Source: Brachybacterium ginsengisoli (lineage in GTDB: Bacteria > Actinomycetota > Actinomycetes > Actinomycetales > Dermabacteraceae). From it: a DNA stretch of 64,000 bases. Positions 1 to 64,000 of the stretch are shown here, piece by piece. How positions within the stretch are numbered: position 1 is the stretch's first letter; each line of letters opens with the position of its first letter. Below the pieces are notes generated by a model. That model had not been told where the DNA came from. It searched no databases and worked only from the letters and a program-made list of their open reading frames with translations. Where the stretch lies: positions 3,534,001 to 3,598,000 of the forward strand of contig NZ_CP023564.1 of NCBI RefSeq assembly GCF_002407065.1, in the 5' to 3' direction. Both the position numbers and the translations under genes were made by a program.

Positions 1-1
1 C

Positions 2-184
2 GAGGTGACCGATCTGATCGTCACCCTGCAGGAGTGCCAGCTGGATGCCGTGGTGGGGCTCGCCCCCGAACCGCGAGCCCGCCAGGGAGCATCGGAGCGT
101 GCGCGGGACGACGCACCGATGCCTCGCCACCGGTCGGGGTCGACCGATGCACCCGAGGCGGGCACCGTCGCCGTGGAGGCCTGA
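2..184 (+). CDS. 3' end of an unidentified gene (partial at window edge)
   Basis: An open frame runs from the first bases to a TGA at 182-184, giving 60 C-terminal residues that begin EVTDLIVTLQECQLDAVVGL and end in a charged, low-complexity tail. The start lies outside the window. The opening could be the last helix and strand of a Rossmann or P-loop protein; a polysaccharide chain-length or tyrosine-autokinase protein would fit the glycosyltransferase gene that converges on it. That assignment is a guess from context. A strong hairpin follows before the next gene. Confidence 0.45.
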   Translation, partial: EVTDLIVTLQECQLDAVVGLAPEPRARQGASERARDDAPMPRHRSGSTDAPEAGTVAVEA

Positions 185-296
185 GCGGCGCTGGGCTCCG
201 GCGGCGGAAGCGGTCCGCGGTGCACGCCCGTCCCGGGGCGTGAACGCCTCACTGCGGATCGGCGGCGCAGCCGGTCATCTCCGACCATGTGGAACA

Positions 297-334
297 CCCC
301 CGCACGAGGGCTCAGCACTTCCCTCGAGCGGGGG
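297..334. terminator. Hairpin terminator between convergent genes
   Basis: Arms 297-310 and 321-334 are complementary at 13 of 14 positions around a 10-nt loop. It lies between the stop of the partial plus-strand gene and the stop of the minus-strand glycosyltransferase, so it can serve both. No T-run follows, as is common in high-GC actinobacteria. Confidence 0.7.
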
Positions 335-362
335 CATCACCCCTCCCCAGGGGACGCGTCTG

Positions 363-1892
363 TCAGTACGCCCCTCGGGAAGCCAGCACGGCACGCACAG
401 TGCGCACCAGGATCAGCAGGTCCTGGGAGAAGGACCAGTTGTCGACGTAGAAGACGTCCAGACGGACGGTGTCGTCCCAGGAGAGATCGCTGCGACCGGA
501 GACCTGCCACAGCCCCGTGATGCCGGGCCGCACCGCCAGGCGACGGCTCGCGTCCAGGTCGTAGCCGGAGACCTCCTCCGGCAGCGCCGGGCGCGGGCCG
601 ACCAGGCTCATGTCGCCTCGCAGCACGTTCCACAGCTGCGGCAGCTCGTCGAGGGAGTAGCGGCGCAGGAACTTCCCCACCCTGGTCACCCGAGGATCGT
701 CGGCCATCTTGAACATGACCACGTTGCCACGATCTCGGGCGCGCTGCGTGAGCTCAGCGCGCCGGGCCTCGGCGTCCATGCCCATGGAGCGGAACTTGAG
801 GAACTCGAAGACCTCGCCCGTGCGGCCGACGCGCTGCTGTCGGAAGATCACCGTCCCGCCGTCCCCGAGACGCACTGCGAGGGCGACGGCGGCGAGGAGC
901 GGCGAGAGGATCAGCAGCAGCAGGGCGCTGGCGGCCATGTCGAAGACGCGCTTCCCCTGCCGCACCGCCTTCCGGGCGCGCGGAAGATCCATGTGCACCA
1001 GCGGCAGTCCCGCCACAGGGCGCATGCGGATCCTGTCACCGGAGATCTCGCTGACGGCCGGCACCACGATCACGTCGACCTCGAGGTCCTCGAGCTCCCA
1101 GGCCATGCGTCGGAACTCGTCGGCGCTGGCGGAGGATCCCGCGGTGAACAGCACGATGTCCGGCTGCTGGGCCCGGACCAGCTCCAGCAGCTGCGACTCG
1201 TCACCGAGGATCGGCACCCCGGCATCCTCGTTCCGCCCCAGCTCGCCGATCGAGGCGATCGCCCCGACGACGTCGTAGCCGAGCCAGACCTCTCGGGCCA
1301 GCGTGCGCACGATCCCTCGGACGTGGCCGGCGGAGCCGACCACGAGCACCTGCGACCGCAGATGGCCTCGGGTCCGCGCGAGGTTCAGGCAACGGCGGGC
1401 CACGAAGCGCACCAGCAGCAGGAGCAGGACGCTCGCCAGGATCAGCGCGACGAAGAAGGGCCGGGAGAGCGTGAATCCCGTGAGGAAGAGCGCCGCGCCG
1501 ACCAGGCCGACCACCCCGATGCTCGCGACCAGGACGCTGCGGTAGATCTCGGGCCCGGACGGGAGGAAGCGCGGGTTGGTGGCACCGGTGAGCCGCAGCG
1601 CGATCATCCAGACCACCGCGATGGTCACGCCGCTGCGCACCGCTTCCTCGCTGAGATGAGGTGCCGGGTCGAGGAAGGCGAGGTTCTGCCGGAACACGAG
1701 GGCCACCAGGCAGGAGATGGACAGCCCCACCAGATCTCCGGCCATCAGCGACGCCACCACCAGGCGGTCCCTCGAGCGGTCCGACCGCCCGATGCGCGGG
1801 CGCCCGGCCACGGCGGGACGTCGCAGCGGATGGGGCGGATCAGGGCGCAGCGGAACCGGGGTCGTCACTGCTTGCGGTAGCGCCACGTGCAC
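363..1892 (-). CDS. Polyprenyl glycosylphosphotransferase (exopolysaccharide initiation)
   Basis: Predicted membrane enzyme of the WcaJ/CpsE family, which moves a sugar-1-phosphate from a nucleotide sugar to undecaprenyl phosphate and so begins a repeat unit of capsule or exopolysaccharide. The 509 residues show four or five membrane segments between about 45 and 165, a Rossmann-like domain at about 180-300 (LVVGSAG), and a C-terminal bacterial sugar-transferase domain from about 315. That domain has the membrane hairpin after KRVFD, then FRQQRVG, FLKFRSM and YSLDELPQLWNVLRGDMS. The length is normal. Start is GTG at 1892; a second GTG at 1886 sits better behind GAGAGG. No other capsule genes are visible on this side. 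Confidence 0.9.
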   Translation of the reverse strand: MHVALPQAVTTPVPLRPDPPHPLRRPAVAGRPRIGRSDRSRDRLVVASLMAGDLVGLSISCLVALVFRQNLAFLDPAPHLSEEAVRSGVTIAVVWMIALRLTGATNPRFLPSGPEIYRSVLVASIGVVGLVGAALFLTGFTLSRPFFVALILASVLLLLLVRFVARRCLNLARTRGHLRSQVLVVGSAGHVRGIVRTLAREVWLGYDVVGAIASIGELGRNEDAGVPILGDESQLLELVRAQQPDIVLFTAGSSASADEFRRMAWELEDLEVDVIVVPAVSEISGDRIRMRPVAGLPLVHMDLPRARKAVRQGKRVFDMAASALLLLILSPLLAAVALAVRLGDGGTVIFRQQRVGRTGEVFEFLKFRSMGMDAEARRAELTQRARDRGNVVMFKMADDPRVTRVGKFLRRYSLDELPQLWNVLRGDMSLVGPRPALPEEVSGYDLDASRRLAVRPGITGLWQVSGRSDLSWDDTVRLDVFYVDNWSFSQDLLILVRTVRAVLASRGAY

Positions 1893-2011
1893 CTCTCGAG
1901 ATCAGAGCGGGGGTCGGAGCCGATCGGCACCGATCACCGGTCTGGGGCCTGTCGGCCGCCGACCTGCACGATGTCCATTTTGCCCGGCTTATCCGTATTG
2001 CCTGAGTTGGG

Positions 2012-2017
2012 ACTATA
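2012..2017 (-). promoter_or_regulatory. Candidate -10 box upstream of the glycosyltransferase gene
   Basis: On the minus strand this reads TATAGT, close to the consensus -10, and would give a leader of about 115 nt. I see no convincing -35. The rest of the 281-bp gap holds the hairpin at 2097-2126 and nothing else I recognise. Confidence 0.3.
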
Positions 2018-2096
2018 CCCCGTCCTCGCGACAAAGGGGACCCCCTCGACGGCCGCCGACGTTCCACGCCGTCGCCGCTCGAGCGCGACGATGAAC

Positions 2097-2126
2097 GGCG
2101 CGACGACCCGGACGGGTCGTCGCGCC
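2097..2126. terminator. Perfect 14-bp hairpin downstream of the MFS gene
   Basis: GGCGCGACGACCCG at 2097-2110 pairs perfectly with 2113-2126. It lies 47 bp after the stop codon of the minus-strand MFS gene and before the glycosyltransferase promoter, the expected place for an intrinsic terminator. There is no T-tract. Confidence 0.75.
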
Positions 2127-2173
2127 GTGATCGGGCAGCGTCTGGGCGGGCGCGGTGGCCGCACCCGCCCGCC

Positions 2174-3691
2174 TCAGCCGGTCACCCGCAGCGTGCGATG
2201 CGCGATCACCGCCGCGACCACCATGAGCACCGCACCGATGCCGCTGGTGAGCAGCACGCCCGAGTCGAAGGCCTCCCGGGCCGAGTCCAGCAGTCGCTCG
2301 GCGACGGCGGCGGGCAGCTCCCTGGCCACGGCGGTCGCGCCGCCGAGGGTCTCGGAGGCCGCGGCGGCCTGCGAGGCGTCTAGATCGGCCGGCACCTCCA
2401 CGTGACGGCGGTAGGCGAGGTTCAGCAGGCTGCCCAGCACCGCGGTGCCGAGCACCGCGCCGGTCTCGTAGGCGGTCTCGGAGATCGCCGAGGCGGCACC
2501 CGCCTTCGGTGCCGGCACGTTGGAGAGGATGAGGTCGTTGCTGAGCGTCTCGGCCGCACCCACGCCGGCGCCGAGCAGCACGAAGGCGAGCAGGAGCAGG
2601 AGGTCCGAGCCCCAGGTGCCGGTGAGCGCGACGAGCACGAAGGCCGCCGCGTTCAGCAGCAGGCCCGCGGTGATCACGGCGGCCGGGGAGAATCGGCGCA
2701 CCAGGCGCACGGCGAGCAGGCCGGCGAGGATCGTCACCACCAGGCCCGGCACGAGCACGAGCGCCGCACCCATCGGAGAGCGGCCGCTGACCAGCTGGAG
2801 ATGCTGGGAGACGAAGTACAGGAACCCCACGAGCGAGAACACGCTGAGGAGGTTCGCGAGCACGGCCCCGGTGAACACGGGGCGGGCGAACAGGGTGACG
2901 TCGAGCATCGGCTCCGGTCGCGCGAGCTGGCGGCGCACGAAGGTGATGCCGGCGGCCACGGAGGCCAGCAGGCACAGCGCGGCGAGCAGGTCCAGGCCGC
3001 TGGCGGTGAGCGACTTGATCGCGAACACGAGCGGGGTCATGGTCGCGAGCGCCAGCACCACGCTGATCGGGTCCACCGGCCCGGGCGAGGGGTCCTTCGA
3101 CTCGGGGATCAGCACGGGGCCGAGCACCAGCAACGGCAGCATGACCGGCACGGCCAGCAGGAACACCGACCCCCAGGCGAAGTGCTCGAGCAGCAGGCCG
3201 CCGACGACGGGACCCAGCGCCGCACCGGCGGAGAATCCGGCCGCCCAGATCGCGATCGCGGTGCGCCGCTGGACCGGGTCGGCGAAGAGGTTCCGGATCA
3301 GCGAGAGCGTGGAGGGCATGAGCATCGCCCCGAACACGGCCATCAGGGCGCGAGCGGCGATCAGCGTGCCGGCATCCGGCGCGAGGGCAGCCAGGGCGGA
3401 GACCACGGTGAAGCCGGTGCCGCCGACCAGCAGCAGGCGGCGCCGCCCCAGCCTGTCGCTCAGGGACCCCATCGGGACCAGCAGCCCGGCGAGCACCAGC
3501 GGGTAGACGTCCACGATCCACAGCAGCTGCTGCCCCGAGGGGGCGAGCGCCTCGGAGATCGCGGGCAGCGCGAAGGAGAGCACCGTGTTGTCCACCGCGA
3601 CCAGCAGCACGGGCAGCATCAGGACGGCGAGCGCGGTCCAGGGGCTGCGTTCGCGGCGCGGGGCGATCGGGGTCTGGGGTGCGCTGTGCAC
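2174..3691 (-). CDS. DHA2-family MFS efflux transporter (EmrB/QacA type)
   Basis: Integral membrane proton-driven drug exporter of 505 residues with about 14 hydrophobic segments. Visible family motifs are the D1 motif AVDNTVLSFALPAI at 32-45, motif A GSLSDRLGRRR at 75-85, and a motif C-like GPVVGG in segment 5. Start is GTG at 3691 behind GGAG. It is divergent from a TetR gene, and the 117-bp gap holds a perfect palindrome, so repression by TetR with relief by a substrate is the likely scheme. The substrate cannot be read from the sequence. It is the first of three DHA2 transporters in 11 kb. Confidence 0.9.
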   Translation of the reverse strand: MHSAPQTPIAPRRERSPWTALAVLMLPVLLVAVDNTVLSFALPAISEALAPSGQQLLWIVDVYPLVLAGLLVPMGSLSDRLGRRRLLLVGGTGFTVVSALAALAPDAGTLIAARALMAVFGAMLMPSTLSLIRNLFADPVQRRTAIAIWAAGFSAGAALGPVVGGLLLEHFAWGSVFLLAVPVMLPLLVLGPVLIPESKDPSPGPVDPISVVLALATMTPLVFAIKSLTASGLDLLAALCLLASVAAGITFVRRQLARPEPMLDVTLFARPVFTGAVLANLLSVFSLVGFLYFVSQHLQLVSGRSPMGAALVLVPGLVVTILAGLLAVRLVRRFSPAAVITAGLLLNAAAFVLVALTGTWGSDLLLLLAFVLLGAGVGAAETLSNDLILSNVPAPKAGAASAISETAYETGAVLGTAVLGSLLNLAYRRHVEVPADLDASQAAAASETLGGATAVARELPAAVAERLLDSAREAFDSGVLLTSGIGAVLMVVAAVIAHRTLRVTG

Positions 3692-3749
3692 GGTCGTCTC
3701 CGGGAGTCGTCGGGATCCCGCAGGGATGTGCGGGACTCCGTCAAACTAA

Positions 3750-3763
3750 ACCGTCCGGACGGT
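3750..3763. promoter_or_regulatory. TetR operator inside the divergent promoter
   Basis: ACCGTCCGGACGGT is a perfect 14-bp palindrome. On the minus strand it lies wholly inside the 17-bp spacer between TTGAAC (-35) and TTAGTT (-10) of the MFS promoter; on the plus strand TACAGT at 3763-3768 is a plausible -10 for tetR. A dimer bound here would block both promoters. Confidence 0.75.
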
Positions 3764-3808
3764 ACAGTTCAAGGGGTGGCGATCCGCGCCACCAGTAAGG
3801 TCTGTCTC

Positions 3809-4383
3809 ATGTCAGCTCGCGATGCACTGCTCGACGCCTACCAGTCGATCCTCCAGGAGACCGGGGAGCGCTCGACGACCCTCACCGCCGTGGCGGCGCG
3901 CGCCGGCGTCTCCAAGGGAGGGCTGCTGTACCACTTCGGGTCGAAGGAGGCCCTGGCCGACGGGCTGATCGCGCGGCTGGACGCACTTCTCGAGGAGGAT
4001 GTGGCGCAGATGGGCGCCGCAGCCGACGGCCCCTCGCGGTACTACGTGCGCAGCTCGGCGTGGACCGGTGGGCCCCTCGACACCGCCTTCGTCGCCGTCG
4101 CCCAGCTCGCCCAGGAGTCCCATGCCGGAGCCCAGGAGGCGATGCGGCGCGCACGCCGGGCCTGGCTCGAGCTGATCCTCGCCGAAGTGGGCGAGGAGGC
4201 GACCGCGAACGCGATCCTGCTGCTCGGGGACGGGCTCTACTTCGACGCCGCCCTGAACGGCGGCGGAGGCCCGGCGACCCCGGGCGGCACCCCGAGCCCC
4301 GGGCAGTTCACCCCTGAGCAGCTGCTGCCGATCGTGGACCGGCTGCTCGACGCCGCCCGGGAGTCCCGCGGCGACGCCGAGTC

Positions 4384-4387
<4 letters not shown>
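3809..4387 (+). CDS. TetR/AcrR-family transcriptional regulator
   Basis: A 192-residue repressor of the neighbouring exporter is the simplest reading. The N-terminal helix-turn-helix occupies about 10-55, with TLTAVAARAGVSKGGLLYHF and KEAL typical of the TetR_N domain; the remainder is the ligand-binding helical domain. Residues 146-167 form a Gly/Pro-rich insert (NGGGGPATPGGTPSPG). Start ATG at 3809 was chosen because the HTH begins right after it and the -10 at 3763 leaves a leader of roughly 35-40 nt. The gene ends head-to-head with the Rpf-like gene, only 6 bp apart. Confidence 0.9.
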
Positions 4388-5641
<1,254 letters not shown>

Positions 5642-5748
5642 TTACCTGAATCGCCGAGATCAGAAATGACACCCGGGGAATTACTGAGTACAAATCCCCT
5701 CGCTCCTCGACCTCTCGGCGATGACGCGCCGGCCCCAGGAGATCCCGA

Positions 5749-5754
5749 TACCCT
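5749..5754 (+). promoter_or_regulatory. -10 box placed for leaderless transcription
   Basis: TACCCT lies exactly 6 nt before the GTG at 5761. This is the spacing of actinobacterial leaderless genes, in which transcription begins at the first base of the start codon. Confidence 0.45.
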
Positions 5755-5760
5755 CCTCCC

Positions 5761-6213
5761 GTGCCCTCCTCTGCCGCCCTCTCCCCGGTCTCGATGACCT
5801 GGCGCATGCTGGCGACACTGCTGTGCCTGGGGGTGCTGGTCGTCGGCGGGCTGACCCGCTCCAACGACCTCTTCCCCTTCGGGGTGCTGGACCAGTTCTC
5901 CCGCGGAGTCGATCCCGACGGCGAGGTGGTCAACACCTGCCTGCAGGGGATCCGTGCCCAGGGCGAGCCCTTCGACATCCGCTTCGGGCAGCGCAGCGTG
6001 GGCGCCGAGCGGGCCGACGTCGAGAACCAGCTCGAGGCGATCCGGGCCGACCCGGAGCTGCTCGCGCCGCTGGCCGCGGCGTACGACCGCAGCCATCCCG
6101 ATCAGGACCCGCTGACCGAGCTGGTGCTGTGCCAGCGGATCACGCAGCTGCGGAACGGCTCCGCGCACGGCGAGGACGAGCTGGTCGAGGTGACCCGGTG
6201 GGTGGCGCGGTGA
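5761..6213 (+). CDS. Small membrane-anchored protein paired with an HTTM protein
   Basis: I do not recognise a named family. The 150 residues have one hydrophobic segment at about 15-32 followed by a polar, probably extracytoplasmic domain with two cysteines (NTCLQG and VLCQRI) that could pair. Start GTG 5761 is supported by the -10 box 6 nt upstream; ATG at 5794 is an alternative just before the membrane segment. The stop overlaps the start of the next gene as GTGA, so the two are co-translated. The partner is a membrane protein of the HTTM group and this may be its accessory subunit. Confidence 0.7.
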   Translation: MPSSAALSPVSMTWRMLATLLCLGVLVVGGLTRSNDLFPFGVLDQFSRGVDPDGEVVNTCLQGIRAQGEPFDIRFGQRSVGAERADVENQLEAIRADPELLAPLAAAYDRSHPDQDPLTELVLCQRITQLRNGSAHGEDELVEVTRWVAR

Positions 6214-7085
6214 GCGCGGCATCCCGGCTGCGCCCCGCCCTGTTCCCGGCGCTGCCGCTCGAGCGCATCCGGGTGCTGCGGGTGCTGGTCAGCGCCTTCG
6301 TGGTGGTCGACGTGCTGACCCTGTCCAAGGACGTGCTCTCCCTGATCGGGACGCCGGGCTTCTTCGCCCCGGTCGCCCTGGCCCGCCTCCTGCACCTGCC
6401 GGCGGTCACCGCGCCGGTCGCATATGCCCTGCTGACCGTGATCCTCGCCTGCTGCGCGGCGGGCATCGTGGGCTGGAGGCCCCGGCTGACCGGGGCGATC
6501 CTCGCGATCTCGTTCTGGCTGTGGATGCTCTACAGCAACTCCTACGGCTACGTCGCCCACGACCACATGGCCCTGCTGGTGGCCGTCGCGGTCCTGCCCA
6601 CCGTCGGCGGCGCGGCGGGGGGCGAGGAGCGCAGCGAGGCCGCGGGCTGGGCGCTGCGCGCGATCCAGATCGCGGTGGTCGCCACCTACTTCTTCTCCGT
6701 CCTCCCGAAGATCATGTACTCGGGCTCGCTCGCGACCTGGGGCAACAGCGCGATCCTCACCTGGGCGTCGCTGCGGCGCGGCTCCGGCCTCGCGCACTGG
6801 ATGGTGGAGAACACTCCGTGGGTGTTCGTCCCCGCGCAGTGGGCCGGCCTCGCACTGGAGACCCTCTCCCCCGTGGTGCTCTTCCTGCGCGGGCGGGCCC
6901 TCCACCTCGCGGTCGCGCTGTATCTGGGCTTCCACCTGGCCACCCTGCTGCTGCTGGGCATCCACTTCCTGCCCACGGTGCTGTGCTGGGCGGCCTTCCT
7001 GCCCCTGGAGCGGCTGCGCCTGCCCGCGCCGGAGCGGTTCCGGGCACTCATCCGGCGTCGACGCCAGGTGACGCAGGGCTCTTGA
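6210..7085 (+). CDS. HTTM-domain membrane protein
   Basis: Predicted 291-residue integral membrane protein with about seven hydrophobic segments, resembling the HTTM domain shared with vitamin K-dependent gamma-carboxylase. Recognisable stretches are SNSYGYVAHDHMALL, the charged turn at LPKIMYSGSLATWG before ILTWASL, and the late GFHLATLLLLGIHFLP segment. Bacterial HTTM proteins often accompany small secreted or membrane partners, which fits the overlapping gene before it. Start GTG 6210 gives a 4-nt overlap with that gene. The biochemical role is unknown. Confidence 0.75.
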   Translation: MSAASRLRPALFPALPLERIRVLRVLVSAFVVVDVLTLSKDVLSLIGTPGFFAPVALARLLHLPAVTAPVAYALLTVILACCAAGIVGWRPRLTGAILAISFWLWMLYSNSYGYVAHDHMALLVAVAVLPTVGGAAGGEERSEAAGWALRAIQIAVVATYFFSVLPKIMYSGSLATWGNSAILTWASLRRGSGLAHWMVENTPWVFVPAQWAGLALETLSPVVLFLRGRALHLAVALYLGFHLATLLLLGIHFLPTVLCWAAFLPLERLRLPAPERFRALIRRRRQVTQGS

Positions 7086-7116
7086 AAACATCTGGTGCGG
7101 TGTCCGGGCCGGTACC

Positions 7117-7122
7117 TACACT
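7117..7122 (+). promoter_or_regulatory. -10 box placed for leaderless transcription
   Basis: TACACT sits exactly 6 nt before the GTG at 7129, and no Shine-Dalgarno sequence is present in between. Confidence 0.5.
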
Positions 7123-7128
7123 TCGTCG

Positions 7129-8649
7129 GTGCCCCACTCCCCAGCCACCGCTCCGGCCCCTCGCGCCGATGCTCTCGCGCCGCGCGACCGCAGCGTCATC
7201 ATCCTGCTGCTGATCAGCGCGTTCGTCGTCATCCTCAACGAGACGATCCTGTCGGTCGCCCTGCCGCCGATCATGGACGACCTCGGCCTGGCCGAGACCA
7301 CCGCGCAGTGGCTCACCACCGGCTTCATGCTCACCATGGCCGTGGTCATCCCGACCACCGGCTACCTGATGGGGCGCTTCTCCACCCGCCAGGTGTTCGC
7401 GATCGCGATGACCACCTTCACCCTCGGCACGCTGATCTGCGCCCTCTCCCCCTCGTTCCTGCCGCTGCTGATCGGCCGGATCGTGCAGGCCTCGGGCACC
7501 GCGGTGATGATGCCCCTGCTGATGACGACGGTGATGAACCTGGTCCCGCCCAGCCGGCGCGGTCAGGTGATGGGCAACATCTCGATCGTCATCTCGGTCG
7601 CCCCGGCGCTGGGACCCACGATCTCCGGGCTGATCCTCTCGGTCGCGCCGTGGCGCGCCCTGTTCGTGCTGGTGCTGCCGATCGCGATCGCGGCCCTGCT
7701 GTTCGGCCTGCGCCGGATCGAGAACGTCAACGAGGCCTCGGACCAGCCGGCGGATCCGCTGTCTGTGGTCCTCGCAGGCCTCGGCTTCGGCCCCCTGGTC
7801 TACGGCCTCACCGGTATCTCCGGCGGCGGCGGGCACGGCGGCGATGCGGCCGACGCCGCCTCCGGCGGAGCCCCGACGGCGGCCGTGATCTGCCTCGTGG
7901 TGGGCGTGCTCTCCCTGGGCCTGTTCGTGGGCCGGCAGCTCTCCCTGCAGAGGCAGGAGCGGCCTCTGCTGGACCTGCGCACCTTCTCCTCCCGCAGCTT
8001 CACCATCGCGGTGGTGCTGATGGTGGTCATGATGGGCGCGATGTTCGGAGTGGTGGTGCTGCTGCCGATCTTCCTGCAGAAGGTGCTCGAGCTGTCCACG
8101 CTGTCGGTGGGGCTGATGATGCTGCCCGGCGGCCTGGCGATGGGGCTGCTCGCCCCGCTCGTCGGCCGTCTGTTCGACCGGGTGGGCCCGCGCCCGCTGC
8201 TCGTACCCGGCCTCGCCGCCGTGGTGGTCGGCATCGGGATCATGTCCCGCGTGCCCGACCAGCCGTGGCTGATCGTGGTGGGCCACGTGATCATGTCGCT
8301 GGGCCTGGCCTTCGTGTTCACCCCGTTGATGACCACCGCCATGGGCTCACTGCCCCGCGCACGGTACGGGCACGGCTCGGCGATCGTCGGCACCGTGCAG
8401 CAGGTCGCCGGGGCCGCCGGGGCCGCGCTGCTGGTCTCGATCATGTCGCGCATCGCGGCGGGCACCGTCGAGTCCGGGGGCAGCACCCTCGAGGGCATCT
8501 CCGCCGGCACCTCGGTGGCGTTCACGCTCTCGGCCGCGCTGGGCCTGGTCACCGTGGTGATCGCGCTGTTCGTGCGTCGCAACCCCGAGGAGGCCGGGCA
8601 CGAGCCCGCGCCGGGGCCGGAGGTCCAGGGAGCCGACGCCGCGGAGTGA
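7129..8649 (+). CDS. DHA2-family MFS transporter
   Basis: A 506-residue proton-coupled exporter with about 14 membrane segments. D1-type motif NETILSVALPPIMDDLGL is at 37-54, motif A is GYLMGRFSTRQVF at about 78-90, and GPTISG lies at motif C. A Gly/Ala/Asp-rich cytoplasmic loop lies in the middle (SGGGGHGGDAADAASGG). The protein is closest in style to Lde/EmrB-type multidrug exporters. Start GTG 7129 is used because a -10 box lies 6 nt upstream and no RBS exists. No regulator is adjacent. It converges on the next gene with a 10-bp gap. Confidence 0.9.
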   Translation: MPHSPATAPAPRADALAPRDRSVIILLLISAFVVILNETILSVALPPIMDDLGLAETTAQWLTTGFMLTMAVVIPTTGYLMGRFSTRQVFAIAMTTFTLGTLICALSPSFLPLLIGRIVQASGTAVMMPLLMTTVMNLVPPSRRGQVMGNISIVISVAPALGPTISGLILSVAPWRALFVLVLPIAIAALLFGLRRIENVNEASDQPADPLSVVLAGLGFGPLVYGLTGISGGGGHGGDAADAASGGAPTAAVICLVVGVLSLGLFVGRQLSLQRQERPLLDLRTFSSRSFTIAVVLMVVMMGAMFGVVVLLPIFLQKVLELSTLSVGLMMLPGGLAMGLLAPLVGRLFDRVGPRPLLVPGLAAVVVGIGIMSRVPDQPWLIVVGHVIMSLGLAFVFTPLMTTAMGSLPRARYGHGSAIVGTVQQVAGAAGAALLVSIMSRIAAGTVESGGSTLEGISAGTSVAFTLSAALGLVTVVIALFVRRNPEEAGHEPAPGPEVQGADAAE

Positions 8650-8667
8650 GCGGGCTGCCTCAGCCGC
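8650..8667. terminator. Small hairpin between convergent genes
   Basis: GGCTG at 8653-8657 pairs with CAGCC at 8661-8665, and GCG/CGC extends the stem with one bulge. It overlaps the stop codon of the minus-strand gene (8660-8662) and directly follows that of the MFS gene. Confidence 0.45.
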
Positions 8668-9898
8668 ACACGTCCCAGTCCGCCGGATCGTTCGGATCCG
8701 CGACGACACCTATGCCCGTGACCTCCCCGGTCTCCGCATCCACGCAGTAGCCCATGGCGAATCCTCGATCCAGCCCGAGCTCGACCCGGAGGTCGCCCGA
8801 GCCGAGGAGGTAGGCGAAGCCTTCCACCGCGAACGGGATCCCGCCCTCGGAGGCTCCGCCGGGCGCATCGGCCAGAGTGCCGCTGAATATCCACAGGAAG
8901 TCACCGACCGGCTCCAGCCTCAGCTCGAGCGGGCTGCCCGGCGTCCACCCGCCGACCCCGTCGCCCAGGCCCCGGGGGCACTGCCCGGGCACCTCGGCGG
9001 TGGACTCCAGGCACACCTGGAGGGCGGCGTCGACGAGGCTCTCCACCTCCTGCGTCCCGGCGTCGTTCATCTCATGGCCCATGAGGTCGAACGGCTTGCG
9101 CCAGGTGCCGAGCAGGGGCGGAACGGTGATGGTGCCCGTGGAGCTCTGCAGCCACGTCGACTCCACGGGCACGGAGAATTCGTAGGTGCCCGGCAGCAGC
9201 TGCAGCGTGGCACGCGGCGCGTCGGGGTTCCCGGTCACGGCGAGATCGTCGACGTCGAGCGGGATCCCGTTGACCTCGATCCGCTCGGTGCCCATCGGCA
9301 GCGAGAGCTGCACCTCCGGCAGCTCGACGGGCACGATCTCCCAGCGCACCGGGGAGAAGGCCCCGGCCGAGGTCGCCGTCAGCGACATCGTCACCTCCCG
9401 CTGGGCGGTGCCGCTGTCCAGGGAGGCGGTGACGGTCGCGGTGCCAGCATCCCGTACGACGTCCAGGATCTCGAAGCCCCGCACGCGGTCCGTCGCGGCG
9501 CCCAGCACCTCCGCGGTGAGAGCGGCGGAGCTCGAGTCCTCCGCTGTGCTGGCATGGGAGCGCACGGCGTCCAGATCGCCGTCGACCAGCGACTGCAGGA
9601 ACCGCTGGGCGACCTCCTCCGGGCCGTCCGCCTCCTCACCCAGCCGCGGCAGTCCCACGAGCAGGGCGAGGACGAGCGCGGCGGCGGCGCCGAGCGCGAT
9701 CAGAAGACGCCGACGGCGGACGGACGGGGACGAGGTGGCGGCGCCCCGCTGGCCAGGGCCGCTCGGAGCAGGGCCGCTCGGAGCAGGAGCGCTCGGGGCA
9801 GGCACCTGCGTCACCGGGCTCCCCGGCGAGGAGTCCTCGGGCTGGTCCCAGCCCATCGACAGCCCCCGACCCTCCGTGCGGTCACGTCCTCGTGCCAT
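8660..9898 (-). CDS. Membrane-anchored protein with large extracytoplasmic domain, unknown function
   Basis: I do not recognise the family as a whole. The 412 residues comprise a cytoplasmic Pro/Ser/Ala-rich N-terminus with a short tandem repeat (APSGPAPSGPG, about 35-50), one membrane segment at about 64-82, then an extracytoplasmic part. Residues 90-165 (GPEEVAQRFLQSLVDGDLDAV) look like the NTF2/DUF4878-type lumazine-binding fold found in many actinobacterial anchored proteins. The C-terminal half has two likely disulfide pairs (CLESTAEVPGQC and CVDAETG...DVCG). Start ATG 9898 follows GGGGAGGG. A surface-stress or wall-related role is possible but nothing fixes it. Confidence 0.8.
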   Translation of the reverse strand: MARGRDRTEGRGLSMGWDQPEDSSPGSPVTQVPAPSAPAPSGPAPSGPGQRGAATSSPSVRRRRLLIALGAAAALVLALLVGLPRLGEEADGPEEVAQRFLQSLVDGDLDAVRSHASTAEDSSSAALTAEVLGAATDRVRGFEILDVVRDAGTATVTASLDSGTAQREVTMSLTATSAGAFSPVRWEIVPVELPEVQLSLPMGTERIEVNGIPLDVDDLAVTGNPDAPRATLQLLPGTYEFSVPVESTWLQSSTGTITVPPLLGTWRKPFDLMGHEMNDAGTQEVESLVDAALQVCLESTAEVPGQCPRGLGDGVGGWTPGSPLELRLEPVGDFLWIFSGTLADAPGGASEGGIPFAVEGFAYLLGSGDLRVELGLDRGFAMGYCVDAETGEVTGIGVVADPNDPADWDVCG

Positions 9899-9939
9899 CT
9901 GGTCGCCCTCCCCTCGAGCAGGCCGAGCCTACCGCGACG

Positions 9940-11370
9940 TCACAGCGCGCCCTTGCCCGCCTTCTCCCGCGCGCGGTCGGCGAAGCTCACGCCCATCGCC
10001 ACCAGGGTGAGCGCCATGATGATGGTCAGCGCGATGATGAACGCCTCGAGCCAGGCGGTCCCGCCCTCGGTGAGGGAGAAGATGATGCCGGGGATCATGG
10101 CGGTGCCGATCGCGGCGCCGGTGCGCTGGCCGAGCTGCAGGATGCCGCCGGCCACGCCGCCGAAGCGGGGGTCGACGGAGTTCAGGGTGAGGGTCTGGTT
10201 CGGGGAGATCGTCATGCCCTGGCTGAGCCCCATCAGGGTCAGCGGCAGGGCGAGCCACCAGAAGGGGATCATCCCGTTCTCCACGAAGCCGGTCATCAGC
10301 GCGGTGCCGAAGAGGCCCACGAAGGCGACGCCGAAGCCCACGATCACCATGCGGCGGCCGAAGGTGAGCACGTAGCGGCCGGAGATCTGCGAGCTCACCG
10401 CGGCGGCGATCGAGGAGGGCACGCCCATGAGGGAGGCCTGGAACGGGGTGTGCCCGAGGTGCATCTGCAGGTAGAGCGGGACGATGATCCACACGCTGGT
10501 CGCGCCGAGGAAGTACACCGAGACGATGAGGATGCCGTTGCGGAAGGCGCGGTTGACGAAGATGGCGGTGTCCACCATCGGGGTGCGGCCGCGGCCCTTG
10601 TAGCGCCGCTCCCAGGCCCACCACAGGCCCAGCACCAGCAGCCCGGCGGGGAAGGACAGCCACACCAGCACGCTCACGCCGCGCTCGAGGAAGGGCAGCA
10701 TGATCCCGAGGATCGCCAGGCACAGCAGCAACGCGCCGACGGGGTCGAGGTCCGGTCGCCCCTTCCCGCGCACCTTGTCGTCGGGGATGTACTTCAGGGC
10801 GCCGAGGATCGCGCTCACGCCGATCGGGACGTTCATCAGGAACATCCATCGCCAGCCCCAGTCGGGGCCGAGGATCTGGATCAGCGCGCCGCCCACGACG
10901 GGGCCGATCGCGGTGGCGACCGCGACGGTGGTGGCCAGCAGCGCGAAGGCGCGGGCCCGGTCCTGGCCGCGGAAGTGCTGCTGGATCAGGGCGACGGTCT
11001 GCGGGTTCAGCAGGCCCGAGCCGAGGCCCTGGAGGATGCGTGCGAGGTTGAGCATCTCCGCGCTCGGGGCGAGTCCGGACAGCAGCGAGCCGAGGGTGAA
11101 CACCCCCACGCCGATGATGAACATGCGCCGCCGACCGGTGGCGTCCCCGGCGCGTCCGGCGGGCACCAGCAGCATGCCGAAGGCCAGGGCGTATCCGGAG
11201 ATCACCCACTGCAGGTCACCGGTGTCCGCCTCGAGGCCCTCGCCGATCGCGGTGAGGGCGACGTTGATGACGCTCACGGCGATCAGTGCCATGAACAGCG
11301 GGGCGAGGAGGACGGCGAGCAGGGGCTTGCGACGCACCGGGGGATTCAGCGCGCTGGGGTCGGGGATCAC
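9940..11370 (-). CDS. DHA2-family MFS transporter
   Basis: Third DHA2-type exporter in the region, 476 residues, about 14 membrane segments. Motif A appears as GRAGDATGRRRMF, motif C as GPVVGG, and SVINVALTAIGEGL corresponds to D1. A central loop (DDKVRGKGRPDLD) separates the halves. Start GTG 11370 is chosen because TACAGT lies exactly 6 nt upstream; an open frame continues far beyond but carries no promoter or RBS. The palindrome TGCACTGAGTGCA abuts this -10, so expression is probably repressor-controlled, but no regulator gene is adjacent. Confidence 0.88.
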   Translation of the reverse strand: MIPDPSALNPPVRRKPLLAVLLAPLFMALIAVSVINVALTAIGEGLEADTGDLQWVISGYALAFGMLLVPAGRAGDATGRRRMFIIGVGVFTLGSLLSGLAPSAEMLNLARILQGLGSGLLNPQTVALIQQHFRGQDRARAFALLATTVAVATAIGPVVGGALIQILGPDWGWRWMFLMNVPIGVSAILGALKYIPDDKVRGKGRPDLDPVGALLLCLAILGIMLPFLERGVSVLVWLSFPAGLLVLGLWWAWERRYKGRGRTPMVDTAIFVNRAFRNGILIVSVYFLGATSVWIIVPLYLQMHLGHTPFQASLMGVPSSIAAAVSSQISGRYVLTFGRRMVIVGFGVAFVGLFGTALMTGFVENGMIPFWWLALPLTLMGLSQGMTISPNQTLTLNSVDPRFGGVAGGILQLGQRTGAAIGTAMIPGIIFSLTEGGTAWLEAFIIALTIIMALTLVAMGVSFADRAREKAGKGAL

Positions 11371-11376
11371 CCTGCC

Positions 11377-11395
11377 ACTGTATGCACTCAGTGCA
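11377..11395 (-). promoter_or_regulatory. Leaderless -10 box plus adjoining palindromic operator
   Basis: On the minus strand TACAGT (11382-11377) is 6 nt from the GTG start of the MFS gene. Immediately upstream, 11383-11395 is TGCACTGAGTGCA, 5-bp perfect arms around 3 nt, filling the promoter spacer. The layout suggests a TetR- or MarR-type repressor encoded elsewhere. Confidence 0.6.
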
Positions 11396-11449
11396 GATTT
11401 CTGGAGGTCGGGGTGACCCGTGGGACACCACCCTGGGCCAGGGGTGCGA

Positions 11450-12769
11450 TCAGGAGGGCATCTGGGGGCCCTGACCGCCGGGCGGGGGCCCGAAGGGGTT
11501 CTGGGCGGCGGGGACCAGGGGGCCGCGGGCGTCGTCGCGATAGGGGCCGGGCGCGATGGTGTAGCCCGTGCGGCCCGAGAGCAGCGGAGCCGCGGTCTGC
11601 ACGGCACGCGCCGACGGACGGCTGGAGTAGTCGATCCCCGAGAAGCGCCCGAACTGACCGCCGTACCCGGCGGGACGGTGGGCATCCGCCGCGGCGAGCA
11701 TCGCAAGGGCGGCGCTCGGCGTGGGGTACCGCGAGGACCATACGTGCCCCGGCGGCAGGGGCGAGGTGTACAGCGCTCCGGAGGGGCGGATCCACAGGGA
11801 CCCGGGCGTGGAGCGGTCGCGCAGGGCATGGGCGCGCCAGGTGGTCACCGGGTGGGAGGAGGTGGCGTTGGCCCAGTGCACGAAGAGGCTGGGATCGGTC
11901 GCAGCACGATCGGCGAGCTCGTTGACGTTGACATCGGCCCCGAGATACTTTCCGCCGGAGAGCAGGCCCATCACCCCGGGCGCGCCGGTGGGGGTGAAGG
12001 AGTAGCCGTAGTTGTCCGCGCTGTACTCCTGCGCGCGCGAGAAGCCCGGGCCGAGGATCGGGATCATCCTGATCACGGTGGTGAAGACCATGCGGAAGTA
12101 GGAGACGTGACCGGCCGCGAGATGGCCCACCTCGTGCCCGATCACGAAGCGCAGCGCCTCGGGGTCGCGGGTGGCGCCGCCCACCTCGAACAGATCCGAG
12201 TGGACGGTCACGAAGCGGCGGAACCCGTGACCGGCGGCGAACGCGTTGATCACGCCGTTGCCCATCACGACGTAGGCGTCCGGGACCTTCCGCAGGCCGA
12301 ACTGCTGGGCGGCCTCGACGACCATCCGGTAGCCCTCGGGGAACTGGGTGGGGCTCATGCGCACGGCCGAGGTGCGCAGCCGGGCGTACATCATCGCGCG
12401 GCCCCACCAGATGAGGATCGGGGCCAGCGGCAGGATGACGGCGAGCTGGATGAAGAACGGCAGGATGCCCACGTACTGCCAGAGGCTCGCAACCGTCGCC
12501 TCGCCCTCGGTGAAGCGCAGCACGACGGTGCTGATGATGAGGATCCACCAGGCGGTGTACGCCAGGATGGTCAGCCCGACGCCGACCCACAGCAGCGGCA
12601 TCTCCCACGGATGCCGGATCCCCTTGCGCCCCATGACGCCGTGCCCGGTGGCGCCGTTGAACAGGGTCGGACCACCGGGGCCGCCGTCATCGCCTGCCGG
12701 CGGGAAGGGCGGCACGCCCGGGGACTGGGCGTACGGGGAAAGGGGTGGGCCGGGAGGCGGCTGAGTCAT
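11450..12769 (-). CDS. M48-family zinc metalloprotease
   Basis: Membrane-bound HtpX/M48-like peptidase of 439 residues. The N-terminal 50 residues are Pro/Gly-rich and cytoplasmic. Two membrane segments lie at about 57-80 and 100-122, and the catalytic motif HEVGH is at 212-216 with the third zinc ligand probably Glu248 in AQEYSADNYG. After about 330 the chain is Pro/Ser/Gly-rich and lacks recognisable motifs. M48 enzymes degrade misfolded membrane proteins or process specific substrates. Start ATG 12769 follows GGAG. It is alone, with flanking genes on the same strand but well separated. Confidence 0.9.
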   Translation of the reverse strand: MTQPPPGPPLSPYAQSPGVPPFPPAGDDGGPGGPTLFNGATGHGVMGRKGIRHPWEMPLLWVGVGLTILAYTAWWILIISTVVLRFTEGEATVASLWQYVGILPFFIQLAVILPLAPILIWWGRAMMYARLRTSAVRMSPTQFPEGYRMVVEAAQQFGLRKVPDAYVVMGNGVINAFAAGHGFRRFVTVHSDLFEVGGATRDPEALRFVIGHEVGHLAAGHVSYFRMVFTTVIRMIPILGPGFSRAQEYSADNYGYSFTPTGAPGVMGLLSGGKYLGADVNVNELADRAATDPSLFVHWANATSSHPVTTWRAHALRDRSTPGSLWIRPSGALYTSPLPPGHVWSSRYPTPSAALAMLAAADAHRPAGYGGQFGRFSGIDYSSRPSARAVQTAAPLLSGRTGYTIAPGPYRDDARGPLVPAAQNPFGPPPGGQGPQMPS

Positions 12770-12869
12770 GGCGGGGGCTCCTTCGGTCCGTCGGCCTGCT
12801 CGGGATCTCCCCGACGATATCCCCGATGCCCTGCTCCCGGAGCAGGACGCGGCGACATGTGGACAGAGG

Positions 12870-14312
12870 TCAGCGCATCAGGCGGCGCAGCACGCGGCGC
12901 CTGATGCCGGTGTACGGCGGGAGCACGAGCTTGAGGGTGTCGGGCCGCAGCGGCTTCCGCACCACCGGCTTGGCGTGGGTGAACGCCTCGATGCCCGCCT
13001 GACCGTGATACGCGCCCGTGCCGGACTCCCCCACCCCGCCGAAGGGCATGCCGGGCGCGCCCACGTGGGCGAGGGTGAACCCCAGGGCGAGCGATCCCGA
13101 GGAGGTCTCCGTCGCGAAGCGCTCCTCGACCTCGCGCCGGGGCGAGAACACGTAGGCGGTCAGCGGCTTCTCCCCCGCGCGGATCCGCGCGATCGCCTCG
13201 TCCGGACCGTCGACGGCCAGCAGCGGCAGCACGGGGCCGAAGATCTCCTCGCCCATCACCGGGTCGCCCCAGTCCACGCCGGTCATGATCGTGGGCGGCA
13301 GGTAGCGGCGGGCACGATCCGCCCCGACCGTCCCGCCGATGACCACCTTCTCGTCGTCGACGAGGCCCAGCACGCGGTCGAAGTGGCGCGTGCCGACCAT
13401 GCGTCCGTAGTCGAGGCTCCGCTCGGGCCGCGCCCCGTACAGCGCCCGCACCGCCCGCGTCAGATGCGGGGTGAGCTGCTCGAGGGTGCGCGGCGTGGCC
13501 ATCAGATGGTCCGGGGCGATGCAGGTCTGCCCGGCGTTGGTGAACTTGCCCCACACGATCCGCCTCGCGACGGCGGCGAGATCGGTGCCCTCGTCGACGA
13601 ACACCGGGGACTTCCCGCCCAGCTCGAGCACGGTGGGCGTGAGGTGGTCGGCGGCGGCGCGCGCGACGATCCGGCCCACAGCGCCGTTGCCGGTGTAGAA
13701 GATCAGGTCGAAGCGCTGCTCGAGCAGGAGCGTCGTCTCCGGGACCGCGCCCTCGACCACCCGCACCCAGTCGGGGTCGAGGTGGGTGCGCAGCAGGTGG
13801 GCGAGCGCGGCGGAGGTCGCCGGCGCCACCTCGCTGGGCTTCACGATCGCGGTGTTGCCGCCCGCGATCGCGGCGACCAGCGGGGCCAGGGTGAGGTTCA
13901 CGGGGTAGTTCCACGGCGAGATGATCAGCGTGGTGCCCAGCGGCTCGCGGCGCAGCTCCCCGGAGGCCGGGGCGAGCAGCGGCCCCAGGCTCAGCCGCTC
14001 GGGCCGCAGCCAGGAGCGCAGGTGCTTCCGGGTGTGCGCGATCTCCTGTGAGACCACGCCGATCTCGGTCAGCGCGCTCTCCGTGCGGGACTTCCCGAGG
14101 TCCTCGGCGAGGGCGCGGGCCAGGCGCGGCTCCTCCGCGCGCAGGCCCCGGCCGAGGGCCTCGAGCTGGGCGAGCCGGGCCTCGAGGGGCCGGGTGGTGC
14201 CGGCGTCGAAGGAGGCGCGCAGGGCGGAGACGTCGGCGAGGATGCGGTCGCGCGGATCGGGATCCGGGGTCGGGAGTCCGTGCGCTGTGAGCGGAGAGGT
14301 GCCGGGAGCCAT
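12870..14312 (-). CDS. Aldehyde dehydrogenase family protein
   Basis: Cytosolic NAD(P)-dependent aldehyde dehydrogenase of 480 residues, closest in style to class 3/fatty-aldehyde enzymes, which are shorter at the N-terminus. Catalytic residues are visible: Asn135 in SPWNYPVNL, Glu230 in LELGGKSP, and nucleophile Cys264 in GQTCIAPDHL. GNGAVGRIV at 209-217 is the dinucleotide-binding turn. The C-terminus (KLVLPPYTGIRRRVLRRL) is basic and amphipathic, as in membrane-associating class 3 enzymes. Start ATG 14312 gives the usual N-terminus; the frame remains open beyond it. The substrate is not deducible. Confidence 0.9.
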   Translation of the reverse strand: MAPGTSPLTAHGLPTPDPDPRDRILADVSALRASFDAGTTRPLEARLAQLEALGRGLRAEEPRLARALAEDLGKSRTESALTEIGVVSQEIAHTRKHLRSWLRPERLSLGPLLAPASGELRREPLGTTLIISPWNYPVNLTLAPLVAAIAGGNTAIVKPSEVAPATSAALAHLLRTHLDPDWVRVVEGAVPETTLLLEQRFDLIFYTGNGAVGRIVARAAADHLTPTVLELGGKSPVFVDEGTDLAAVARRIVWGKFTNAGQTCIAPDHLMATPRTLEQLTPHLTRAVRALYGARPERSLDYGRMVGTRHFDRVLGLVDDEKVVIGGTVGADRARRYLPPTIMTGVDWGDPVMGEEIFGPVLPLLAVDGPDEAIARIRAGEKPLTAYVFSPRREVEERFATETSSGSLALGFTLAHVGAPGMPFGGVGESGTGAYHGQAGIEAFTHAKPVVRKPLRPDTLKLVLPPYTGIRRRVLRRLMR

Positions 14313-14409
14313 GCAGACAGGGTAGGTCGCGACCGCAGGAGCCACCTGATTCCGCGACAATGGAAGGAAGCGGCCCGATGCGCGGGCCGACGGGAAGGGT
14401 TCGCCGCAG

Positions 14410-15459
14410 ATGACCAGCCTGCTGATCGCCGCTCCGATACTGCTGTCGCTCACGCTTCTGACCTCGGGGCTCGCGAAGCTCGGGGACCGACGTGGCGTCG
14501 AGGACGCGATGACCTCGCTGCGTCTGCCGCTGCGCCCCTTCCACCGGTCGATCGCGACCGTGCTGCCCATCGCGGAGTTCGCGCTCGCGATGATCCTGTG
14601 GGTGCCCTCCGCACCGCTGCAGACGATGGTCGCGATCCTGATCGCGCTGCTCATGGTCACCTACCTGGGGATCATCGCGCGGGCCCTGACCTGGGACGAG
14701 GTCGTGGAGTGCTCCTGCTTCGGGACCCTCGCCTCCCCCTCGGTCACCCGGACCACGCTGGCGCGGAACATCCTGCTCTCGTTCCTCGCGGTGCTCGGCG
14801 TGACGGCCGCCGCCTCAGGGCTGATGGAGCGCACGCTCGTCCAGGAGCCCCTGTCCCTCCTGGGCTTCGGAGCCGCGCTGCTGGTCACGGCGGTGCTCGT
14901 GCTGCTGGTGCGGGGCGGGACCAGTCCGCAGGAGCAGGACTCCGAGGAGCTGCCGGCGGGAAGCGCGCCGACCGACGAGACCGAGGACGAGGAGGAGCTG
15001 CTGGACTACGAGCGCACGGCGATCCCTGCCGCGGTCCTCCAGCAGCCGGACACCCGACTGATCACCCTCCGGCAGCTCGCGAGCCATCGCGCCGCACTGC
15101 TGATCTTCGTCTCCGAGGGCTGCGGGCCCTGCGAGCGCGTGCTCGACAACGCCGGGGACTGGACCGCCGCGCTCTCGGACCATCTGCAGGTGCTGTTCGT
15201 GTTCTCCCGCCCGGTGGATCAGCTGCGGGAGCGGACGATGCAGCGGGTCGGCGACCACGTGCTGCATGATCTGCAGTTCTCCGCACGCTCCGCGCTCGGC
15301 GGCAGCACCGCCCCGTCGGCGGTGCTGCTGGGAGCCGACGGCCTGCTGGCCGGCGGTCCGGTCGACGGCGCCAGCGCGGTGATCGACTTCGTGCAGGAGC
15401 TGCGGGAGCAGCTGGAGCTCGCGCTCGAGGAGAACGCCGCCGGCTCCCCCGCGGAGTGA
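14410..15459 (+). CDS. MauE/DoxX-like membrane protein fused to a thioredoxin-like domain
   Basis: The 349 residues form a redox-relay fusion. The N-terminal part (1-168) is a MauE-type four- or five-helix domain with the conserved CSCFG at 101-105, the region that in MauE proteins carries the functional cysteines. A Glu/Asp-rich linker (170-200) leads to a thioredoxin-fold domain whose CGPC active site is at 238-241 (FVSEGCGPCERV) and a later ATP-S/A cis-Pro-like stretch (STAPSAVLL). Such proteins pass electrons across the membrane to extracytoplasmic disulfides. ATG 14410 is the only sensible start. It converges on manA. Confidence 0.82.
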   Translation: MTSLLIAAPILLSLTLLTSGLAKLGDRRGVEDAMTSLRLPLRPFHRSIATVLPIAEFALAMILWVPSAPLQTMVAILIALLMVTYLGIIARALTWDEVVECSCFGTLASPSVTRTTLARNILLSFLAVLGVTAAASGLMERTLVQEPLSLLGFGAALLVTAVLVLLVRGGTSPQEQDSEELPAGSAPTDETEDEEELLDYERTAIPAAVLQQPDTRLITLRQLASHRAALLIFVSEGCGPCERVLDNAGDWTAALSDHLQVLFVFSRPVDQLRERTMQRVGDHVLHDLQFSARSALGGSTAPSAVLLGADGLLAGGPVDGASAVIDFVQELREQLELALEENAAGSPAE

Positions 15460-15461
15460 CC

Positions 15462-15473
15462 GCGGGCGCCCGC
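15462..15473. terminator. GC palindrome between convergent genes
   Basis: GCGGGCGCCCGC, a perfect 12-bp palindrome, fills the 20-bp gap between the MauE fusion and manA. Confidence 0.45.
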
Positions 15474-15479
15474 CTCGGC

Positions 15480-16676
15480 TCAGGGCACGCTCGCCTGGGC
15501 GAACCGCCCGGCCCCGTGCGCGCGCAGCGGGCCGTCCGAGGCCGGGACGAAGGCCGCCTGGCCCGCGCGGAGCATGCGGTCCCCCGCAAGGGTGCGCAGC
15601 GTGACCTCGCCGTCCAGTCCGAGCAGGATCCTGGGTCCCGACCCGGGGACGAGGTTCGGAGCGCCGCCCGCCTCGACCTCCGTCACCGCGAGCTCGAAGT
15701 CGTCCACGGGGGCGTAGTAGGCGATCGAGGTCTGGTTCTGTCGTTCCGGGGCGACGCGCATCGGCGGCGCCGCGGTGACGCTGACGCACTGGATGACCTC
15801 GTCGGCGTCGACCTGCTTCGGCGTCAGGCCCGCCCGCAGCACGTTGTCGCTCGCCGCCATGATCTCGATCCCGACCCCGTGGAGGTAGGCGTGGAGCGCC
15901 CCCGCCGGGACGTACATCGCCTCGCCCGGCTGCAGCGTCACCGGGTTCAGCAGGAGGGCCGCCACGACCCCCGGGTCGCCCCGGTGGTGCTCGGCCAGCA
16001 GGGAGATGAACCGGTCGATGCGCGGTGACGGCGAGGCGCCCGCCTCCGACCGGGCCCGACAGGCGGCGACGACCTCGTCCACGGCCTCCGGTGACGGTCG
16101 CAGCGAGGCGGACACCAGGGTGCGGAAGGCCGCGCGCATCCCGTGGGCGGTGGGGTTCTCCACCAGCAGGCGGTGCAGGCGATCGGTGAGGTCGGTCCCC
16201 AGCCCGTCGAGGATCGCCGCGGCGCGGCGCGGGGTGCGGAAGCCGCACAGCGCGGTGAAGCGCGTCAGCGCGATGAGCATCTCCGGCTTGTGGTTGGCGT
16301 CGCGGTAGGTGCGCTGCGCCGACTCCAGGGGGATGCCGGCGGCCTGCTCGGCGGCGAAGGACTCGGCGGCGTGCTCCCGCGTGGGATGGACCTGGAGGGA
16401 GAGCGGCCGTTCGGCGGCGATCAGCTTCAGGAGATAGGGCAGCCGCCCCCCGAAGGCGCGCGCGACGTCCTCGCCGAGCATCGGGAGGGGGTCCGCCGCG
16501 ATCAGCTCCTCGAGCGTCGGCCCGGCCGAGGTCGGCACCGGTGCCAGCGGATGCGCGCCGAACCAGATCTCGGCCCACGGGTCGCCGTCGGCCTCGCGCC
16601 CCAGGAACTCGGGGATCGCGGTCGCGGACCCCCAGGCATAGCGCTGACGACGACCGTGGAGGTCGAGGATGCTCAC
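15480..16676 (-). CDS. manA: Mannose-6-phosphate isomerase, class I
   Basis: Zinc-dependent cytosolic enzyme interconverting mannose-6-phosphate and fructose-6-phosphate, linking mannose use and GDP-mannose synthesis to glycolysis. The 398 residues show RYAWGS near the N-terminus, the metal-binding SLQVHPTREHA (Gln95, His97), HKPEML with Glu132, and PAGALHAYLHG, all family signatures. Start GTG 16676 overlaps the stop of the preceding gene as GTGA, so the two are co-translated. In many actinobacteria manA sits among GDP-mannose and wall glycan genes; here its partner is an unassigned protein. Confidence 0.93.
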   Translation of the reverse strand: MSILDLHGRRQRYAWGSATAIPEFLGREADGDPWAEIWFGAHPLAPVPTSAGPTLEELIAADPLPMLGEDVARAFGGRLPYLLKLIAAERPLSLQVHPTREHAAESFAAEQAAGIPLESAQRTYRDANHKPEMLIALTRFTALCGFRTPRRAAAILDGLGTDLTDRLHRLLVENPTAHGMRAAFRTLVSASLRPSPEAVDEVVAACRARSEAGASPSPRIDRFISLLAEHHRGDPGVVAALLLNPVTLQPGEAMYVPAGALHAYLHGVGIEIMAASDNVLRAGLTPKQVDADEVIQCVSVTAAPPMRVAPERQNQTSIAYYAPVDDFELAVTEVEAGGAPNLVPGSGPRILLGLDGEVTLRTLAGDRMLRAGQAAFVPASDGPLRAHGAGRFAQASVP

Positions 16677-17710
16677 GCGCCTCCCTCGAGGATCTGGGCG
16701 ATCAGCCGTGCGGGCTCATCCGCGGAGACCTTCGGTGCGGGCGTCGGCTCGCTCCCGACGCGGCGCATGCCGTACCGCGCCCACTGCTCGTCCAGCCACG
16801 ACGGCGCGCGCGGGGCGTGGACCCAGGCCGGCAGCCCGCGCACCGCGGCCTCGAGGATGTCCGCGGAGAGCACGGAGACGACCGGACGGTTCTGCGCGGC
16901 GAGCGGGATCGTCGTGTCCTGGAACTCGATGCCCCTCGCGCGCAGCGCCCGGTGGGCGATCCGCGAGGACCGATCGGTCTCCTCGGCGCCCGGTCGGTAC
17001 AGGGCACCTGCGGAGCGGCAGTAGGACAGCGCGGCCGAGAGCGTGGTCCGACGCGGGAGGTCGATCCGGTCCAGCTGGCCGAGGAACACCGGCCTGTCCT
17101 CGAGGTCGGCCTCCGCCCCGGCCGCGTCATGGCGGGCCTCCCACATCCGCTGGGAGCCGACCACGCGCACCTCGACGTCGTCGCGCCCCGCACGGTGGAA
17201 GGCGCCGTCCTCCTCGGTCCAGGCCAGCAGCGTGACCTCCGGGGGCAGCGGCGGGGCGAAGGGGGTGAGGACGTCGTGCTGGATGACCACGCCCGGGATC
17301 TCCGCGTCATGGGCCCAGTCGTGCAGCTCGCGCCCCACCTCGAGATGCCATCCGAGGGTCAGCACGGCGGTGATGCCCAGCCGGTCCAGCCCGGCCGACG
17401 GGGAGGAGAGGCGCTCATGCCGCCATCCGGGGCCCTTCAGCTCCTCGGGGACCACCCCGGCGGGGGTGACCACGTGGACGGTGCCGTGCACATAGGGGAG
17501 CACCGCCGGGAGCCCGCCGTGGGCGGCGCCGTCGGCCGTGTCGATGCCGAGCAGGGTGCGGGCCGACCCGTCGCCGTCACGGCTGTGGAGCACATAGCCG
17601 GGAGCGGGCTGCGGCGCACCGATCTGCACCCGGTGGATGCCGGGGATGCGGCGGCGACTGCCGCGCCACTCCTGCCAGCGCTCGAGGCTGCGCGGATGGA
17701 TCAGAGCCAT
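16673..17710 (-). CDS. Unassigned protein translationally coupled to manA
   Basis: I cannot assign a family with confidence. The 345-residue protein is soluble with no signal. Residues 60-140 alternate short hydrophobic strands and turns (VVTPAGVVPEEL, ITAVLTLGWHLEV, IPGVVIQHDVL). The C-terminal third (VVSVLSADILEAAVRGLPAWVHAPRAP) resembles the donor-binding half of GT-B glycosyltransferases, where a nucleotide-sugar pocket is followed by an EA-type motif. Coupling to manA fits a role in glycan synthesis; this is inference. Start ATG 17710 lies 8 nt after AGGAGGG; GTG 17719 is too close to that RBS. Confidence 0.75.
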   Translation of the reverse strand: MALIHPRSLERWQEWRGSRRRIPGIHRVQIGAPQPAPGYVLHSRDGDGSARTLLGIDTADGAAHGGLPAVLPYVHGTVHVVTPAGVVPEELKGPGWRHERLSSPSAGLDRLGITAVLTLGWHLEVGRELHDWAHDAEIPGVVIQHDVLTPFAPPLPPEVTLLAWTEEDGAFHRAGRDDVEVRVVGSQRMWEARHDAAGAEADLEDRPVFLGQLDRIDLPRRTTLSAALSYCRSAGALYRPGAEETDRSSRIAHRALRARGIEFQDTTIPLAAQNRPVVSVLSADILEAAVRGLPAWVHAPRAPSWLDEQWARYGMRRVGSEPTPAPKVSADEPARLIAQILEGGA

Positions 17711-17804
17711 GGACGGCACCCTCCTTCGACGGCGGTCGGGTCACCCGACCAGCATTCCACACGGCATGCTCGGGACGAGGCCGCGACGTGACGTCCACTC
17801 CATG

Positions 17805-19556
17805 TCATCGCGGCATGTTCCGCAGGTTCGCGGCGGCCATGTCGACCATCCTGCCCACGCCGCCGCCGAGCACGATCTTCGTCGACGCCGTCGCGAAGCC
17901 GCGGATCTGCTGGGCGGAGATCTTCGGCGGCATCGACAGCGCATCCGGATCGGTGACCACGTCGATCAGCACCGGGCCCGGGGTCGCGAGCGCCTCGGCC
18001 AGCTGCTGCGGGAGGGTCTTCGGGTCCGTGATGCGCACGCCGCCGATCCCGACGGCCCGGGCGATCGCCGCGTAGTCGACGTCCTCGTGGTCGGTGCCGT
18101 GGTCGGGCAGGCCCTCGACGAGCATCTCGAGCTTGACCATGCCGAGGCTGGAGTTGTTGAAGACCACGATCTTGGTGGCGAGGTCGTGGAGCTTCACGGT
18201 GAGCAGCTCCCCCATCAGCATGCCCAGGCCGCCGTCGCCGCTCATCGAGATGACCTGCCGCTCGGGGAAGGTCTTCGAGGCGCCGATCGCCTGCGGGAGG
18301 GCGTTGGCCATGCTGCCGTGGTGCCACGAGCCGAACAGGCGGCGCTTCCCGTTCGGGGTGATGTAGCGGGCTCCCCAGACGTTGCACATGCCGGTGTCCA
18401 CGGTGAACACGGCGTCCTCGTCGGCGAGGTCGTCCAGCGTCGCGGCGACGAACTCGGGGTGGATCGGCGTCATCCGCTCCACCTTCTTCGTGTATGCGGC
18501 GACCACTCCGGTCAGCGCCTTGTGGTGGGCCTTCAGCTGGCGGTGCAGGAAGCGGGGGCTCTTGGCGGCGCCGAGAAGCGGCAGCACCGCCTGGAGGGTG
18601 AGGGCCACGTCCCCGTGGACGGCGAGGTCCAGCGGCACGCGCCGACCCAGGCGCGAGGCGTCGGCGTCGATCTGCACCACGTGCGGCCTCTTCCCGCCGT
18701 CGGCGCCGGGCAGGAACTCGCTGTAAGGGAAGTCGGTGCCCAGGAGGATCACCAGATCCGCCTCGTGCATCGCGTCGTAGCAGGCGCCGTAGCCGAGCAG
18801 CCCGCTCATCCCCACGTCGAAGGGGTTGTCGTACTGCATGAACTCCTTGCCGCCGAAGGCGTGGCCGATCGGGGCCTTGATCCGCTCGGCGAGGGCGAGC
18901 ACCTCCTCGCGGGCGTCCCGCACCCCGGCCCCGGCGAAGAGGGTGACGGCGCCCGCCTCGTCGATCAGCTCGGCGAGGCGGCCGACGGGCCCGGGCGCGG
19001 GCTGGACACGGCCGAGGTCCGTGGCGAGGTCGCGGGTCAGGGGCCCGTCGACCTCCTCGTCGGCCACATCGCCCGGCAGCACCAGCACGGAGACCCCGCG
19101 CTCCGCGATCGCGGTCTGGACGGCGATATGGAGCATCCTCGCCCCGTGGGAGCCGGAGTTGACCATCTCGCAGAAGTGGCTGCACTCGCGGAACAGGATC
19201 TCGGGATGGGTCTCCTGGAAGAAGCCCGTGCCGATCGTCGAGGAGGGGATGTGCGAGGCGATCGCGAGCACGGGAGCGCCGTCCCGGTGGGCGTCGTAGA
19301 GTCCCTGGATCAGGTGGGTGTTCCCCGGCCCGCAGGATCCGGCGCACACCGCGAGCTTCCCGGTCAGGCGCGCCTCGGCGCCGGCGGCGAAGGCGCCGGC
19401 CTCCTCGTTGCGCACGTGCACCCACTCGATGCCCTCGGTGGTGCGCACCGCGTCCACGACCGGGTTCAGGGAGTCCCCGACCACTCCGTAGATGCGCTCG
19501 ACGCCGAGGTCACGGAGCTGGGTGACGAGGAGCTGGGCGAAGCTGGTGCGGGCCAT
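17805..19556 (-). CDS. poxB: Thiamine-diphosphate enzyme, pyruvate dehydrogenase (quinone)/pyruvate oxidase type
   Basis: A 583-residue member of the acetolactate synthase superfamily, matching PoxB in length and motifs. PoxB oxidises pyruvate to acetate and CO2, passing electrons to quinone at the membrane. The N-terminal domain has VRNEEAGAFAAGAEA with the ThDP-activating Glu near 51, then GSCGPGNTHLIQGLYDAH. The C-terminal ThDP-binding motif starts GDGGLGMLMGEL and ends VVFNNSS. The C-terminal tail is short of the classic membrane helix, so quinone coupling is inferred by family. Start ATG 19556 follows GGAGG. It stands alone. Confidence 0.87.
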   Translation of the reverse strand: MARTSFAQLLVTQLRDLGVERIYGVVGDSLNPVVDAVRTTEGIEWVHVRNEEAGAFAAGAEARLTGKLAVCAGSCGPGNTHLIQGLYDAHRDGAPVLAIASHIPSSTIGTGFFQETHPEILFRECSHFCEMVNSGSHGARMLHIAVQTAIAERGVSVLVLPGDVADEEVDGPLTRDLATDLGRVQPAPGPVGRLAELIDEAGAVTLFAGAGVRDAREEVLALAERIKAPIGHAFGGKEFMQYDNPFDVGMSGLLGYGACYDAMHEADLVILLGTDFPYSEFLPGADGGKRPHVVQIDADASRLGRRVPLDLAVHGDVALTLQAVLPLLGAAKSPRFLHRQLKAHHKALTGVVAAYTKKVERMTPIHPEFVAATLDDLADEDAVFTVDTGMCNVWGARYITPNGKRRLFGSWHHGSMANALPQAIGASKTFPERQVISMSGDGGLGMLMGELLTVKLHDLATKIVVFNNSSLGMVKLEMLVEGLPDHGTDHEDVDYAAIARAVGIGGVRITDPKTLPQQLAEALATPGPVLIDVVTDPDALSMPPKISAQQIRGFATASTKIVLGGGVGRMVDMAAANLRNMPR

Positions 19557-19681
19557 GGGGTGCCTCCAGAGATGGTGGTCCGGGTGGGCACCTGCCCCAG
19601 GCACGGCGCCCGTTCCGTTCACCCTAGCCCCGGCACCTCACGGCCGGGTGCCCCACGCCGGGGAGCGACCGAGCCGATCGG

Positions 19682-21010
19682 TCAGCTCGCAGGGTCCGCG
19701 CCGGGCTCCTCGGTCTCGCCGAGCACGGCGGTGAAGCGCACCGTCTTCACCCGGCGCTCGTCGACCTCGACCACCTCGAGCCGCCCACCCTCGACCTCGA
19801 GCACGTCCCCGACCTCGGGGATGCGGCCCAGCTGCGCCATGAGGAACCCGCCCACGGTCTCGTACCCGCCGGTGTCCGGCAGGGCGATGTCGGTGGCGGC
19901 CTCGAACTCCTGGAGGATCAGCCCGCCCTCGAAGGTGCCGTCGGCCGCGAGGATGCTGTCGAGGCCGCCGGGCGAGGGCCAGGACTCGCGGTCGAACTCG
20001 TCGTAGATCTCGCCCACCAGCTCCTCGAGCAGGTCCTCGAGGGTCACGATCCCGTCGGTGCCACCGTACTCGTCGACCACCACCGCGATCTGGTCGGCGT
20101 GGGCGCGCATCCGGTTCAGCGCCGAGAGCACCCGCACGGTGCCGGGGATGTGCTCGATGGGGCGCACCAGCTCGGCCATGGTGGAGGCGGCGGGGTCCTC
20201 GACCAGCAGCATGTCGCGCACGTGCACGAACCCGAGCACATCGTCGACGTCCTCGCCGGTGACGGGATAGCGCGAGAAGCCGGTGTCCCGGATCTCCTCG
20301 CGGCTCTCGGCCACGCTCTGGCTCCCGTGGACGAAGTGCACCTGGTGACGGGGCTGCATGACCTCCACGACGGTGCGCTCGGAGGCGTCGAACACGTCCG
20401 CGAGAACCCGCGACTCCGCCTGGTCCAGGGCGTCGGAGTCCCGGACCATCGCCTTGATCTCCTCGGCGGAGACCGCCTCACGGTTCGCGTCCGGGTCCCC
20501 TCCCAGCAGCCGCACGACGAGGTTGGTCGACGCGGACAGCAGCCAGATCACCGGACGCATGAGCTGGCCGAACAGATGCAGCGGCGGACCCACGATCTTC
20601 GTCATCCCCAGCGCGTTCTGCATCGCGAGCCGCTTGGGCGCGAGCTCGCCCAGCACGAGCGAGAGGTAGGCGATGACCAGGGTCATCCCGATCAGCGCGA
20701 CCGTTCCCGCAGTCCGCTCGGGCACTCCCAGGTCGGTCAGCACCGGCACGAAGGCCGGCGCGATCGTCGAGGCGCCGTAGGCCGAGGAGAAGAACCCCGC
20801 GACGGTCACGCCGATCTGCACGGCGGAGAGGAACTGATTGGGGTCGCGGACCATCCGGGCGGTCCGCTGCCCCCGTTCTCCGCTCTCCTCGAGCTGGTCG
20901 ACCTGCGACTCGCGGAGGTTCACGATCGCCATCTCGGTGCCGGCGAACACGCCGCCGATCAGCACGAAGAGCAGCACGAGGGCGATGTTCACGAGCACGG
21001 AGGGATCCAT
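19682..21010 (-). CDS. Hemolysin-family (CNNM/HlyC-CorC) membrane protein
   Basis: The 442 residues have the standard order: an N-terminal CNNM/DUF21 transmembrane domain (about 1-190, with [18 protein letters not shown] and GELAPKRLA), a tandem CBS pair (about 205-330; [22 protein letters not shown]), and a C-terminal CorC_HlyC domain (about 345-430; [20 protein letters not shown]). Such proteins are linked to Mg2+/Co2+ efflux or membrane ion homeostasis, with the CBS pair binding nucleotide. Actinobacteria often carry two copies in tandem; only one is here. ATG 21010 is the start. Confidence 0.92.
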
Positions 21011-21056
21011 GGCCCCAACCTACCGGTGCCGCCGCCGGGTCCCGGGCCCGCCCGGC

Positions 21057-22067
21057 TCACAGCAGGGGCAGCAGCTCCTGCCACACCGCGCGCAGGATCT
21101 CGGCGCCGCCGCGGCCCTCGAGATGCGAGGTGATCGTGAGGACGGCCTGCTGCTCGGGCAGCACCAGCAGGAACTGGCCGTAGGCGCCGTCGGCCCGCCA
21201 GGCGCCGTCGGGCGTGCAGTCCCAGACGGCGTACCCGTAGCGGACGCTCTCGGGCTCCGCATCCCCGGTGGCGACCCAGCTGCCGTCGGCGTGCAGGGCG
21301 TCGACCCAGGCGGCGGGCACCAGCTGCGTCCCCTCGTGCTCCCCGCGCTGCAGGAGCAGCCGGCCGATGCGGGCGAGCTGGCCGCTCTTGAGGTGCAGCC
21401 CGCTCGCGCCCCAGCTGTGCCCGTCGCGGGTGGTGTGCCACTGGGGGTTCACGATGCCCAGCGGCTCGAACAGCCGCGGCATCAGCCAGTCCCGCATCGT
21501 CATCCCGGTGCGCTCTCCGATCACCCGCGAGAGCAGGAGGATCGAGCCGTTGGAGTACTCCCAGCGCTCGCCCGGGGCGGCGAGGAGATCCGTGCCGAGG
21601 AACAGCCCGGTGAGGTCGGGATGGTCGCGGTGCTCGTCGACGAAGCCGAGCACCGGGGAGCCGGAGGACATCGTCAGCAGGTGGCGGATCCGCACCTGGT
21701 CGATCCCCTCGCCGTACCCGCCTTCCGGGGCCGGGAGATGGTCGACCACGAGGTCCTCGACGTCCAGCAGGCCCTCCGCGGCGGCGATGCCCACGGCGAG
21801 CGCGGTCACCGCCTTGGAGACCGAGTAGATGTTCTCCACCGTGTCATCGGCGAAGCGGTGGGTGATGTCCTCGTGCCCGGCCCGGTGCAGGTGCAGGGCG
21901 CGCACCCCGAGGTCCTTCTCGAGGATGCGCTGCCGCAGCGGCAGCAGCAGGAGGTGGTCGGGGACGGACGGGGCGGCGGTGGCGCGGGTCATGACGGGAC
22001 CGTACCGCGCCCGGGCCCGGAGCGCACCGGGGAGGATTCCGGACGATCCACCAAAGTCGGAGGTCAT
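21057..22067 (-). CDS. Serine hydrolase of the beta-lactamase/class C family
   Basis: A 336-residue penicillin-binding-fold hydrolase. The nucleophile motif SVSK is at 82-85 (IYSVSKAVTAL), the YxN motif is YSN in ERWEYSNGSILLL, and the C-terminal region ends LTITSHLEGRGG. No signal peptide is visible, so it is probably cytosolic and acts as an esterase or peptidase rather than a beta-lactamase. Start is uncertain: ATG 22067 has AGGA about 10 nt upstream; ATG 21992 is an alternative with no RBS. It is divergent from the MacA-like export operon. Confidence 0.82.
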   Translation of the reverse strand: MTSDFGGSSGILPGALRARARYGPVMTRATAAPSVPDHLLLLPLRQRILEKDLGVRALHLHRAGHEDITHRFADDTVENIYSVSKAVTALAVGIAAAEGLLDVEDLVVDHLPAPEGGYGEGIDQVRIRHLLTMSSGSPVLGFVDEHRDHPDLTGLFLGTDLLAAPGERWEYSNGSILLLSRVIGERTGMTMRDWLMPRLFEPLGIVNPQWHTTRDGHSWGASGLHLKSGQLARIGRLLLQRGEHEGTQLVPAAWVDALHADGSWVATGDAEPESVRYGYAVWDCTPDGAWRADGAYGQFLLVLPEQQAVLTITSHLEGRGGAEILRAVWQELLPLL

Positions 22068-22083
22068 GACGCACCGTCCTACG

Positions 22084-22089
22084 CATAAT
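22084..22089 (+). promoter_or_regulatory. Candidate -10 box for the MacA/MacB-like operon
   Basis: CATAAT differs from the consensus by one base and lies 95 bp upstream of the GTG at 22184, inside the gap shared with the divergent serine hydrolase gene. A -35 is not obvious. Confidence 0.35.
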
Positions 22090-22183
22090 GGTCCAGTTGC
22101 GTTTGCCGCGTGCCCCCGGGTCGTGCCGGGCGGAGCACCCCCTTCCCCGTCGGCGTCGTCGCCGACCCGATCGAGAGGCGCCC

Positions 22184-23302
22184 GTGGACATCCTGCGACG
22201 CTACGTCTTCCCCGTGATCTGGATGCTGATCCTCGGCGTGATCGCCCTGGCCCTGGCGAAGATGGCCTTCTTCCCCTCCGGCGGCGACGAGCAGTCCCAG
22301 GAGACCGTCACCCCCGGCGCGAGCTTCGACGACTACGCCCTGACCGCCGTGGACACGACGGATCTCTCCTCGTCCCTCGTGCTCCCGGCCATGGTCACGC
22401 CCGATCCCGGCACGGAGCTCAAGGCCTCCAGCACCGGCGAGATCACCAAGATCTGGCGGACGGACGGCGACCACGTCGAGCAGGGGGAACGGATCCTGCA
22501 GGTGCGGTACCCCGTCGAGCCCGAGCCGGTCGAGGTGCCCGCGGCCCCGGCCGACGGCGAGGCCGGCCTCGAGCAGGGCGGCGAGGGCGCGGCGCCCGAG
22601 CCCGCACCGCAGCCGGCCGCGCCGGTGGACGAGTACCGCTACGTCAACCTCATCGCGACCGGGAGCGGCACGATCAGCGGCATGGAGGTCGAGGAGTGGG
22701 ACGGCCTGACCGAGGGCGACGCCGTCGCGACCATCTCCCCGGGGACCTACTCGATCGTCGCGGACCTCACCCCGGAGCAGCAGCTCTCGCTGCTGGACGT
22801 GGAGCTGGCCGCGACGGCCCTGCTGCCCACCAGCCCCGATCCCGCGACCTGCTCCGCCCCCGCCATCACGGAGGATGCCGAGATCGAGGAGCCCGCCGCC
22901 CCGGCGGGCCCGGAGATCGACCCCTTCACCGGCGAGGAGATCTCCTCCGGAGGCGGCGGCGTCTCCGCGGCCCAGCTGGTGTGCCCGGTCCCCGAGGACG
23001 TCCGTGTGGTCCCGGGCCTCTCGGTCGACGTGACCGTGGACCTCGGCTCCCGGACCGGTGTGCTCGCCGTGCCCACCACCGCCGTGGAGGGCGAGGGCCC
23101 GAACGGCGTGGTCTATGTGCTCGACGAGGCGACCGGTGAGCCGACCCCCGTCGAGGTGGTGCTCGGACTGCGTGGTGACGGATCGGTCGAGGTGACCGAG
23201 GGGCTCGAGAAGGGCCAGGAGATTCTGGAGTTCGCCCCCGGGGTCGACTCCGGGGACGGCTCCGGGGGGATGTCGGGTCCGACCGAGGTCGTGGTGTGGT
23301 GA
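22184..23302 (+). CDS. MacA/HlyD-like periplasmic adaptor of an ABC export system
   Basis: A 372-residue adaptor with one N-terminal membrane segment (about 10-30) and an extracytoplasmic part. The lipoyl-like half appears around GTELKASSTGEITKIWRTDG, with DGDHVEQGERILQV typical of the beta-barrel/biotinyl hybrid, and the C-terminal TGVLAVPTTAVEG and GDGSVEVTEGLEKG match the membrane-proximal domain of MacA-type adaptors. Two long Pro/Ala/Glu-rich inserts replace the usual hairpin, as in Gram-positive homologues. Start GTG 22184 lies 6 nt after GAGAGG. It is first in a three-gene overlapping operon with an ATPase and a permease. Confidence 0.85.
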   Translation: MDILRRYVFPVIWMLILGVIALALAKMAFFPSGGDEQSQETVTPGASFDDYALTAVDTTDLSSSLVLPAMVTPDPGTELKASSTGEITKIWRTDGDHVEQGERILQVRYPVEPEPVEVPAAPADGEAGLEQGGEGAAPEPAPQPAAPVDEYRYVNLIATGSGTISGMEVEEWDGLTEGDAVATISPGTYSIVADLTPEQQLSLLDVELAATALLPTSPDPATCSAPAITEDAEIEEPAAPAGPEIDPFTGEEISSGGGGVSAAQLVCPVPEDVRVVPGLSVDVTVDLGSRTGVLAVPTTAVEGEGPNGVVYVLDEATGEPTPVEVVLGLRGDGSVEVTEGLEKGQEILEFAPGVDSGDGSGGMSGPTEVVVW

Positions 23303-24054
23303 CCGCTCCCCTGCTCGAGCTGCGTGCTCTGCGACGCAGCGTGCGTCTGCCCAGCCGGGAGGAGCTGCACATCCTGCGCGGCATCGACCTCTCGGTGCAC
23401 AGCGGCGACCACGTCGCCGTCGTCGGCCGCTCCGGGTCCGGCAAGACCACGCTGCTGAACCTGCTGGGGCTGATCGACCGTCAGAGCAGCGGCGAGCTGC
23501 TGTTCGACGGGGTGGACGTCTCCCGGCTCGGCGAGCGCCGCCGTGCCCGGCTGCGCGGCGCCTCCATCGGCTTCGTCTTCCAGCAGTTCAACCTGCTCGA
23601 CGGCCGCACCGCTCTCGAGAACGTCATGATGCCGCTGATGTACGGCAGCGCCGGCCAGTTCTGGCGGCGCGAGCGCCTGGCCCTCGAGATGCTCGACCGG
23701 GTGGGCCTGGCCGATCGCGCCCAGCAGCTGCCCTCCCGCCTCTCCGGCGGCGAGCAGCAGCGGGTCGCGGTGGCCCGCGCCCTGGTGCGCCGGCCGCGGC
23801 TGATCCTCGCCGACGAGCCCACCGGCGCCCTCGACGTCACCACCGGCGAGGCGGTCATGGCGCTGCTGGACGAGATCGCCCGCGACTCCGACGCCGCCCT
23901 GGTCACCATCACCCATGACCTGCAGGTCGCGGCGCTGTCGCGGCGCTCTTTCCTGCTGGACGAGGGCACGCTGCACGACGTCGCCACCGACGGCGCCCGT
24001 CACGCGCTGACCTCCACCGCCGGGCTCCGCGCCGGACGGGAGGCGGTCGCATGA
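23299..24054 (+). CDS. ABC transporter ATP-binding protein (MacB/LolD type)
   Basis: Cytosolic ATPase of 251 residues. Walker A is GRSGSGKTT near 47-55, the Q-loop is FVFQQFNLLDGRTALENVMMPL, the signature is LSGGEQQRVAVARAL, Walker B is LILADEPTGALD, and the H-loop is TITHD. The sequence groups with MacB/LolD/FtsE ATPases, whose partners work by mechanotransmission rather than substrate channels. Start GTG 23299 overlaps the adaptor stop as GTGA; GTG 23296 is equally possible. Its end overlaps the permease start as ATGA. Confidence 0.92.
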   Translation: MTAPLLELRALRRSVRLPSREELHILRGIDLSVHSGDHVAVVGRSGSGKTTLLNLLGLIDRQSSGELLFDGVDVSRLGERRRARLRGASIGFVFQQFNLLDGRTALENVMMPLMYGSAGQFWRRERLALEMLDRVGLADRAQQLPSRLSGGEQQRVAVARALVRRPRLILADEPTGALDVTTGEAVMALLDEIARDSDAALVTITHDLQVAALSRRSFLLDEGTLHDVATDGARHALTSTAGLRAGREAVA

Positions 24055-25256
24055 CCGGCCTGCTCGCCTCGATCGTCGAGGCCTGCGGAGAGCTGCGGGT
24101 GAACAAGGGCCGGATCCTGCTGTCCCTCATCGGGGTCGCGTTCTCGGTGTTCGCCCTCACCGCCGTGATGGGCGGCGGCGGCATGCTCACCAGCGCCCTC
24201 ACCCAGTCCTCGGAGACCTGGGCGGGACGCGACGCCACCCTGACCATCTACCCCATCGACGCCCCCGCCGAGATCACCGCCGAGGAGCAGGACGTCGCGG
24301 TCCTGGACCAGGTGGAGCGCCTCGGCATCGAGCACCGCACCCGTCGGGTCTACGACTCGCTGCGGATGCAGACCCCGCAGGGCGTGCAGTCGGTGCAGCT
24401 GACCGGGGTCGATCCCGCCTACGCCGACATCTTCCGCATCACCGTCGCCGAGGGTCGCTGGCTCGCGGACTCCGATGCCCGCCGGCTCGCCCCGGCGCTG
24501 GTGGTCAACGCCTCCCTGTACGAGCAGCTGGGACGGCCCGAGCTGGGCACCGAGCCGGTGACCGTGTACGGCGCCTCCGGCGCGAGCGAGTCCGAGCAGG
24601 CGATCGTGGTCGGGGTGCTGCCCGCAGCCCCGGAGGACGACTTCATGATGCAGGCCTACATCTCCACGGACGGGATCGCGTCGCTGCCCGGCCGCACCGG
24701 GGCGGCCACCGCCTCGGAGTACATGGTGTGGGTCCCGCCGGACCGGGCCGACGAGATCCGCGAGCGGCTCGGGGCGGCGCTGAGGAACACCCCGGCGGGC
24801 TCCTTCGACGTGAACCAGAGCTCGATGTCCGCCGAGGACCTCGGCTTCGAGATGATCGCCTACGCCGTGATGGGGGTGGCCGGGGTGATCCTGGTGCTGG
24901 GCGCGCTGGGCCTGGTGAACATCTCCCTGGTCACCGTGCGGTACCGGGTGCGGGAGATCGGGATCCGCCGCTCCTACGGCGCGACCGGCGGGCGGATCTT
25001 CGTGGGCGTGCTCATGGAGTCCGTGGTCGCCACGGTGCTCGCCGGTGTGGTCGGCGTGACGGCGGCGGTGGCACTGGTCAAGGCGCCGTTCGTCAGCTCC
25101 TTCTTCCGCGACCAGGGCCTCGTGGAGCTGCCGCCCTTCCCCGTGGAGGCGGTGCTGGTGGGACTCGGCGCCGCGACCCTCGTGGGCGTCCTGGCCGGGG
25201 CCCTGCCCGCCCTGATCGCCACCCGGATCCGGGTGATCGACGCGATCCGCAGCTGA
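24051..25256 (+). CDS. MacB/FtsX-family ABC permease
   Basis: A 401-residue membrane subunit with the MacB topology: one membrane segment near 20-45 (KGRILLSLIGVAFSVFALTAVMG), a large extracytoplasmic domain to about 265, then three C-terminal segments. VRYRVREIGIRRSYGATGGRI is the typical cytoplasmic coupling loop. With the adaptor and ATPase it should form an exporter for a peptide, antibiotic or lipid; the cargo is unknown. ATG 24051 overlaps the ATPase gene by 4 nt. It converges on the heparinase gene with a 12-bp gap; the sequence around the two stops reads CTGA and TCAG. Confidence 0.9.
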   Translation: MTGLLASIVEACGELRVNKGRILLSLIGVAFSVFALTAVMGGGGMLTSALTQSSETWAGRDATLTIYPIDAPAEITAEEQDVAVLDQVERLGIEHRTRRVYDSLRMQTPQGVQSVQLTGVDPAYADIFRITVAEGRWLADSDARRLAPALVVNASLYEQLGRPELGTEPVTVYGASGASESEQAIVVGVLPAAPEDDFMMQAYISTDGIASLPGRTGAATASEYMVWVPPDRADEIRERLGAALRNTPAGSFDVNQSSMSAEDLGFEMIAYAVMGVAGVILVLGALGLVNISLVTVRYRVREIGIRRSYGATGGRIFVGVLMESVVATVLAGVVGVTAAVALVKAPFVSSFFRDQGLVELPPFPVEAVLVGLGAATLVGVLAGALPALIATRIRVIDAIRS

Positions 25257-25268
25257 GGGGCCGGGCGG

Positions 25269-27200
25269 TCAGGTCGCCCGCCCCGCGGAGGGCACGGTGA
25301 AGCGCGCCTCGAACCGTGCGCTCTCCGCGTGGACGCGGACGAGGAGGACGCCGAGCGCCCGGCCCGACGGGTTCGCCTCGCCCGAGGCCGCGTAGGCCGT
25401 CCCGCCCGGGGGCAGCACGAGGGTCACCTGCGGGGCGCCGGGCACGTCCCAGGTCGCCGACACCGTGCCGTCGGCCGACGCCGCGAGCCGCCGGACGTCG
25501 CGGAGCCGGTCCTGGCCGGGCAGGTCGCCGTCGAGCTCCGCAGGCTCGGCGCCCTCCCCGGGGAGCACCTCCCCGTCTCCGTGGAAGATCCACAGGAGGG
25601 GGACCTCCCGCTCGGCCCGCGCCTCCGTGACGTCGCTCCAGCCGTCGGCGCTGAGCTGGAGGGTGCGCTCGAGGCGTCGGCCGTCCCAGGCCACCTCGGC
25701 GCTCACCCGCTCCTCGCTCCCGTGGAGCAGGCGGGCGTCGACGGGCGGCTGCCGCTCATCGTCCAGGGTCGTGATGCTGTGCGCCGCCGGCGAGCGCATC
25801 CACTGCGTGAGCCCGGCCGTGTAGCCCCCGGAGCCGAGGTCGAGGCTCCGCCAGGCGCCGGGGATCTCGACGTCCACGGCGAGCTTGTCCCGGTGGTCGT
25901 GCATCCCGACGTCGCGACCGAAGCGCATCGTGACGCGGGCACGATCGGAGACCAGGGCGGCGATCCCCGAGTCGGGCCAGAGGAAGGACTCCTCCGCGGG
26001 GACGTCGGCGGCGTGCTCGAGGGCCCCGGGGCCGAAGACCAGAGCGGCGACGCTGTTCAGCCCCGCCATGGGCCGCGAGGCGCCGTGCTCCCAGCGCGAG
26101 CCGATCCAGAGGTCGACCGGATGCTCGCCGACGGGATCCGGCGCATAGCCGCGCCCCGAGACCTCGCCGTCGGGGAGCACGGCGGAGGCGACCGCGACGT
26201 GGGTGATGAAGTCGCCGAGGTGTCCGTGCGGCCAGCAGTCGCCGTATGCGGGCAGCAGCCCGTCGGAGTAGGCGAGGGTCACCGGGGCCTCGATCGCCCG
26301 GGCCAGGACACGGGCATCCTCCGTGCCGAGCCCCGCGAGGCCCACCGCCTCCCGATACGAGAGCAGGGCCGCGAGGGCGTAGTAGTGATAGAAGGCGCTG
26401 GTCTCGTACCACAGGCCCTCCTCCCGGAACCCCTCTCGGATCTGCGTCTCGATGCCGAAGGCGCCGCGGCGCACGCGCTCCAGGAGCGCGTCGTCCCGGG
26501 TGCTGATCCCGCACTCGGCGAGCGCGGCGAGCACCCAGCACTGGATGTTGTGCACCTCGCCGATCTGCGGCTCGAGCAGCGCGGCGACCTGTTCGGCGAG
26601 GTGCCGGGCGAGCTCCCTGACCCGGTCCGGGAGGGCGTCCCCGCTCCAGCGCACGGCGCGGAGCAGCGCGATCACCCAGATCGACTCGTCGAGGTTCTGG
26701 GGCATCACCCTGCCCGTGCCGACCTTGTCCCCGTGGGGCGGATAGCGGTGATAGTCCGCCGCGTACTGCTCGAGGATCCCGGTGAGCACCTCCCGGGCGG
26801 CGCCGGCCTCCTCCGCATCGCCGAGGCGGAGGAGGAGGGCCGCCCGCTGCGCCTGGGAGGCCGCCGCGTTGTGCATCTGGGTGCGCCACGCGCCGTCCCA
26901 GGGCTCGCCCTCGAGGACCGTCCCGCAGGACGGGCACTCGTGGTGGTGCGGACGCTCCGGATCGAAGCGCAGCCGGGTGCCGTCGGCGCAGAAGGCATGG
27001 TGGGTCCACTCGCTGTCCCTCCCGGGCGGCGGGATGCGGAGCCGGGTCCGCCACCGGGAGAAGTCCTCCCGCACCCGCTCGAGGATCGCGCCGGCCCAGG
27101 ACTCCTCGGCGGCCCGACGGCGAGCCGCGTCCCAGTCGGGCTCGATCGGGGCCGGGCCGTCGGCCTCCGGGAGGGCGCGGCGTCGCTGCGAGGTGGTCAC
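25269..27200 (-). CDS. Heparinase II/III-like polysaccharide lyase
   Basis: A 643-residue protein with the heparinase/alginate-lyase architecture: an alpha/alpha toroid up to about 380 and a beta-sandwich heparinase II/III domain after it, with the conserved HDHRDKLAVDVEI. There is no signal peptide, so it likely acts in the cytosol on imported uronate-containing oligosaccharides. A CPSC motif after HHHE near residue 92 could hold a structural metal. It is last in the cluster after two permeases and a binding protein, 15 bp behind the latter. Start GTG 27200 has AAGGA very close upstream. The exact substrate is unknown. Confidence 0.82.
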   Translation of the reverse strand: MTTSQRRRALPEADGPAPIEPDWDAARRRAAEESWAGAILERVREDFSRWRTRLRIPPPGRDSEWTHHAFCADGTRLRFDPERPHHHECPSCGTVLEGEPWDGAWRTQMHNAAASQAQRAALLLRLGDAEEAGAAREVLTGILEQYAADYHRYPPHGDKVGTGRVMPQNLDESIWVIALLRAVRWSGDALPDRVRELARHLAEQVAALLEPQIGEVHNIQCWVLAALAECGISTRDDALLERVRRGAFGIETQIREGFREEGLWYETSAFYHYYALAALLSYREAVGLAGLGTEDARVLARAIEAPVTLAYSDGLLPAYGDCWPHGHLGDFITHVAVASAVLPDGEVSGRGYAPDPVGEHPVDLWIGSRWEHGASRPMAGLNSVAALVFGPGALEHAADVPAEESFLWPDSGIAALVSDRARVTMRFGRDVGMHDHRDKLAVDVEIPGAWRSLDLGSGGYTAGLTQWMRSPAAHSITTLDDERQPPVDARLLHGSEERVSAEVAWDGRRLERTLQLSADGWSDVTEARAEREVPLLWIFHGDGEVLPGEGAEPAELDGDLPGQDRLRDVRRLAASADGTVSATWDVPGAPQVTLVLPPGGTAYAASGEANPSGRALGVLLVRVHAESARFEARFTVPSAGRAT

Positions 27201-27215
27201 GTCCTTCCGGTCCCC

Positions 27216-28877
27216 TCAGACGTCGGCGCGCTCGGCGAGCGCCTTCTGGTACTCGTCGCGGATGGCGTCGCCGCCGCCCTTCTTCCAGGTCTCCACGCCG
27301 TTCGTCCAGGCGCTCACGGGCTTGCGGCCCTGCAGGATGTCCGTCTCGAGATCGCCGAGGGTGGTGCCGATCTGCCGGCCCTTGCGGCTCTGGGTCTCGC
27401 TGAACAGGCCCTCGACCGGGTTGAGCGTGGCGGTGGGTCCGAGCTCCTTCGAGGCGTCGTACTGCGCCTGGGAGACGGCGGAGTCCTTCGCGTTGAAGTG
27501 CACCCACGGCCCCTGGGCCATGTACTTCGTGCTGAGCTGGAGCTCGGCGCGCCCCTTCTCGGTGACCACCGGGTTGGTCCCGTCGAGCTCGTGGTGGACG
27601 CCCTCCTCGCCGTATGCGAGGAAGAGCTGCTCAGCCGTGCCGAAGGGGGCGGCGAGGTGGTTCAGGACCTTCAGCAGCGTCTCGGCACGGGCCTCGGACT
27701 TCTTGGAGATCGCGGTGATGTTGTGGGTCGAGGGGCCCATGTGGATCGGTGCCACGCCGCCGCCCTCCGCCGTCGGGGGCTGACGGACCTCGAGGCGGAA
27801 CCCCTCGGGCAGGGCGAAGTTCCCGAAGTCCGGCCAGGCGGACATCGTGTCGTAGATCAGCGGCGTCGTGCCGTTCGCGACCCAGGTCTTCCGCTTCGGC
27901 TGGTCCACGGAGAAGGCGTCGGGATGCACGAGCCCCTCCTCGATGATCCGACGGACGGCCTCCAGCGCCTCCTCCTGGCTCTCGTGCTCGTTCGCGCTCG
28001 TGAGTCCGTCCGCATCGCCGGCCCAGCCGTTGGGGATCTCGAACATCTGGCGGATGAACCCGGTGGGCGCCTGCGGGAGGGCCCAGCGGTTCCCTCCGGT
28101 CAGCTCCTTGCAGGAGTCGATGAAGCTCTCGAGGGAGCTGACGTCGAGCTCGAGCCCCTCGTCCTCCATGAGGTCCTGCCGGACGTACAGCACCGACGAC
28201 TGCACGACGCCGCGCGGCACCGGGACGCTGTAGATGCGCCCGCCGTAGATGCAGGCGTCCCAGGCCTTGGGCGGGACGTTCGCCAGGAAGGGATAGTCGG
28301 CGACGGCGTCACCGGAGAGCAGGTCGGTGAGGTCCGTGGCCCTCTCGGCGAGCATCGACGGCAGGCTCGGCACGTCCCCCGGGAAGAAGGAGAAGATGTC
28401 CGGCAGCCGGTCCCCGGCGATGGTGGTGTTGAAGCGGTCGGCGAAGTCCCCCGTCGGCACCACCGAGATGCTCGTGGGCGAGCCGAGCCGCTCGTCGAGC
28501 CCCTGCCAGAAGGAGTTCGACGACTTTCCCGGGGCGGCCGGCGTGTTGGTGGGGACGAAGAAGCCGATCTCCTTGCCGTCCCCCGGCGCACCGTCGGTCA
28601 CCGCCTTGGGGCTCTCGGGGTAGTTCAGCATCGCGCCGCTGATCCCGGCCTCGTCATCCGCGGGGAGGTCGAGGGTGACGCCCTCGAAGGGGATGTAGCC
28701 GGGCCGCGTGACGTCCGCGTTGTCGCCGAGCTCGGCGCCGCCGCGGCCCTCGTTGCTGCAGGCCGCGAGGGCGGCCGGGCCGAGCGCTGCGACCGCGCCG
28801 AGGCCGAGGCCCCCGCGGACGACTCCGCGTCGCGTGATGCTGGTGGTGTGGGTGGTGGTGGTGTGGGTGGTGGTCAT
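27216..28877 (-). CDS. Extracellular solute-binding lipoprotein of a carbohydrate ABC importer
   Basis: Binding protein of 553 residues, the long type (LipO/YtcQ) that pairs with LplB/LplC permeases. A Tat-type signal has twin arginines at 16-17 (ITRRGVV) and a lipobox LAAC with the lipidated Cys40. The n-region is a Thr/His repeat (MTTTHTTTTHTT) encoded by a short tandem DNA repeat. The mature part has typical features such as the WQGLDERLG and WPDFGNFALPEGF regions. Start ATG 28877 lies 8 nt after AAGGAG; an upstream ATG at 28901 precedes that RBS and is unlikely. Confidence 0.9.
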   Translation of the reverse strand: MTTTHTTTTHTTSITRRGVVRGGLGLGAVAALGPAALAACSNEGRGGAELGDNADVTRPGYIPFEGVTLDLPADDEAGISGAMLNYPESPKAVTDGAPGDGKEIGFFVPTNTPAAPGKSSNSFWQGLDERLGSPTSISVVPTGDFADRFNTTIAGDRLPDIFSFFPGDVPSLPSMLAERATDLTDLLSGDAVADYPFLANVPPKAWDACIYGGRIYSVPVPRGVVQSSVLYVRQDLMEDEGLELDVSSLESFIDSCKELTGGNRWALPQAPTGFIRQMFEIPNGWAGDADGLTSANEHESQEEALEAVRRIIEEGLVHPDAFSVDQPKRKTWVANGTTPLIYDTMSAWPDFGNFALPEGFRLEVRQPPTAEGGGVAPIHMGPSTHNITAISKKSEARAETLLKVLNHLAAPFGTAEQLFLAYGEEGVHHELDGTNPVVTEKGRAELQLSTKYMAQGPWVHFNAKDSAVSQAQYDASKELGPTATLNPVEGLFSETQSRKGRQIGTTLGDLETDILQGRKPVSAWTNGVETWKKGGGDAIRDEYQKALAERADV

Positions 28878-28922
28878 GGTGACTGCTCCTTCTCTCGTCA
28901 TCGAGCGGGTGGTGCGGCGACG

Positions 28923-29837
28923 TCAGCCCTTGACGGCGCCGGTGAGCATTCCCTTGGCGAAGTGCCGCTGCAGGAACGGGTAGACGATCAGCACCGGCAC
29001 GATGGAGACCACGAGGATCGCCATCTGCAGGGAGGTCTGCGGGGGCAGGGACGCCGTGTCGATGCCGAGGTCCTGGCCGCCGAGCTGGGTGTCCTGGACG
29101 ACGTAGGTGCGCAGGACCATCTGGAGCGGCCACTTGCTGGCGTCGCTCAGGTACAGGAGGGCGTTGAAGAACGCGTTCCAGTAGCCGACTCCGTAGAACA
29201 GCCCGATGACCGCGAAGACCGGCTTCGACAGCGGGAGCGCGATGCGCAGGAACAGCTGGAGCTCACCGGCGCCGTCGACCGTGGCGGAGTCGAGGATCTC
29301 CTGCGGGAGCTGGACGAAGAACGCCCGGACCACCACCACGTTGAAGGCGGAGACGCTGGTCGGGATGATCAGCGCCCACAGCGTGTCGAGCAGGCCGAGC
29401 CTCTCGACCACGAGATAGCTGGGGATGATCCCGGGGCCGAACAGCAGGCTGATCAGCACGAGCAGCAGGAGCGGCCGGTTGGCGAAGCTGCCGCGCCGGC
29501 TGAGCGCCCATCCCAGCGTCGCCGTCAGCACGAGGCTGATCGTGGTCCCGATGATCGTGATGAAGGCGGTCACGCCGAGCGCCCGGGTCACCACTCCCCC
29601 GGAGAAGATCATCCTGTACGCCGTGAAGTCGATGCCCGTGGGGAACAGGACGAAGCCGCCGGCCTTGATCACCTGCTCGGGAGAGGCGACGCTCGTGGAG
29701 AAGACGCCGACGAACGGCAGGACCACCACGGCGCAGGCGAGGGTCAGGATGATCCCCTTGATCACCGATTCGGCGGGGCCGGGGGTCGCGACCCCGTCGA
29801 TGACGCGGGGACGCCTCGAGCTCTTCGTCGCGGTCAT
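28923..29837 (-). CDS. Carbohydrate ABC transporter permease (LplC/YtcP type)
   Basis: A 304-residue inner-membrane permease with six hydrophobic segments and the EAA coupling motif at ILDSATVDGAGELQLFLRIALPLSKP, where the essential Gly precedes the turn. The C-terminus PFLQRHFAKGMLTGAVKG is characteristic of LplC-type subunits. ATG 29837 overlaps the stop of the partner permease gene by 4 nt. The ATPase is not encoded nearby, so a shared MsmK-like ATPase elsewhere probably powers the importer. Confidence 0.92.
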   Translation of the reverse strand: MTATKSSRRPRVIDGVATPGPAESVIKGIILTLACAVVVLPFVGVFSTSVASPEQVIKAGGFVLFPTGIDFTAYRMIFSGGVVTRALGVTAFITIIGTTISLVLTATLGWALSRRGSFANRPLLLLVLISLLFGPGIIPSYLVVERLGLLDTLWALIIPTSVSAFNVVVVRAFFVQLPQEILDSATVDGAGELQLFLRIALPLSKPVFAVIGLFYGVGYWNAFFNALLYLSDASKWPLQMVLRTYVVQDTQLGGQDLGIDTASLPPQTSLQMAILVVSIVPVLIVYPFLQRHFAKGMLTGAVKG

Positions 29838-30835
29838 GCCTTGTACACCCCTTCTTCTCCGAACATGTGCGCGACCTTGTTGGCCATCAGCACGAGGACC
29901 AGCCCGACCAGCCCCTTCACCAGGCCGACCGCGGCCGAGACGCCCCAGTACCCGCCGACGACGCCGTTGTTGTAGACGTAGGTGTCCAGCACCTGCGCCA
30001 CGCCGACGCCCACGGCGTCCTGCTGGAGGACCAGCTGCTCGAACCCGACGGAGAGCGAGTCCCCGAGCTTGAGGATGAAGAGCATGATGATGATCGGGCG
30101 CATGCCCGGCAGCGTGACGTGCCAGGTCTGGCGCCACCTGCTGGCGCCGTCCACGGCAGCGGCTTCATAGAGCGACTTGTCGATCCCGGCGAGGACGGCG
30201 AGGAAGAGGATCGTCGCCCAGCCCGTGTCCTTCCAGATCACCTGGGAGGTGATCAGCGCGTAGAAGACGTCGGCGTTGCCGATGATGTCGATCGGCTCCC
30301 AGCCATTGGCGCGCAGGAAGTTGTTCAGCAGCCCCGCTCCTCCGAGCACCTGCTGGAAGAGCGCCACGACGATCACCCACGACAGGAAGTGCGGCAGGTA
30401 CAGCACCGACTGGACGAGCTGCCGCACCCGGTTGGACACCAGGCTGTGCAGGATCAGCGCGAGGATGATCGGCGCCGGGAAGACGAAGACCGTCTGCAGC
30501 GCGGTGATGATCAGGGTGTTCCGCAGCGCGCCGAGGAACTCGGGATCGCCGTTGACGAGGATCTGGAAGTTCTCGAACCCGACCCACAGGCTCTTGGAGA
30601 TCCCCAGGTACGGCTGGAAGTCCTGGAAGGCGATCACGTTCCCGCCGAGCGCCAGGTACTGGAAGACGATGATCACGGCGAGGCCCGGTGCTGCGAACAG
30701 CAGCACGGTGCGGTCGCGCCACAGTCGTCTCCACCACGGTGCGCGGGCGCGCGGCTTCCGGGGAGCGCCCGGCTCGGGGGCGCGTCCTTCCTGCTCCCCG
30801 CCGCGGTCGGTCCTGTTCTCGACGGCCGTCGTCAT
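29834..30835 (-). CDS. Carbohydrate ABC transporter permease (LplB type)
   Basis: A 333-residue permease with a basic cytoplasmic N-terminus (RKPRARAPWWRRLWRDR) and six membrane segments. Its EAA motif is LYEAAAVDGASRWRQTWHVTLPGM. It is the first gene of the sugar-uptake operon and sits just downstream of a promoter covered by LacI-type operators. Two ATGs occur in tandem; 30835 gives 7 nt to GAGG and is preferred over 30838. The frame stays open to 30994 but no RBS supports a longer form. Confidence 0.9.
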   Translation of the reverse strand: MTTAVENRTDRGGEQEGRAPEPGAPRKPRARAPWWRRLWRDRTVLLFAAPGLAVIIVFQYLALGGNVIAFQDFQPYLGISKSLWVGFENFQILVNGDPEFLGALRNTLIITALQTVFVFPAPIILALILHSLVSNRVRQLVQSVLYLPHFLSWVIVVALFQQVLGGAGLLNNFLRANGWEPIDIIGNADVFYALITSQVIWKDTGWATILFLAVLAGIDKSLYEAAAVDGASRWRQTWHVTLPGMRPIIIMLFILKLGDSLSVGFEQLVLQQDAVGVGVAQVLDTYVYNNGVVGGYWGVSAAVGLVKGLVGLVLVLMANKVAHMFGEEGVYKA

Positions 30836-30941
30836 CATGCCGCCTCTGCGGGTCGGGGGTGGGGGTGCCGACGGGGAGCGCTGTCCCCTGGTCGGCGGTG
30901 CTGCTCGGTGAGCTGTCTCGCCACGATCTGCTCCATCGCAT

Positions 30942-30994
30942 AGTGATCGATCACTTCGAATTCTCACGTTAGATGGTGATCGATCACTATGCAA
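30942..30994. promoter_or_regulatory. Divergent promoter with twin LacI-type operators
   Basis: GTGATCGATCAC occurs twice, at 30943-30954 (with one more matching base each side) and 30976-30987, centres 33 bp apart, or about three helical turns. On the minus strand TTGCAT (30994-30989), a 17-bp spacer and TAACGT (30971-30966) make a good promoter for the permease operon. The second operator fills its spacer and the first lies just past the start site. Two sites in phase fit cooperative LacI-family repression. Confidence 0.82.
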
Positions 30995-31118
30995 GAGGTC
31001 ACCCTCTGTCGCGTCCGACCGCGCCCGCTCTCGTGTGCCAGGATCGCGAGTGACCCGGCCGTCGGCAGGGGGATCGGACGGCAGCGGTCCGAGGGGACCA
31101 GCGCACAGGAGCGAGCAG

Positions 31119-32138
31119 ATGGCAGGAACGGGTGCGGGCTCGGGCCGTCGGGCGACGATCTGGCAGGTCGCCGAGGCCGCCGGGGTCTCCCATCAGACCG
31201 TCTCGCGGTACCTCCGCGCCGACTCGGGCATGAAGCCGCAGACGAGGGAGAAGGTCCGCGCGGCGATCGAGGAGCTCGGGTACCGGCCCAATCTCTCGGC
31301 GAGGTCGATGCGCACGCGCCGGAGCAATCGGATCGGGGTGCTGCTGCCCTCCGACAGCGCCTTCCAGGCCTCGACGCTGAGCGGCGCGCTCGACATCGCG
31401 ACCACCGAGGGGTACGCCATCGAGGTGTTCGCGGTCGACGGCGATGCGCGCGCCGCCTTCGAGCGCGTCCTGCAGATCGCGGACTCCGGGCAGGTCGACG
31501 GGATCCTCGCGCTCGCCCCGCTGCCGCCGGACACCGAGCACAGCTATCCGGGGCGCGCCGCGATCGTCGCCTCCGCCGACTACGACGAGCGCACGCGGAG
31601 CATGGGGGCGATGGCCGACGGCTCCCCGATCGGCGAGATCGTCGAGGGCCTGCACGGCCTGGGTCATCGACGGCTGATGCACGTCACCGGGGACATGGAG
31701 TTCGCCTCGGCCCGCAACCGCCGCGCCGCCTTCGTCGAGGCGACCCGGAGGCTGGGGATCGACCCGGCGCTCGTGCACACCGGGACCTGGTCCGAGGAGG
31801 CCGGCCACGAGGCGGTGCGCACGATCGCCGCGATGCCCCGCGAGGAGCGGCCCACCGCGATCGTGGCCGCCAGCGACCTCGTGGCCGTCGGCGTCATCAA
31901 CGGCGCGCGGGAGCAGGGATGGCGGATCCCCGAGGACCTCAGCGTGAGCGGCTGGGACGCCCACTACCTGGGCGGGGTCCTGCAGCCCGCTCTCACGACG
32001 GTCAAGGACGACCGCCGTCAGCTCGGGCGGAACGCGATGAGCCGGCTGCTCGCCGCGCTCCGCGACGAGCCGCTGCCCGCCGAGGAGGTGCTGTCCACCG
32101 TCATCTGGCGGGACTCCACCGGGAAGGCCCCCGCATGA
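31119..32138 (+). CDS. LacI-family transcriptional regulator
   Basis: A 339-residue repressor. The helix-turn-helix lies at about 13-33 (IWQVAEAAGVSHQTVSRYL), followed by the hinge (YRPNLSARSMRTRRSNRIGVLLPS) and a periplasmic-binding-like effector domain to the C-terminus (DLSVSGWDAHYLGG, LTTVKDDRRQLGRNA). It is divergent from the sugar-uptake genes and almost certainly binds the two palindromes between them, with a sugar released by the lyase or GH43-like enzyme as inducer. ATG 31119 lies 7 nt after AGGAG. It converges on the GH43-like gene. Confidence 0.92.
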   Translation: MAGTGAGSGRRATIWQVAEAAGVSHQTVSRYLRADSGMKPQTREKVRAAIEELGYRPNLSARSMRTRRSNRIGVLLPSDSAFQASTLSGALDIATTEGYAIEVFAVDGDARAAFERVLQIADSGQVDGILALAPLPPDTEHSYPGRAAIVASADYDERTRSMGAMADGSPIGEIVEGLHGLGHRRLMHVTGDMEFASARNRRAAFVEATRRLGIDPALVHTGTWSEEAGHEAVRTIAAMPREERPTAIVAASDLVAVGVINGAREQGWRIPEDLSVSGWDAHYLGGVLQPALTTVKDDRRQLGRNAMSRLLAALRDEPLPAEEVLSTVIWRDSTGKAPA

Positions 32139-32165
32139 GAGCAGGCACCGGCCCGGGGGCCGAGG

Positions 32166-33179
32166 TCACGGCCGCTGGATCTCCGGCCGCCGCGGGTTGT
32201 CGACCGCAGGCCCGGCGATGCTCACGGCGCCGTCCTCGACGGTGACCGGGCTGAGCCAGATCTGACGCCCCGGGTCCTGGCCGATGTGGTCCGGCTCCCA
32301 GGCGTGGTAGACGTACCAGATCCCGTCGGCCGCACGCACCGGCATGCCGTGCCCGGGGCCCGCTGCGACCTCGTTCGCGGCGAGGACGGGCTGGTCGGAG
32401 AGCTTCACCCAGGGCCCCTCCACGGAGTCCGCGACGGCGACGCCCACGCCGTAGCTCTCGTTCCAGTACTCCCCGGCGGAGTAGAAGAGGTAGTAACGGC
32501 CCTCGTGCGTGATGATCGCCGGGCCCTCGATCGTGTAGATCTCCCACTCCTGGTCGCGCTCGAGGACCCGGGTGCGCTCGCCCTCGAGGGAGAGGCCGTC
32601 GGCCGCGAGCCGCTGGGCGAACAGGAAGGAGTCCTGGTCGGCGGCGTTGCCGTCGTTCTTCCACAGCAGCCAGAGCGTGCCGTCCTCGTCCCGGAAGGGC
32701 GAGGCGTCGATGCAGCCGCCCTCCTCCGGGGTGGAGAGCAGCGGGGCGCTCGCGGCATCCACGAACGGTCCCTCCGGGACGTCGGCGACGGCCACGCCGA
32801 TCGACTGCCGGTCGGTGGCGCGCTCGCGGGCCGTGTAGTACGCGTGGTACCGGCCGTCGACCTCGATGACCTCGGGGGCCCAGTGCCGCCCGCTCATCGA
32901 CCACGGCGCGATGACCGGCTGGCCGTCGCCCACCAGGCGCCAGTGCACGAGGTCCGGCGAGACCTGCACGGGCATGTTCCCGGCGGATCCGGCGGTGGAG
33001 TACAGGTAGTAGCGCTGGCCCACGCGGAGGATCCCCGGGTCGGGGTGGTTCGCGGCGATCACGGGGTTCTGATACCCGGCCTGCGCGTGGGCCGGGGCGA
33101 TCCCGGCGCCTCCGGCGAGGGCGAGGGCACCACCGGCGAGGGCGGCACGGCGGGAGGGACGGAACGGCGGAGTCATCAT
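32166..33179 (-). CDS. Secreted glycoside hydrolase family 43-like protein
   Basis: A 337-residue five-bladed beta-propeller enzyme. The Tat-type signal has SRRAAL followed by a hydrophobic stretch and a cleavage site at AHA|QA. Expected catalytic residues are the general base Asp47 in NHPDPG, the pKa-modulating Asp in GCIDASPF and the general-acid Glu in TIEGPAI. GH43 members hydrolyse arabinan, xylan or galactan side chains. Extracellular trimming followed by uptake through the adjacent importer is a reasonable scheme. Start is one of two tandem ATGs (33179 or 33176), both downstream of AAGG. Confidence 0.87.
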   Translation of the reverse strand: MMTPPFRPSRRAALAGGALALAGGAGIAPAHAQAGYQNPVIAANHPDPGILRVGQRYYLYSTAGSAGNMPVQVSPDLVHWRLVGDGQPVIAPWSMSGRHWAPEVIEVDGRYHAYYTARERATDRQSIGVAVADVPEGPFVDAASAPLLSTPEEGGCIDASPFRDEDGTLWLLWKNDGNAADQDSFLFAQRLAADGLSLEGERTRVLERDQEWEIYTIEGPAIITHEGRYYLFYSAGEYWNESYGVGVAVADSVEGPWVKLSDQPVLAANEVAAGPGHGMPVRAADGIWYVYHAWEPDHIGQDPGRQIWLSPVTVEDGAVSIAGPAVDNPRRPEIQRP

Positions 33180-33199
33180 CGGCATCCTTGGTCGTCGGA

Positions 33200-33219
33200 G
33201 TCGGGCTGCTCTGCCCGAC
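33200..33219 (-). promoter_or_regulatory. Small hairpin in the GH43-like gene leader
   Basis: GTCGGGC and GCCCGAC pair perfectly around a 6-nt loop, about 20 bp upstream of the start codon. A role in translation control or as an operator cannot be separated from sequence alone. The rest of the 117-bp gap shows nothing else I recognise. Confidence 0.3.
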
Positions 33220-33296
33220 CCGCCATATTCCACGTGAGAATCCGTGTTTTGTCCATGCCAGGGACGAAAGTCGTCGACGGCTCGCGGCCGCGGCGG

Positions 33297-34319
33297 TCAG
33301 TGCGGGATGGCGGCGGGTGCCGGCTCCTCGGCGGGGCGGCCGACGGGTTCGAGCAGGCGCACCCCGTCCCGGGCGCCGAGCCGCACCACGGCGGCCGCGG
33401 TGACCACCAGCATCACCGCCGCGGCGGTGATGCCGCCGGCCAGCGCCCCGCCGGCGGCGTGGTCGGCGAGCGCGGCGGAGGAGGTGCCGGGCGCGGCGAC
33501 GGCGGCGTTCAGCGCGGCGGCGCCGGCCGCGGCGCCGCCGCCCGCCCCGATCGCGGAGACCAGGTGGGAGGCGATGGTGAGGGTCGTGGTGAGCACGATC
33601 GGCAGCTCGAGGCCGCCGCTCTTCCAGGCGAGCACCGCGGCGCAGAGGCCCAGCGCGAGGGAGGGCACCACCACGGCGGCGGTGAGCTCGCGGCCGATGA
33701 GCATCACGGCGGTCGCCGCGAGGAAGGGCACCACGGGGCTGCGCAGCCAGGTGCCGAGCGCCTGCATCACCACTCCGCGCAGCGCGAGCTCCAGCCCGGC
33801 CGCCTGCACGGGAGCGAGCAGCAGCACCACCAGCGCGACCAGCAGCAGCTGGGGCACCGAGGCCCCGGCTCCGACTCCCCCGCCGGGCCCGGCGACGCCG
33901 CCGGCCACCGCGGCGGCGAGGACCACGAGCAGCCCCATCACCGCTCCCCCGATGGTGTGGGTCCGCCAGCGCTCGCGGCGCAGCCGCGCGGCGACGGACC
34001 ACGCCGTGCCGAGCGGCCGCCAGCCGCCCACGCGCACGCCGACGATCCCGGCCGGCAGCCACATCGACCCCATCGCGAGCGCCAGGGTCACGTCGAGCGG
34101 GCTGGTGGGGTCGCCGCTGGTCACGCCGATCGCGACGTTCACGCCCGGCGCCACGGCGAGCACCAGGATGGTCAGCACCAGCACCACCGAGATGAGCACG
34201 ATGTAGGCGATGAACGCCGCCGCCACGGTGAGCACCGGCTTGGCGGGCGCTCCCCAGGCCGGGCGCAGCGTCGCCAGGCGGTGATACGGGACGGGGCACG
34301 GGGCGGGGAGTCGGCTCAT
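33297..34319 (-). CDS. CPBP-family intramembrane protease-like protein, probably inactive
   Basis: A 340-residue, very hydrophobic protein with about eight membrane segments, resembling CPBP (Abi/CAAX) proteins. The canonical EExxxRG motif is replaced by LELALRG at the start of the conserved region, so the first catalytic Glu is missing. The expected FxxxH and HxxxN motifs are also not recognisable; only a late ASHLVSAI is seen. It is more likely a non-catalytic relative. The start ATG 34319 has TACAGT 10 nt upstream (34335-34330), giving a very short leader. It is divergent from the VOC gene. Confidence 0.7.
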   Translation of the reverse strand: MSRLPAPCPVPYHRLATLRPAWGAPAKPVLTVAAAFIAYIVLISVVLVLTILVLAVAPGVNVAIGVTSGDPTSPLDVTLALAMGSMWLPAGIVGVRVGGWRPLGTAWSVAARLRRERWRTHTIGGAVMGLLVVLAAAVAGGVAGPGGGVGAGASVPQLLLVALVVLLLAPVQAAGLELALRGVVMQALGTWLRSPVVPFLAATAVMLIGRELTAAVVVPSLALGLCAAVLAWKSGGLELPIVLTTTLTIASHLVSAIGAGGGAAAGAAALNAAVAAPGTSSAALADHAAGGALAGGITAAAVMLVVTAAAVVRLGARDGVRLLEPVGRPAEEPAPAAIPH

Positions 34320-34436
34320 GGCACCGACCACTGTAGAACTCCCCGGCTGTGACCGCGGTGAGGGGTGTCGCCCGTCGGCCGCCGGTGCCAGGATGTGTCC
34401 CATCGGGCCCGACGGGCCCCGACCACAGGAGGCACC

Positions 34437-34847
34437 ATGTTCAGCTCCACGCCCTACATCTCCTTCCCCGGCAACGCCCGCGAGGCCTTCGAGTACTACC
34501 AGGAGGTCTTCGGCGGCAGCCTGGACGTCATGACCTACGAGGGCATGGAGGGCCTGCCCTTCGACCCGCCTCCGGGCGTGGTCGCCCACGCCCAGCTGCA
34601 CGGCGGTCTGGTGGTCCTCGCCGGCGCCGACGATCTCGGCGAGCACCCGCAGCCGCTCGAGGGCTCCGCGTACTCCCTCATGGTCATGCCCGACACCGCC
34701 GAGCAGGGCAAGGCCCTCAGCGAGCGCCTCGCAGCCGACGGCGGGAGCATCGAGATGCCCTTCGAGCTGGCGCCCTGGGGTGATCACTACGGCCAGTCCA
34801 AGGACCGCTTCGGCGTGCTCTGGCACGTGAACACCTCGGCGCCCTGA
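34437..34847 (+). CDS. VOC-family (PhnB/DUF1428-like) protein
   Basis: A 136-residue glyoxalase-fold protein. [22 protein letters not shown] at the N-terminus and [18 protein letters not shown] near the C-terminus are the hallmarks of the PhnB-like 3-demethylubiquinone-type subgroup. The metal-ligand pattern of true glyoxalases is incomplete, so the reaction is unknown. ATG 34437 lies behind AGGAGGCACC, one of the strongest RBSs in the window. Confidence 0.85.
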
Positions 34848-34920
34848 TCCTCGGCCCGGCACGGGCGCGGGACCGGTCACGTCCGGGAATCCCGCGCCCA
34901 CGGCCCGCGTTCCCCGGGAC

Positions 34921-35619
34921 GTGAGCACACGAACCCACCGCACCCTCGGGATCCTCGGCGCCGGCAAGGTCGGCACGGTCCTGGCCCGCCTCGCGATCGC
35001 CGCCGGTCACGAGGTGCTGATCGCCGGCTCCGGCGCGCCCGAGAAGATCGAGCTGATCACGCAGGTCCTCGCCCCCGGGGCACGGGCGGTGACCAGCCGC
35101 GAGGCCGCCGTGCGCGCCGACCTGGTGATCCTCGCGCTGCCGCTGGGCAAGCACGCCTCCCTCCCCGCAGACGCCCTGCAGGGGAAGCTCGTGATCGATG
35201 CGATGAACTACTGGTGGGAGACCGACGGGGTGCTCGAGCAGTTCTCGCACCCCGGCGCCTCGACCAGCGAGTTCCTGCAGGAGCAGCTGTCCGGCTCGAC
35301 CGTGGTCAAGGCCTTCAACCACATGGGCTATCACGACCTCGAGGACCTCTCCCATCGGCCCGCACCCCGCGCCGCGATCGCGATCGCCGGGCCGTCCCCG
35401 CAGGTAGGGATCGTGGTCGAGCTGGTGGACGAGCTGGGCTTCGACCCGCTGCACATCGGCGAGCTCGCCGAGGGCGTGCGCCTGCAGCCCTTCGCCGAGG
35501 CCTTCGGCGCGAACGGCGACGCCGAGTCGCTGCGGGCGATCGTGGAGCGGTTCCCTCAGACGGCCAGGGGCCGCGAGGTGCTGGCCGCCCTCGGCGAACC
35601 CGTCGACGAGAGGGTCTGA
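34921..35619 (+). CDS. NADPH-dependent F420 reductase-like Rossmann protein
   Basis: A 232-residue protein with an N-terminal dinucleotide-binding motif [16 protein letters not shown] at 10-25, [11 protein letters not shown] in the middle and [14 protein letters not shown]. It belongs to the F420H2:NADP+ oxidoreductase-like family, which in actinobacteria moves hydride between NADPH and deazaflavin or acts on related substrates. It shares the NHxGYHDxED motif with the C-terminal domain of the 829-residue protein at 49826-52315. Start GTG 34921 has no RBS. Confidence 0.8.
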
Positions 35620-35754
35620 GCCGGACCGCGCTCGGGCGCCCCCCGGCGCGAGGCCGGCCCGGCGCGAGTACCCCCACCAGATCCCGGCCGATCAGCCGAC
35701 CCCGCCCGTCCGCGCATCGGCCGCACGGCCGATCCGTCGGCCGCTCCCGCTCTC

Positions 35755-35760
35755 TAGGCT
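35755..35760 (+). promoter_or_regulatory. -10 box placed for leaderless transcription
   Basis: TAGGCT is exactly 6 nt before the ATG of the sensor kinase gene at 35767, and no RBS is present. Confidence 0.5.
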
Positions 35761-35766
35761 GGTTCC

Positions 35767-37005
35767 ATGCCTGATCCCGTTCCCTTCTCCGCAGCCGCGC
35801 CCTCCGTGCGCAGTCTGCGCCACTGGGGCATCGCCGCGGCGCAGAGCCTCCTCGCCGCCGGCACGGGACTGCTGATGTTCCTCGTCGCCTTCGGCATGCT
35901 GCTCGAGGAGTTCGCCGATCATCCGCCCCAGGGGCTGATGGCGCTGGCCGCCGTCGACGCCCTGCTCGGGGCGACCGCCTCCCTGGCCGTCGGGCCCCTG
36001 CGGTTCCTGCCGCCCGGGCGGCTGCACAGCGCGGCGCATCTGCTCCTGGCCGCGATGGCGGGGTTCAGCGTGTGGGCGGCGCCGGCCGCGGGCATCGCCC
36101 TGTACCGGATCGGGCTGCGGCGACGCGCGGTGCTGGGCCTCGGGGCGGTCCTCCTGGTCACCGGCTCGTCTCTGGCCCAGCTGAGCGCGGACACGCGGTT
36201 CCGGGGCGAGGAGCCGGACTGGGCCGTGCTCGCCGCGGTGGGCGTGATGATGGTGCTCGCGCTGCTCCCGCTGCTGTTCGGGCACGTGGTCGCCACCCGT
36301 CGCGAGCTGCTGTCCTCCCTGCGGGAGCGGGCGGCGTCGGCGGAGCGTGAGCGGGAGACCGCTCAGCGGGAGCGCGCGGCCGACGAGGCACGGGTGCGCG
36401 CCGAGGAGCGGACCGCCCTGGCCCGCGACATGCACGACAGCATCTCCCACCATCTGGCCGCGATCTCCCTGTATGCCGGGGCGATGGCCTACCGGGAGGA
36501 CCTCCCGCCGGAGGCGCTGCGGCGCACCGCGGGGACCGTGCGGGATGCCGCTCAGCAGGCGAACCGCGAGCTCCGCATGGTCCTGACCACCCTGCGCACC
36601 ACCGAGGGCGACCAGCCGCTGGCCACCGCCCCCACCCTGGTGGGCATCGTGGAGCGCGGCCGGGAGGAGGGTCGGGACATCGAGCTCGAGTGGGTCGGCG
36701 TGAGCGAGGAGGACCTCACCTCCCACGACCGCAGCGCCGTGGTGGCCCTGGCGCGGATCCTCTCCGAGCTGACGCTGAACGCCGCCAAGCATGCGCCGGG
36801 CGCCCCGCTGCGGGTCTCGCTCCGTGCGCAGGGCGGCCAGGTGCTCCTGCGGGCCCGGAATCCGCTGCCCGCGGCGCCTGCCTCTCCCCCGTCGACGGGT
36901 CACGGACTGCTCGGGGTGCAGGAGCGCGCGCGGCTGCTGGGCGGGGACGCCCGCTGGCGTGCAGCCGACGGGACCTTCGAGGTGGAAGCATGGATGCCAT
37001 GGTGA
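35767..37005 (+). CDS. Two-component sensor histidine kinase (NarL-type partner)
   Basis: A 412-residue membrane kinase. About five membrane segments occupy 18-175, followed by a short coiled coil (SAERERETAQRERAADEARV) and a HisKA_3 domain with phospho-acceptor His223 in ALARDMHDSISHHLAAISLY. The C-terminal HATPase domain shows LTLNAAKHAPGAPL (N-box) and GHGLLGVQERARLLGG (G-box). With few extracytoplasmic residues it probably senses something in or at the membrane. Its 3' end overlaps the regulator gene. Confidence 0.92.
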   Translation: MPDPVPFSAAAPSVRSLRHWGIAAAQSLLAAGTGLLMFLVAFGMLLEEFADHPPQGLMALAAVDALLGATASLAVGPLRFLPPGRLHSAAHLLLAAMAGFSVWAAPAAGIALYRIGLRRRAVLGLGAVLLVTGSSLAQLSADTRFRGEEPDWAVLAAVGVMMVLALLPLLFGHVVATRRELLSSLRERAASAERERETAQRERAADEARVRAEERTALARDMHDSISHHLAAISLYAGAMAYREDLPPEALRRTAGTVRDAAQQANRELRMVLTTLRTTEGDQPLATAPTLVGIVERGREEGRDIELEWVGVSEEDLTSHDRSAVVALARILSELTLNAAKHAPGAPLRVSLRAQGGQVLLRARNPLPAAPASPPSTGHGLLGVQERARLLGGDARWRAADGTFEVEAWMPW

Positions 37006-37721
37006 GCAGCAGGGACGGCGCGGAGCACGGCGGAGATCCGACGGTGCGGGTGCTCCTGGTGGACGACGAGGCGCTCATGCGCGCGGGCCTGCGCCTGATG
37101 ATCGACGGGGCGCACGGCATCGAGGTGACCGGCGAGGCGGCCGACGGCGCCGCCGCGCTCGAGCAGATCCGCACGTCGGACCCCGATGTGGTGCTGATGG
37201 ACATCCGCATGCCCCGCCTGACCGGTCTGGAGGCCCTGCAGGAGCTGCAGCGGTCGGCGTCCACGGCGCGCGTGGTGATGCTGACCGCGTTCGACACCGA
37301 CGAGTTCCTGCTCCGGGCGCTGCGCGCCGGCGCGGTGTCGTTCCTGCTCAAGGACTCCCCTCCCGAGGAGGTCGTGCAGGCGGTGCTCGATGCCGCCGCC
37401 GATCGTCCGCGCTTCTCCCCCGAGGTGCTCGCACGCCTGGTGCGCCTCGCCGGCGGCGCCGCCCCGCAGGGCGAGGAGGCGGCCGACGGGGCGGCTCCCG
37501 CAGCACGGACCGAGGAGGAGGTTCCGGCGCCGGAGGGCATCACCGGCCGCGAGTGGGAGGTGGCCCGCCTGGTCGCCCGCGGACTCGCGAACCAGGAGGT
37601 GGGCGAGACCCTGTTCATGTCGGTCGCCACGGTCAAGACCCATCTGGGCAGGCTCTACCACAAGCTGCAGGTCACCAACCGGGTGCAGCTCGCGATCCGT
37701 GTGCTCGAGCTGGGCGGCTGA
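36990..37721 (+). CDS. LuxR/NarL-family response regulator
   Basis: A 243-residue regulator. The receiver domain has the acidic pair in LLVDDEALM, phospho-acceptor Asp71 in VVLMDIRMP, and the conserved Lys in FLLKDSPP. A Glu/Ala-rich linker leads to a LuxR-type HTH at about 180-243 (ITGREWEVARLVARGLANQEV, VKTHLGRLYHKL). ATG 36990 is preferred because GAGG lies 7 nt upstream; GTG 37002 would give a tight GTGA overlap. Paired with the preceding kinase; targets unknown. Confidence 0.92.
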   Translation: MDAMVSSRDGAEHGGDPTVRVLLVDDEALMRAGLRLMIDGAHGIEVTGEAADGAAALEQIRTSDPDVVLMDIRMPRLTGLEALQELQRSASTARVVMLTAFDTDEFLLRALRAGAVSFLLKDSPPEEVVQAVLDAAADRPRFSPEVLARLVRLAGGAAPQGEEAADGAAPAARTEEEVPAPEGITGREWEVARLVARGLANQEVGETLFMSVATVKTHLGRLYHKLQVTNRVQLAIRVLELGG

Positions 37722-37732
37722 GGCGAGCTCAG
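37718..37732. terminator. Inverted repeat embedding two stop codons
   Basis: CTGAG and CTCAG pair around 5 nt; the arms contain the TGA of the response regulator (37719-37721) and that of the convergent DUF1059 gene (37729-37731). Confidence 0.4.
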
Positions 37733-37965
37733 TCCTCCGGCAGCGCTGCGAAGGCGGCCTTGGAGTCGTTGTACCAGCCGAGGGACTGCTTGGGGTGCAG
37801 CCAGCGGAACTTCATCTCCTGGCGGGCCTGGCGATGGGTCTCGTCGCCAGCCTTGACGGCGTCCTTGAGGTGCTTGTCCTGGGCCTGGATGACCTCGTCG
37901 GCGGTCTCGCCGCGGTGGCCGAGGTCGCAGGGTCCGCCCAGCTGCTGGCAGGTCATGGTCTTCAT
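37729..37965 (-). CDS. DUF1059 small protein next to an ECF41 sigma factor
   Basis: A 78-residue soluble protein of the DUF1059 group. The N-terminus MKTMTCQQLGGPCDLGHRG carries two cysteines and a histidine (C6, C13, H17) arranged as in members described as putative small metal-binding proteins; the rest is helical and charged, including KAGDETHRQARQEMK. An AGGAGG RBS precedes the ATG at 37965. The upstream promoter matches the ECF41 consensus (see 38010-38036) and the next gene encodes an ECF41 sigma factor, so it is very probably a direct target. Confidence 0.87.
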   Translation of the reverse strand: MKTMTCQQLGGPCDLGHRGETADEVIQAQDKHLKDAVKAGDETHRQARQEMKFRWLHPKQSLGWYNDSKAAFAALPED

Positions 37966-38009
37966 CGGGATTCCTCCTGGGGTGGTGGGGATGATGCTGT
38001 CACTCTGTC

Positions 38010-38036
38010 GACGCGCGCGGCACCGGAAGTGTGACA
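38010..38036 (-). promoter_or_regulatory. ECF41-type promoter for the DUF1059 gene
   Basis: On the minus strand TGTCACA (38036-38030) is followed by a 16-bp spacer and CGTC (38013-38010), matching the published ECF41 promoter pattern as I remember it. The start site would be near 38003, leaving a leader of about 38 nt. Confidence 0.6.
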
Positions 38037-38058
38037 GCGCGGCGCGATCTCGTCCTGC

Positions 38059-38910
38059 TCATCGCAGCCGGGCGCCGTCGCGGCGTGCCATCCGGGCGAG
38101 CACCTCGGGGTCGGCGCGGAAGTCGATCCGCGCGACGCGGCCGTCCACGACGGTGAGGTCGAACAGGACCCGCGCGATGCCGCGGTCGTACCAGGCGGAA
38201 GCGGCGCGGCCGTCGAGGCCGACGGGCAGGGCCGCATGCGCCGCCCCGTTGAAGAAGCTCGCCACGTCCTCGCGCCCGTCGATCGCGGCGGGGGTGCCGG
38301 TGGCGATGGCCTGGGCGTCCGCGCGCACCACGACGTCGGGCGCGAGCAGCTCGATCAGCCGCGTGAAGTCCCCTCCGCGGGCGGCGGCCATGAAGGCGTC
38401 GACCACCTCCCAGTCGGCGAGGGCATCCTCCGGCCGGGGCTGGGTGACCTTCGCCCGGGCGCGGGAGGCGAGCTTGCGGGCGGACTGCGGGGTCGTGTCC
38501 AGGGCGGCGGCGATCGTCGAGAACTCGACGCCGAAGCTGTCATGCATGACGAAGGCGACGCGCTCGCTGGGGCTGAGCCGGTTCAGCACCAGCTGCAGGG
38601 CGATGCCGACGGCGTCGGCGAGCTCCATGTCCTGGGAGGGGTCGGGGGCGACCTCGGCCACCTCGAGCTCCTCCTCCGGCACGGGGATGCGTCGACGCAG
38701 CCGGTCCAGGCACAGCCGGGTGGTGACGGTGGTCAGCCAGGCGGCGAGGTTGTCGATCTCCTGATCGGTGGCGGCCAGGCGCAGCCAGGCCTGCTGCACG
38801 ATGTCCTGCGCCTCGGCGGGATCGCCGAGCACCCGCGCGGCGAGCGCGGTCAGCCGGGGCCGCTCCTGTTCGAAGCGCTCGGCGAGCTGATCCTGCTGCG
38901 TGCGATCCAT
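38059..38910 (-). CDS. ECF41-family sigma factor (SigJ-like) with fused SnoaL/NTF2 domain
   Basis: A 283-residue sigma factor. The sigma-2 region covers about 10-75 (DPAEAQDIVQQAWLRLA and LAAWLTTVTTRLCLDRLRRR), sigma-4 about 105-160 (LSPSERVAFVMHDSFGVEFSTIAAAL), and the C-terminal SnoaL-like domain about 165-283 (FTRLIELLAPDVVVRADAQ). In ECF41 proteins that extension, not an anti-sigma factor, controls activity. ATG 38910 follows GGGGAGG. The usual neighbour, an oxidoreductase or carboxymuconolactone decarboxylase, is absent; the nearest same-strand gene encodes DUF1059. Confidence 0.92.
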   Translation of the reverse strand: MDRTQQDQLAERFEQERPRLTALAARVLGDPAEAQDIVQQAWLRLAATDQEIDNLAAWLTTVTTRLCLDRLRRRIPVPEEELEVAEVAPDPSQDMELADAVGIALQLVLNRLSPSERVAFVMHDSFGVEFSTIAAALDTTPQSARKLASRARAKVTQPRPEDALADWEVVDAFMAAARGGDFTRLIELLAPDVVVRADAQAIATGTPAAIDGREDVASFFNGAAHAALPVGLDGRAASAWYDRGIARVLFDLTVVDGRVARIDFRADPEVLARMARRDGARLR

Positions 38911-39002
38911 GGACGGTCCTCCCCTGTGCGCCGTCGGCCGTGCTGCCGTGGGCTCCTGTGCCCTCGACGCGCCGCGGGCCGCGGATGTGACCGCGCGGCG
39001 TC

Positions 39003-39179
39003 TCAGATCAGGGAGAGGACGGCGAGCATCCCGACCACCAGTGTGGCGGCCCACGTCACCATCACCCACCGGGGGATCCCGCCCGGCTTCACTGTCACGT
39101 TGGTGATGTAGACGCCGGCGATCGACAGGAAGAGCAGCGCCCCGGCGATGATCACCAGCACGGTGGTCAGCACGCTCAT
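39003..39179 (-). CDS. Small two-helix membrane protein
   Basis: A 58-residue protein with hydrophobic segments at about 3-23 (VLTTVLVIIAGALLFLSIAG) and 40-58, joined by a short polar loop (TNVTVKPGGIPRW). The start ATG at 39179 lies behind a purine-rich GAGGAGTGAGGG. It is upstream of the sigma-factor gene on the same strand, 92 bp away, and may share its transcription. Function unknown. Confidence 0.65.
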   Translation of the reverse strand: MSVLTTVLVIIAGALLFLSIAGVYITNVTVKPGGIPRWVMVTWAATLVVGMLAVLSLI

Positions 39180-39595
39180 GCCCTGCCCTCACTCCTCGGT
39201 GCGTTGATGACGGCCCCGCCGAGTGGCGTGCCGATCCGACGGGACAGATCGTATCCGAGGGGCCCGGATCCCGCGCCGCGGTGCCGGGCGGATGCCGGGG
39301 TCTCTCCGCGGGTGCCGATCCGGCGCACCGTTCCCCCCAAGAACTCTTGTGCAAACTTCCGGAAAGCTTCCTCAACATTCTCCGGATGCGCCGCTCCATG
39401 CATTTTTCGAATATCCGCCACCACACTCGCCGCGCCTCGCCGACGATGCGAACCCCGCATCGGACCAGCCTCGTCGTCGCCTCGCTCGGGCCGTCTCAGC
39501 GCCCTGCCATCGCGCACCACCCTGCAGGCAGGGCTTACTATCCCCTAATCTTCACCATCCACCGAGGTGCTCCGCTGTGGAGGAAAGGTGGCGCC

Positions 39596-39691
39596 ATGCA
39601 CCCCGACCACCCCGCCCGCCATCCACATTCTGTGGACAACTCAGAGTTCATCCACAGAATTGCCAGAGCACTTCCGGGGGCGCATTTCTGA
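39596..39691 (+). CDS. Possible 31-residue leader peptide
   Basis: ATG 39596, behind a GGAGGAAAGG-type RBS, opens a 31-residue frame starting MHPDHPARHPHSVDNSEF and ending with TGA at 39691, just before the -10 of the nuclease gene. The hairpin at 39627-39660 lies inside it. It may only be chance. Confidence 0.25.
   Translation: MHPDHPARHPHSVDNSEFIHRIARALPGAHF
39627..39660. repeat. Strong imperfect palindrome with DnaA-box-like 9-mers
   Basis: ATTCTGTGGA (39627-39636) pairs perfectly with TCCACAGAAT (39651-39660); inside, AACTC and GAGTT pair again. Each arm holds a sequence one base from the DnaA box: TGTGGACAA (39631-39639, reverse) and TCATCCACA (39648-39656). It sits 112 bp before the DUF222/HNH gene. 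I recall similar TGTGGA...TCCACA palindromes near other DUF222 genes, but cannot verify this here. Confidence 0.75.
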
Positions 39692-39700
39692 CGATAGAAT
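39672..39700 (+). promoter_or_regulatory. Candidate promoter of the DUF222/HNH gene
   Basis: TTCCGG (39672-39677), a 17-bp spacer and TAGAAT (39695-39700) precede the nuclease start by 71 bp. Confidence 0.4.
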
Positions 39701-39771
39701 GCTGGTATTCGCGATGGTGCGGGATCAGCCGATCTCGGGGCGCGTCAGGGGACCGACGAGGGGGTGAGGGC

Positions 39772-41373
39772 ATGAGCGCTGTGACGTGCACACCAGAACG
39801 TGACGACGAGGGCGAGCACCACCTCGACGCCGCGGAACAGGCCTTCCTCGCCTCGCTCCCCCGTCGTCTGCGGATCGTCTCCGCTCGCAGTCCGCTGACC
39901 CGGGACGCCCTGCCCGCGCGCGCCGACTGCGGGAAGGACGCCGCCCTCGGCGAGACCGCCCAGGCGGTCTGGGATGCCGAGAAGGACAGCGCCCGCGCCC
40001 TGGCCGCACGGTATCGGGCGCTTTCGGTGCTGTTCGTCGAGGAGGCGTCCGTCGATCTGGGCGACGGCCACGTGGCGGATGACATCTCCACGGCACGCGC
40101 CGCGATCGCGCTGCGCGTCACCCAGGGGGCGGCACGATGGGAGCTGCGCGCCGCCCATCGCGCGGTGGACCAGCTCCCGCGCACCCTGGCCCTGCTGGAG
40201 TCGGGCAGCTTCCCCTCCTGGTGGTTCCAGCGGATGCTGCGCACCGCCGAGGATCTCAGCGACGAGTCGCGGATCCAGCTGGACGTCGCAGTGTCGACCT
40301 GGTCCACCGACATCGCCGTGGAGCGCTTCATCACCCTGCTCAACGCCCTGGTGGGGCTGCTCGCGCGCCGTGAGGAGGAGCCGGAGACCCCTCCTCCCCC
40401 GCGCCGCGAGGTCACGGTCGTCCCGAGTCCCGGCAACGGCAGCGGGTCGCTGGTCGCCAGCGGTCCGATCCCGGAGATCCTCGCCTACTGGAAGCGGCTC
40501 GACGAGACCGCACGTGCGATCCAGGCCGCCCAGCGCAGGGCGCTGCGGGAGGGCACCGAGATCCCGTACGACGTCGACGAGATCGTCACGACCACGGGTC
40601 GGCCCCTCCCCCTGGACCGTCTGCGCTACGAGCTGCAGCTCGGCGCCACCTTCGACACCGACGGCGTGCACGTCCCGCAGGAGCGCTTCCGCCTGAACGT
40701 CACCGTCCCGGTGCTCACCCTGCTCGGCGCCTCCGATGCTCCCGGCATGCTGGAGGGCACCACCCCGATCCCTCCGCTCATGGCGCGTGAGCTCGCCGGC
40801 CGCCAGACCACCTGGTATCGGGTGCTCACCGATGGGTGCCCCGCCACCTTCCTGCCGCTGCCCGCCGAGCGCTACACCCCGAGCCCGGCGATGCTCGAGC
40901 ATCTGCGTCTGCGGAACTCCACCTGCGCCGTCCCCGGCTGCACCCGGCCCACCTCCTGGGCCTCCGAGTGCGACCACATCGAGGAGTTCGACCACGACGC
41001 CCCGGAGCAGGGCGGCCGCACCGCGATCGAGAACCTCCACCTGCTGTGCTGGAGCCACCACCAGGACAAGACCGCCGGGCTTCTGGACCCGACGCGTCTC
41101 CCCACCGGCGAGCGTGAGCCCGGCCGCACCCGCTGGCGGATCGGCTCCCGCGGCGACCACGTCGACGTCACGGACGACACCGACTCTGCGACCCTGGTCG
41201 CCGTCGCCCAGCTCGAGAAGGACTGGGAGCGCCATCTCGCGCATAAGAATCGACCCCGTCCGAGCTCCGCCCACCGGGACGAAGCCGATTCCCCGCCACT
41301 GGCTTCCCCGCCGCCACCCCGTCCGGAGATCCCGCCCGGGCCGTGGGACCCGGATGATCCACCGCCGTTCTGA
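39772..41373 (+). CDS. DUF222 protein with C-terminal HNH endonuclease domain
   Basis: A 533-residue member of the 13E12-type family, common and often multicopy in actinobacteria. The N-terminal DUF222 domain is helical (about 1-340). The HNH domain near 385-440 has zinc-binding cysteine pairs in CAVPGCTRP and LLCWSHH, and catalytic-type residues in CDHIEEFDHD and IENLHLLC. A Pro-rich tail follows. The biological role is unsettled; homologues have been called repeat-family proteins, and a link to mobile DNA is suspected. ATG 39772 has GAGGGGG upstream. The palindrome before it may be its recognition or control site. Confidence 0.88.
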   Translation: MSAVTCTPERDDEGEHHLDAAEQAFLASLPRRLRIVSARSPLTRDALPARADCGKDAALGETAQAVWDAEKDSARALAARYRALSVLFVEEASVDLGDGHVADDISTARAAIALRVTQGAARWELRAAHRAVDQLPRTLALLESGSFPSWWFQRMLRTAEDLSDESRIQLDVAVSTWSTDIAVERFITLLNALVGLLARREEEPETPPPPRREVTVVPSPGNGSGSLVASGPIPEILAYWKRLDETARAIQAAQRRALREGTEIPYDVDEIVTTTGRPLPLDRLRYELQLGATFDTDGVHVPQERFRLNVTVPVLTLLGASDAPGMLEGTTPIPPLMARELAGRQTTWYRVLTDGCPATFLPLPAERYTPSPAMLEHLRLRNSTCAVPGCTRPTSWASECDHIEEFDHDAPEQGGRTAIENLHLLCWSHHQDKTAGLLDPTRLPTGEREPGRTRWRIGSRGDHVDVTDDTDSATLVAVAQLEKDWERHLAHKNRPRPSSAHRDEADSPPLASPPPPRPEIPPGPWDPDDPPPF

Positions 41374-41428
41374 CGCTGCGGCGCGCCCCCATACTGGAGG
41401 CGACGATCCACAGGACGGGAGGCCGCGC

Positions 41429-42859
41429 ATGCCCGCATCGGCGAAGCATGACCTCGCGCAGGAGCTGGCCCCACTCGAAGGCGTCGGCAGCTCCATCACG
41501 TACCGAGAGGTCGAAGCGCTGCTGCGCGCGGCGGGGTGGACGGACTGCGGGGCGGGCGACTGGGCCTCCGCCCTCGTCTCCCCGAGCGGCGACCTCGTGG
41601 CACGCATCAGCCCCTTCGACCCCGTCGGACCGTTCACCGCGCGGCTGTACGAGCAGGCCGCAGGGACCGGCAGGACGCCGCGCCTGCACCTGCACCGCCT
41701 GCTGTCCGGGGGCGCCGACCTGCAGGTCATGGAGCGGCTGCTGCCTGTCCCCTCCGAGGAGGCGGCGACGTTCCTGGAGCAGGTCGCGCGCCAGGAGCCC
41801 GAGCTCGCCGCGGTGGTGCGGCGCGTGCACGAGGAGGCTCAGCAGGCTCTGGCCTGGTGCGGCCCGCTGGACACGAACCCCTCGAACGTCATGCGCTCGA
41901 CCGACGGACAGCTGGTGATGATCGACCCCTATTACGCCGACGGCCCGAACCTCTACGCGCAGGCCGGCGAGGACCCCGACCGGTTCGTCACCACGATCCC
42001 CGCCTCCCGGCGCCACCACCTCACGGAGATCCCGCTGACGGAGTCCGGGCCGTGGCCGGCCGCGGAGCGGGAGGCGCTCGCACAGTCGCTGCTCGAGGCC
42101 GACCGCCGCCGGGCGGAGCAGCTGATCACCGAGGCCGCAGCGGCCGACGTGGACGGCTGGGGCTTCGGCCACCTGGACGGCCGCGCCGCCGAGGAGCGGC
42201 CGGAGTGGGGCTACGTCGGGCTGCTCGCCGAAGCGGTCGCGCAGGCCGGCGTCGCGATCGACCTCGACACCGGCGGCGGCGAGGTGCTGGGCGAGTGCCC
42301 GCAGCTCGCCGCCGAGCAGCACGTGACCGAGTCCTGGGCGCCGAACGCGGAGCGGGCCCGCCGGCTGCTGGGACCGCGAGGCGTCCAGGTGCACGAGACC
42401 GCGCCGGGCGGCCCGATCCCGCTCGCCGACGGCGCCGCGGACCTCGTCACCTCACGCCACCCGGTCGCCCCGGACTGGCCGGAGATCGCCCGCGTGCTCG
42501 CACCGGGCGGCGAGTACCTCGGCCAGCACGTCGGCCCCACCTCGGCGTTCGCGCTGATCGAGCACTTCATCGGCCCCACCACCGAGGCGCAGCGCCGCGG
42601 CCGCCACCCCGAGGACGAGACGGCCGCGGCGGAGGCGGCCGGGCTCGAGATCACCGAGCTGCGCACCGCGCGGCTGCGGATGGAGTTCCTCGACGTGGGC
42701 GCCGTGGTGTGGATCCTGCGCAAGTGCGTGTGGTGGGTGCCGGACTTCGACGTGGACCGGTACCGCGAGCAGCTGCGCACGATGGACGCGATCATCCGGC
42801 ACGAGGGCCGCTTCGTCGCGCACTCCACCCGGCACCTGATCCGGGCCCGCCGACGCTGA
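41429..42859 (+). CDS. Kinase-like/SAM methyltransferase fusion protein
   Basis: The 476 residues form an unusual two-domain protein. Residues 20-205 resemble a compact kinase/aminoglycoside-phosphotransferase fold: LDTNPSNVMRS at 147-157 matches the catalytic-loop pattern D(x4)N (Asp148, Asn153) and MIDPYYAD at 164-171 the metal-binding DFG position (Asp166). The usual N-lobe Lys is not obvious, with VARISPF at about 57-63 a candidate. Residues 245-476 are a class I methyltransferase: WGFGHLDGR, motif I IDLDTGGGE at 277-285 and PIPLADGAADLVTSRH. I know no named family with this order. ATG 41429 follows GGGAGG. Confidence 0.75.
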   Translation: MPASAKHDLAQELAPLEGVGSSITYREVEALLRAAGWTDCGAGDWASALVSPSGDLVARISPFDPVGPFTARLYEQAAGTGRTPRLHLHRLLSGGADLQVMERLLPVPSEEAATFLEQVARQEPELAAVVRRVHEEAQQALAWCGPLDTNPSNVMRSTDGQLVMIDPYYADGPNLYAQAGEDPDRFVTTIPASRRHHLTEIPLTESGPWPAAEREALAQSLLEADRRRAEQLITEAAAADVDGWGFGHLDGRAAEERPEWGYVGLLAEAVAQAGVAIDLDTGGGEVLGECPQLAAEQHVTESWAPNAERARRLLGPRGVQVHETAPGGPIPLADGAADLVTSRHPVAPDWPEIARVLAPGGEYLGQHVGPTSAFALIEHFIGPTTEAQRRGRHPEDETAAAEAAGLEITELRTARLRMEFLDVGAVVWILRKCVWWVPDFDVDRYREQLRTMDAIIRHEGRFVAHSTRHLIRARRR

Positions 42860-42877
42860 CCTCGGCGCGGATCAGCG
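42854..42877. terminator. Inverted repeat embedding two stop codons
   Basis: CGCTGA (42854-42859) pairs with TCAGCG (42872-42877); the arms include the TGA of the fusion gene (42857-42859) and of the aldo/keto reductase gene on the other strand (42872-42874). Confidence 0.45.
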
Positions 42878-43861
42878 GCTGGTCAACGCACCGACCACCT
42901 CATGCGGCACGTACGGGGCCTCGAGCGCGGCGATCTCCTCGGCGGTGAGCTCGAGGTCGAGCGCACCGAGGGCCGAGTCGATGTGCCCCGTCTTCGTGGC
43001 GCCGATGATGGGAGCGGTCACGGGCTGCTGGGCGAGCAGCCAGGCGAGGGCCACGTGCACGCGCTCCACGCCGCGGCTCTCCGCGATCCGGGCCACCTCC
43101 TGGACGATCTGCCGATCGGTGTCCTCCGTCGAGTCGTACTTCGACTTCGCGGTCTGATCCGTGCGGGCGCGCTCGGTGTCCGCCGTCCAGTCGCGGGTGA
43201 GGCGACCGGCGGCGAGCGGGCTGTACGGCGTGGAGCCGACGCCGAGCTCGCGCAGCAGCGGCATCATCTCCCGCTCCTCCTCGCGGTAGAGGAGGTTGAG
43301 GTGGTTCTGCATGGAGATGAACGTGGTCCATCCGTTCACCTCGGCGACGTGCTGGGCCTGCAGGAACTGCCAGGCGAACATCGCCGAGGCGCCGATGTAG
43401 CGGACCTTGCCGGAGCGCACCACGTCATCCAACGCCCGCATCGTCTCCTCGATCGGGACGGTGGGGTCCCAGCGGTGGATGATGTAGAGGTCGATGTAGT
43501 CGGTGCCGAGGCGGCGCAGGCTGTTCTCGACCTCGGAGAGGATCGCCTTGCGGGAGAGGCCGCCGCCGTTGGGGCCCTCGTGCATCTGTCCGTGCACCTT
43601 GGTGGCCAGCACGATCTCGTCCCGCTTCGCGTAGTCGACCAGCGCCTTGCCGAGGATCTCCTCGCTGCGGCCCAGCGAGTAGACGTTCGCGGTGTCGAAG
43701 AAGGTGATGCCAGCATCCAGCGCGTGCTTGATGACAGGCCGCGAGGCCTCCTCGTCCAGCACCCACTGGTGGATCCACCGCTCGCGATCGCCGAAGCCCA
43801 TCGCGCCGAGGCACAGTCGCGAGACCTCCAGTCCGCTCTGTCCGAGCTTCACGTACTCCAT
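42872..43861 (-). CDS. Aldo/keto reductase
   Basis: A 329-residue NADPH-dependent TIM-barrel oxidoreductase that reduces aldehydes or ketones, close to the YajO/Tas-like group. The tetrad is visible: Asp and Tyr in FFDTANVYSLG, Lys in VLATKVHG, His in LYIIHRWDPT. The C-terminal IIGATKTGHIDSALGALDLEL is the family cofactor region. ATG 43861 follows AGGAG. The 115-bp upstream gap has ACCATGT (43914-43920) and its complement ACATGGT (43958-43964), possibly two operator halves, but the 37-bp spacing makes this weak. Confidence 0.92.
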   Translation of the reverse strand: MEYVKLGQSGLEVSRLCLGAMGFGDRERWIHQWVLDEEASRPVIKHALDAGITFFDTANVYSLGRSEEILGKALVDYAKRDEIVLATKVHGQMHEGPNGGGLSRKAILSEVENSLRRLGTDYIDLYIIHRWDPTVPIEETMRALDDVVRSGKVRYIGASAMFAWQFLQAQHVAEVNGWTTFISMQNHLNLLYREEEREMMPLLRELGVGSTPYSPLAAGRLTRDWTADTERARTDQTAKSKYDSTEDTDRQIVQEVARIAESRGVERVHVALAWLLAQQPVTAPIIGATKTGHIDSALGALDLELTAEEIAALEAPYVPHEVVGALTSR

Positions 43862-43976
43862 GTCGTGCTCCTTGTGCGAAGTGATGATCCTGGGCGGCTT
43901 CCGCCCGACGCCTACCATGTTCGCACCGCAGGTCGCGAGCAGGGAGGCCCTGTCAGTACATGGTTCGATCAGACCG

Positions 43977-45245
43977 TCAGCTGCACTTGCGGAAGGTCTT
44001 GCCTCCGGGCATGCCATGCCGTTTGCCCGTGTAGCCGCCGTCATCCGAGTAGGGGATCTCAGGGCCGTACGGAACACAGCCGGACCCGGAGGAACCTCCA
44101 GACTCTGAGGAGTCCCCGGATCCTGAGTTACTCGATGAGCCGCCACTGGATGAGGAGCCGCTCGACGACGAGCCGGACGACTTCTTCATCGAGGACGAGC
44201 TCCCCGAGGGCTCCTTCTCCGGCGCCTTGGGCGGGTTGCTCCGCTCCTCCTCTTCCTGCTCCCGCACTTCCTGTTCCCGCTGCCTCTCCTGGCGCTCTTC
44301 CTCCTCCTGCTGCCTGCGCTCCTCCTCCTGCTGCCTGCGCTCCTCCTCTTCGCGCTGCTTGCGCTCCTCTTCCTCGCGCTCCAGGCGCTCCTGCTCAAGG
44401 CGTTCCTGCTCCTCGTCGTACTCGCGATTGAGCTCTGCGAGCGTGTCCTCTGCGGACACCGCCCGACGACGGACATCCGAGGCCTCCTCGCGAACGCCCT
44501 TCACGAAGCTCTCGACACGAGGGCTCGCGAGCACGGCGTTCGACGAGGTGGGCAGCGCGTCGACGGAGATCGCCGCGATGAACACATCCACCTCACCGAG
44601 GACTGAGGTGGCGCCGGCGAGCGCATCGGCCGGATCGCCGGTGACGGTGGCGGGAATCACCTCTACCGCGGCGCTCTGCGCCTGGAGAAGGGAGGGAATG
44701 GTGCACTCGATCTCTTCCGAGAAGAGGCCCCTTTCCTCTTCCTGTGCGGTACGAGACGCTTCTTCGACCTCGGGAAGGAAGCGGTCGTTGGGGGCGAAGT
44801 ACACGGGGACGCCGAGACCCGCGGCCGCGATCTCCACGTTGATCAGGGAGTCGGATTCATAGACCGCTGCAAGGGTGCGGTCGTAGGGGTCCAGTCGTTC
44901 CTCGTCGTAGTCGAGCTCGATCTCGGTGCCCGCCGGCAGACGCTCCTCGAGGAAGGCGGTCGCCTCCGGACCGAGGCACTGGACCGGCATATCGGGATCC
45001 TTCGTCTCCGGAGTGTCGATGTTGAGCAGGCGGATTGTAGTCTCCTCACCGTCCACCAGCGCGATCAGCGTGTCACCGTCCACTATGCGCACCACCTGAC
45101 CCGTGCGGTCGTCGGCTCCTCCGATGACCTCGCATGCGGCTGCACCCACCGCGAGGACTCCGATGACGACTGCCGCGCGGAGCGCGCGCCAGCGCGACGC
45201 CCTGATCGCCGTCCTCGACGACTCGCTGCATGTACCCATGACCAC
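43977..45245 (-). CDS. Secreted thermonuclease-family lipoprotein with coiled-coil stalk
   Basis: A 422-residue exported nuclease. Signal peptide with lipobox GAAAC (Cys38). The staphylococcal nuclease domain at about 48-175 has VDGDTL, IRLLNIDTPET (Arg and Glu of the active site) and YDRTLAAVY (second Arg). A Glu/Gln/Arg coiled coil follows at about 265-335, then a Ser/Gly-rich tract and a C-terminal excalibur-like end (CVPYGPEIPY...GGKTFRKCS). The stalk probably holds the enzyme away from the membrane through the wall. GTG 45245 is 8 nt from AAGGAG; ATG 45239 is an alternative. Confidence 0.88.
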   Translation of the reverse strand: MVMGTCSESSRTAIRASRWRALRAAVVIGVLAVGAAACEVIGGADDRTGQVVRIVDGDTLIALVDGEETTIRLLNIDTPETKDPDMPVQCLGPEATAFLEERLPAGTEIELDYDEERLDPYDRTLAAVYESDSLINVEIAAAGLGVPVYFAPNDRFLPEVEEASRTAQEEERGLFSEEIECTIPSLLQAQSAAVEVIPATVTGDPADALAGATSVLGEVDVFIAAISVDALPTSSNAVLASPRVESFVKGVREEASDVRRRAVSAEDTLAELNREYDEEQERLEQERLEREEEERKQREEEERRQQEEERRQQEEEERQERQREQEVREQEEEERSNPPKAPEKEPSGSSSSMKKSSGSSSSGSSSSGGSSSNSGSGDSSESGGSSGSGCVPYGPEIPYSDDGGYTGKRHGMPGGKTFRKCS

Positions 45246-45366
45246 CCGTGACGCTCCTTGGAGAGACCGAACAAGCTAGTCATCGAAGTATCACTCACCT
45301 GTCCGACATCTGTGCCGACCAGGGCCTGCAGCACCCGACCCCACATCGCATGCCATGCTGATCGCC

Positions 45367-45855
45367 ATGTCCTCCCCCCGCGATCTCTCGACCCCGCTGG
45401 GCCGTGCCCGGATGCTCCTGGCGATGCTGGCCGTGCCGAAGCTGCGCGCCGGGATCGGGCGGATGCTCGCCGGCGACGGCGCCCCCGAGGCTCCGGACGT
45501 GCACGGCCCGCTGTCCCAGCTGGACTGGCTCGGGGCGGACGGCCAGGTCGACGACGCCGCGCTGCGCGAGAGCGCGGAGGCGATCGCTCTGATGCGCTCG
45601 TCGGAGGCGATCCTCGAGGTGAGCCGGCTCGACGGGATCCCTGTGAAGACCGAGGAGTCCCGGCAGGTCAGCGGACGCATCGCCCGGATCGTCTTCGAGC
45701 GGGTCGGAGCGGAGCGGACTCTCACCGAGGGCGAGCTGAACGCCGCGATCGCGATGTTCGCCGCGGACGTCGCGCTGGTGCGGCGGGACGCCGTGGACTC
45801 CGGAGTGCTCGAGCGGTCCACGGACGGCGCGGCGTACCGCCTGGCGGCGGACTGA
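45367..45855 (+). CDS. DUF2087-like protein
   Basis: A 162-residue soluble protein. The C-terminal half (LTEGELNAAIAMFAADVALVRRDAVDSGVLER) matches DUF2087, a winged-helix-like domain often at the end of ArsR-type regulators; the N-terminal half has no clear HTH, although LRAGIGRMLAG and DWLGADGQVDDAAL are helical. It may be a regulator that has lost its sensor, or a paralogue acting alone. Start ATG 45367 or 45355; no RBS precedes either. Confidence 0.7.
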   Translation: MSSPRDLSTPLGRARMLLAMLAVPKLRAGIGRMLAGDGAPEAPDVHGPLSQLDWLGADGQVDDAALRESAEAIALMRSSEAILEVSRLDGIPVKTEESRQVSGRIARIVFERVGAERTLTEGELNAAIAMFAADVALVRRDAVDSGVLERSTDGAAYRLAAD

Positions 45856-45868
45856 GCGAGGTCAGTCC
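45849..45868. terminator. Inverted repeat embedding two stop codons
   Basis: GGACTGA and TCAGTCC, perfect 7-bp arms around 6 nt, contain the TGA of both convergent genes (45853-45855 and 45862-45864). Confidence 0.55.
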
Positions 45869-46329
45869 TTGAAGAGGTTGCGGATGATCGAGACGGCGTT
45901 CCTGACGAACGGGATCAGGAACAGGACGAGGAACCACAGCGAGAAGTTCCCGGAGAGCATCCGGAAGCCGAAGACCGCAACGATCACCAGCACGAGGATC
46001 GGGAAGCACTTCCTGAACGCCCTGCCGGCGTTGAAGCCCCCGTCGTCCGCCCGGCCCGAGTCGTTGCTGGTGAAGCCCGCGCTCCACGGCGAACCCTCGT
46101 CGTGCTCGCTCGGGAGCGTCCCGCGCTCACCGAACTGCGGCGCCATCTCCTCGGCGGCCTGCTGATCGTGCCGCGGGCCGAAGTCCGCACTCGGTGCCTG
46201 TGCGTCGGGCGCGAAATCGGAGGAGAAGCCTCCGCCGCCCTGCGATCCTGACCTGGCGCGGTCCGTGCCGCCCAGCCAGGACGGGTCCCCACCCGGACCG
46301 TGATCGCCGTTCCCCCGGTTCGTCGTCAT
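45862..46329 (-). CDS. Small membrane protein with disordered N-terminus
   Basis: 155 residues: a Gly/Ser/Asp-rich cytoplasmic region to about 100, then hydrophobic segments at about 108-126 and 130-145 ending in NAVSIIRNLFKD. I do not recognise a family. ATG 46329 is chosen because TACGAT is exactly 6 nt upstream; GTG 46335 is an alternative. Its promoter overlaps that of the divergent ornithine cyclodeaminase gene. Confidence 0.75.
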   Translation of the reverse strand: MTTNRGNGDHGPGGDPSWLGGTDRARSGSQGGGGFSSDFAPDAQAPSADFGPRHDQQAAEEMAPQFGERGTLPSEHDEGSPWSAGFTSNDSGRADDGGFNAGRAFRKCFPILVLVIVAVFGFRMLSGNFSLWFLVLFLIPFVRNAVSIIRNLFKD

Positions 46330-46335
46330 GCGCAC

Positions 46336-46352
46336 ATCGTAGGCGCTACGGT
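46336..46352. promoter_or_regulatory. Overlapping divergent leaderless promoters
   Basis: The minus-strand -10 TACGAT (46341-46336) and the plus-strand -10 TACGGT (46347-46352) are 5 bp apart and each lies exactly 6 nt from its start codon. The -35 region of each promoter therefore lies inside the first codons of the other gene. Confidence 0.6.
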
Positions 46353-46358
46353 CGAGCG

Positions 46359-47255
46359 ATGATCTCCCTCAGCGACGACCAGGTGCGCGACCTCCTTCCC
46401 TCCCCGGAGCGGGCGGTGGAACTGATGCACGAGACCCTGCTCGCCCTCGCCGGCGGCAGCGCCTCCGTGACGCCGAAGTCCCAGGTGGTCCACGAGCCGG
46501 GTGGTTTCGCGAACGCCATGCCGGCGGCGTGGCCCGAGCGGGGCCTGCTCGGCGTGAAGTGGGTGGTGGTCACCCCGTCGAACCGGGAGCACGGGCGCGA
46601 GATGATCGGCGGGCTGATGGTGCTCTCCGGCGCCGACGGCTCCACGCGCGCCACCATGGACGCGGCGGAGCTGACGGCCCTGCGCACCGCCGCGGTCACC
46701 GGTGCCTCCCTCGCGCTCGACGACCGGCCGATCGCCTTCCTCGGCACCGGGGTGCAGGCCCGGTCGCACGCCCGCGTGATCGAGGCGCTCGGCCGCGGGC
46801 CGCTGACCGTCTGGGGTCGGCGGGCCGACGCGCTCGAGGCGCTGCGGGCCTGGTGCGCGGAGCACACCCCCGACCTCGAGCTGCGTACCACCACCGGTCG
46901 AGCGGCCGCCCTCGCCGGTGCCGGCGTCGTGATCAGCGGGCTGCCGATCGGGCTGCAGGACTCGGCCCTCTCCCCCGGGGATGTCGCCCCGGACGCGACC
47001 CTGCTGCCGATCGACTACGCCTCCGTCGCCGGTGCGGAGATCTCCCGCACCGGGACCGTGGTGGCCGACGATCCCGAGCAGTTCGAGTCCCTGCGCCCGC
47101 TCAAGCACGGCGAGGACTACCCGCGGGCGACGGGCGCGACCGGGGACCTGCTGCGGGACGGCCGACCGGACGGACTGGTCGTCGCCCAGAACCTCGGCTC
47201 GGGCCTCGGCGACGTGGTGCTCGCCGACGTCGTCGCGCGCGGGGCGGGGGCGTGA
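46359..47255 (+). CDS. Ornithine cyclodeaminase family protein
   Basis: A 298-residue NAD(P)-dependent enzyme of the ornithine cyclodeaminase/mu-crystallin family, which converts ornithine to proline or reduces related imines such as pyrroline-2-carboxylate. Visible are TPKSQVVHEPGGFANAMPA, the GLLGVKWVVVTPSN strand and the dinucleotide-binding FLGTGVQARSHARVIEAL. The catalytic Asp lies in LPIDYASV, where the family usually has an Asp in this position. The stop overlaps the GNAT gene start as GTGA. ATG 46359 has TACGGT 6 nt upstream. Confidence 0.87.
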   Translation: MISLSDDQVRDLLPSPERAVELMHETLLALAGGSASVTPKSQVVHEPGGFANAMPAAWPERGLLGVKWVVVTPSNREHGREMIGGLMVLSGADGSTRATMDAAELTALRTAAVTGASLALDDRPIAFLGTGVQARSHARVIEALGRGPLTVWGRRADALEALRAWCAEHTPDLELRTTTGRAAALAGAGVVISGLPIGLQDSALSPGDVAPDATLLPIDYASVAGAEISRTGTVVADDPEQFESLRPLKHGEDYPRATGATGDLLRDGRPDGLVVAQNLGSGLGDVVLADVVARGAGA

Positions 47256-47707
47256 CCCTCCGCGAGCTCGACGAGGAGACGGCCTCGCTGCTCTCGGCGA
47301 CGAGCCCGACCTGGGCCGCCGCGGTCCCCTCCTGGCAGGAGAGCATGCGCGCCGGCAGGAGCACGGTGCTGGTCACCCTCCTCGATGGAGCACCCGTCGG
47401 GGTCGCCCAGCTGCTCCACGCCGACATCCCCGAGGTCCGCAACGTGGGCGTCCTGGAGGAGCATCGGGGTCGCGGGATCGGCACGGCCCTGGTGCGCGAG
47501 GCAGAACATCGTGCGCTCCCCGCAGGACGGCTCCGGCTGGGCGTCGGGCTGGACAATCCGCAGGCCCGGCGGCTGTACGAGCGCCTCGGCTACCGGGCCG
47601 TCGGTGATCCGGTCACCACGACCTACGAGTACGTCGACGCCGACGGCGTGCGCCGCACGGCGACCGAGACGGACCAGATGATGGAGAAGGCGCTCACGTC
47701 GCCGTGA
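47252..47707 (+). CDS. GNAT-family N-acetyltransferase
   Basis: A 151-residue enzyme that transfers acetyl from acetyl-CoA to an amine. The acetyl-CoA pyrophosphate-binding motif A is VGVLEEHRGRGIGTALV, and LGVGLDNPQARRLYERLGY is motif B. GTG 47252 overlaps the cyclodeaminase stop. Coupling with an amino-acid enzyme may mean it acts on an amino acid or related metabolite. Confidence 0.9.
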   Translation: MTLRELDEETASLLSATSPTWAAAVPSWQESMRAGRSTVLVTLLDGAPVGVAQLLHADIPEVRNVGVLEEHRGRGIGTALVREAEHRALPAGRLRLGVGLDNPQARRLYERLGYRAVGDPVTTTYEYVDADGVRRTATETDQMMEKALTSP

Positions 47708-47748
47708 CGTCGGCCGTGCTGCGTGGCCAGCCAGCACTGCCGAGCGAT

Positions 47749-47764
47749 ATGATGTTTCCATCAT
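47749..47764. promoter_or_regulatory. ArsR operator overlapping -10 and start codon
   Basis: ATGATG (47749-47754) and CATCAT (47759-47764) form a perfect inverted repeat around TTTC. It overlaps a -10 TATGAT (47748-47753) and the first bases of the ArsR start codon, an excellent place for autorepression. Confidence 0.55.
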
Positions 47765-48131
47765 GCCGCTATCCCAGAGCCAGCGCCCCCTCTACGAGGT
47801 CAAGGCCAATCTCTTCAAGGGCCTCGCCCACCCGTACCGGATCCGGATCCTCGAGCTGCTCGCCGACGCCGACGAGGTCAGCGTCGCCGCCCTCCAGTCG
47901 GACACCGAGCTCGAGGCCTCCCACCTCTCCCAGCACCTGTCGGTGCTGCGCCGTCACCACCTGGTGGTCTCCGAGCGCCGCGCGAGCCACGTCTACTACC
48001 GCCTCGCCGATCCGCGGATCCGCGAGCTGCTCGCGGTGGCCCGCGCCCTCCTGCTGACGATGCTCAGCAGCGACAGCGACCGGCTGGACGCCGCACAGAG
48101 CCTGCCCGCGATCGGAGCGTCGCAGCGATGA
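47763..48131 (+). CDS. ArsR-family transcriptional regulator
   Basis: A 122-residue winged-helix repressor. The HTH is in VAALQSDTELEASHLSQHLSVLRRHHLV and the wing is RRASHVYYRLADPRIREL. It contains no cysteine at all and the ELCVCDL metal motif is absent, so it does not sense soft metals through thiolates. ATG 47763; its stop overlaps the SulP gene start by 4 nt, so the two are co-translated and the transporter is the likely regulated function. Confidence 0.9.
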   Translation: MPLSQSQRPLYEVKANLFKGLAHPYRIRILELLADADEVSVAALQSDTELEASHLSQHLSVLRRHHLVVSERRASHVYYRLADPRIRELLAVARALLLTMLSSDSDRLDAAQSLPAIGASQR

Positions 48132-49813
48132 CCGCCCCCACCGTGACCCAGCGCCTGCGCACCGCGGCCGTGCGCTCGCGCGACCTCTGGCCCGCCCGGG
48201 AGGACTACCGCCTCCTGCGCCGCACCTGGCGCAAGGACGTCCTGGCCGGCATCACCGTGGGCATCGTCGCGCTGCCGCTCGCGCTCGGCTTCGGGGTCAG
48301 CTCCGGCCTCACCGCCGAGCAGGGGCTGGTCACCGCGATCGTCGCCGGCCTGCTCGCCGCCGTGTTCGGCGGATCGAACGTGCAGGTCTCGGGGCCGACG
48401 GGCGCCATGGTGGTGGTGCTGGTGCCGATCGTGGCGACCTACGGAGCCGCCGCCATCGCCGCCGTGACCCTCATCGCGGGGGTGCTGGTCATGGCGACCG
48501 GCCTGCTGCGGCTGGGCCGCATCGTCTCGATCATCCCGTGGCCGGTGATCGAGGGGTTCACCCTCGGCATCGCCTGCATCATCTTCCTGCAGCAGGTCCC
48601 GCTGATCACCTCGCCGCATCAGGCGGCGCCGGGCGAGCACAGCTCCAACGCCGTGGTCGCCGCGGGGCAGTCCCTGGCCGCCGCGGACCCGGTGTACCTC
48701 GCCTGGGCCGCCGGCGCGGTCGTGATCGTCGCGGCCTGCATGCTGATCGCGCCCCGGATCCACCCCTCGGTGCCCGGCTCGCTCATCGGCATCGCCGTGG
48801 TCGCCGTGCTCGCCGCCCTGGCCTCCTCCCCGCTGGCCACGATCGGGACCATCCCCGCCTCCCTGCCCGCGCCGTCCCTGCCGAGCATCGACCCGGAGCT
48901 GCTGGGCGTGCTCCTGCCCGCCGCGGCCACCGTCGCGGCGCTGGCCGCGATCGAGTCGCTGCTCTCGGCCCGCGTGGCCGGCTCGATGGCGGACACCGGC
49001 GCCTTCGACCCCGACCGGGAGCTGGTGGGCCAGGGCGTCGCCTCGATCGGCGCCTCCCTCTTCGGCGGCATGCCCGCGACCGGGGCGATCGCCCGCACCT
49101 CGGTGTCGATCAGGGCCGGGGCACGCACCCGCGCCGCCTCGATCGTGCACGCGCTCGTGCTGCTCGCGGTGGTCTACGTCGCCTCCGGCCCGGTGGGGAT
49201 GATCCCGCTGGCGGCCCTCGCCGGGGTGCTGTTCATGACCGCGATCCGCATGGTGCACACCGCGACGGTCCGCTCGATCATGACCTCCACCCGCTCGGAC
49301 GCCTGGATCTTCACCATCACCGCAATCGTCACGGTCTCCTTCGACCTCATCTGGGCGGTGCTCATCGGCGTCGCGCTCGCGGCCGTGGTGGCGCTGCGCG
49401 GTGCGGCGCGCACCACCGGCGTGGCGCTCGAGCCGATCCAGGCCGATCCGCCCAGCGACCTGGACAGCTCGATCGTGGCGGTCCGCTTCCAGGGCCCGCT
49501 GTTCTTCGTCTCGGCCGAACGGGTTCAGGAGACGGTGATGGGCGTGGGCACGCCGAGCGTGGTGATCCTGCGCCTGGCCCGGCTGGAGCGCGTGGATGCC
49601 ACCGGGGCGCAGGTGCTCGCGCAGATCGTGCGCAGCCTCGAGCGGCGCGGCATCACGGTGCTCATCAAGGGGGTGCGGGACAGCCACAGCGCCCTGTTCC
49701 GACGCGTCGGGGTGCTCGCGGCGCTGCGCCATCACAAGCATCTCTTCGTCGACTTCGACGGTGCGCTGGAGCACGCCCGCTCGCACGTCGCGCGCGAGCG
49801 GGAGCAGGTCTGA
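48128..49813 (+). CDS. SulP-family anion transporter with C-terminal STAS domain
   Basis: A 561-residue transporter with about 12 membrane segments: LAGITVGIVALPLALGFGVSSGL near the N-terminus, GGSNVQVSGPTGAMVVVLVPIVA and GVASIGASLFGGMPATGAIARTSVSIRAGARTR are SulP signatures. The STAS domain follows at about 440-550 (DSSIVAVRFQGPLFFVSAERV, LRLARLERVDATGAQVLAQIV). SulP proteins carry sulfate, bicarbonate or other anions. The ArsR partner may respond to the anion or to a downstream metabolite. Confidence 0.92.
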   Translation: MTAPTVTQRLRTAAVRSRDLWPAREDYRLLRRTWRKDVLAGITVGIVALPLALGFGVSSGLTAEQGLVTAIVAGLLAAVFGGSNVQVSGPTGAMVVVLVPIVATYGAAAIAAVTLIAGVLVMATGLLRLGRIVSIIPWPVIEGFTLGIACIIFLQQVPLITSPHQAAPGEHSSNAVVAAGQSLAAADPVYLAWAAGAVVIVAACMLIAPRIHPSVPGSLIGIAVVAVLAALASSPLATIGTIPASLPAPSLPSIDPELLGVLLPAAATVAALAAIESLLSARVAGSMADTGAFDPDRELVGQGVASIGASLFGGMPATGAIARTSVSIRAGARTRAASIVHALVLLAVVYVASGPVGMIPLAALAGVLFMTAIRMVHTATVRSIMTSTRSDAWIFTITAIVTVSFDLIWAVLIGVALAAVVALRGAARTTGVALEPIQADPPSDLDSSIVAVRFQGPLFFVSAERVQETVMGVGTPSVVILRLARLERVDATGAQVLAQIVRSLERRGITVLIKGVRDSHSALFRRVGVLAALRHHKHLFVDFDGALEHARSHVAREREQV

Positions 49814-49829
49814 GGGCAGGCTCTCTCAG
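49810..49829. terminator. Inverted repeat embedding two stop codons
   Basis: CTGAG (49810-49814) and CTCAG (49825-49829) pair around 10 nt and include the TGA codons of the SulP gene (49811-49813) and the 829-residue gene (49826-49828). Confidence 0.4.
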
Positions 49830-52315
49830 GCCACCCGCACCAGCTGCTCCCTGCGGGCCCGGAGCTCGTCGCGCGTGCTCCATCCGCTGAACAGCCCGGC
49901 GCCGGGCTCGAGCTCGCGGCCCTCGGCGAGGGTGCCCACCGCGACGGGCTCGTAGCCGATCCGGTGCAGCAGGCGGCCGACGGACTCGGCGGCGCGGGGG
50001 TCGTCGGCCGCGACCGCGATCGCTCGGCGGCGCGGGTCGCCGTCCTCCCGGCCGTGGTCCTCGACGTCGTGATAGCCGATGTGGTTCAGGGTCTTGACCA
50101 CCTGTGCACCGGGCAGACGGGCGGCCAGCAGCTCGCTCGTGGAGAGCAGGTCGCCGCCCTCCCCGATCGCGGCGCGCGCGGCGGCCACGGCGGCGGCATC
50201 GGCCTCGCCCCAGGGGTTGGTCGCATCGATCACGACCACGTCCTGGAACGCGGCGGGGTCCAGGGCGAGCGCGACATGCAGGGGAACGGTGATGGCGACG
50301 ACGTCCGAGGACGCGGCCAGGGCCTCGAGACCCACGGGATGCGCTCCGGGCAGCCGGACGGCGAGGGCGGCGGCGGGGGCGCGACCGGTCACGGAGACCT
50401 CGACGCCGCGGCGCAGCGCCGTGCGGGTCAGAGCGCTGCCGATCTTCCCGGGACCGAGCACGCCGAGCCGCGGGAGTCGGGCGGCGCGGACGCCCGAGGT
50501 GACGGGCTGCGCGTGGACCGACCCGTCGGCGCCGGGGGTCAGCGAGGCCGCGAGGAGGTCGCGGGCCAGGGCGTCGTTGCGGCGGTGGCAGGGGGCGTTG
50601 GTGCGGGGGCGGGCGAAGGCGCCGATGGGCAGCTCGGAGGTCCAGGGGCCGACGGCCCACAGGCGCTCCTGCGCCGTGCCGTCGGGCGCGATCACACGGT
50701 GGCGGTCGTCGACCTCGAGGGTTCCGGGTGAGGCGATCGACTCCCGCCCGACTGCCGCATCCCCGCCGGTCACGAGCTCCCGCAGCAGCGGGTTCGTGGA
50801 CTCGACGAGAGAGGGCTCGGGCAGGAAGGCATCCACGAGCGCCCCGGCGCTCACGCTGACGCCTGCGGCACCGCGGGCGGTGAAGAGCCCGGTGGACTCG
50901 TCGGCCCGGACCCGCACGCGCGGGCCCAGCAGGTGGACCACGCCGGCGCGCTCGAGGGCGAGCAGCTGGTGCAGGCGGTGCGGCGGCGGGCCGGAGTCGA
51001 CGAAGCTGAACAGCGAGTGCCACCAGCGCGGGTAGCCGCCGGCGGCGCCGCCGCGCAGCCGTGCCGCGGGCAGCTGGTCCACGAGCGCGCCGTGCAGGCG
51101 CAGCAACAGCTGGAACAGGGTGCGGGCGGAGGTGACCTCGCCCCGGGTGCGCGAGAGCAGGTCCTGCTCGATGTGGCGCACCACCGCGTCGCGGGTGACG
51201 CGCGGATGGGCATCCCCGTGGAGCCAGCCCAGAGGATCGTCGAGCCAGGCCAGCGGCTCCTCCCCCGGCTCCGGCGCCGGGGCATCGGGCACCCAGCGGT
51301 GGATCTCGGCGGCGATCAGCGGCACCACGTCGGCGCGGAAGTCGAGCAGTCCGTCGGCGTCCTCGCGAGCGCGGAGGTTCTCGGGCGTGACGTGCTCGAG
51401 AGCGCCGATCCCGGTGGGCTCGCCCTCGTCGCGCACCTTCGAGTGGTAGGGCACGCCGCGACGCGACCCCACCCAGAGCCGAGGCTCGCGGCCCGAGGGC
51501 CGGTAGGCGAGGCGGCCGGGCTCCCCCGGCAGCGGCTCCGGGACGAACTCGCCGCCGCGCCCCTCGGTGAGCAGCGCCATGAGATCGATGAAGGCCAGCC
51601 CCATGCCGCGCACCACGACGTCCTGGCCGGGGGCCACCAGCTCGAGCTGCGCATCGGAGGCCTGGGAGGGCGCGAGGTAGGTGCCGCCGTGGCGGCGGGC
51701 GAAGGCGGCGAGCTGGTGCCGGGTGGCGTCGGGGCGGGAGTCGGTGTGCCCGGCGGCCAGGAGCAGGAGGTCGGCGCGCAGGGGCTCGCGGTCCTCGAGC
51801 TCGACGCCCCAGGTGCCGTCCGGTGCGCGATGGACGGCGGTGGCGGTGGTGCGGTGCACGGTGACGGTGAGGGCGCGCGGCAGGCGCGAGAGGACCTGGC
51901 CGAAGAACCACTCGAGGTAGAGGGCCTGCACGCGGCGGCTCGGGAAGTCGGTGGCCTGCAGCGCCTCGATCTCGGCGAGGCGCTCGGTGCCCGCGGTGGG
52001 CGCCTCGATGGTGCCCAGGCGGATCCCCTCGGCCCACTCGGCGAGCGAGGGACCGGCATGGATCGGACCCTCGCAGTCGACGGTGTCGTCGGGATAGATG
52101 GAGACGTCGGCCGCGCGCGAGTTCATCAGCAGCAGCGGGCTCTCGTCCGCGCGCCAGATGCGCCCGGCGCCAGGCATGTGCGGATCCACGATGTCCACGT
52201 GCAGAGGTCCCTGCGCGGGATGGGCGGCGTTGGCGACGAGCCGCTCGAGCACGCCGATCGCCCGAGGCCCGCCGCCGACGATCGTCAGGCGCGTGCTCAC
52301 CATCGGGATGTTCAT
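49826..52315 (-). CDS. FAD/NAD(P)-binding protein fused to an F420-reductase-like domain
   Basis: An 829-residue two-part protein. Residues 8-600 form an FAD/NAD(P)-binding oxidoreductase of the HpyO/PF13454 kind, with TIVGGGPRAIGVLERL near the N-terminus and PGAGRIW and MNSRAADVSIYPDD next. From about 613 a second Rossmann domain begins (LGVLGPGKIGSALTRTAL) and continues with VIDATNPWG and KTLNHIGYHDVED, the same family as the stand-alone protein at 34921-35619. Putting an FAD oxidoreductase and a hydride-transfer domain in one chain suggests internal electron supply. ATG 52315 follows GGAAGGGA. It is divergent from the transporter/monooxygenase operon. Confidence 0.82.
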   Translation of the reverse strand: MNIPMVSTRLTIVGGGPRAIGVLERLVANAAHPAQGPLHVDIVDPHMPGAGRIWRADESPLLLMNSRAADVSIYPDDTVDCEGPIHAGPSLAEWAEGIRLGTIEAPTAGTERLAEIEALQATDFPSRRVQALYLEWFFGQVLSRLPRALTVTVHRTTATAVHRAPDGTWGVELEDREPLRADLLLLAAGHTDSRPDATRHQLAAFARRHGGTYLAPSQASDAQLELVAPGQDVVVRGMGLAFIDLMALLTEGRGGEFVPEPLPGEPGRLAYRPSGREPRLWVGSRRGVPYHSKVRDEGEPTGIGALEHVTPENLRAREDADGLLDFRADVVPLIAAEIHRWVPDAPAPEPGEEPLAWLDDPLGWLHGDAHPRVTRDAVVRHIEQDLLSRTRGEVTSARTLFQLLLRLHGALVDQLPAARLRGGAAGGYPRWWHSLFSFVDSGPPPHRLHQLLALERAGVVHLLGPRVRVRADESTGLFTARGAAGVSVSAGALVDAFLPEPSLVESTNPLLRELVTGGDAAVGRESIASPGTLEVDDRHRVIAPDGTAQERLWAVGPWTSELPIGAFARPRTNAPCHRRNDALARDLLAASLTPGADGSVHAQPVTSGVRAARLPRLGVLGPGKIGSALTRTALRRGVEVSVTGRAPAAALAVRLPGAHPVGLEALAASSDVVAITVPLHVALALDPAAFQDVVVIDATNPWGEADAAAVAAARAAIGEGGDLLSTSELLAARLPGAQVVKTLNHIGYHDVEDHGREDGDPRRRAIAVAADDPRAAESVGRLLHRIGYEPVAVGTLAEGRELEPGAGLFSGWSTRDELRARREQLVRVA

Positions 52316-52374
52316 CCGTGGGGTCCCTTCCGAGGCGTCTCTGTGTCGCTGGATGACGAGTCATAGCCGTCACC

Positions 52375-52402
52375 TTGCATGTCCATTAGATTCGCTTATA
52401 TC
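52375..52402 (+). promoter_or_regulatory. Promoter of the ABC transporter/monooxygenase operon
   Basis: TTGCAT (52375-52380), a 16-bp spacer and TATATC (52397-52402) make the most A+T-rich promoter in the window, about 55 nt before the transporter start. Just upstream, TGACG...CGTCA arms at 52353-52371 may be an operator. Confidence 0.6.
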
Positions 52403-52461
52403 GTCGGCTCTCGCAAGCCTCGTCCATCCCCTGGTTCACGTCCCGTCACGGAAGGCACCCC

Positions 52462-53475
52462 ATGACCTCCTCCGTCGTCTCCCCCGAGACCGCACAGCAC
52501 GCGTCCGCGGCCGGCTCGGCCGCTCCGGCCGCGTCGTGCCCGGAGCAGGTGGCGCCCTCCGAGGACCTCTCCGCGCTGCGTGTGGTCCCGGCCCGGCACC
52601 CGGGCCGGGTGGTGCTCGCCGTCGTCGTCGGCCTGGTGGTCGCCGCCGTGCTCTACTCCTTCGTCACCAACCCGCGCTGGGAATGGGGCGTGGTGGCCCA
52701 GTGGTTCTTCGCCGAGTCGATCCTCCGCGGGCTCCTGGAGACCCTGAAGCTGACCGTGCTGGCCGGGGCCGTGGGCTTCGGCCTGGGCCTCGTGCTCGCC
52801 CTGATGCGACTGTCCCCCTCCGCCCTGATCTCCGGGGTGAGCTGGACGTTCTCCTGGATCTTCCGCTCCACGCCGCTGCTGGTGCAGCTGCTGCTCTGGT
52901 ACAACCTCGGCTATCTCTACGAGCGGGTGCGCCTCGGGATCCCCTTCACCGACGCGACCTTCTTCGACGCCCGCACCAGCGACCTCATGACCCCGATGCT
53001 CGCGGCGGTGCTGGGCCTGGGCCTGCACCAGGCCGCCTACGCGGCGGAGATGATCCGCGGCGGCATCCTCTCGGTGGACCAGGGCCAGCTCGAGGCGGCG
53101 AGCGCGCTGGGCATCCCGGCGCGGGACCGCTCGCTGCGGATCGTGCTGCCCCAGGCCATGCGGGCGATCCTGCCTCCGGCCTTCAACGAGATCATCGGAC
53201 TGGTCAAGGGCACCTCGATCGTCTACGTCCTCGCCCATGCGGAGCTGTTCTTCACCGTCCAGCTGATCTACGGCCGCACCCAGCAGGTGCTGCCGATGCT
53301 GCTGGTCGCGACGGTCTGGTACGTGGTGATCACCTCGGCGCTGTCCGTCGGCCAGTACTACATCGAGCGCCACTACTCCAAGGGCGCCGTGCGCACCCTG
53401 CCGCCCACCCCGCTGCAGTCGCTGCGCGCCCGCCTCGCCCGACTCCGCCCCTCCTCGACCGGAGCGACCTCATGA
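52462..53475 (+). CDS. Polar amino-acid ABC transporter permease
   Basis: A 337-residue HisM/GlnP-type permease. After a 60-residue cytoplasmic N-terminus rich in Ser/Ala, it has about five membrane segments and the EAA motif LEAASALGIPARDRSLRIVLPQAMR. FRSTPLLVQLLLWYNLGYLY is characteristic of the family. First gene of a six-gene run in which most neighbours overlap by 4 nt. The substrate is probably an amino acid or sulfur-containing analogue, judging by the monooxygenases downstream. Confidence 0.92.
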   Translation: MTSSVVSPETAQHASAAGSAAPAASCPEQVAPSEDLSALRVVPARHPGRVVLAVVVGLVVAAVLYSFVTNPRWEWGVVAQWFFAESILRGLLETLKLTVLAGAVGFGLGLVLALMRLSPSALISGVSWTFSWIFRSTPLLVQLLLWYNLGYLYERVRLGIPFTDATFFDARTSDLMTPMLAAVLGLGLHQAAYAAEMIRGGILSVDQGQLEAASALGIPARDRSLRIVLPQAMRAILPPAFNEIIGLVKGTSIVYVLAHAELFFTVQLIYGRTQQVLPMLLVATVWYVVITSALSVGQYYIERHYSKGAVRTLPPTPLQSLRARLARLRPSSTGATS

Positions 53476-54347
53476 GCGTCCAGACCCCCACCCGCAGCGG
53501 CGGGCTCGTCGAGATCCGCGGCGTGCACAAGTCCTTCGGCGACCTCGAGGTGCTGCGTGGCATCGACCTGCGGGTCGAGCCCGGCTCGGTGACCGTGATC
53601 CTGGGCCCCTCGGGCTCGGGGAAGTCCACCCTGCTGCGCACCATCAACCACCTCGAGCCCGTCACCCAGGGACTGGTGAGCGTGGACGGCGAGACGATCG
53701 GGTACCGCCGCGAGGGGAACCTGCTGCACGAGCTGCACGAGCGCGAGATCCTGCGCCAGCGCACCGCGATCGGCATGGTGTTCCAGAGCTTCAACCTCTT
53801 CGCGCACATGACGGCGCTCGCGAACGTCGCCGAGGCGCCGCGGCGGGCGCTCGGGGTGCCGCGCCGTCAGGCCGAGGAGCGCGCCCGCGAGCTGCTGGCG
53901 CTGGTGGGGCTCTCCGACAAGGAGGCCGTGTACCCGCGGCAGCTCTCCGGCGGCCAGCAGCAGCGGGTCGCGATCGCCCGCGCCCTCGCGCTCGAGCCCA
54001 AGGTGCTCCTGTTCGACGAGCCCACCAGTGCGCTCGATCCCGAGCTGGTCGAGGAGGTGCTGGCCGTGATCCGCTCCCTCGCCCGCGCCGGCACCACCCT
54101 CGTGGTCGTCACCCACGAGATCTCCTTCGCCCGGGACGTCGCCGACGAGGTGGTCTTCATGGACCAGGGCCTGATCGTGGAGCAGGGTCCGCCCTCCGAG
54201 GTGCTCGACAGCCCGCGCCATGAGCGCACCCGCTCGTTCCTGCAGCGGGTCCGCACCGGCGAGGCGGCGCCTGTCGAGTCCGCCGACGCAGCCAGCCCTG
54301 CTTCCGCAGCCACCGCCGCCGCCCGAGAACTGGCGCGTGAGCGATGA
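53472..54347 (+). CDS. Polar amino-acid ABC transporter ATP-binding protein
   Basis: A 291-residue GlnQ-type ATPase: Walker A GPSGSGKST, Q-loop VFQSFNLFAHMTALANV, signature LSGGQQQRVAIARALALEP, Walker B LLFDEPTSALDPELV, H-loop VVTHEISFARDVADEV. A short Ala/Ser-rich tail follows the usual end (AASPASAATAAARELARER), an extra feature. ATG 53472 overlaps the permease stop by 4 nt. Confidence 0.94.
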   Translation: MSVQTPTRSGGLVEIRGVHKSFGDLEVLRGIDLRVEPGSVTVILGPSGSGKSTLLRTINHLEPVTQGLVSVDGETIGYRREGNLLHELHEREILRQRTAIGMVFQSFNLFAHMTALANVAEAPRRALGVPRRQAEERARELLALVGLSDKEAVYPRQLSGGQQQRVAIARALALEPKVLLFDEPTSALDPELVEEVLAVIRSLARAGTTLVVVTHEISFARDVADEVVFMDQGLIVEQGPPSEVLDSPRHERTRSFLQRVRTGEAAPVESADAASPASAATAAARELARER

Positions 54348-54367
54348 GTACGGCGATATCTCCGTAC
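54348..54367 (+). promoter_or_regulatory. 20-bp near-perfect palindrome between ATPase and binding-protein genes
   Basis: GTACGGcGATATCtCCGTAC starts with the first base after the ATPase stop codon. It could stabilise the downstream binding-protein message, attenuate readthrough, or act as an operator; in other polar amino-acid transporter operons a hairpin here raises binding-protein expression. Confidence 0.55.
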
Positions 54368-54408
54368 ATCTCTCCCCAGCGCCAGTACCCGACCATCGAG
54401 GACCTCTC

Positions 54409-55413
54409 ATGACCCCGACCCGCCAGCCCCTCCTGTCCCGCCGCGCCCTGGCCGCGTCCGGTCTGCTGCTCCCCGCCGCGCTGCTCGCGGCCTGCTCCGA
54501 TCCTGTCCCGGCGGCCCCCGCGGGCGCCGGCTCCTCCGACTCCGAAGGGTCCGACGGCGGCGGGGAGGGCACCGGCGGCATCGACACCTCCGGCACCCAG
54601 GAGCTCATCCGCTCCACCGCCGATGCCGAGATCGCCGCCCAGCTGCCGGCCGAGATCGCCGAGTCCGGCACGCTGCGGGTGGGCATCAACGGCACCAGCG
54701 CGGCGCCGCTGTCGTTCCTGGCCGACGACAACCAGACCTACATCGGCTCCGAGATCGACATCGCCCGGATCGTCGCCGACAAGCTCGGCCTCGAGTTCGA
54801 GCTGAAGCTGACCACCTGGGAGAACTGGCCGCTGAAGCTCGAGGCCGGCGAGTTCGACGTGGTCCACGCGAACATCGGCGTCAACGCGGAGCGACTGGAG
54901 AAGTTCGACTTCGCCTCGTACCGCGCGGCGTACATGTCCTTCCTGGTGAAGAAGGGCGCGGACTTCTGGCTGGAGGACGCCGACTCGATCAGCGGGAGGA
55001 TCATCGCCGTCGGCAACGCCACCAACCAGGAGCGGATCCTCACCGACTGGAACGCCGAGCTCGAGGCCGCCGGCAAGGAGCCCGCGGAGCTGAAGAACTA
55101 CTCGACCGACGCCGACACCCTGCTCGCGCTCGGCTCCGGCCGGGTCGACGGCTACCTCTCCCCCTACGCCGCGCTGAGCTTCATCACCGCGCGCCGGGAC
55201 GACTTCGAGCTGCAGGGCCGCATCAACGCCGGCTGGCCCGACGAGACCCTGGTCGCCGGCACCTTCGACCGCGGCAGCGGGCTTGCCGAGCCCTACGCCG
55301 CGGCGCTGAACGCCGTGATCGCCGACGGCACCTACGCCCAGGTCCTCGAGCGCTGGCAGATCACCGACGAAGCACTCACCGAGTCGCGCGTCCACACGAA
55401 GGAGAAGCCATGA
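54409..55413 (+). CDS. Amino-acid-type solute-binding lipoprotein, copy 1
   Basis: A 334-residue binding protein. The signal has SRR and a lipobox LLAAC (Tat-type lipoprotein); a Gly/Ser/Glu-rich linker follows, then the type II periplasmic-binding fold (LRVGINGTSAAPLSFLADDN, IARIVADKLGLEFELKLTTWENWPLKLEAGEFDVVHANI). It captures the substrate outside the membrane for the adjacent permease. It is about three-quarters identical to the next protein, so the pair arose by tandem duplication. ATG 54409 lies behind GAGGACC. Confidence 0.92.
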   Translation: MTPTRQPLLSRRALAASGLLLPAALLAACSDPVPAAPAGAGSSDSEGSDGGGEGTGGIDTSGTQELIRSTADAEIAAQLPAEIAESGTLRVGINGTSAAPLSFLADDNQTYIGSEIDIARIVADKLGLEFELKLTTWENWPLKLEAGEFDVVHANIGVNAERLEKFDFASYRAAYMSFLVKKGADFWLEDADSISGRIIAVGNATNQERILTDWNAELEAAGKEPAELKNYSTDADTLLALGSGRVDGYLSPYAALSFITARRDDFELQGRINAGWPDETLVAGTFDRGSGLAEPYAAALNAVIADGTYAQVLERWQITDEALTESRVHTKEKP

Positions 55414-56399
55414 GCGCCCGCCTCCTCTCCCGGCGCGCCCTGGCCGGAGCCGGTCTGCTGCTGCCCGTGGGGCTGCTCGCGGCCTGCTCCGACCCGACCC
55501 CCGCGGCGGACGCCGCGGGAGCGGGATCCGAAGCGTCCGACGGCGGCGGCGCGACAGCCGGAGGGATCGACACCTCCGGCACCCAGGAGCTCATCCGCTC
55601 CACCGTCGATGAGTCGGTCGCCGCGCTCCTGCCGCCCGAGATCGCCGAGTCCGGCGTGCTCCGGGTGGGCATCGGGAGCGAGAGCTTCGCCCCGCTGTCC
55701 TTCCTCGCGGACGACAACACGACCTACATCGGCTCCGAGGTGGACACCGCCCGCCTGGTCGCGGACACGCTCGGGCTCGACCTCGAGCTCGTGCTGACCA
55801 GCTGGGACAACTGGCCGCTCAAGCTCGAGGCGGGTGACTTCGACGTGGTCCACTTCAACGTGGGCGTGACGGCGGAGCGCCTGGAGAAGTTCGACTTCGC
55901 CTCCTACCGCGCGGCCTACGTCGCCTTCCTCGTGACGAAGGGGTCGGAGCTGCGCCTCAGCGATGCGGACTCCATCAGCGGGCGGATCATCGCCGTCAGC
56001 GCCGCGACCACCCAGGAGCGGATCCTCATCGACTGGAACGCCGAGCTCGAGGCCGCCGGCAAGGAGCCCGCGGAGCTGAAGAACTACTCCACCAGCGCCG
56101 ACACCCTTCTCGCCCTCGGCTCCGGCCGGGTGGACGCCTCGTTCGGGCCGTACCCGACGCAGACCTTCATCGCCGCTCGCCGCGACGACGTCGAGCTGCA
56201 GGGCCGGGTCGAGGAGGGCTGGCCGGACACGACCCTCATCGCGGCGACCTTCGACCGCGGCAGCGGGCTCGCCGAGCCCTACGCCGCCGCCCTCAACGCC
56301 CTCATCGCCGACGGCACCTACGCCCAGGTGCTCGAGCGCTGGCAGATCACCGACGAAGCGCTCACCGAGTCGCACGTCCACACCAAGGAGAAGCCATGA
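55410..56399 (+). CDS. Amino-acid-type solute-binding lipoprotein, copy 2
   Basis: A 329-residue paralogue of the preceding protein, with the same Tat-lipoprotein signal (LLAAC) and the same domain. Differences cluster in the ligand region, for example GSESFAPLSFL for GTSAAPLSFL and VHFNVGVTAERL for VHANIGVNAERL, so the two may prefer different ligands and share one permease. ATG 55410 overlaps the first copy by 4 nt; AAGGAG precedes it. Confidence 0.92.
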   Translation: MSARLLSRRALAGAGLLLPVGLLAACSDPTPAADAAGAGSEASDGGGATAGGIDTSGTQELIRSTVDESVAALLPPEIAESGVLRVGIGSESFAPLSFLADDNTTYIGSEVDTARLVADTLGLDLELVLTSWDNWPLKLEAGDFDVVHFNVGVTAERLEKFDFASYRAAYVAFLVTKGSELRLSDADSISGRIIAVSAATTQERILIDWNAELEAAGKEPAELKNYSTSADTLLALGSGRVDASFGPYPTQTFIAARRDDVELQGRVEEGWPDTTLIAATFDRGSGLAEPYAAALNALIADGTYAQVLERWQITDEALTESHVHTKEKP

Positions 56400-57367
56400 C
56401 CGACACCGCCCTCCACCCCGGCGCGGAGACCGCCGCCGCCCGCGAGGCCGGCTCGAACCTGCCCGTCCTCGCGGTGGACCTCGTCGCCGATCCGAGCCTG
56501 CTGAGCCGGCTCGCCGAGCTGGGCCGCGGCCTCGAGGAGGCGGGTGTCGGCGCCGTGACGATCAGCGACGGCGGCCTGCACCCGATCCACGTCGCCTCGT
56601 TCCTCGCGCCGCTCACGCGCACGCTCGGCCTGCTGCCGCGCACCGACGCGATCTACGTCGAGCCGTTCCACCTGGCCACGCAGCTGATGAGCCTCGACCA
56701 TCTCAGCCACGGCCGGGCCGGATGGCTGCTCACCGCGGAGACCGACCCCGCGGCGCCAGCCGCCGTCGGCCGCGAGGTGCTGGGGCTCGAGGCGACCGCC
56801 CGCGAGGCGGCCGACGTGCTCGAGGCCGCGCGGCTCGTGTGGGACTCCTGGGCGCCCGACGCCGTCGTGAAGGACACCTCGCGCGGCGTCTACGTGGACG
56901 CCGCCCGCCTGCAGTACACCGACGTCGAGGCCTCGACGTTCTCGCTGCGCGGCCCCTCGATCACCCCTCGCTCCCCGCAGGGCCTGCTGCCGGTGCTGGT
57001 CGCGGACACCGACCGTCCCGCCGTCGGCGAGCGCGTCGCGACCGAGCTGGCCGACGGGCGGGTCCTGGACGTCGACGTCTCCGCCGGAGCCCACCCCGAT
57101 CAGATCGCCGAGACCCTCGAGGGGGCCGACGCGCGCCTCGTGCGGCTCGTGGGCCTGGACCTCGAGGCCGACCCGCTGGGCACCGTCACCGCCCTCGTGG
57201 CCGCGCTGCGGGAGCGGGAGCTCATCGCCTCCGCGGCCGACGAGGGGCAGAGCCTGCGCGAGCAGCTGGGCCTCGCCATCGCCGAGCACGCCCCCGATCC
57301 CGAGCGCCGCACCGACCGTGCGCGCCGCACCGACCTCACCGACCAGACCCGCGAGGAGTCCGCATGA
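56396..57367 (+). CDS. Short LLM-class flavin-dependent oxidoreductase
   Basis: A 323-residue bacterial-luciferase-family protein, shorter than typical members. HPIHVASFLAPLTRTLGLLP and TDAIYVEPFHLATQLMSLDHLSHGRAGWLLTAETDP are the family core. Such enzymes use reduced flavin and O2 to oxygenate or desulfonate small molecules. ATG 56396 overlaps the second binding-protein gene, and its end overlaps the NtaA-type monooxygenase as ATGA. With the next protein it resembles the YtmO/YtnJ pair. Confidence 0.87.
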   Translation: MTDTALHPGAETAAAREAGSNLPVLAVDLVADPSLLSRLAELGRGLEEAGVGAVTISDGGLHPIHVASFLAPLTRTLGLLPRTDAIYVEPFHLATQLMSLDHLSHGRAGWLLTAETDPAAPAAVGREVLGLEATAREAADVLEAARLVWDSWAPDAVVKDTSRGVYVDAARLQYTDVEASTFSLRGPSITPRSPQGLLPVLVADTDRPAVGERVATELADGRVLDVDVSAGAHPDQIAETLEGADARLVRLVGLDLEADPLGTVTALVAALRERELIASAADEGQSLREQLGLAIAEHAPDPERRTDRARRTDLTDQTREESA

Positions 57368-58704
57368 CCACCACGCAGTCCCCCTCCCTCGCCACCGGCC
57401 CCGCCGAGCACCCGATCCACCCGGAGCACACCCCCACCGGGCAGCTCGCCTTCGGGGCGTTCTTCCAGGGCGTGAACTCCTCGACGATCTGGCGCCTGCC
57501 CGAGAGCGGCGACCAGGTGGCCTGGGAGTCCTTCGAGGCGCTGGTGCGCACCGCCGAGCGCGGGCGGTTCGCGGCCTTCTTCCTCGGGGAGGGCCTGCGC
57601 CTGCGGGAGCACCGCGAGGTGCCCTTCGAGCTCGACGTGGCCGGCCGCCCCGACGCGCAGACGCTGCTCGCGGCGCTGGCCGGGGTCACCGAGAGGATCG
57701 GCCTGGTCGCCACGCAGAACACCACCTACAACGACCCCGTGGATCTCGCCCGCCGTCTGCAGACCCTCGACCTGCTCTCCGGCGGACGGGCCGGCTGGAA
57801 CATCGTCACCACCGACAACGCCTGGACCGGGGAGAACTTCCGCCGCGGCGGCTACCTCGACCATGAGGACCGGTACGTCCACGCCGAGGCGTTCGTGGAG
57901 GTCGCCGAGCAGTACTGGCGCGGCGAGCAGATCACCCACGACGGCGCCCACTACTCCGTGCGCGCCCAGGGCGACCTGCCCCGCTCCGCCCAGGGCCGAC
58001 CGGTGCTGTTCCAGGCCGGCGCCTCCCCCGCCGGACAGGACTTCGCCGCCCGCACCTCGGACGTCATCTTCTCCCCGCACGGGACCCTCGAGGCGGCGGT
58101 CGAGTTCCGCCGCTCGATCGTGGAGCGCACCGTCGCCGCGGGCCGCGACGCCGGCAGCGTGAAGATCCTGCCCGGGGCCGAGATCATCCTCGCCCCCACC
58201 GAGGCGGAGGCCGAGGAGAAGGTGCGCTGGGTGCGCGACCTCCAGATCGGCCCCGAGCAGGCCATCGCCCTGCTCGAGCAGTACTGGGGTCGTGACCTCT
58301 CCGCCTTCGACCCCGACGGCCCGCTGCCCGACGTGGCACCCGAGGTGGTCGAGTCCGGCGTGACCCGCGGCGCCGGCTTCCAGTTCGCCAAGGCCGAGGA
58401 GCTCACCCGCGCCTGGCGCGAGGAGGCCGCCGAGAAGGGCCAGTCGATCCTCGAGTTCGCCCGGGCACGCTCCGGGGCCCGGCGCGGCACCTTCACCGGC
58501 AGCTACGACCAGGTCGCCGAGCGCCTGGTGGAGTTCGCGCGGCTGGGGGCGATCGACGGCCTGAACATCACGCCGTGGCTGATCCCCTCGGGCCTCGACG
58601 ACATCGTGGACGAGCTGATCCCCCGCCTGCAGGAGCGCGGGGTCTACCCCACCGAGTACGCGGGCGCGACGCTGCGGGAGAACCTGGGGCTGCCGCCGGG
58701 GTGA
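57364..58704 (+). CDS. NtaA/DmoA-family FMN-dependent monooxygenase
   Basis: A 446-residue luciferase-fold monooxygenase of the NtaA/SnaA/DszA/YxeK/YtnJ group, which oxygenate nitrilotriacetate, dibenzothiophene sulfone or S-alkyl cysteines using FMNH2 supplied by a reductase. LSGGRAGWNIVTTDNAWTGENF and FQAGASPAGQDFAARTSDVIF are signatures. Its last 17 codons, ending at TGA 58702-58704, are repeated downstream at 60243-60293 after a 1.5 kb insert. ATG 57364 overlaps the previous gene by 4 nt. Last gene of the transporter operon. Confidence 0.92.
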   Translation: MTTTQSPSLATGPAEHPIHPEHTPTGQLAFGAFFQGVNSSTIWRLPESGDQVAWESFEALVRTAERGRFAAFFLGEGLRLREHREVPFELDVAGRPDAQTLLAALAGVTERIGLVATQNTTYNDPVDLARRLQTLDLLSGGRAGWNIVTTDNAWTGENFRRGGYLDHEDRYVHAEAFVEVAEQYWRGEQITHDGAHYSVRAQGDLPRSAQGRPVLFQAGASPAGQDFAARTSDVIFSPHGTLEAAVEFRRSIVERTVAAGRDAGSVKILPGAEIILAPTEAEAEEKVRWVRDLQIGPEQAIALLEQYWGRDLSAFDPDGPLPDVAPEVVESGVTRGAGFQFAKAEELTRAWREEAAEKGQSILEFARARSGARRGTFTGSYDQVAERLVEFARLGAIDGLNITPWLIPSGLDDIVDELIPRLQERGVYPTEYAGATLRENLGLPPG

Positions 58705-58706
58705 GC
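58656..58706 (+). repeat. Direct repeat, left copy (3' end of the monooxygenase gene)
   Basis: A 51-bp segment including the monooxygenase stop codon. It matches 60243-60293 at 49 of 51 positions, with a 37-bp exact core (58663-58699). Mismatches lie at 58662 and 58700. Confidence 0.9.
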
Positions 58707-58778
58707 GGTGCGCCCGCTCAGCGTGCCGGGCAACGAACCGATCACGATTCCTCTCCGGCACCCACTATTTCCCCGGTC

Positions 58779-58859
58779 GTGGATCAACTGTCGGTTCTAC
58801 GAGAGACACTCGTGAGGATGTGGCAGCACGAAGCCGCCCCCGAGCTCCCGGAGCACTGA
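58779..58859 (+). CDS. Possible 26-residue upstream peptide
   Basis: GTG 58779 opens a frame MDQLSVLRETLVRMWQHEAA... that ends with a TGA at 58857-58859, immediately followed in the same frame by the ATG of the islet gene. Stop and start are adjacent, so ribosomes could reinitiate or occasionally read through. An A+T-rich stretch before it (CACTATTT) may be a promoter. The frame may also be chance. Confidence 0.3.
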   Translation: MDQLSVLRETLVRMWQHEAAPELPEH

Positions 58860-60149
58860 ATGACGCATGAGATCGAAGTGATCAGCGACGGCGATGGACT
58901 CGCCGTGCTCGGTACTCCCGGGGACGTCGACGCCTTCCTGACGTCGTTCGGCTTCGAATCCCGCGAGCTCGAGCTCCACCGGCTCGGCCCGTCGTACAAA
59001 ACCACTGCAGGCATCTTGAACGCCGGCGCTGGGGCCGCGGCGAACTCGGGCCGCTGGATGAAGCTCACGTCGGAATCCTTCGCCGCGTCAAAGAAACTTG
59101 CGCTCGTCAAGAATGCCGCCACCGGGAACTTCCACGCCACCCTCCGCGCGTCGAGCGGCCAGTTCTCCAAGAACCTGCAGTTCGTCGCGGCGCCGGGAAC
59201 TCTGCTCAACCCCGCTGCCCTCGCCGCCGCCGGAGCGGTCATGTCGCAGATGGCGATGCAGGAGGCGATCGAGGAGATCGGCGAGTACCTCGCAGTCATC
59301 GACGAGAAGATCGACGACATTCTGCGCGCGCAGAAGGATTCGGTGTTCTCCGACATGATCGGCGTGGACCTCATGATCGAGGAGGCCATGACCGTCCGTG
59401 ACGAGGTCGGCCGCGTCTCGGAAGTGACCTGGTCCAAGATCCAGAACTCCGCGCAGACCCTTGCCACCACCGAGGCGTACGCGCTGCGGCAGATCGATGC
59501 GCAGGCGGAGAAGGTCGAGCAGGCGAGCGTGCCGGATCTCGCCACCAAGGCGAAGGCCGCCGAGTCCACGGTGCGGGAATGGCTCGCCGTGCTCGCACGC
59601 TGTGTCCAGCTGCAGGATGCCCTCGCAGTTCTCGAGCTCGATCGTGTGCTCGACAGCGCCCCGGAGGAGCTCGACCGCCATCGCCTCGGGCTCCGCGCGG
59701 CACGGGAGAAGCGCCTGGCGCTGATCCACCGCACGACGGAGGAACTGCTCGAGCGCATGAACACCACCATCCGTCGGGCCAATGCCAAGGTCCTCCTGTC
59801 CCCTCGACCGGCTCGCGCAGCGGTCAACTCCAGCAATCTCGTGGTGGGCCGGGTGATCGACTTCCAGACGGCTCTGAAGATCGAGGACGGTCACGACTCC
59901 GCGGAGGCGAAGCGCTGGCGAACGGCGGCTGGCGAGGTGCGCGACAAGGTGGTCAAGACGGGCGTTGATGGAGCTGGTGCAGCCATCCAGTTCGGCGGCG
60001 ACACCGCTGGCCGCGTCCGCTCCGGTGCCGGCCGCTTCTCGGAAGGTGCCCGCGCGTTCCGCGAGGCCGTCCGTCGCGATGATCCCGAGGCCGTTGACGA
60101 GTCAGCGACCGCTCAGCCTACGGACTCGCAGGCGACGCAGCTCGACTGA
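58860..60149 (+). CDS. Uncharacterised 429-residue islet protein
   Basis: I do not recognise a family. The N-terminus (EIEVISDGDGLAVLGTPGDV) looks like a small alpha/beta domain. Residues 130-310 are long alpha helices rich in Glu, Ala and Arg, probably coiled coil (IEEIGEYLAVIDEKIDDILRAQ; LDRHRLGLRAAREKRLALIH). A hydrophobic patch near 110-130 (GTLLNPAALAAAGAVMSQM) could insert in a membrane. The C-terminal 80 residues are Gly/Ala/Arg-rich and end in a Thr/Gln tail. It is soluble or peripheral, without a signal. ATG 58860 has GGAG 6 nt upstream. A single-gene function, possibly defence or competition, is an inference from its position in an islet. Confidence 0.7.
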   Translation: MTHEIEVISDGDGLAVLGTPGDVDAFLTSFGFESRELELHRLGPSYKTTAGILNAGAGAAANSGRWMKLTSESFAASKKLALVKNAATGNFHATLRASSGQFSKNLQFVAAPGTLLNPAALAAAGAVMSQMAMQEAIEEIGEYLAVIDEKIDDILRAQKDSVFSDMIGVDLMIEEAMTVRDEVGRVSEVTWSKIQNSAQTLATTEAYALRQIDAQAEKVEQASVPDLATKAKAAESTVREWLAVLARCVQLQDALAVLELDRVLDSAPEELDRHRLGLRAAREKRLALIHRTTEELLERMNTTIRRANAKVLLSPRPARAAVNSSNLVVGRVIDFQTALKIEDGHDSAEAKRWRTAAGEVRDKVVKTGVDGAGAAIQFGGDTAGRVRSGAGRFSEGARAFREAVRRDDPEAVDESATAQPTDSQATQLD

Positions 60150-60242
60150 GCGGATACGCCTGCTAGTCCCCGTGAGGATCTGGGGTGCCACCTCAGCGAG
60201 CTGCGGGGTTGAGCCGCGCACCTGTCCCCCTGATGTCGCCGG

Positions 60243-60293
60243 GTACGCCGGCGCGACGCTGCGGGAGAACCTGGGGCTGCCGCCGGTGTGAGC
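60243..60293 (+). repeat. Direct repeat, right copy
   Basis: Matches the left copy over 51 bp. Translated in the same frame it gives YAGATLRENLGLPPV and a stop, the end of the monooxygenase, but nothing upstream of 60243 matches the body of that gene. The remainder of the 311-bp gap to the LysR gene (60294-60448) shows only the palindrome described next. Confidence 0.9.
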
Positions 60294-60425
60294 CCGCGCC
60301 CCGCCGTCCCCCGCGCGTGCCCGCGCCCGCCGGAGTCACAGACCGGGGGATACGGGCACTCATTCCCCCTTGTTCGTGACTCCCGTGCCATGACGCTGTC
60401 CGCCTGGCACCGTGGTCAAACCCAT

Positions 60426-60454
60426 AAGCCAGGCTTGTCACCGAGGCCTACCAT
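60426..60454 (+). promoter_or_regulatory. LysR promoter: -10 box and nearby palindrome
   Basis: TACCAT (60449-60454) lies exactly 6 nt before the LysR start, and those 6 nt are GGAGGT, so the gene has both leaderless spacing and an RBS. AAGCCAGGCTT (60426-60436) is a perfect 5-bp-arm palindrome in the -35 region, well placed for autoregulation. Confidence 0.55.
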
Positions 60455-60460
60455 GGAGGT

Positions 60461-61375
60461 ATGGATCCTCGTCGTCTGCTCATCTTCCGCACCGTCGTGC
60501 GCAACGGCTCGATCGGTGCCGGCGCCCGCGAGCTGGGCTGGACCCAGCCCGCGGTCTCCCAGCACCTCGCCGCGCTCGAGAAGGAGGTGGGCACGCAGCT
60601 GCTGCTGCGCTCCTCCGCGGGGATCACGCCCACGGAGGCCGGCGGCCGGCTCGCCGCCCATGCCGAGGCGATCGCCGCCCAGCTCCACGCCGCCGAGGAG
60701 GAGCTCGCGGACATCACCGCGCTGCGCCGCGGCACGGTGAAGTTCGGGACCTTCCCGTCGGCCGCCGCGATGCTGCTGCCGCCGGTGCTGAACCGTCTCG
60801 CCGAGACCGCACCGGATCTGGACGTCACCTTCTCCGAGCTCGAGCCGCCGGACGCCGTGGTCGCGCTGCGCGAGGGCGATCTCGACCTGGCGCTGGTGTT
60901 CCGCTACCCCTGCAGCGACATCGGCGACGAGGGCACCCTGGAGTGGACGCCGCTGATGGAGGACCGCGTGATGCTGGTGATGCCGCGCGACCATCCCCGC
61001 GCCGAGGACCCGGACCTCACCCTGGGCGATCTCGCGCAGGACCCGTGGATCGCGGGCTGCGAGCGGTGTCGGGCGAACCTCATCTCGAGCGCCCGTCGGG
61101 CGGGCTTCTCGCCGACGGTGCGCCACTCGACCGACGACACGATCGTGGTCCAGCAGCTGATCATGCACGGCGGCGGTGTGGCGCTCATGCCGGAGACCGC
61201 CCTCGAGGCCGCACCGACCGCGGACCTCGTGGTACGCGCGATCCCGGACCTCGACAACCGCATGATCGGCCTGCTCAACCGTCGCGGCGCCCTGGCGATC
61301 CCGGCCGTGGGGGCGCTGCGGGACGCGCTGGTGGCAGAGACCACCGAGCGCCTGGCCACGGCGGTGATGATCTGA
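60461..61375 (+). CDS. LysR-family transcriptional regulator
   Basis: A 304-residue regulator with the N-terminal HTH at about 18-40 (NGSIGAGARELGWTQPAVSQHL) and an effector domain (FPSAAAMLLPPVLNRLAETAP and later motifs) to the end. It is the only regulator near the transporter/monooxygenase operon and may correspond to the YtlI-type LysR of ytm operons; the islet now separates them. ATG 61375 end overlaps the next gene by 4 nt. Confidence 0.9.
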   Translation: MDPRRLLIFRTVVRNGSIGAGARELGWTQPAVSQHLAALEKEVGTQLLLRSSAGITPTEAGGRLAAHAEAIAAQLHAAEEELADITALRRGTVKFGTFPSAAAMLLPPVLNRLAETAPDLDVTFSELEPPDAVVALREGDLDLALVFRYPCSDIGDEGTLEWTPLMEDRVMLVMPRDHPRAEDPDLTLGDLAQDPWIAGCERCRANLISSARRAGFSPTVRHSTDDTIVVQQLIMHGGGVALMPETALEAAPTADLVVRAIPDLDNRMIGLLNRRGALAIPAVGALRDALVAETTERLATAVMI

Positions 61376-61839
61376 ACGCCGACGCCCCTCGCGTCCCCGC
61401 CCGCGCCTGGCTGCGCCCGGCCCTGCTGCTGATCGGCGGGCTGCTGCTCGCCGTGGTGCTGGTGCTCGCGGAGCAGTGGATCGCCGCGGTCGCCATCGCG
61501 CTCTTCTCGGTGTTCATGGCGTACTGGACGAGCCCGCTGCGCGCCGGCGAGCACACCCCGCTGGCGACCGCCCTCGAGCGCCGAGGCCCGGGCACCGCGA
61601 TCGTGCTGTGGGCCCCGGGGAACCCGCTCTCGAGCCGGCTGCAGGTCGCCTTCCGCAGCCCGCGCGAGGACCTGGTGTGGGTGAACGTGCACCGCGACGC
61701 CGCGGCCCAGGAGCTGCTGACCGAGCACGGCGGGGCCGACTCGCTGCCGCTGGTGCTGGTGGGCGGGTCGGTGCAGCGACGCGCCACCGCGGGCGAGCTG
61801 CTGGACCTGCAGGACGCCGAGCTGCGCCGCGGGGAGTGA
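61372..61839 (+). CDS. Membrane protein with cysteine-less thioredoxin-like domain, probable CTG start
   Basis: 155 residues. No ATG, GTG or TTG exists in the frame before the first membrane segment; CTG at 61372 overlaps the LysR stop as CTGA, the same 4-nt style as ATGA and GTGA elsewhere in this window, so I take it as the start. Two membrane segments lie at about 13-50. The rest has a thioredoxin/glutaredoxin fold (TAIVLWAPGNPLSSRLQVAF, then SLPLVLVGG with the cis-Pro), but the CxxC position reads APGNP with no cysteine. It is presumably a non-redox member. Internal GTG codons would remove part of the first helix. Confidence 0.55.
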   Translation: MNADAPRVPARAWLRPALLLIGGLLLAVVLVLAEQWIAAVAIALFSVFMAYWTSPLRAGEHTPLATALERRGPGTAIVLWAPGNPLSSRLQVAFRSPREDLVWVNVHRDAAAQELLTEHGGADSLPLVLVGGSVQRRATAGELLDLQDAELRRGE

Positions 61840-61857
61840 CCCCGCGGGGCGGGGTCA
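61837..61857. terminator. Inverted repeat embedding two stop codons
   Basis: TGACCCC (61837-61843) and GGGGTCA (61851-61857), perfect 7-bp arms around 7 nt, begin and end with the stop codons of the two convergent genes. Confidence 0.55.
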
Positions 61858-62139
61858 GGCTCCGGGGACCTCGCCGATGACGACGGTCCACTCGCGGGCC
61901 ACGCGGTCCACGATCACGCTCTCACGCAGGAACGGGTCGGCGTCGAGCGCCGCGAGGGCGGCGGCGTCGGACTCCGCCGTGAGCACGAGCAGGCCGCCCG
62001 GCGTGCCGCCCAGCGGACCGGAGAGCAGCAGCGTGCCCTCGGCGTGCAGCGCGGAGAGGAACTCGCGGTGCTCGGGGCGGAAGGTCGCGACGAGGTCGGC
62101 GTCGTCGGTGTAGGTGTACTGGACGGCGAAGAGGGCCAT
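61855..62139 (-). CDS. YciI-family protein
   Basis: A 94-residue protein with the ferredoxin-like YciI fold (YTDDADLVATFRPEHREFLSALHAEGTLLLSGPLG). The His-Asp pair typical of YciI (His in RPEHREF and the Asp in DPFLRESVI) is visible. Members are small enzymes or accessory proteins of unknown reaction. ATG 62139 follows AGGAGCGAGC. Confidence 0.87.
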   Translation of the reverse strand: MALFAVQYTYTDDADLVATFRPEHREFLSALHAEGTLLLSGPLGGTPGGLLVLTAESDAAALAALDADPFLRESVIVDRVAREWTVVIGEVPGA

Positions 62140-62218
62140 GCTCGCTCCTGACGAAGATCGATGATGCTGACCGGCCCATCCTTCCGCATCCGGGCCGCGG
62201 CTCGAGGACCCGTCCGGC

Positions 62219-63001
62219 TCAGCCCTCCCGGATCGGCAGCCACTCCAGGACGTCCTGGATGCTCTGGTCCCAGAAGTCCCAGGTGTGGGCTCCCGGGCGC
62301 AGACGGGCCTGCACCTCGACCCCGCGGTCCTCGGCGGCGGCGAGGAAGGTGCGGTTGTGCTCGAGCAGCTGGTCCTCGGTGCCGCAGTCGACGAACAGGG
62401 CGGGCAGCGCGGCGGGGTCGGCCGCGCTCACCAGGCCCACCAGGTCGTCGGCGGTGCCGGCGATGTCCTGGCCCGCCCACACCCGCTCGCCGAGGGTGCC
62501 GGTCCAGGAGAGGTCCAGCGTGCGCGCGTCGAGCACGCCGGAGAGGCTCGCGGCGGCGGCGAAGCGGTCGGGATGGTTCAGCGCCAGCTTGAACGCGCCG
62601 AAGCCGCCCATCGACAGGCCCGCCACGAAGGTGTCCTCGCGGGCGGTGGAGACGCGGAAGGTGCGGGAGACCAGCTCGGGCAGCTCCTCGGCGACGAAGG
62701 TCCAGTACTTCTCCCCCGCCGCCTCGTCGGCGTAGAAGGAGCGGCGCACCTCGGGCATCACCACGGCGATCCCCTTCTCGCTCGCGTAGCGCTCGATCGA
62801 GGTGCGGCGCTCCCAGACGGTGCAGTCGTCGCTCAGCCCGTGCAGGAGGTAGAGCACGGGCACGCCGCGGTCGTCGCCGTCGGCCGCGGCATCCGCCGCC
62901 CCCTCCATGCCGATGCCGGAGGCGGCCTGCGGCATCAGCACCACCATCGAGGTGCCCATGCCGAGGGTCTCGGCGAAGAAGTCGGTGCGCAGGCGGATCA
63001 T
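62219..63001 (-). CDS. Alpha/beta-hydrolase esterase (EsteraseD/FGH type)
   Basis: A 260-residue esterase. Nucleophile Ser in GLSMGG (AGLSMGGFGAFKLAL), acidic Asp in VDCGTEDQLL, catalytic His in GAHTWDFW. VLYLLHGLSDDCTVWERRTSIERYA near the N-terminus is typical. No signal peptide, so cytosolic. ATG 63001 lies behind AGGAG; the frame continues upstream without RBS. Next to an amylase-family gene, though divergent. Confidence 0.88.
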   Translation of the reverse strand: MIRLRTDFFAETLGMGTSMVVLMPQAASGIGMEGAADAAADGDDRGVPVLYLLHGLSDDCTVWERRTSIERYASEKGIAVVMPEVRRSFYADEAAGEKYWTFVAEELPELVSRTFRVSTAREDTFVAGLSMGGFGAFKLALNHPDRFAAAASLSGVLDARTLDLSWTGTLGERVWAGQDIAGTADDLVGLVSAADPAALPALFVDCGTEDQLLEHNRTFLAAAEDRGVEVQARLRPGAHTWDFWDQSIQDVLEWLPIREG

Positions 63002-63072
63002 CGTCGGGAGCTCCTGGGGTCGGCATCGGTGCACGGTCTCCCCCATTGAACACTCCCCCGGGCCTCCCCGCC

Positions 63073-63078
63073 TACGAT
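63073..63078 (+). promoter_or_regulatory. -10 box placed for leaderless transcription
   Basis: TACGAT is exactly 6 nt before the ATG of the amylase-family gene at 63085. Confidence 0.5.
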
Positions 63079-63084
63079 GGCGCC

Positions 63085-64000
63085 ATGACGACCGAGAGCG
63101 CTCCGTCCTGGATCCGCGATGCGATCTGCTGGCAGGTGTACCCGCTGGGGTTCTGCGGCGCGCCGCGCCGACGGGACGATCTCGGGGGCGAGGGCTACGG
63201 CGGGGCCGACGGGGAGAACGTGGTCCATCGCCTGCCGCGCCTGCACGGCTGGCTCGACCACCTGGTGGGCCTCGGCGCGAACGTGCTGCTGCTGAACCCG
63301 GTCTTCGACTCCGTCTCCCACGGCTACGACACCCTCGAGCACCGCCGCCTGGATCCGCGCCTCGGCGACGAGCGCGACATGGACGCCCTGATCGCCGCCT
63401 GCCACGAGCGCGGGATCCGCGTTGTGCTCGACGGGGTGTTCAACCACATCTCGGACCGCCATCCGGTGGCGCGGCGCGCGATCGCCGCCGGCCCCGGCAC
63501 GGAGGAGGGCGACCGGATCCGCTGGTCCGGCACCAGTCCCTACGGCTTCGAGGGCAACGCCGACCTCCTCGAGATCGACCTGGGCGACGCCGTCATCCAG
63601 GACCGGGTCGTGGAGATCATGGGGCGCTGGCTGGACCGCGGCGTGGACGGCTGGCGGCTGGACGCGATGTACGCGGCGGGCCCGGAGGCCTGGGCGCCGA
63701 TCCTCGAGCGGGTGCGGGCGGCACATCCCGGGGCGTGGGTCCTCGGCGAGGTCATCCATGGCGACTACCCGCAGTTCGCGGCGGCCTCCGGCGCGGACTC
63801 GATCACCCAGTACGAGCTGTGGAAAGCGATCTGGTCCTCCCTGGCCGACGGGAACCTCTTCGAGCTCGCCCACGCGCTGGGCCGCCACCAGGAGTTCCTC
63901 GGGGCCGACGGCGGCGCCCACCCCCTCACCTTCGTGGGCAACCACGACACCACCCGCATCGCCTCCCAGCTGCCGGACGGGCGGGACCTGGCCGCCGCCT
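63085..64000 (+). CDS. Alpha-amylase family glycoside hydrolase (GH13), 5' part
   Basis: The frame is open from ATG 63085 to the window end (about 305 residues). The barrel core shows AICWQVYPLGF, VVLDGVFNHIS (region I), GWRLDAMYA with the nucleophile Asp (region II), VLGEVIHGD with the acid/base Glu (region III) and FVGNHDTTR with the third Asp (region IV). No signal is present, so it is cytosolic, like trehalose- or maltooligosaccharide-processing and neopullulanase-like enzymes. The 3' end is outside the window. Confidence 0.87.
   Translation, partial: MTTESAPSWIRDAICWQVYPLGFCGAPRRRDDLGGEGYGGADGENVVHRLPRLHGWLDHLVGLGANVLLLNPVFDSVSHGYDTLEHRRLDPRLGDERDMDALIAACHERGIRVVLDGVFNHISDRHPVARRAIAAGPGTEEGDRIRWSGTSPYGFEGNADLLEIDLGDAVIQDRVVEIMGRWLDRGVDGWRLDAMYAAGPEAWAPILERVRAAHPGAWVLGEVIHGDYPQFAAASGADSITQYELWKAIWSSLADGNLFELAHALGRHQEFLGADGGAHPLTFVGNHDTTRIASQLPDGRDLAAA

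What the first reader, a model, noticed from the sequence alone, without database searches (positions are those of the whole stretch)
58656..60293. Single-gene islet bounded by 51-bp direct repeats of the host gene's 3' end
Seen: the last 51 bp of the monooxygenase gene, including its stop, recur 1587 bp downstream at 49 of 51 positions (37-bp exact core). Between the copies lies one gene for an unrecognised 429-residue protein with a less GC-biased codon use. Known: integrative elements that use a gene's 3' end as attachment site restore it with a direct repeat. Inference: either a small cargo cassette integrated here with its recombinase supplied elsewhere, or a tandem monooxygenase duplication was replaced. 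The islet also separates the operon from its likely LysR regulator, consistent with insertion into an older operon-regulator pair.
Basis: partly seen in the sequence, partly recalled or inferred. Interest (0 to 1): 0.78.

Follow-up and report, generated by a model that had tools for sequence, protein, structure and literature searches.

The report
Accessory gene at a turnover site
An uncharacterised accessory gene sits between a monooxygenase operon and its likely regulator, beside a short duplicated piece of the monooxygenase gene; relatives show that the spot gains and loses genes, and the duplication looks like a local recombination scar rather than the signature of a mobile cassette.

Summary
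In detail: 49 of 51 (52 of 55) positions, 37-bp exact core, no third copy of the core within 3 mismatches in the genome. One 429-codon gene (X) lies between. Gain of X is supported: of 21 Brachybacterium genomes (window included) in which I placed both monooxygenase and LysR gene, 14 have them adjacent (70-413 bp), 3 carry X between, 4 carry other genes; X and LysR trees conflict strongly. The attachment-site cassette is not supported: the two other genomes with monooxygenase-X-LysR have no second repeat, 0 of 78 X loci of other genomes have flanking repeats, and the genome's tyrosine recombinases are only an XerC/XerD-like pair, with no serine recombinase found. A replaced tandem monooxygenase is not supported. 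A late check found short extra copies of the monooxygenase end in two genomes without X (G059, G020), so this gene end duplicates locally now and then. Best reading: an integrase-free gene-turnover site; X arrived by horizontal transfer, and the repeat is a scar of recombination at the gene end, made with X's arrival or before it. X's function is unknown: a largely helical protein with no family.

The parts
57364..58704 (+). NtaA/DmoA-family FMN-dependent monooxygenase; last gene of the transport-monooxygenase operon
   Evidence: NCBIfam TIGR03860 342.6 bits over cut-off 279.7; Pfam Bac_luciferase
58652..58706 (+). Repeat copy 1: 3' end and stop of the monooxygenase gene
58707..58859 (+). 5' flank of X; resembles the 5' flank of X in G007 and, less, G011
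   Evidence: alignment scores 128 and 69 for 58705-58859
58860..60149 (+). Gene X, 429 residues, uncharacterised actinobacterial accessory family
   Evidence: no Pfam or NCBIfam family over its cut-off
60150..60238 (+). Spacer between X stop and repeat copy 2; no detectable monooxygenase remnant
60239..60293 (+). Repeat copy 2: duplicated monooxygenase 3' end with stop
60332..60383 (+). Imperfect palindrome (GGAGTCAC...GTGACTCC) after copy 2, one of a family repeated in the genome; fold of the stretch is not unusual (z -1.5)
   Evidence: coordinates read
60461..61375 (+). LysR-type regulator, next to the monooxygenase in most relatives where both were placed

Best explanation
The interval between the monooxygenase gene and the LysR gene is a small site of gene turnover without mobile-element machinery. 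Gene X is one of several genes that occupy it in Brachybacterium, and X and LysR have different histories, so X (or, less likely, LysR) moved horizontally. The repeat is a scar of recombination at the monooxygenase end, not an attachment site. The route I favour is one step: incoming DNA carrying a monooxygenase end followed by X paired with the resident end, and its far side joined illegitimately about 51 bp before the resident stop, leaving copy 1, X, spacer, then the old end (copy 2) with its old downstream DNA. Nearly as likely, the gene end had first been duplicated locally, as seems to have happened in G059 and G020, and X then entered between the copies. Shown: empty and filled states, tree conflict, no repeat in the other X carriers of this site, no cassette recombinase found, a joined empty site that reads as an intact gene. 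Inferred: the route, and a close-kin source of the copied end (both copies share an alanine codon seen in 1 of 26 relatives).
For: Of 21 genomes with both genes placed: 14 adjacent, 3 with X, 4 with other genes (AraC plus VOC proteins in G022 and G016, VOC in G059, HxlR/RidA-like in G029; names are my reading of the translations). G018, counted as adjacent, keeps a 19-residue VOC scrap right after the monooxygenase (E 6e-5), which shows loss as well as gain. X tree pairs window with G007 (100/99); LysR tree puts the window in an 8-genome clade without G007 (99/98); AU p 7e-6 for window+G004 in the X tree, 4e-5 for window+G007 in the LysR tree. No second repeat in G007 or G011 nor in any of 78 X loci of other genomes. 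Short extra copies of the gene end in genomes without X: G059 (21 columns, score 35) and G020 (32 columns, directly after the stop, score 30), each above all 200 shuffles. Long palindrome between monooxygenase and X in G007 and G011, so X entered at another point there. Copy-1 left joined to copy-2 right reads as an intact gene ending GLPPV. Recombinases: only an XerC/XerD-like pair for PF00589, none for PF00239; Ku and ComEC present. Hotspots lacking mobile elements, with recombination at flanking core genes, are described (PMC5635113, abstract and passages), as is illegitimate recombination assisted by homology (PMC2884548, passages).
Against: No close relative shows the state before insertion: the nearest full-length LysR DNA is 91% (G002). 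The spacer 60150-60238 matches no donor. The shared alanine codon could come from later conversion between the copies. X could also be ancestral to the genus at this site, lost often, with a single transfer; but no X scrap was found in the other 24 intervals (best E 0.59). The window's palindrome is weak (script score 10; 17 of 200 shuffles fold as well) and belongs to a repeated family, so it need not mark the old downstream DNA. 27 genomes were tested for extra gene-end copies, and G020 exceeds its shuffles narrowly (30 against 27). LysR is one gene and may itself have moved. Recombination rates of the flanks were not measured.
Confidence: 0.6

Rival explanations
1. A small cassette or integrative element integrated at the 3' end of the monooxygenase through a site-specific recombinase supplied in trans; the repeats are attL and attR.
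For: 49 of 51 repeat that restores the gene end; GC-poorer cargo; X family patchy, in 5 of 38 genus genomes, with 4 plasmid records holding relatives.
Against: No second repeat in G007 and G011, and a palindrome sits between monooxygenase and X there. 0 of 78 X loci of other genomes have repeats above control. Only an XerC/XerD-like pair of tyrosine recombinases and no serine recombinase found. No X relative found in phage records or viral contigs. Gene-end copies occur without X in G059 and G020.
Confidence: 0.1
2. X already stood after the monooxygenase, as in G007; a tandem duplication spanning the gene end and X was followed by two deletions, leaving X between two gene ends.
For: Both copies share a codon rare among relatives, as expected of a duplication inside the lineage; X sits at this interval in 3 of the other 4 genus carriers.
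Against: Needs three events; no trace of the lost second X, and only one X match in the genome.
Confidence: 0.13
3. A circular molecule carrying X and a fragment of the monooxygenase 3' end integrated by a single RecA crossover, duplicating the shared segment.
For: Produces this direct repeat and keeps the gene intact; X relatives occur on four actinobacterial plasmids.
Against: No plasmid backbone remains: only X and about 240 bp of other DNA lie between the copies; none of the 4 plasmid records is from Brachybacterium.
Confidence: 0.08
4. A tandem second monooxygenase gene was replaced by X, leaving its last 51 bp.
For: Copy 2 keeps the gene's reading frame end and stop.
Against: Single strong match in each of 27 genomes; anchored alignment of 60150-60240 to eight monooxygenase ends equals random window segments on the mean score (71 of 150 controls as good), though only 8 of 150 are as good on the best of the eight.
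Confidence: 0.03

Closest known systems
Hotspots of horizontal transfer that lack mobile elements (PMC5635113; abstract and passages seen)
   Same: Variable accessory genes between two conserved genes, no integrase in the interval, patchy presence
   Different: Here seen across species of a genus, one or two genes at a time, and one member has a short duplication scar; recombination rate of the flanks not measured
Integrative elements using a gene's 3' end as attachment site
   Same: Direct repeat of the 3' end bounds the insert and restores the gene
   Different: No recombinase in the islet, none found beyond an Xer pair in the genome, no repeat at the same site in G007 and G011 or at 78 X loci
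Homology-facilitated illegitimate recombination (discussed in PMC2884548, passages seen; primary papers seen only as references)
   Same: One homologous and one non-homologous junction would yield this layout
   Different: Inferred from one genome's layout, not observed
JukB (PDB 9jht chain B) and MukBEF/MukE-MukF entries, as folds for X
   Same: Long helical bundle, Z 11.1 and 11.7 over 156 and 142 residues
   Different: 11% and 6% identity; for helical bundles Z under about 13 may be only a common arrangement (tool's note); Foldseek E at best 0.024, to a designed protein

Membership tests
Integrative element or cassette with attachment-site repeats | Direct repeats bound the insert | tested here: met
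Integrative element or cassette with attachment-site repeats | Own recombinase, or one elsewhere in the genome | tested here: not met
   Only an XerC/XerD-like pair for PF00589, 0 matches to PF00239; transposases and other recombinase families not searched
Integrative element or cassette with attachment-site repeats | Same or similar repeats at independent insertions of the cargo | tested here: not met
   G007 and G011; 0 of 78 X loci of other genomes, best score 15 against 46 in the window and up to 24 in 774 control pairs
Integrative element or cassette with attachment-site repeats | Excised circle | not testable with these tools
   Needs PCR or reads
Hotspot of horizontal transfer without mobile elements | Empty and filled states between the same two conserved genes | tested here: met
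   14 adjacent, 3 with X, 4 with other genes, of 21
Hotspot of horizontal transfer without mobile elements | Cargo horizontally moved | tested here: met
   Conflicting trees, AU p 7e-6 and 4e-5, taking LysR as proxy for the species
Hotspot of horizontal transfer without mobile elements | Raised homologous recombination in flanking genes | not tested
   No population of strains at hand
JukB-like phage defence protein (for X) | Shared fold | tested here: inconclusive
   Z 11.1 among unrelated helical proteins of similar score
Known anti-phage defence protein (for X) | Match to a PADLOC model | tested here: not met
   0 families at E <= 1 for 10 of 10 X members scanned
NtaA/DmoA FMN-dependent monooxygenase (57364-58704) | Score over the NCBIfam cut-off | tested here: met
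   342.6 against 279.7 bits

The most novel reading that the evidence does not exclude
X belongs to an undescribed actinobacterial family of solitary mobile genes that carry no recombinase yet favour one interval in Brachybacterium, where the monooxygenase gene end is itself prone to duplicate and serves as the landing homology; the protein could be a new stand-alone effector, for example in phage defence or plasmid transfer.
Probability: 0.08. Interest if true: 0.6.

Novelty: new member of a known kind. Interest (0 to 1): 0.3.

Why it matters
It is a clear case where a textbook-looking pair of attachment-site repeats is better read as a recombination scar. The comparative test (empty sites, filled sites without repeats, gene-end copies without cargo, no recombinase) separates the two readings. 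It also points to a large protein family (294 encoding stretches in the genome collection) to which the libraries searched give no function.

Tried and rejected
Tandem monooxygenase remnant upstream of copy 2: free local alignment gave 37 at best (G019) against a 95th-percentile shuffle score of 39; anchored test 71 of 150 controls as good on the mean, 8 of 150 on the best of eight references.

Flanking repeats at X loci in general: 78 loci with at least 400 bp on each side were scored over up to 1000 bp (2 of 80 dropped for short flanks); none stood out. Two of the 78 (L113, L114) are the loci of G007 and G011.

Conserved neighbours of X: in 80 loci the commonest neighbour clusters occur in 8 loci each; one is scattered, the other, which by its example sequence looks like an HTH regulator, lies one or two genes downstream in 6 of its 8 (ORFs called by a simple GC-position script, X itself found in 75 of 80). 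Defence neighbourhood: 126 immediate neighbours matched 94 PADLOC models at E <= 1e-10, while 126 proteins four to five genes away, sampled from 228, matched 143. No contrast with distance; models matched are not proteins matched, and no genome-wide background was made.

Fold of X: two AlphaFold models, mean pLDDT 62 and 64, confident only for about 140-340. Foldseek best E 0.024. VIA-align lists MukBEF entries, JukB, syntaxins and designed proteins at Z 10-12, not decisive. No solved relative by sequence (0 at E <= 1). Weak family matches scattered over members: best Pfam E 0.0018; NCBIfam Phr_regulator in 27 of 78 members, best E 0.0013, 9.9 bits in the window's protein against a cut-off of 320; PHROGs best E 0.04.

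Promoter and terminator consensus scan of 57300-61500: 0 and 0 found, so the idea that the palindrome is a terminator was dropped.

The best explanation was widened to take in a prior local duplication; its odds rose from 0.55 to 0.6 and the odds of three rivals were lowered.

Full report
Observation. The core occurs at these two places only, up to 3 mismatches allowed; E is 4e-18 in a whole-genome search. Copy 1 is the end of a monooxygenase gene of the NtaA/DmoA family. Between the copies lies one gene, X, of 429 codons, with third-position GC 0.84 against 0.93-0.98 in five neighbours. X reaches no Pfam or NCBIfam cut-off.

Is X an addition? Most likely. I searched 38 genomes of the genus; 27 have the monooxygenase at E <= 1e-150, window included. 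In 21 of these I placed the LysR gene downstream as well: 14 have it directly after the monooxygenase (70-413 bp), 3 have X between (window, G007, G011), and 4 have other genes between (G022, G016, G059, G029). The other 6 are G006, whose contig ends after a partial LysR match, and five in which no LysR was found in the stretch fetched. G004 has X before LysR but has lost the operon; a scrap of the monooxygenase end (36 of 51) lies upstream of its X. X occurs in 5 of 38 genomes, four at this interval; the fifth (G002) is elsewhere and distant (46%). Loss happens too: G018, one of the 14, keeps a 19-residue scrap of the VOC gene right after the monooxygenase (E 6e-5). No X scrap was found in the 24 intervals without X.

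Has X moved? The X protein tree joins the window with G007 (100/99), whereas the LysR tree places the window with G021, G002, G004, G022, G059, G023 and G034 (99/98) and G007 outside. Forcing window+G004 in the X tree or window+G007 in the LysR tree is rejected (AU p 7e-6 and 4e-5). So X and its neighbour have different histories, with the caution that LysR stands in for the species. One transfer on top of old presence and many losses would also fit. Monooxygenase DNA identities point the same way but weakly (88.1% to G007, 89.5% to G002 and G059).

Are the repeats attachment sites? The evidence is against it. G007 and G011 carry X at the same interval without a second repeat (26 and 28 of 51; 25 and 99 of 200 shuffles as good in the gapped test). 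They keep a long palindrome between monooxygenase and X (of 10 genomes tested, 9 exceed all 60 simple block shuffles, G031 does not). In the window a weaker palindrome, of a repeated family, follows copy 2. Among 78 X loci of other genomes none has flanking repeats above control pairs (best 15; controls up to 24; window 46). The genome's two tyrosine recombinases lie one beside a dprA-like and one beside a parA-like gene (my reading). Both are Xer proteins: the general Xer model is over its cut-off for both, the XerC and XerD models a little under theirs. No serine recombinase was found. X was not found in phage records or viral contigs; 4 plasmid records carry relatives at under 60% identity.

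Does the gene end duplicate without X? A gapped comparison of each genome's own last 54 bp with its downstream interval, 27 genomes, gave three that exceed all 200 shuffles: the window (91 against 30), G059 (35 against 29; 21 columns including the stop) and G020 (30 against 27; 32 columns directly after the stop). G002 and G023 are next, with 5 and 6 shuffles as good. G059 and G020 hold no X in that interval. So short copies of this gene end can arise on their own. G020, with two adjacent copies and no cargo, is what the window might have looked like before X.

Was there a second monooxygenase? No sign: single strong matches in all 27 genomes, and the DNA before copy 2 is no more like a monooxygenase than random segments on the mean score (71 of 150 controls as good; on the best of eight references 8 of 150).

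How did the layout arise? Joining the left part of copy 1 to the right part of copy 2 restores an intact gene ending YAGATLRENLGLPPV. Both copies have alanine where 25 of 26 relatives have another residue, so the copied end came from the same lineage, or the copies were later made alike. I favour X arriving with a monooxygenase end of close kin, one side joined by homology, the other illegitimately about 51 bp before the resident stop; a local duplication first and X second is nearly as likely. A larger duplication with two deletions, or single crossover of a circle, would give the same product. The genome has Ku and ComEC, so end joining and DNA uptake are conceivable; neither was shown. Gene-turnover sites without mobile elements are a described kind (PMC5635113, abstract and passages), as is homology-assisted illegitimate recombination (PMC2884548, passages). 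PMC3784515 (passages) describes duplications made by transformation.

What does X do? Unknown. The scan of the genome collection found 294 encoding stretches; the 80 kept all carry titles of genera that I know as Actinobacteria, the other 214 I did not see. X has no constant neighbour. In one Arthrobacter plasmid it lies between a MobF relaxase and an ArdC-like gene, in a Gordonia plasmid a few genes from Fic and DUF262 genes. The model shows a poorly predicted N-terminal part and a confident helical part. My guess is a stand-alone stress, defence or transfer-related protein; nothing here tests that.

Verdict. Observation confirmed; addition of X supported; attachment-site cassette and replaced tandem gene not supported. 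A modest, instructive example of a known kind.

Noticed in passing
window 60316-60392 and G000:C1 at about 497, 505, 607-609, 619, 631 and 1013 kb: An imperfect palindrome after repeat copy 2 has relatives (73-87% identical over about 55-73 bases) that cluster at 0.50-0.63 Mb and 1.01 Mb, several in close pairs. Role unknown.
   Followed up: partly
monooxygenase-LysR gaps of G007, G002, G028, G012, G019, G059: Long near-perfect palindromes follow the monooxygenase in several species, each with a different sequence. The position recurs although the sequence does not.
   Followed up: partly
L087 (G059) and L092 (G020), just after the monooxygenase stop: Short extra copies of the monooxygenase gene end without X: 21 columns in G059, 32 decayed columns in G020.
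   Followed up: partly
L083 (G018), first 63 bases after the monooxygenase stop: A 19-residue scrap of the VOC-protein gene that G022, G016, G059 and G004 carry before LysR.
   Followed up: partly
L076 (G004), about 9200-9275: G004 has lost the transport-monooxygenase operon; a scrap of the monooxygenase end lies between a SulP-like transporter gene (my reading) and X.
   Followed up: partly
window 54403-56399: Two tandem substrate-binding protein genes, 82-84% identical over two long stretches of DNA; most relatives show one, G007 and G031 two.
   Followed up: no
L074 (G007), start of X: X of G007 holds a 13-residue tandem duplication near its N-terminus.
   Followed up: no
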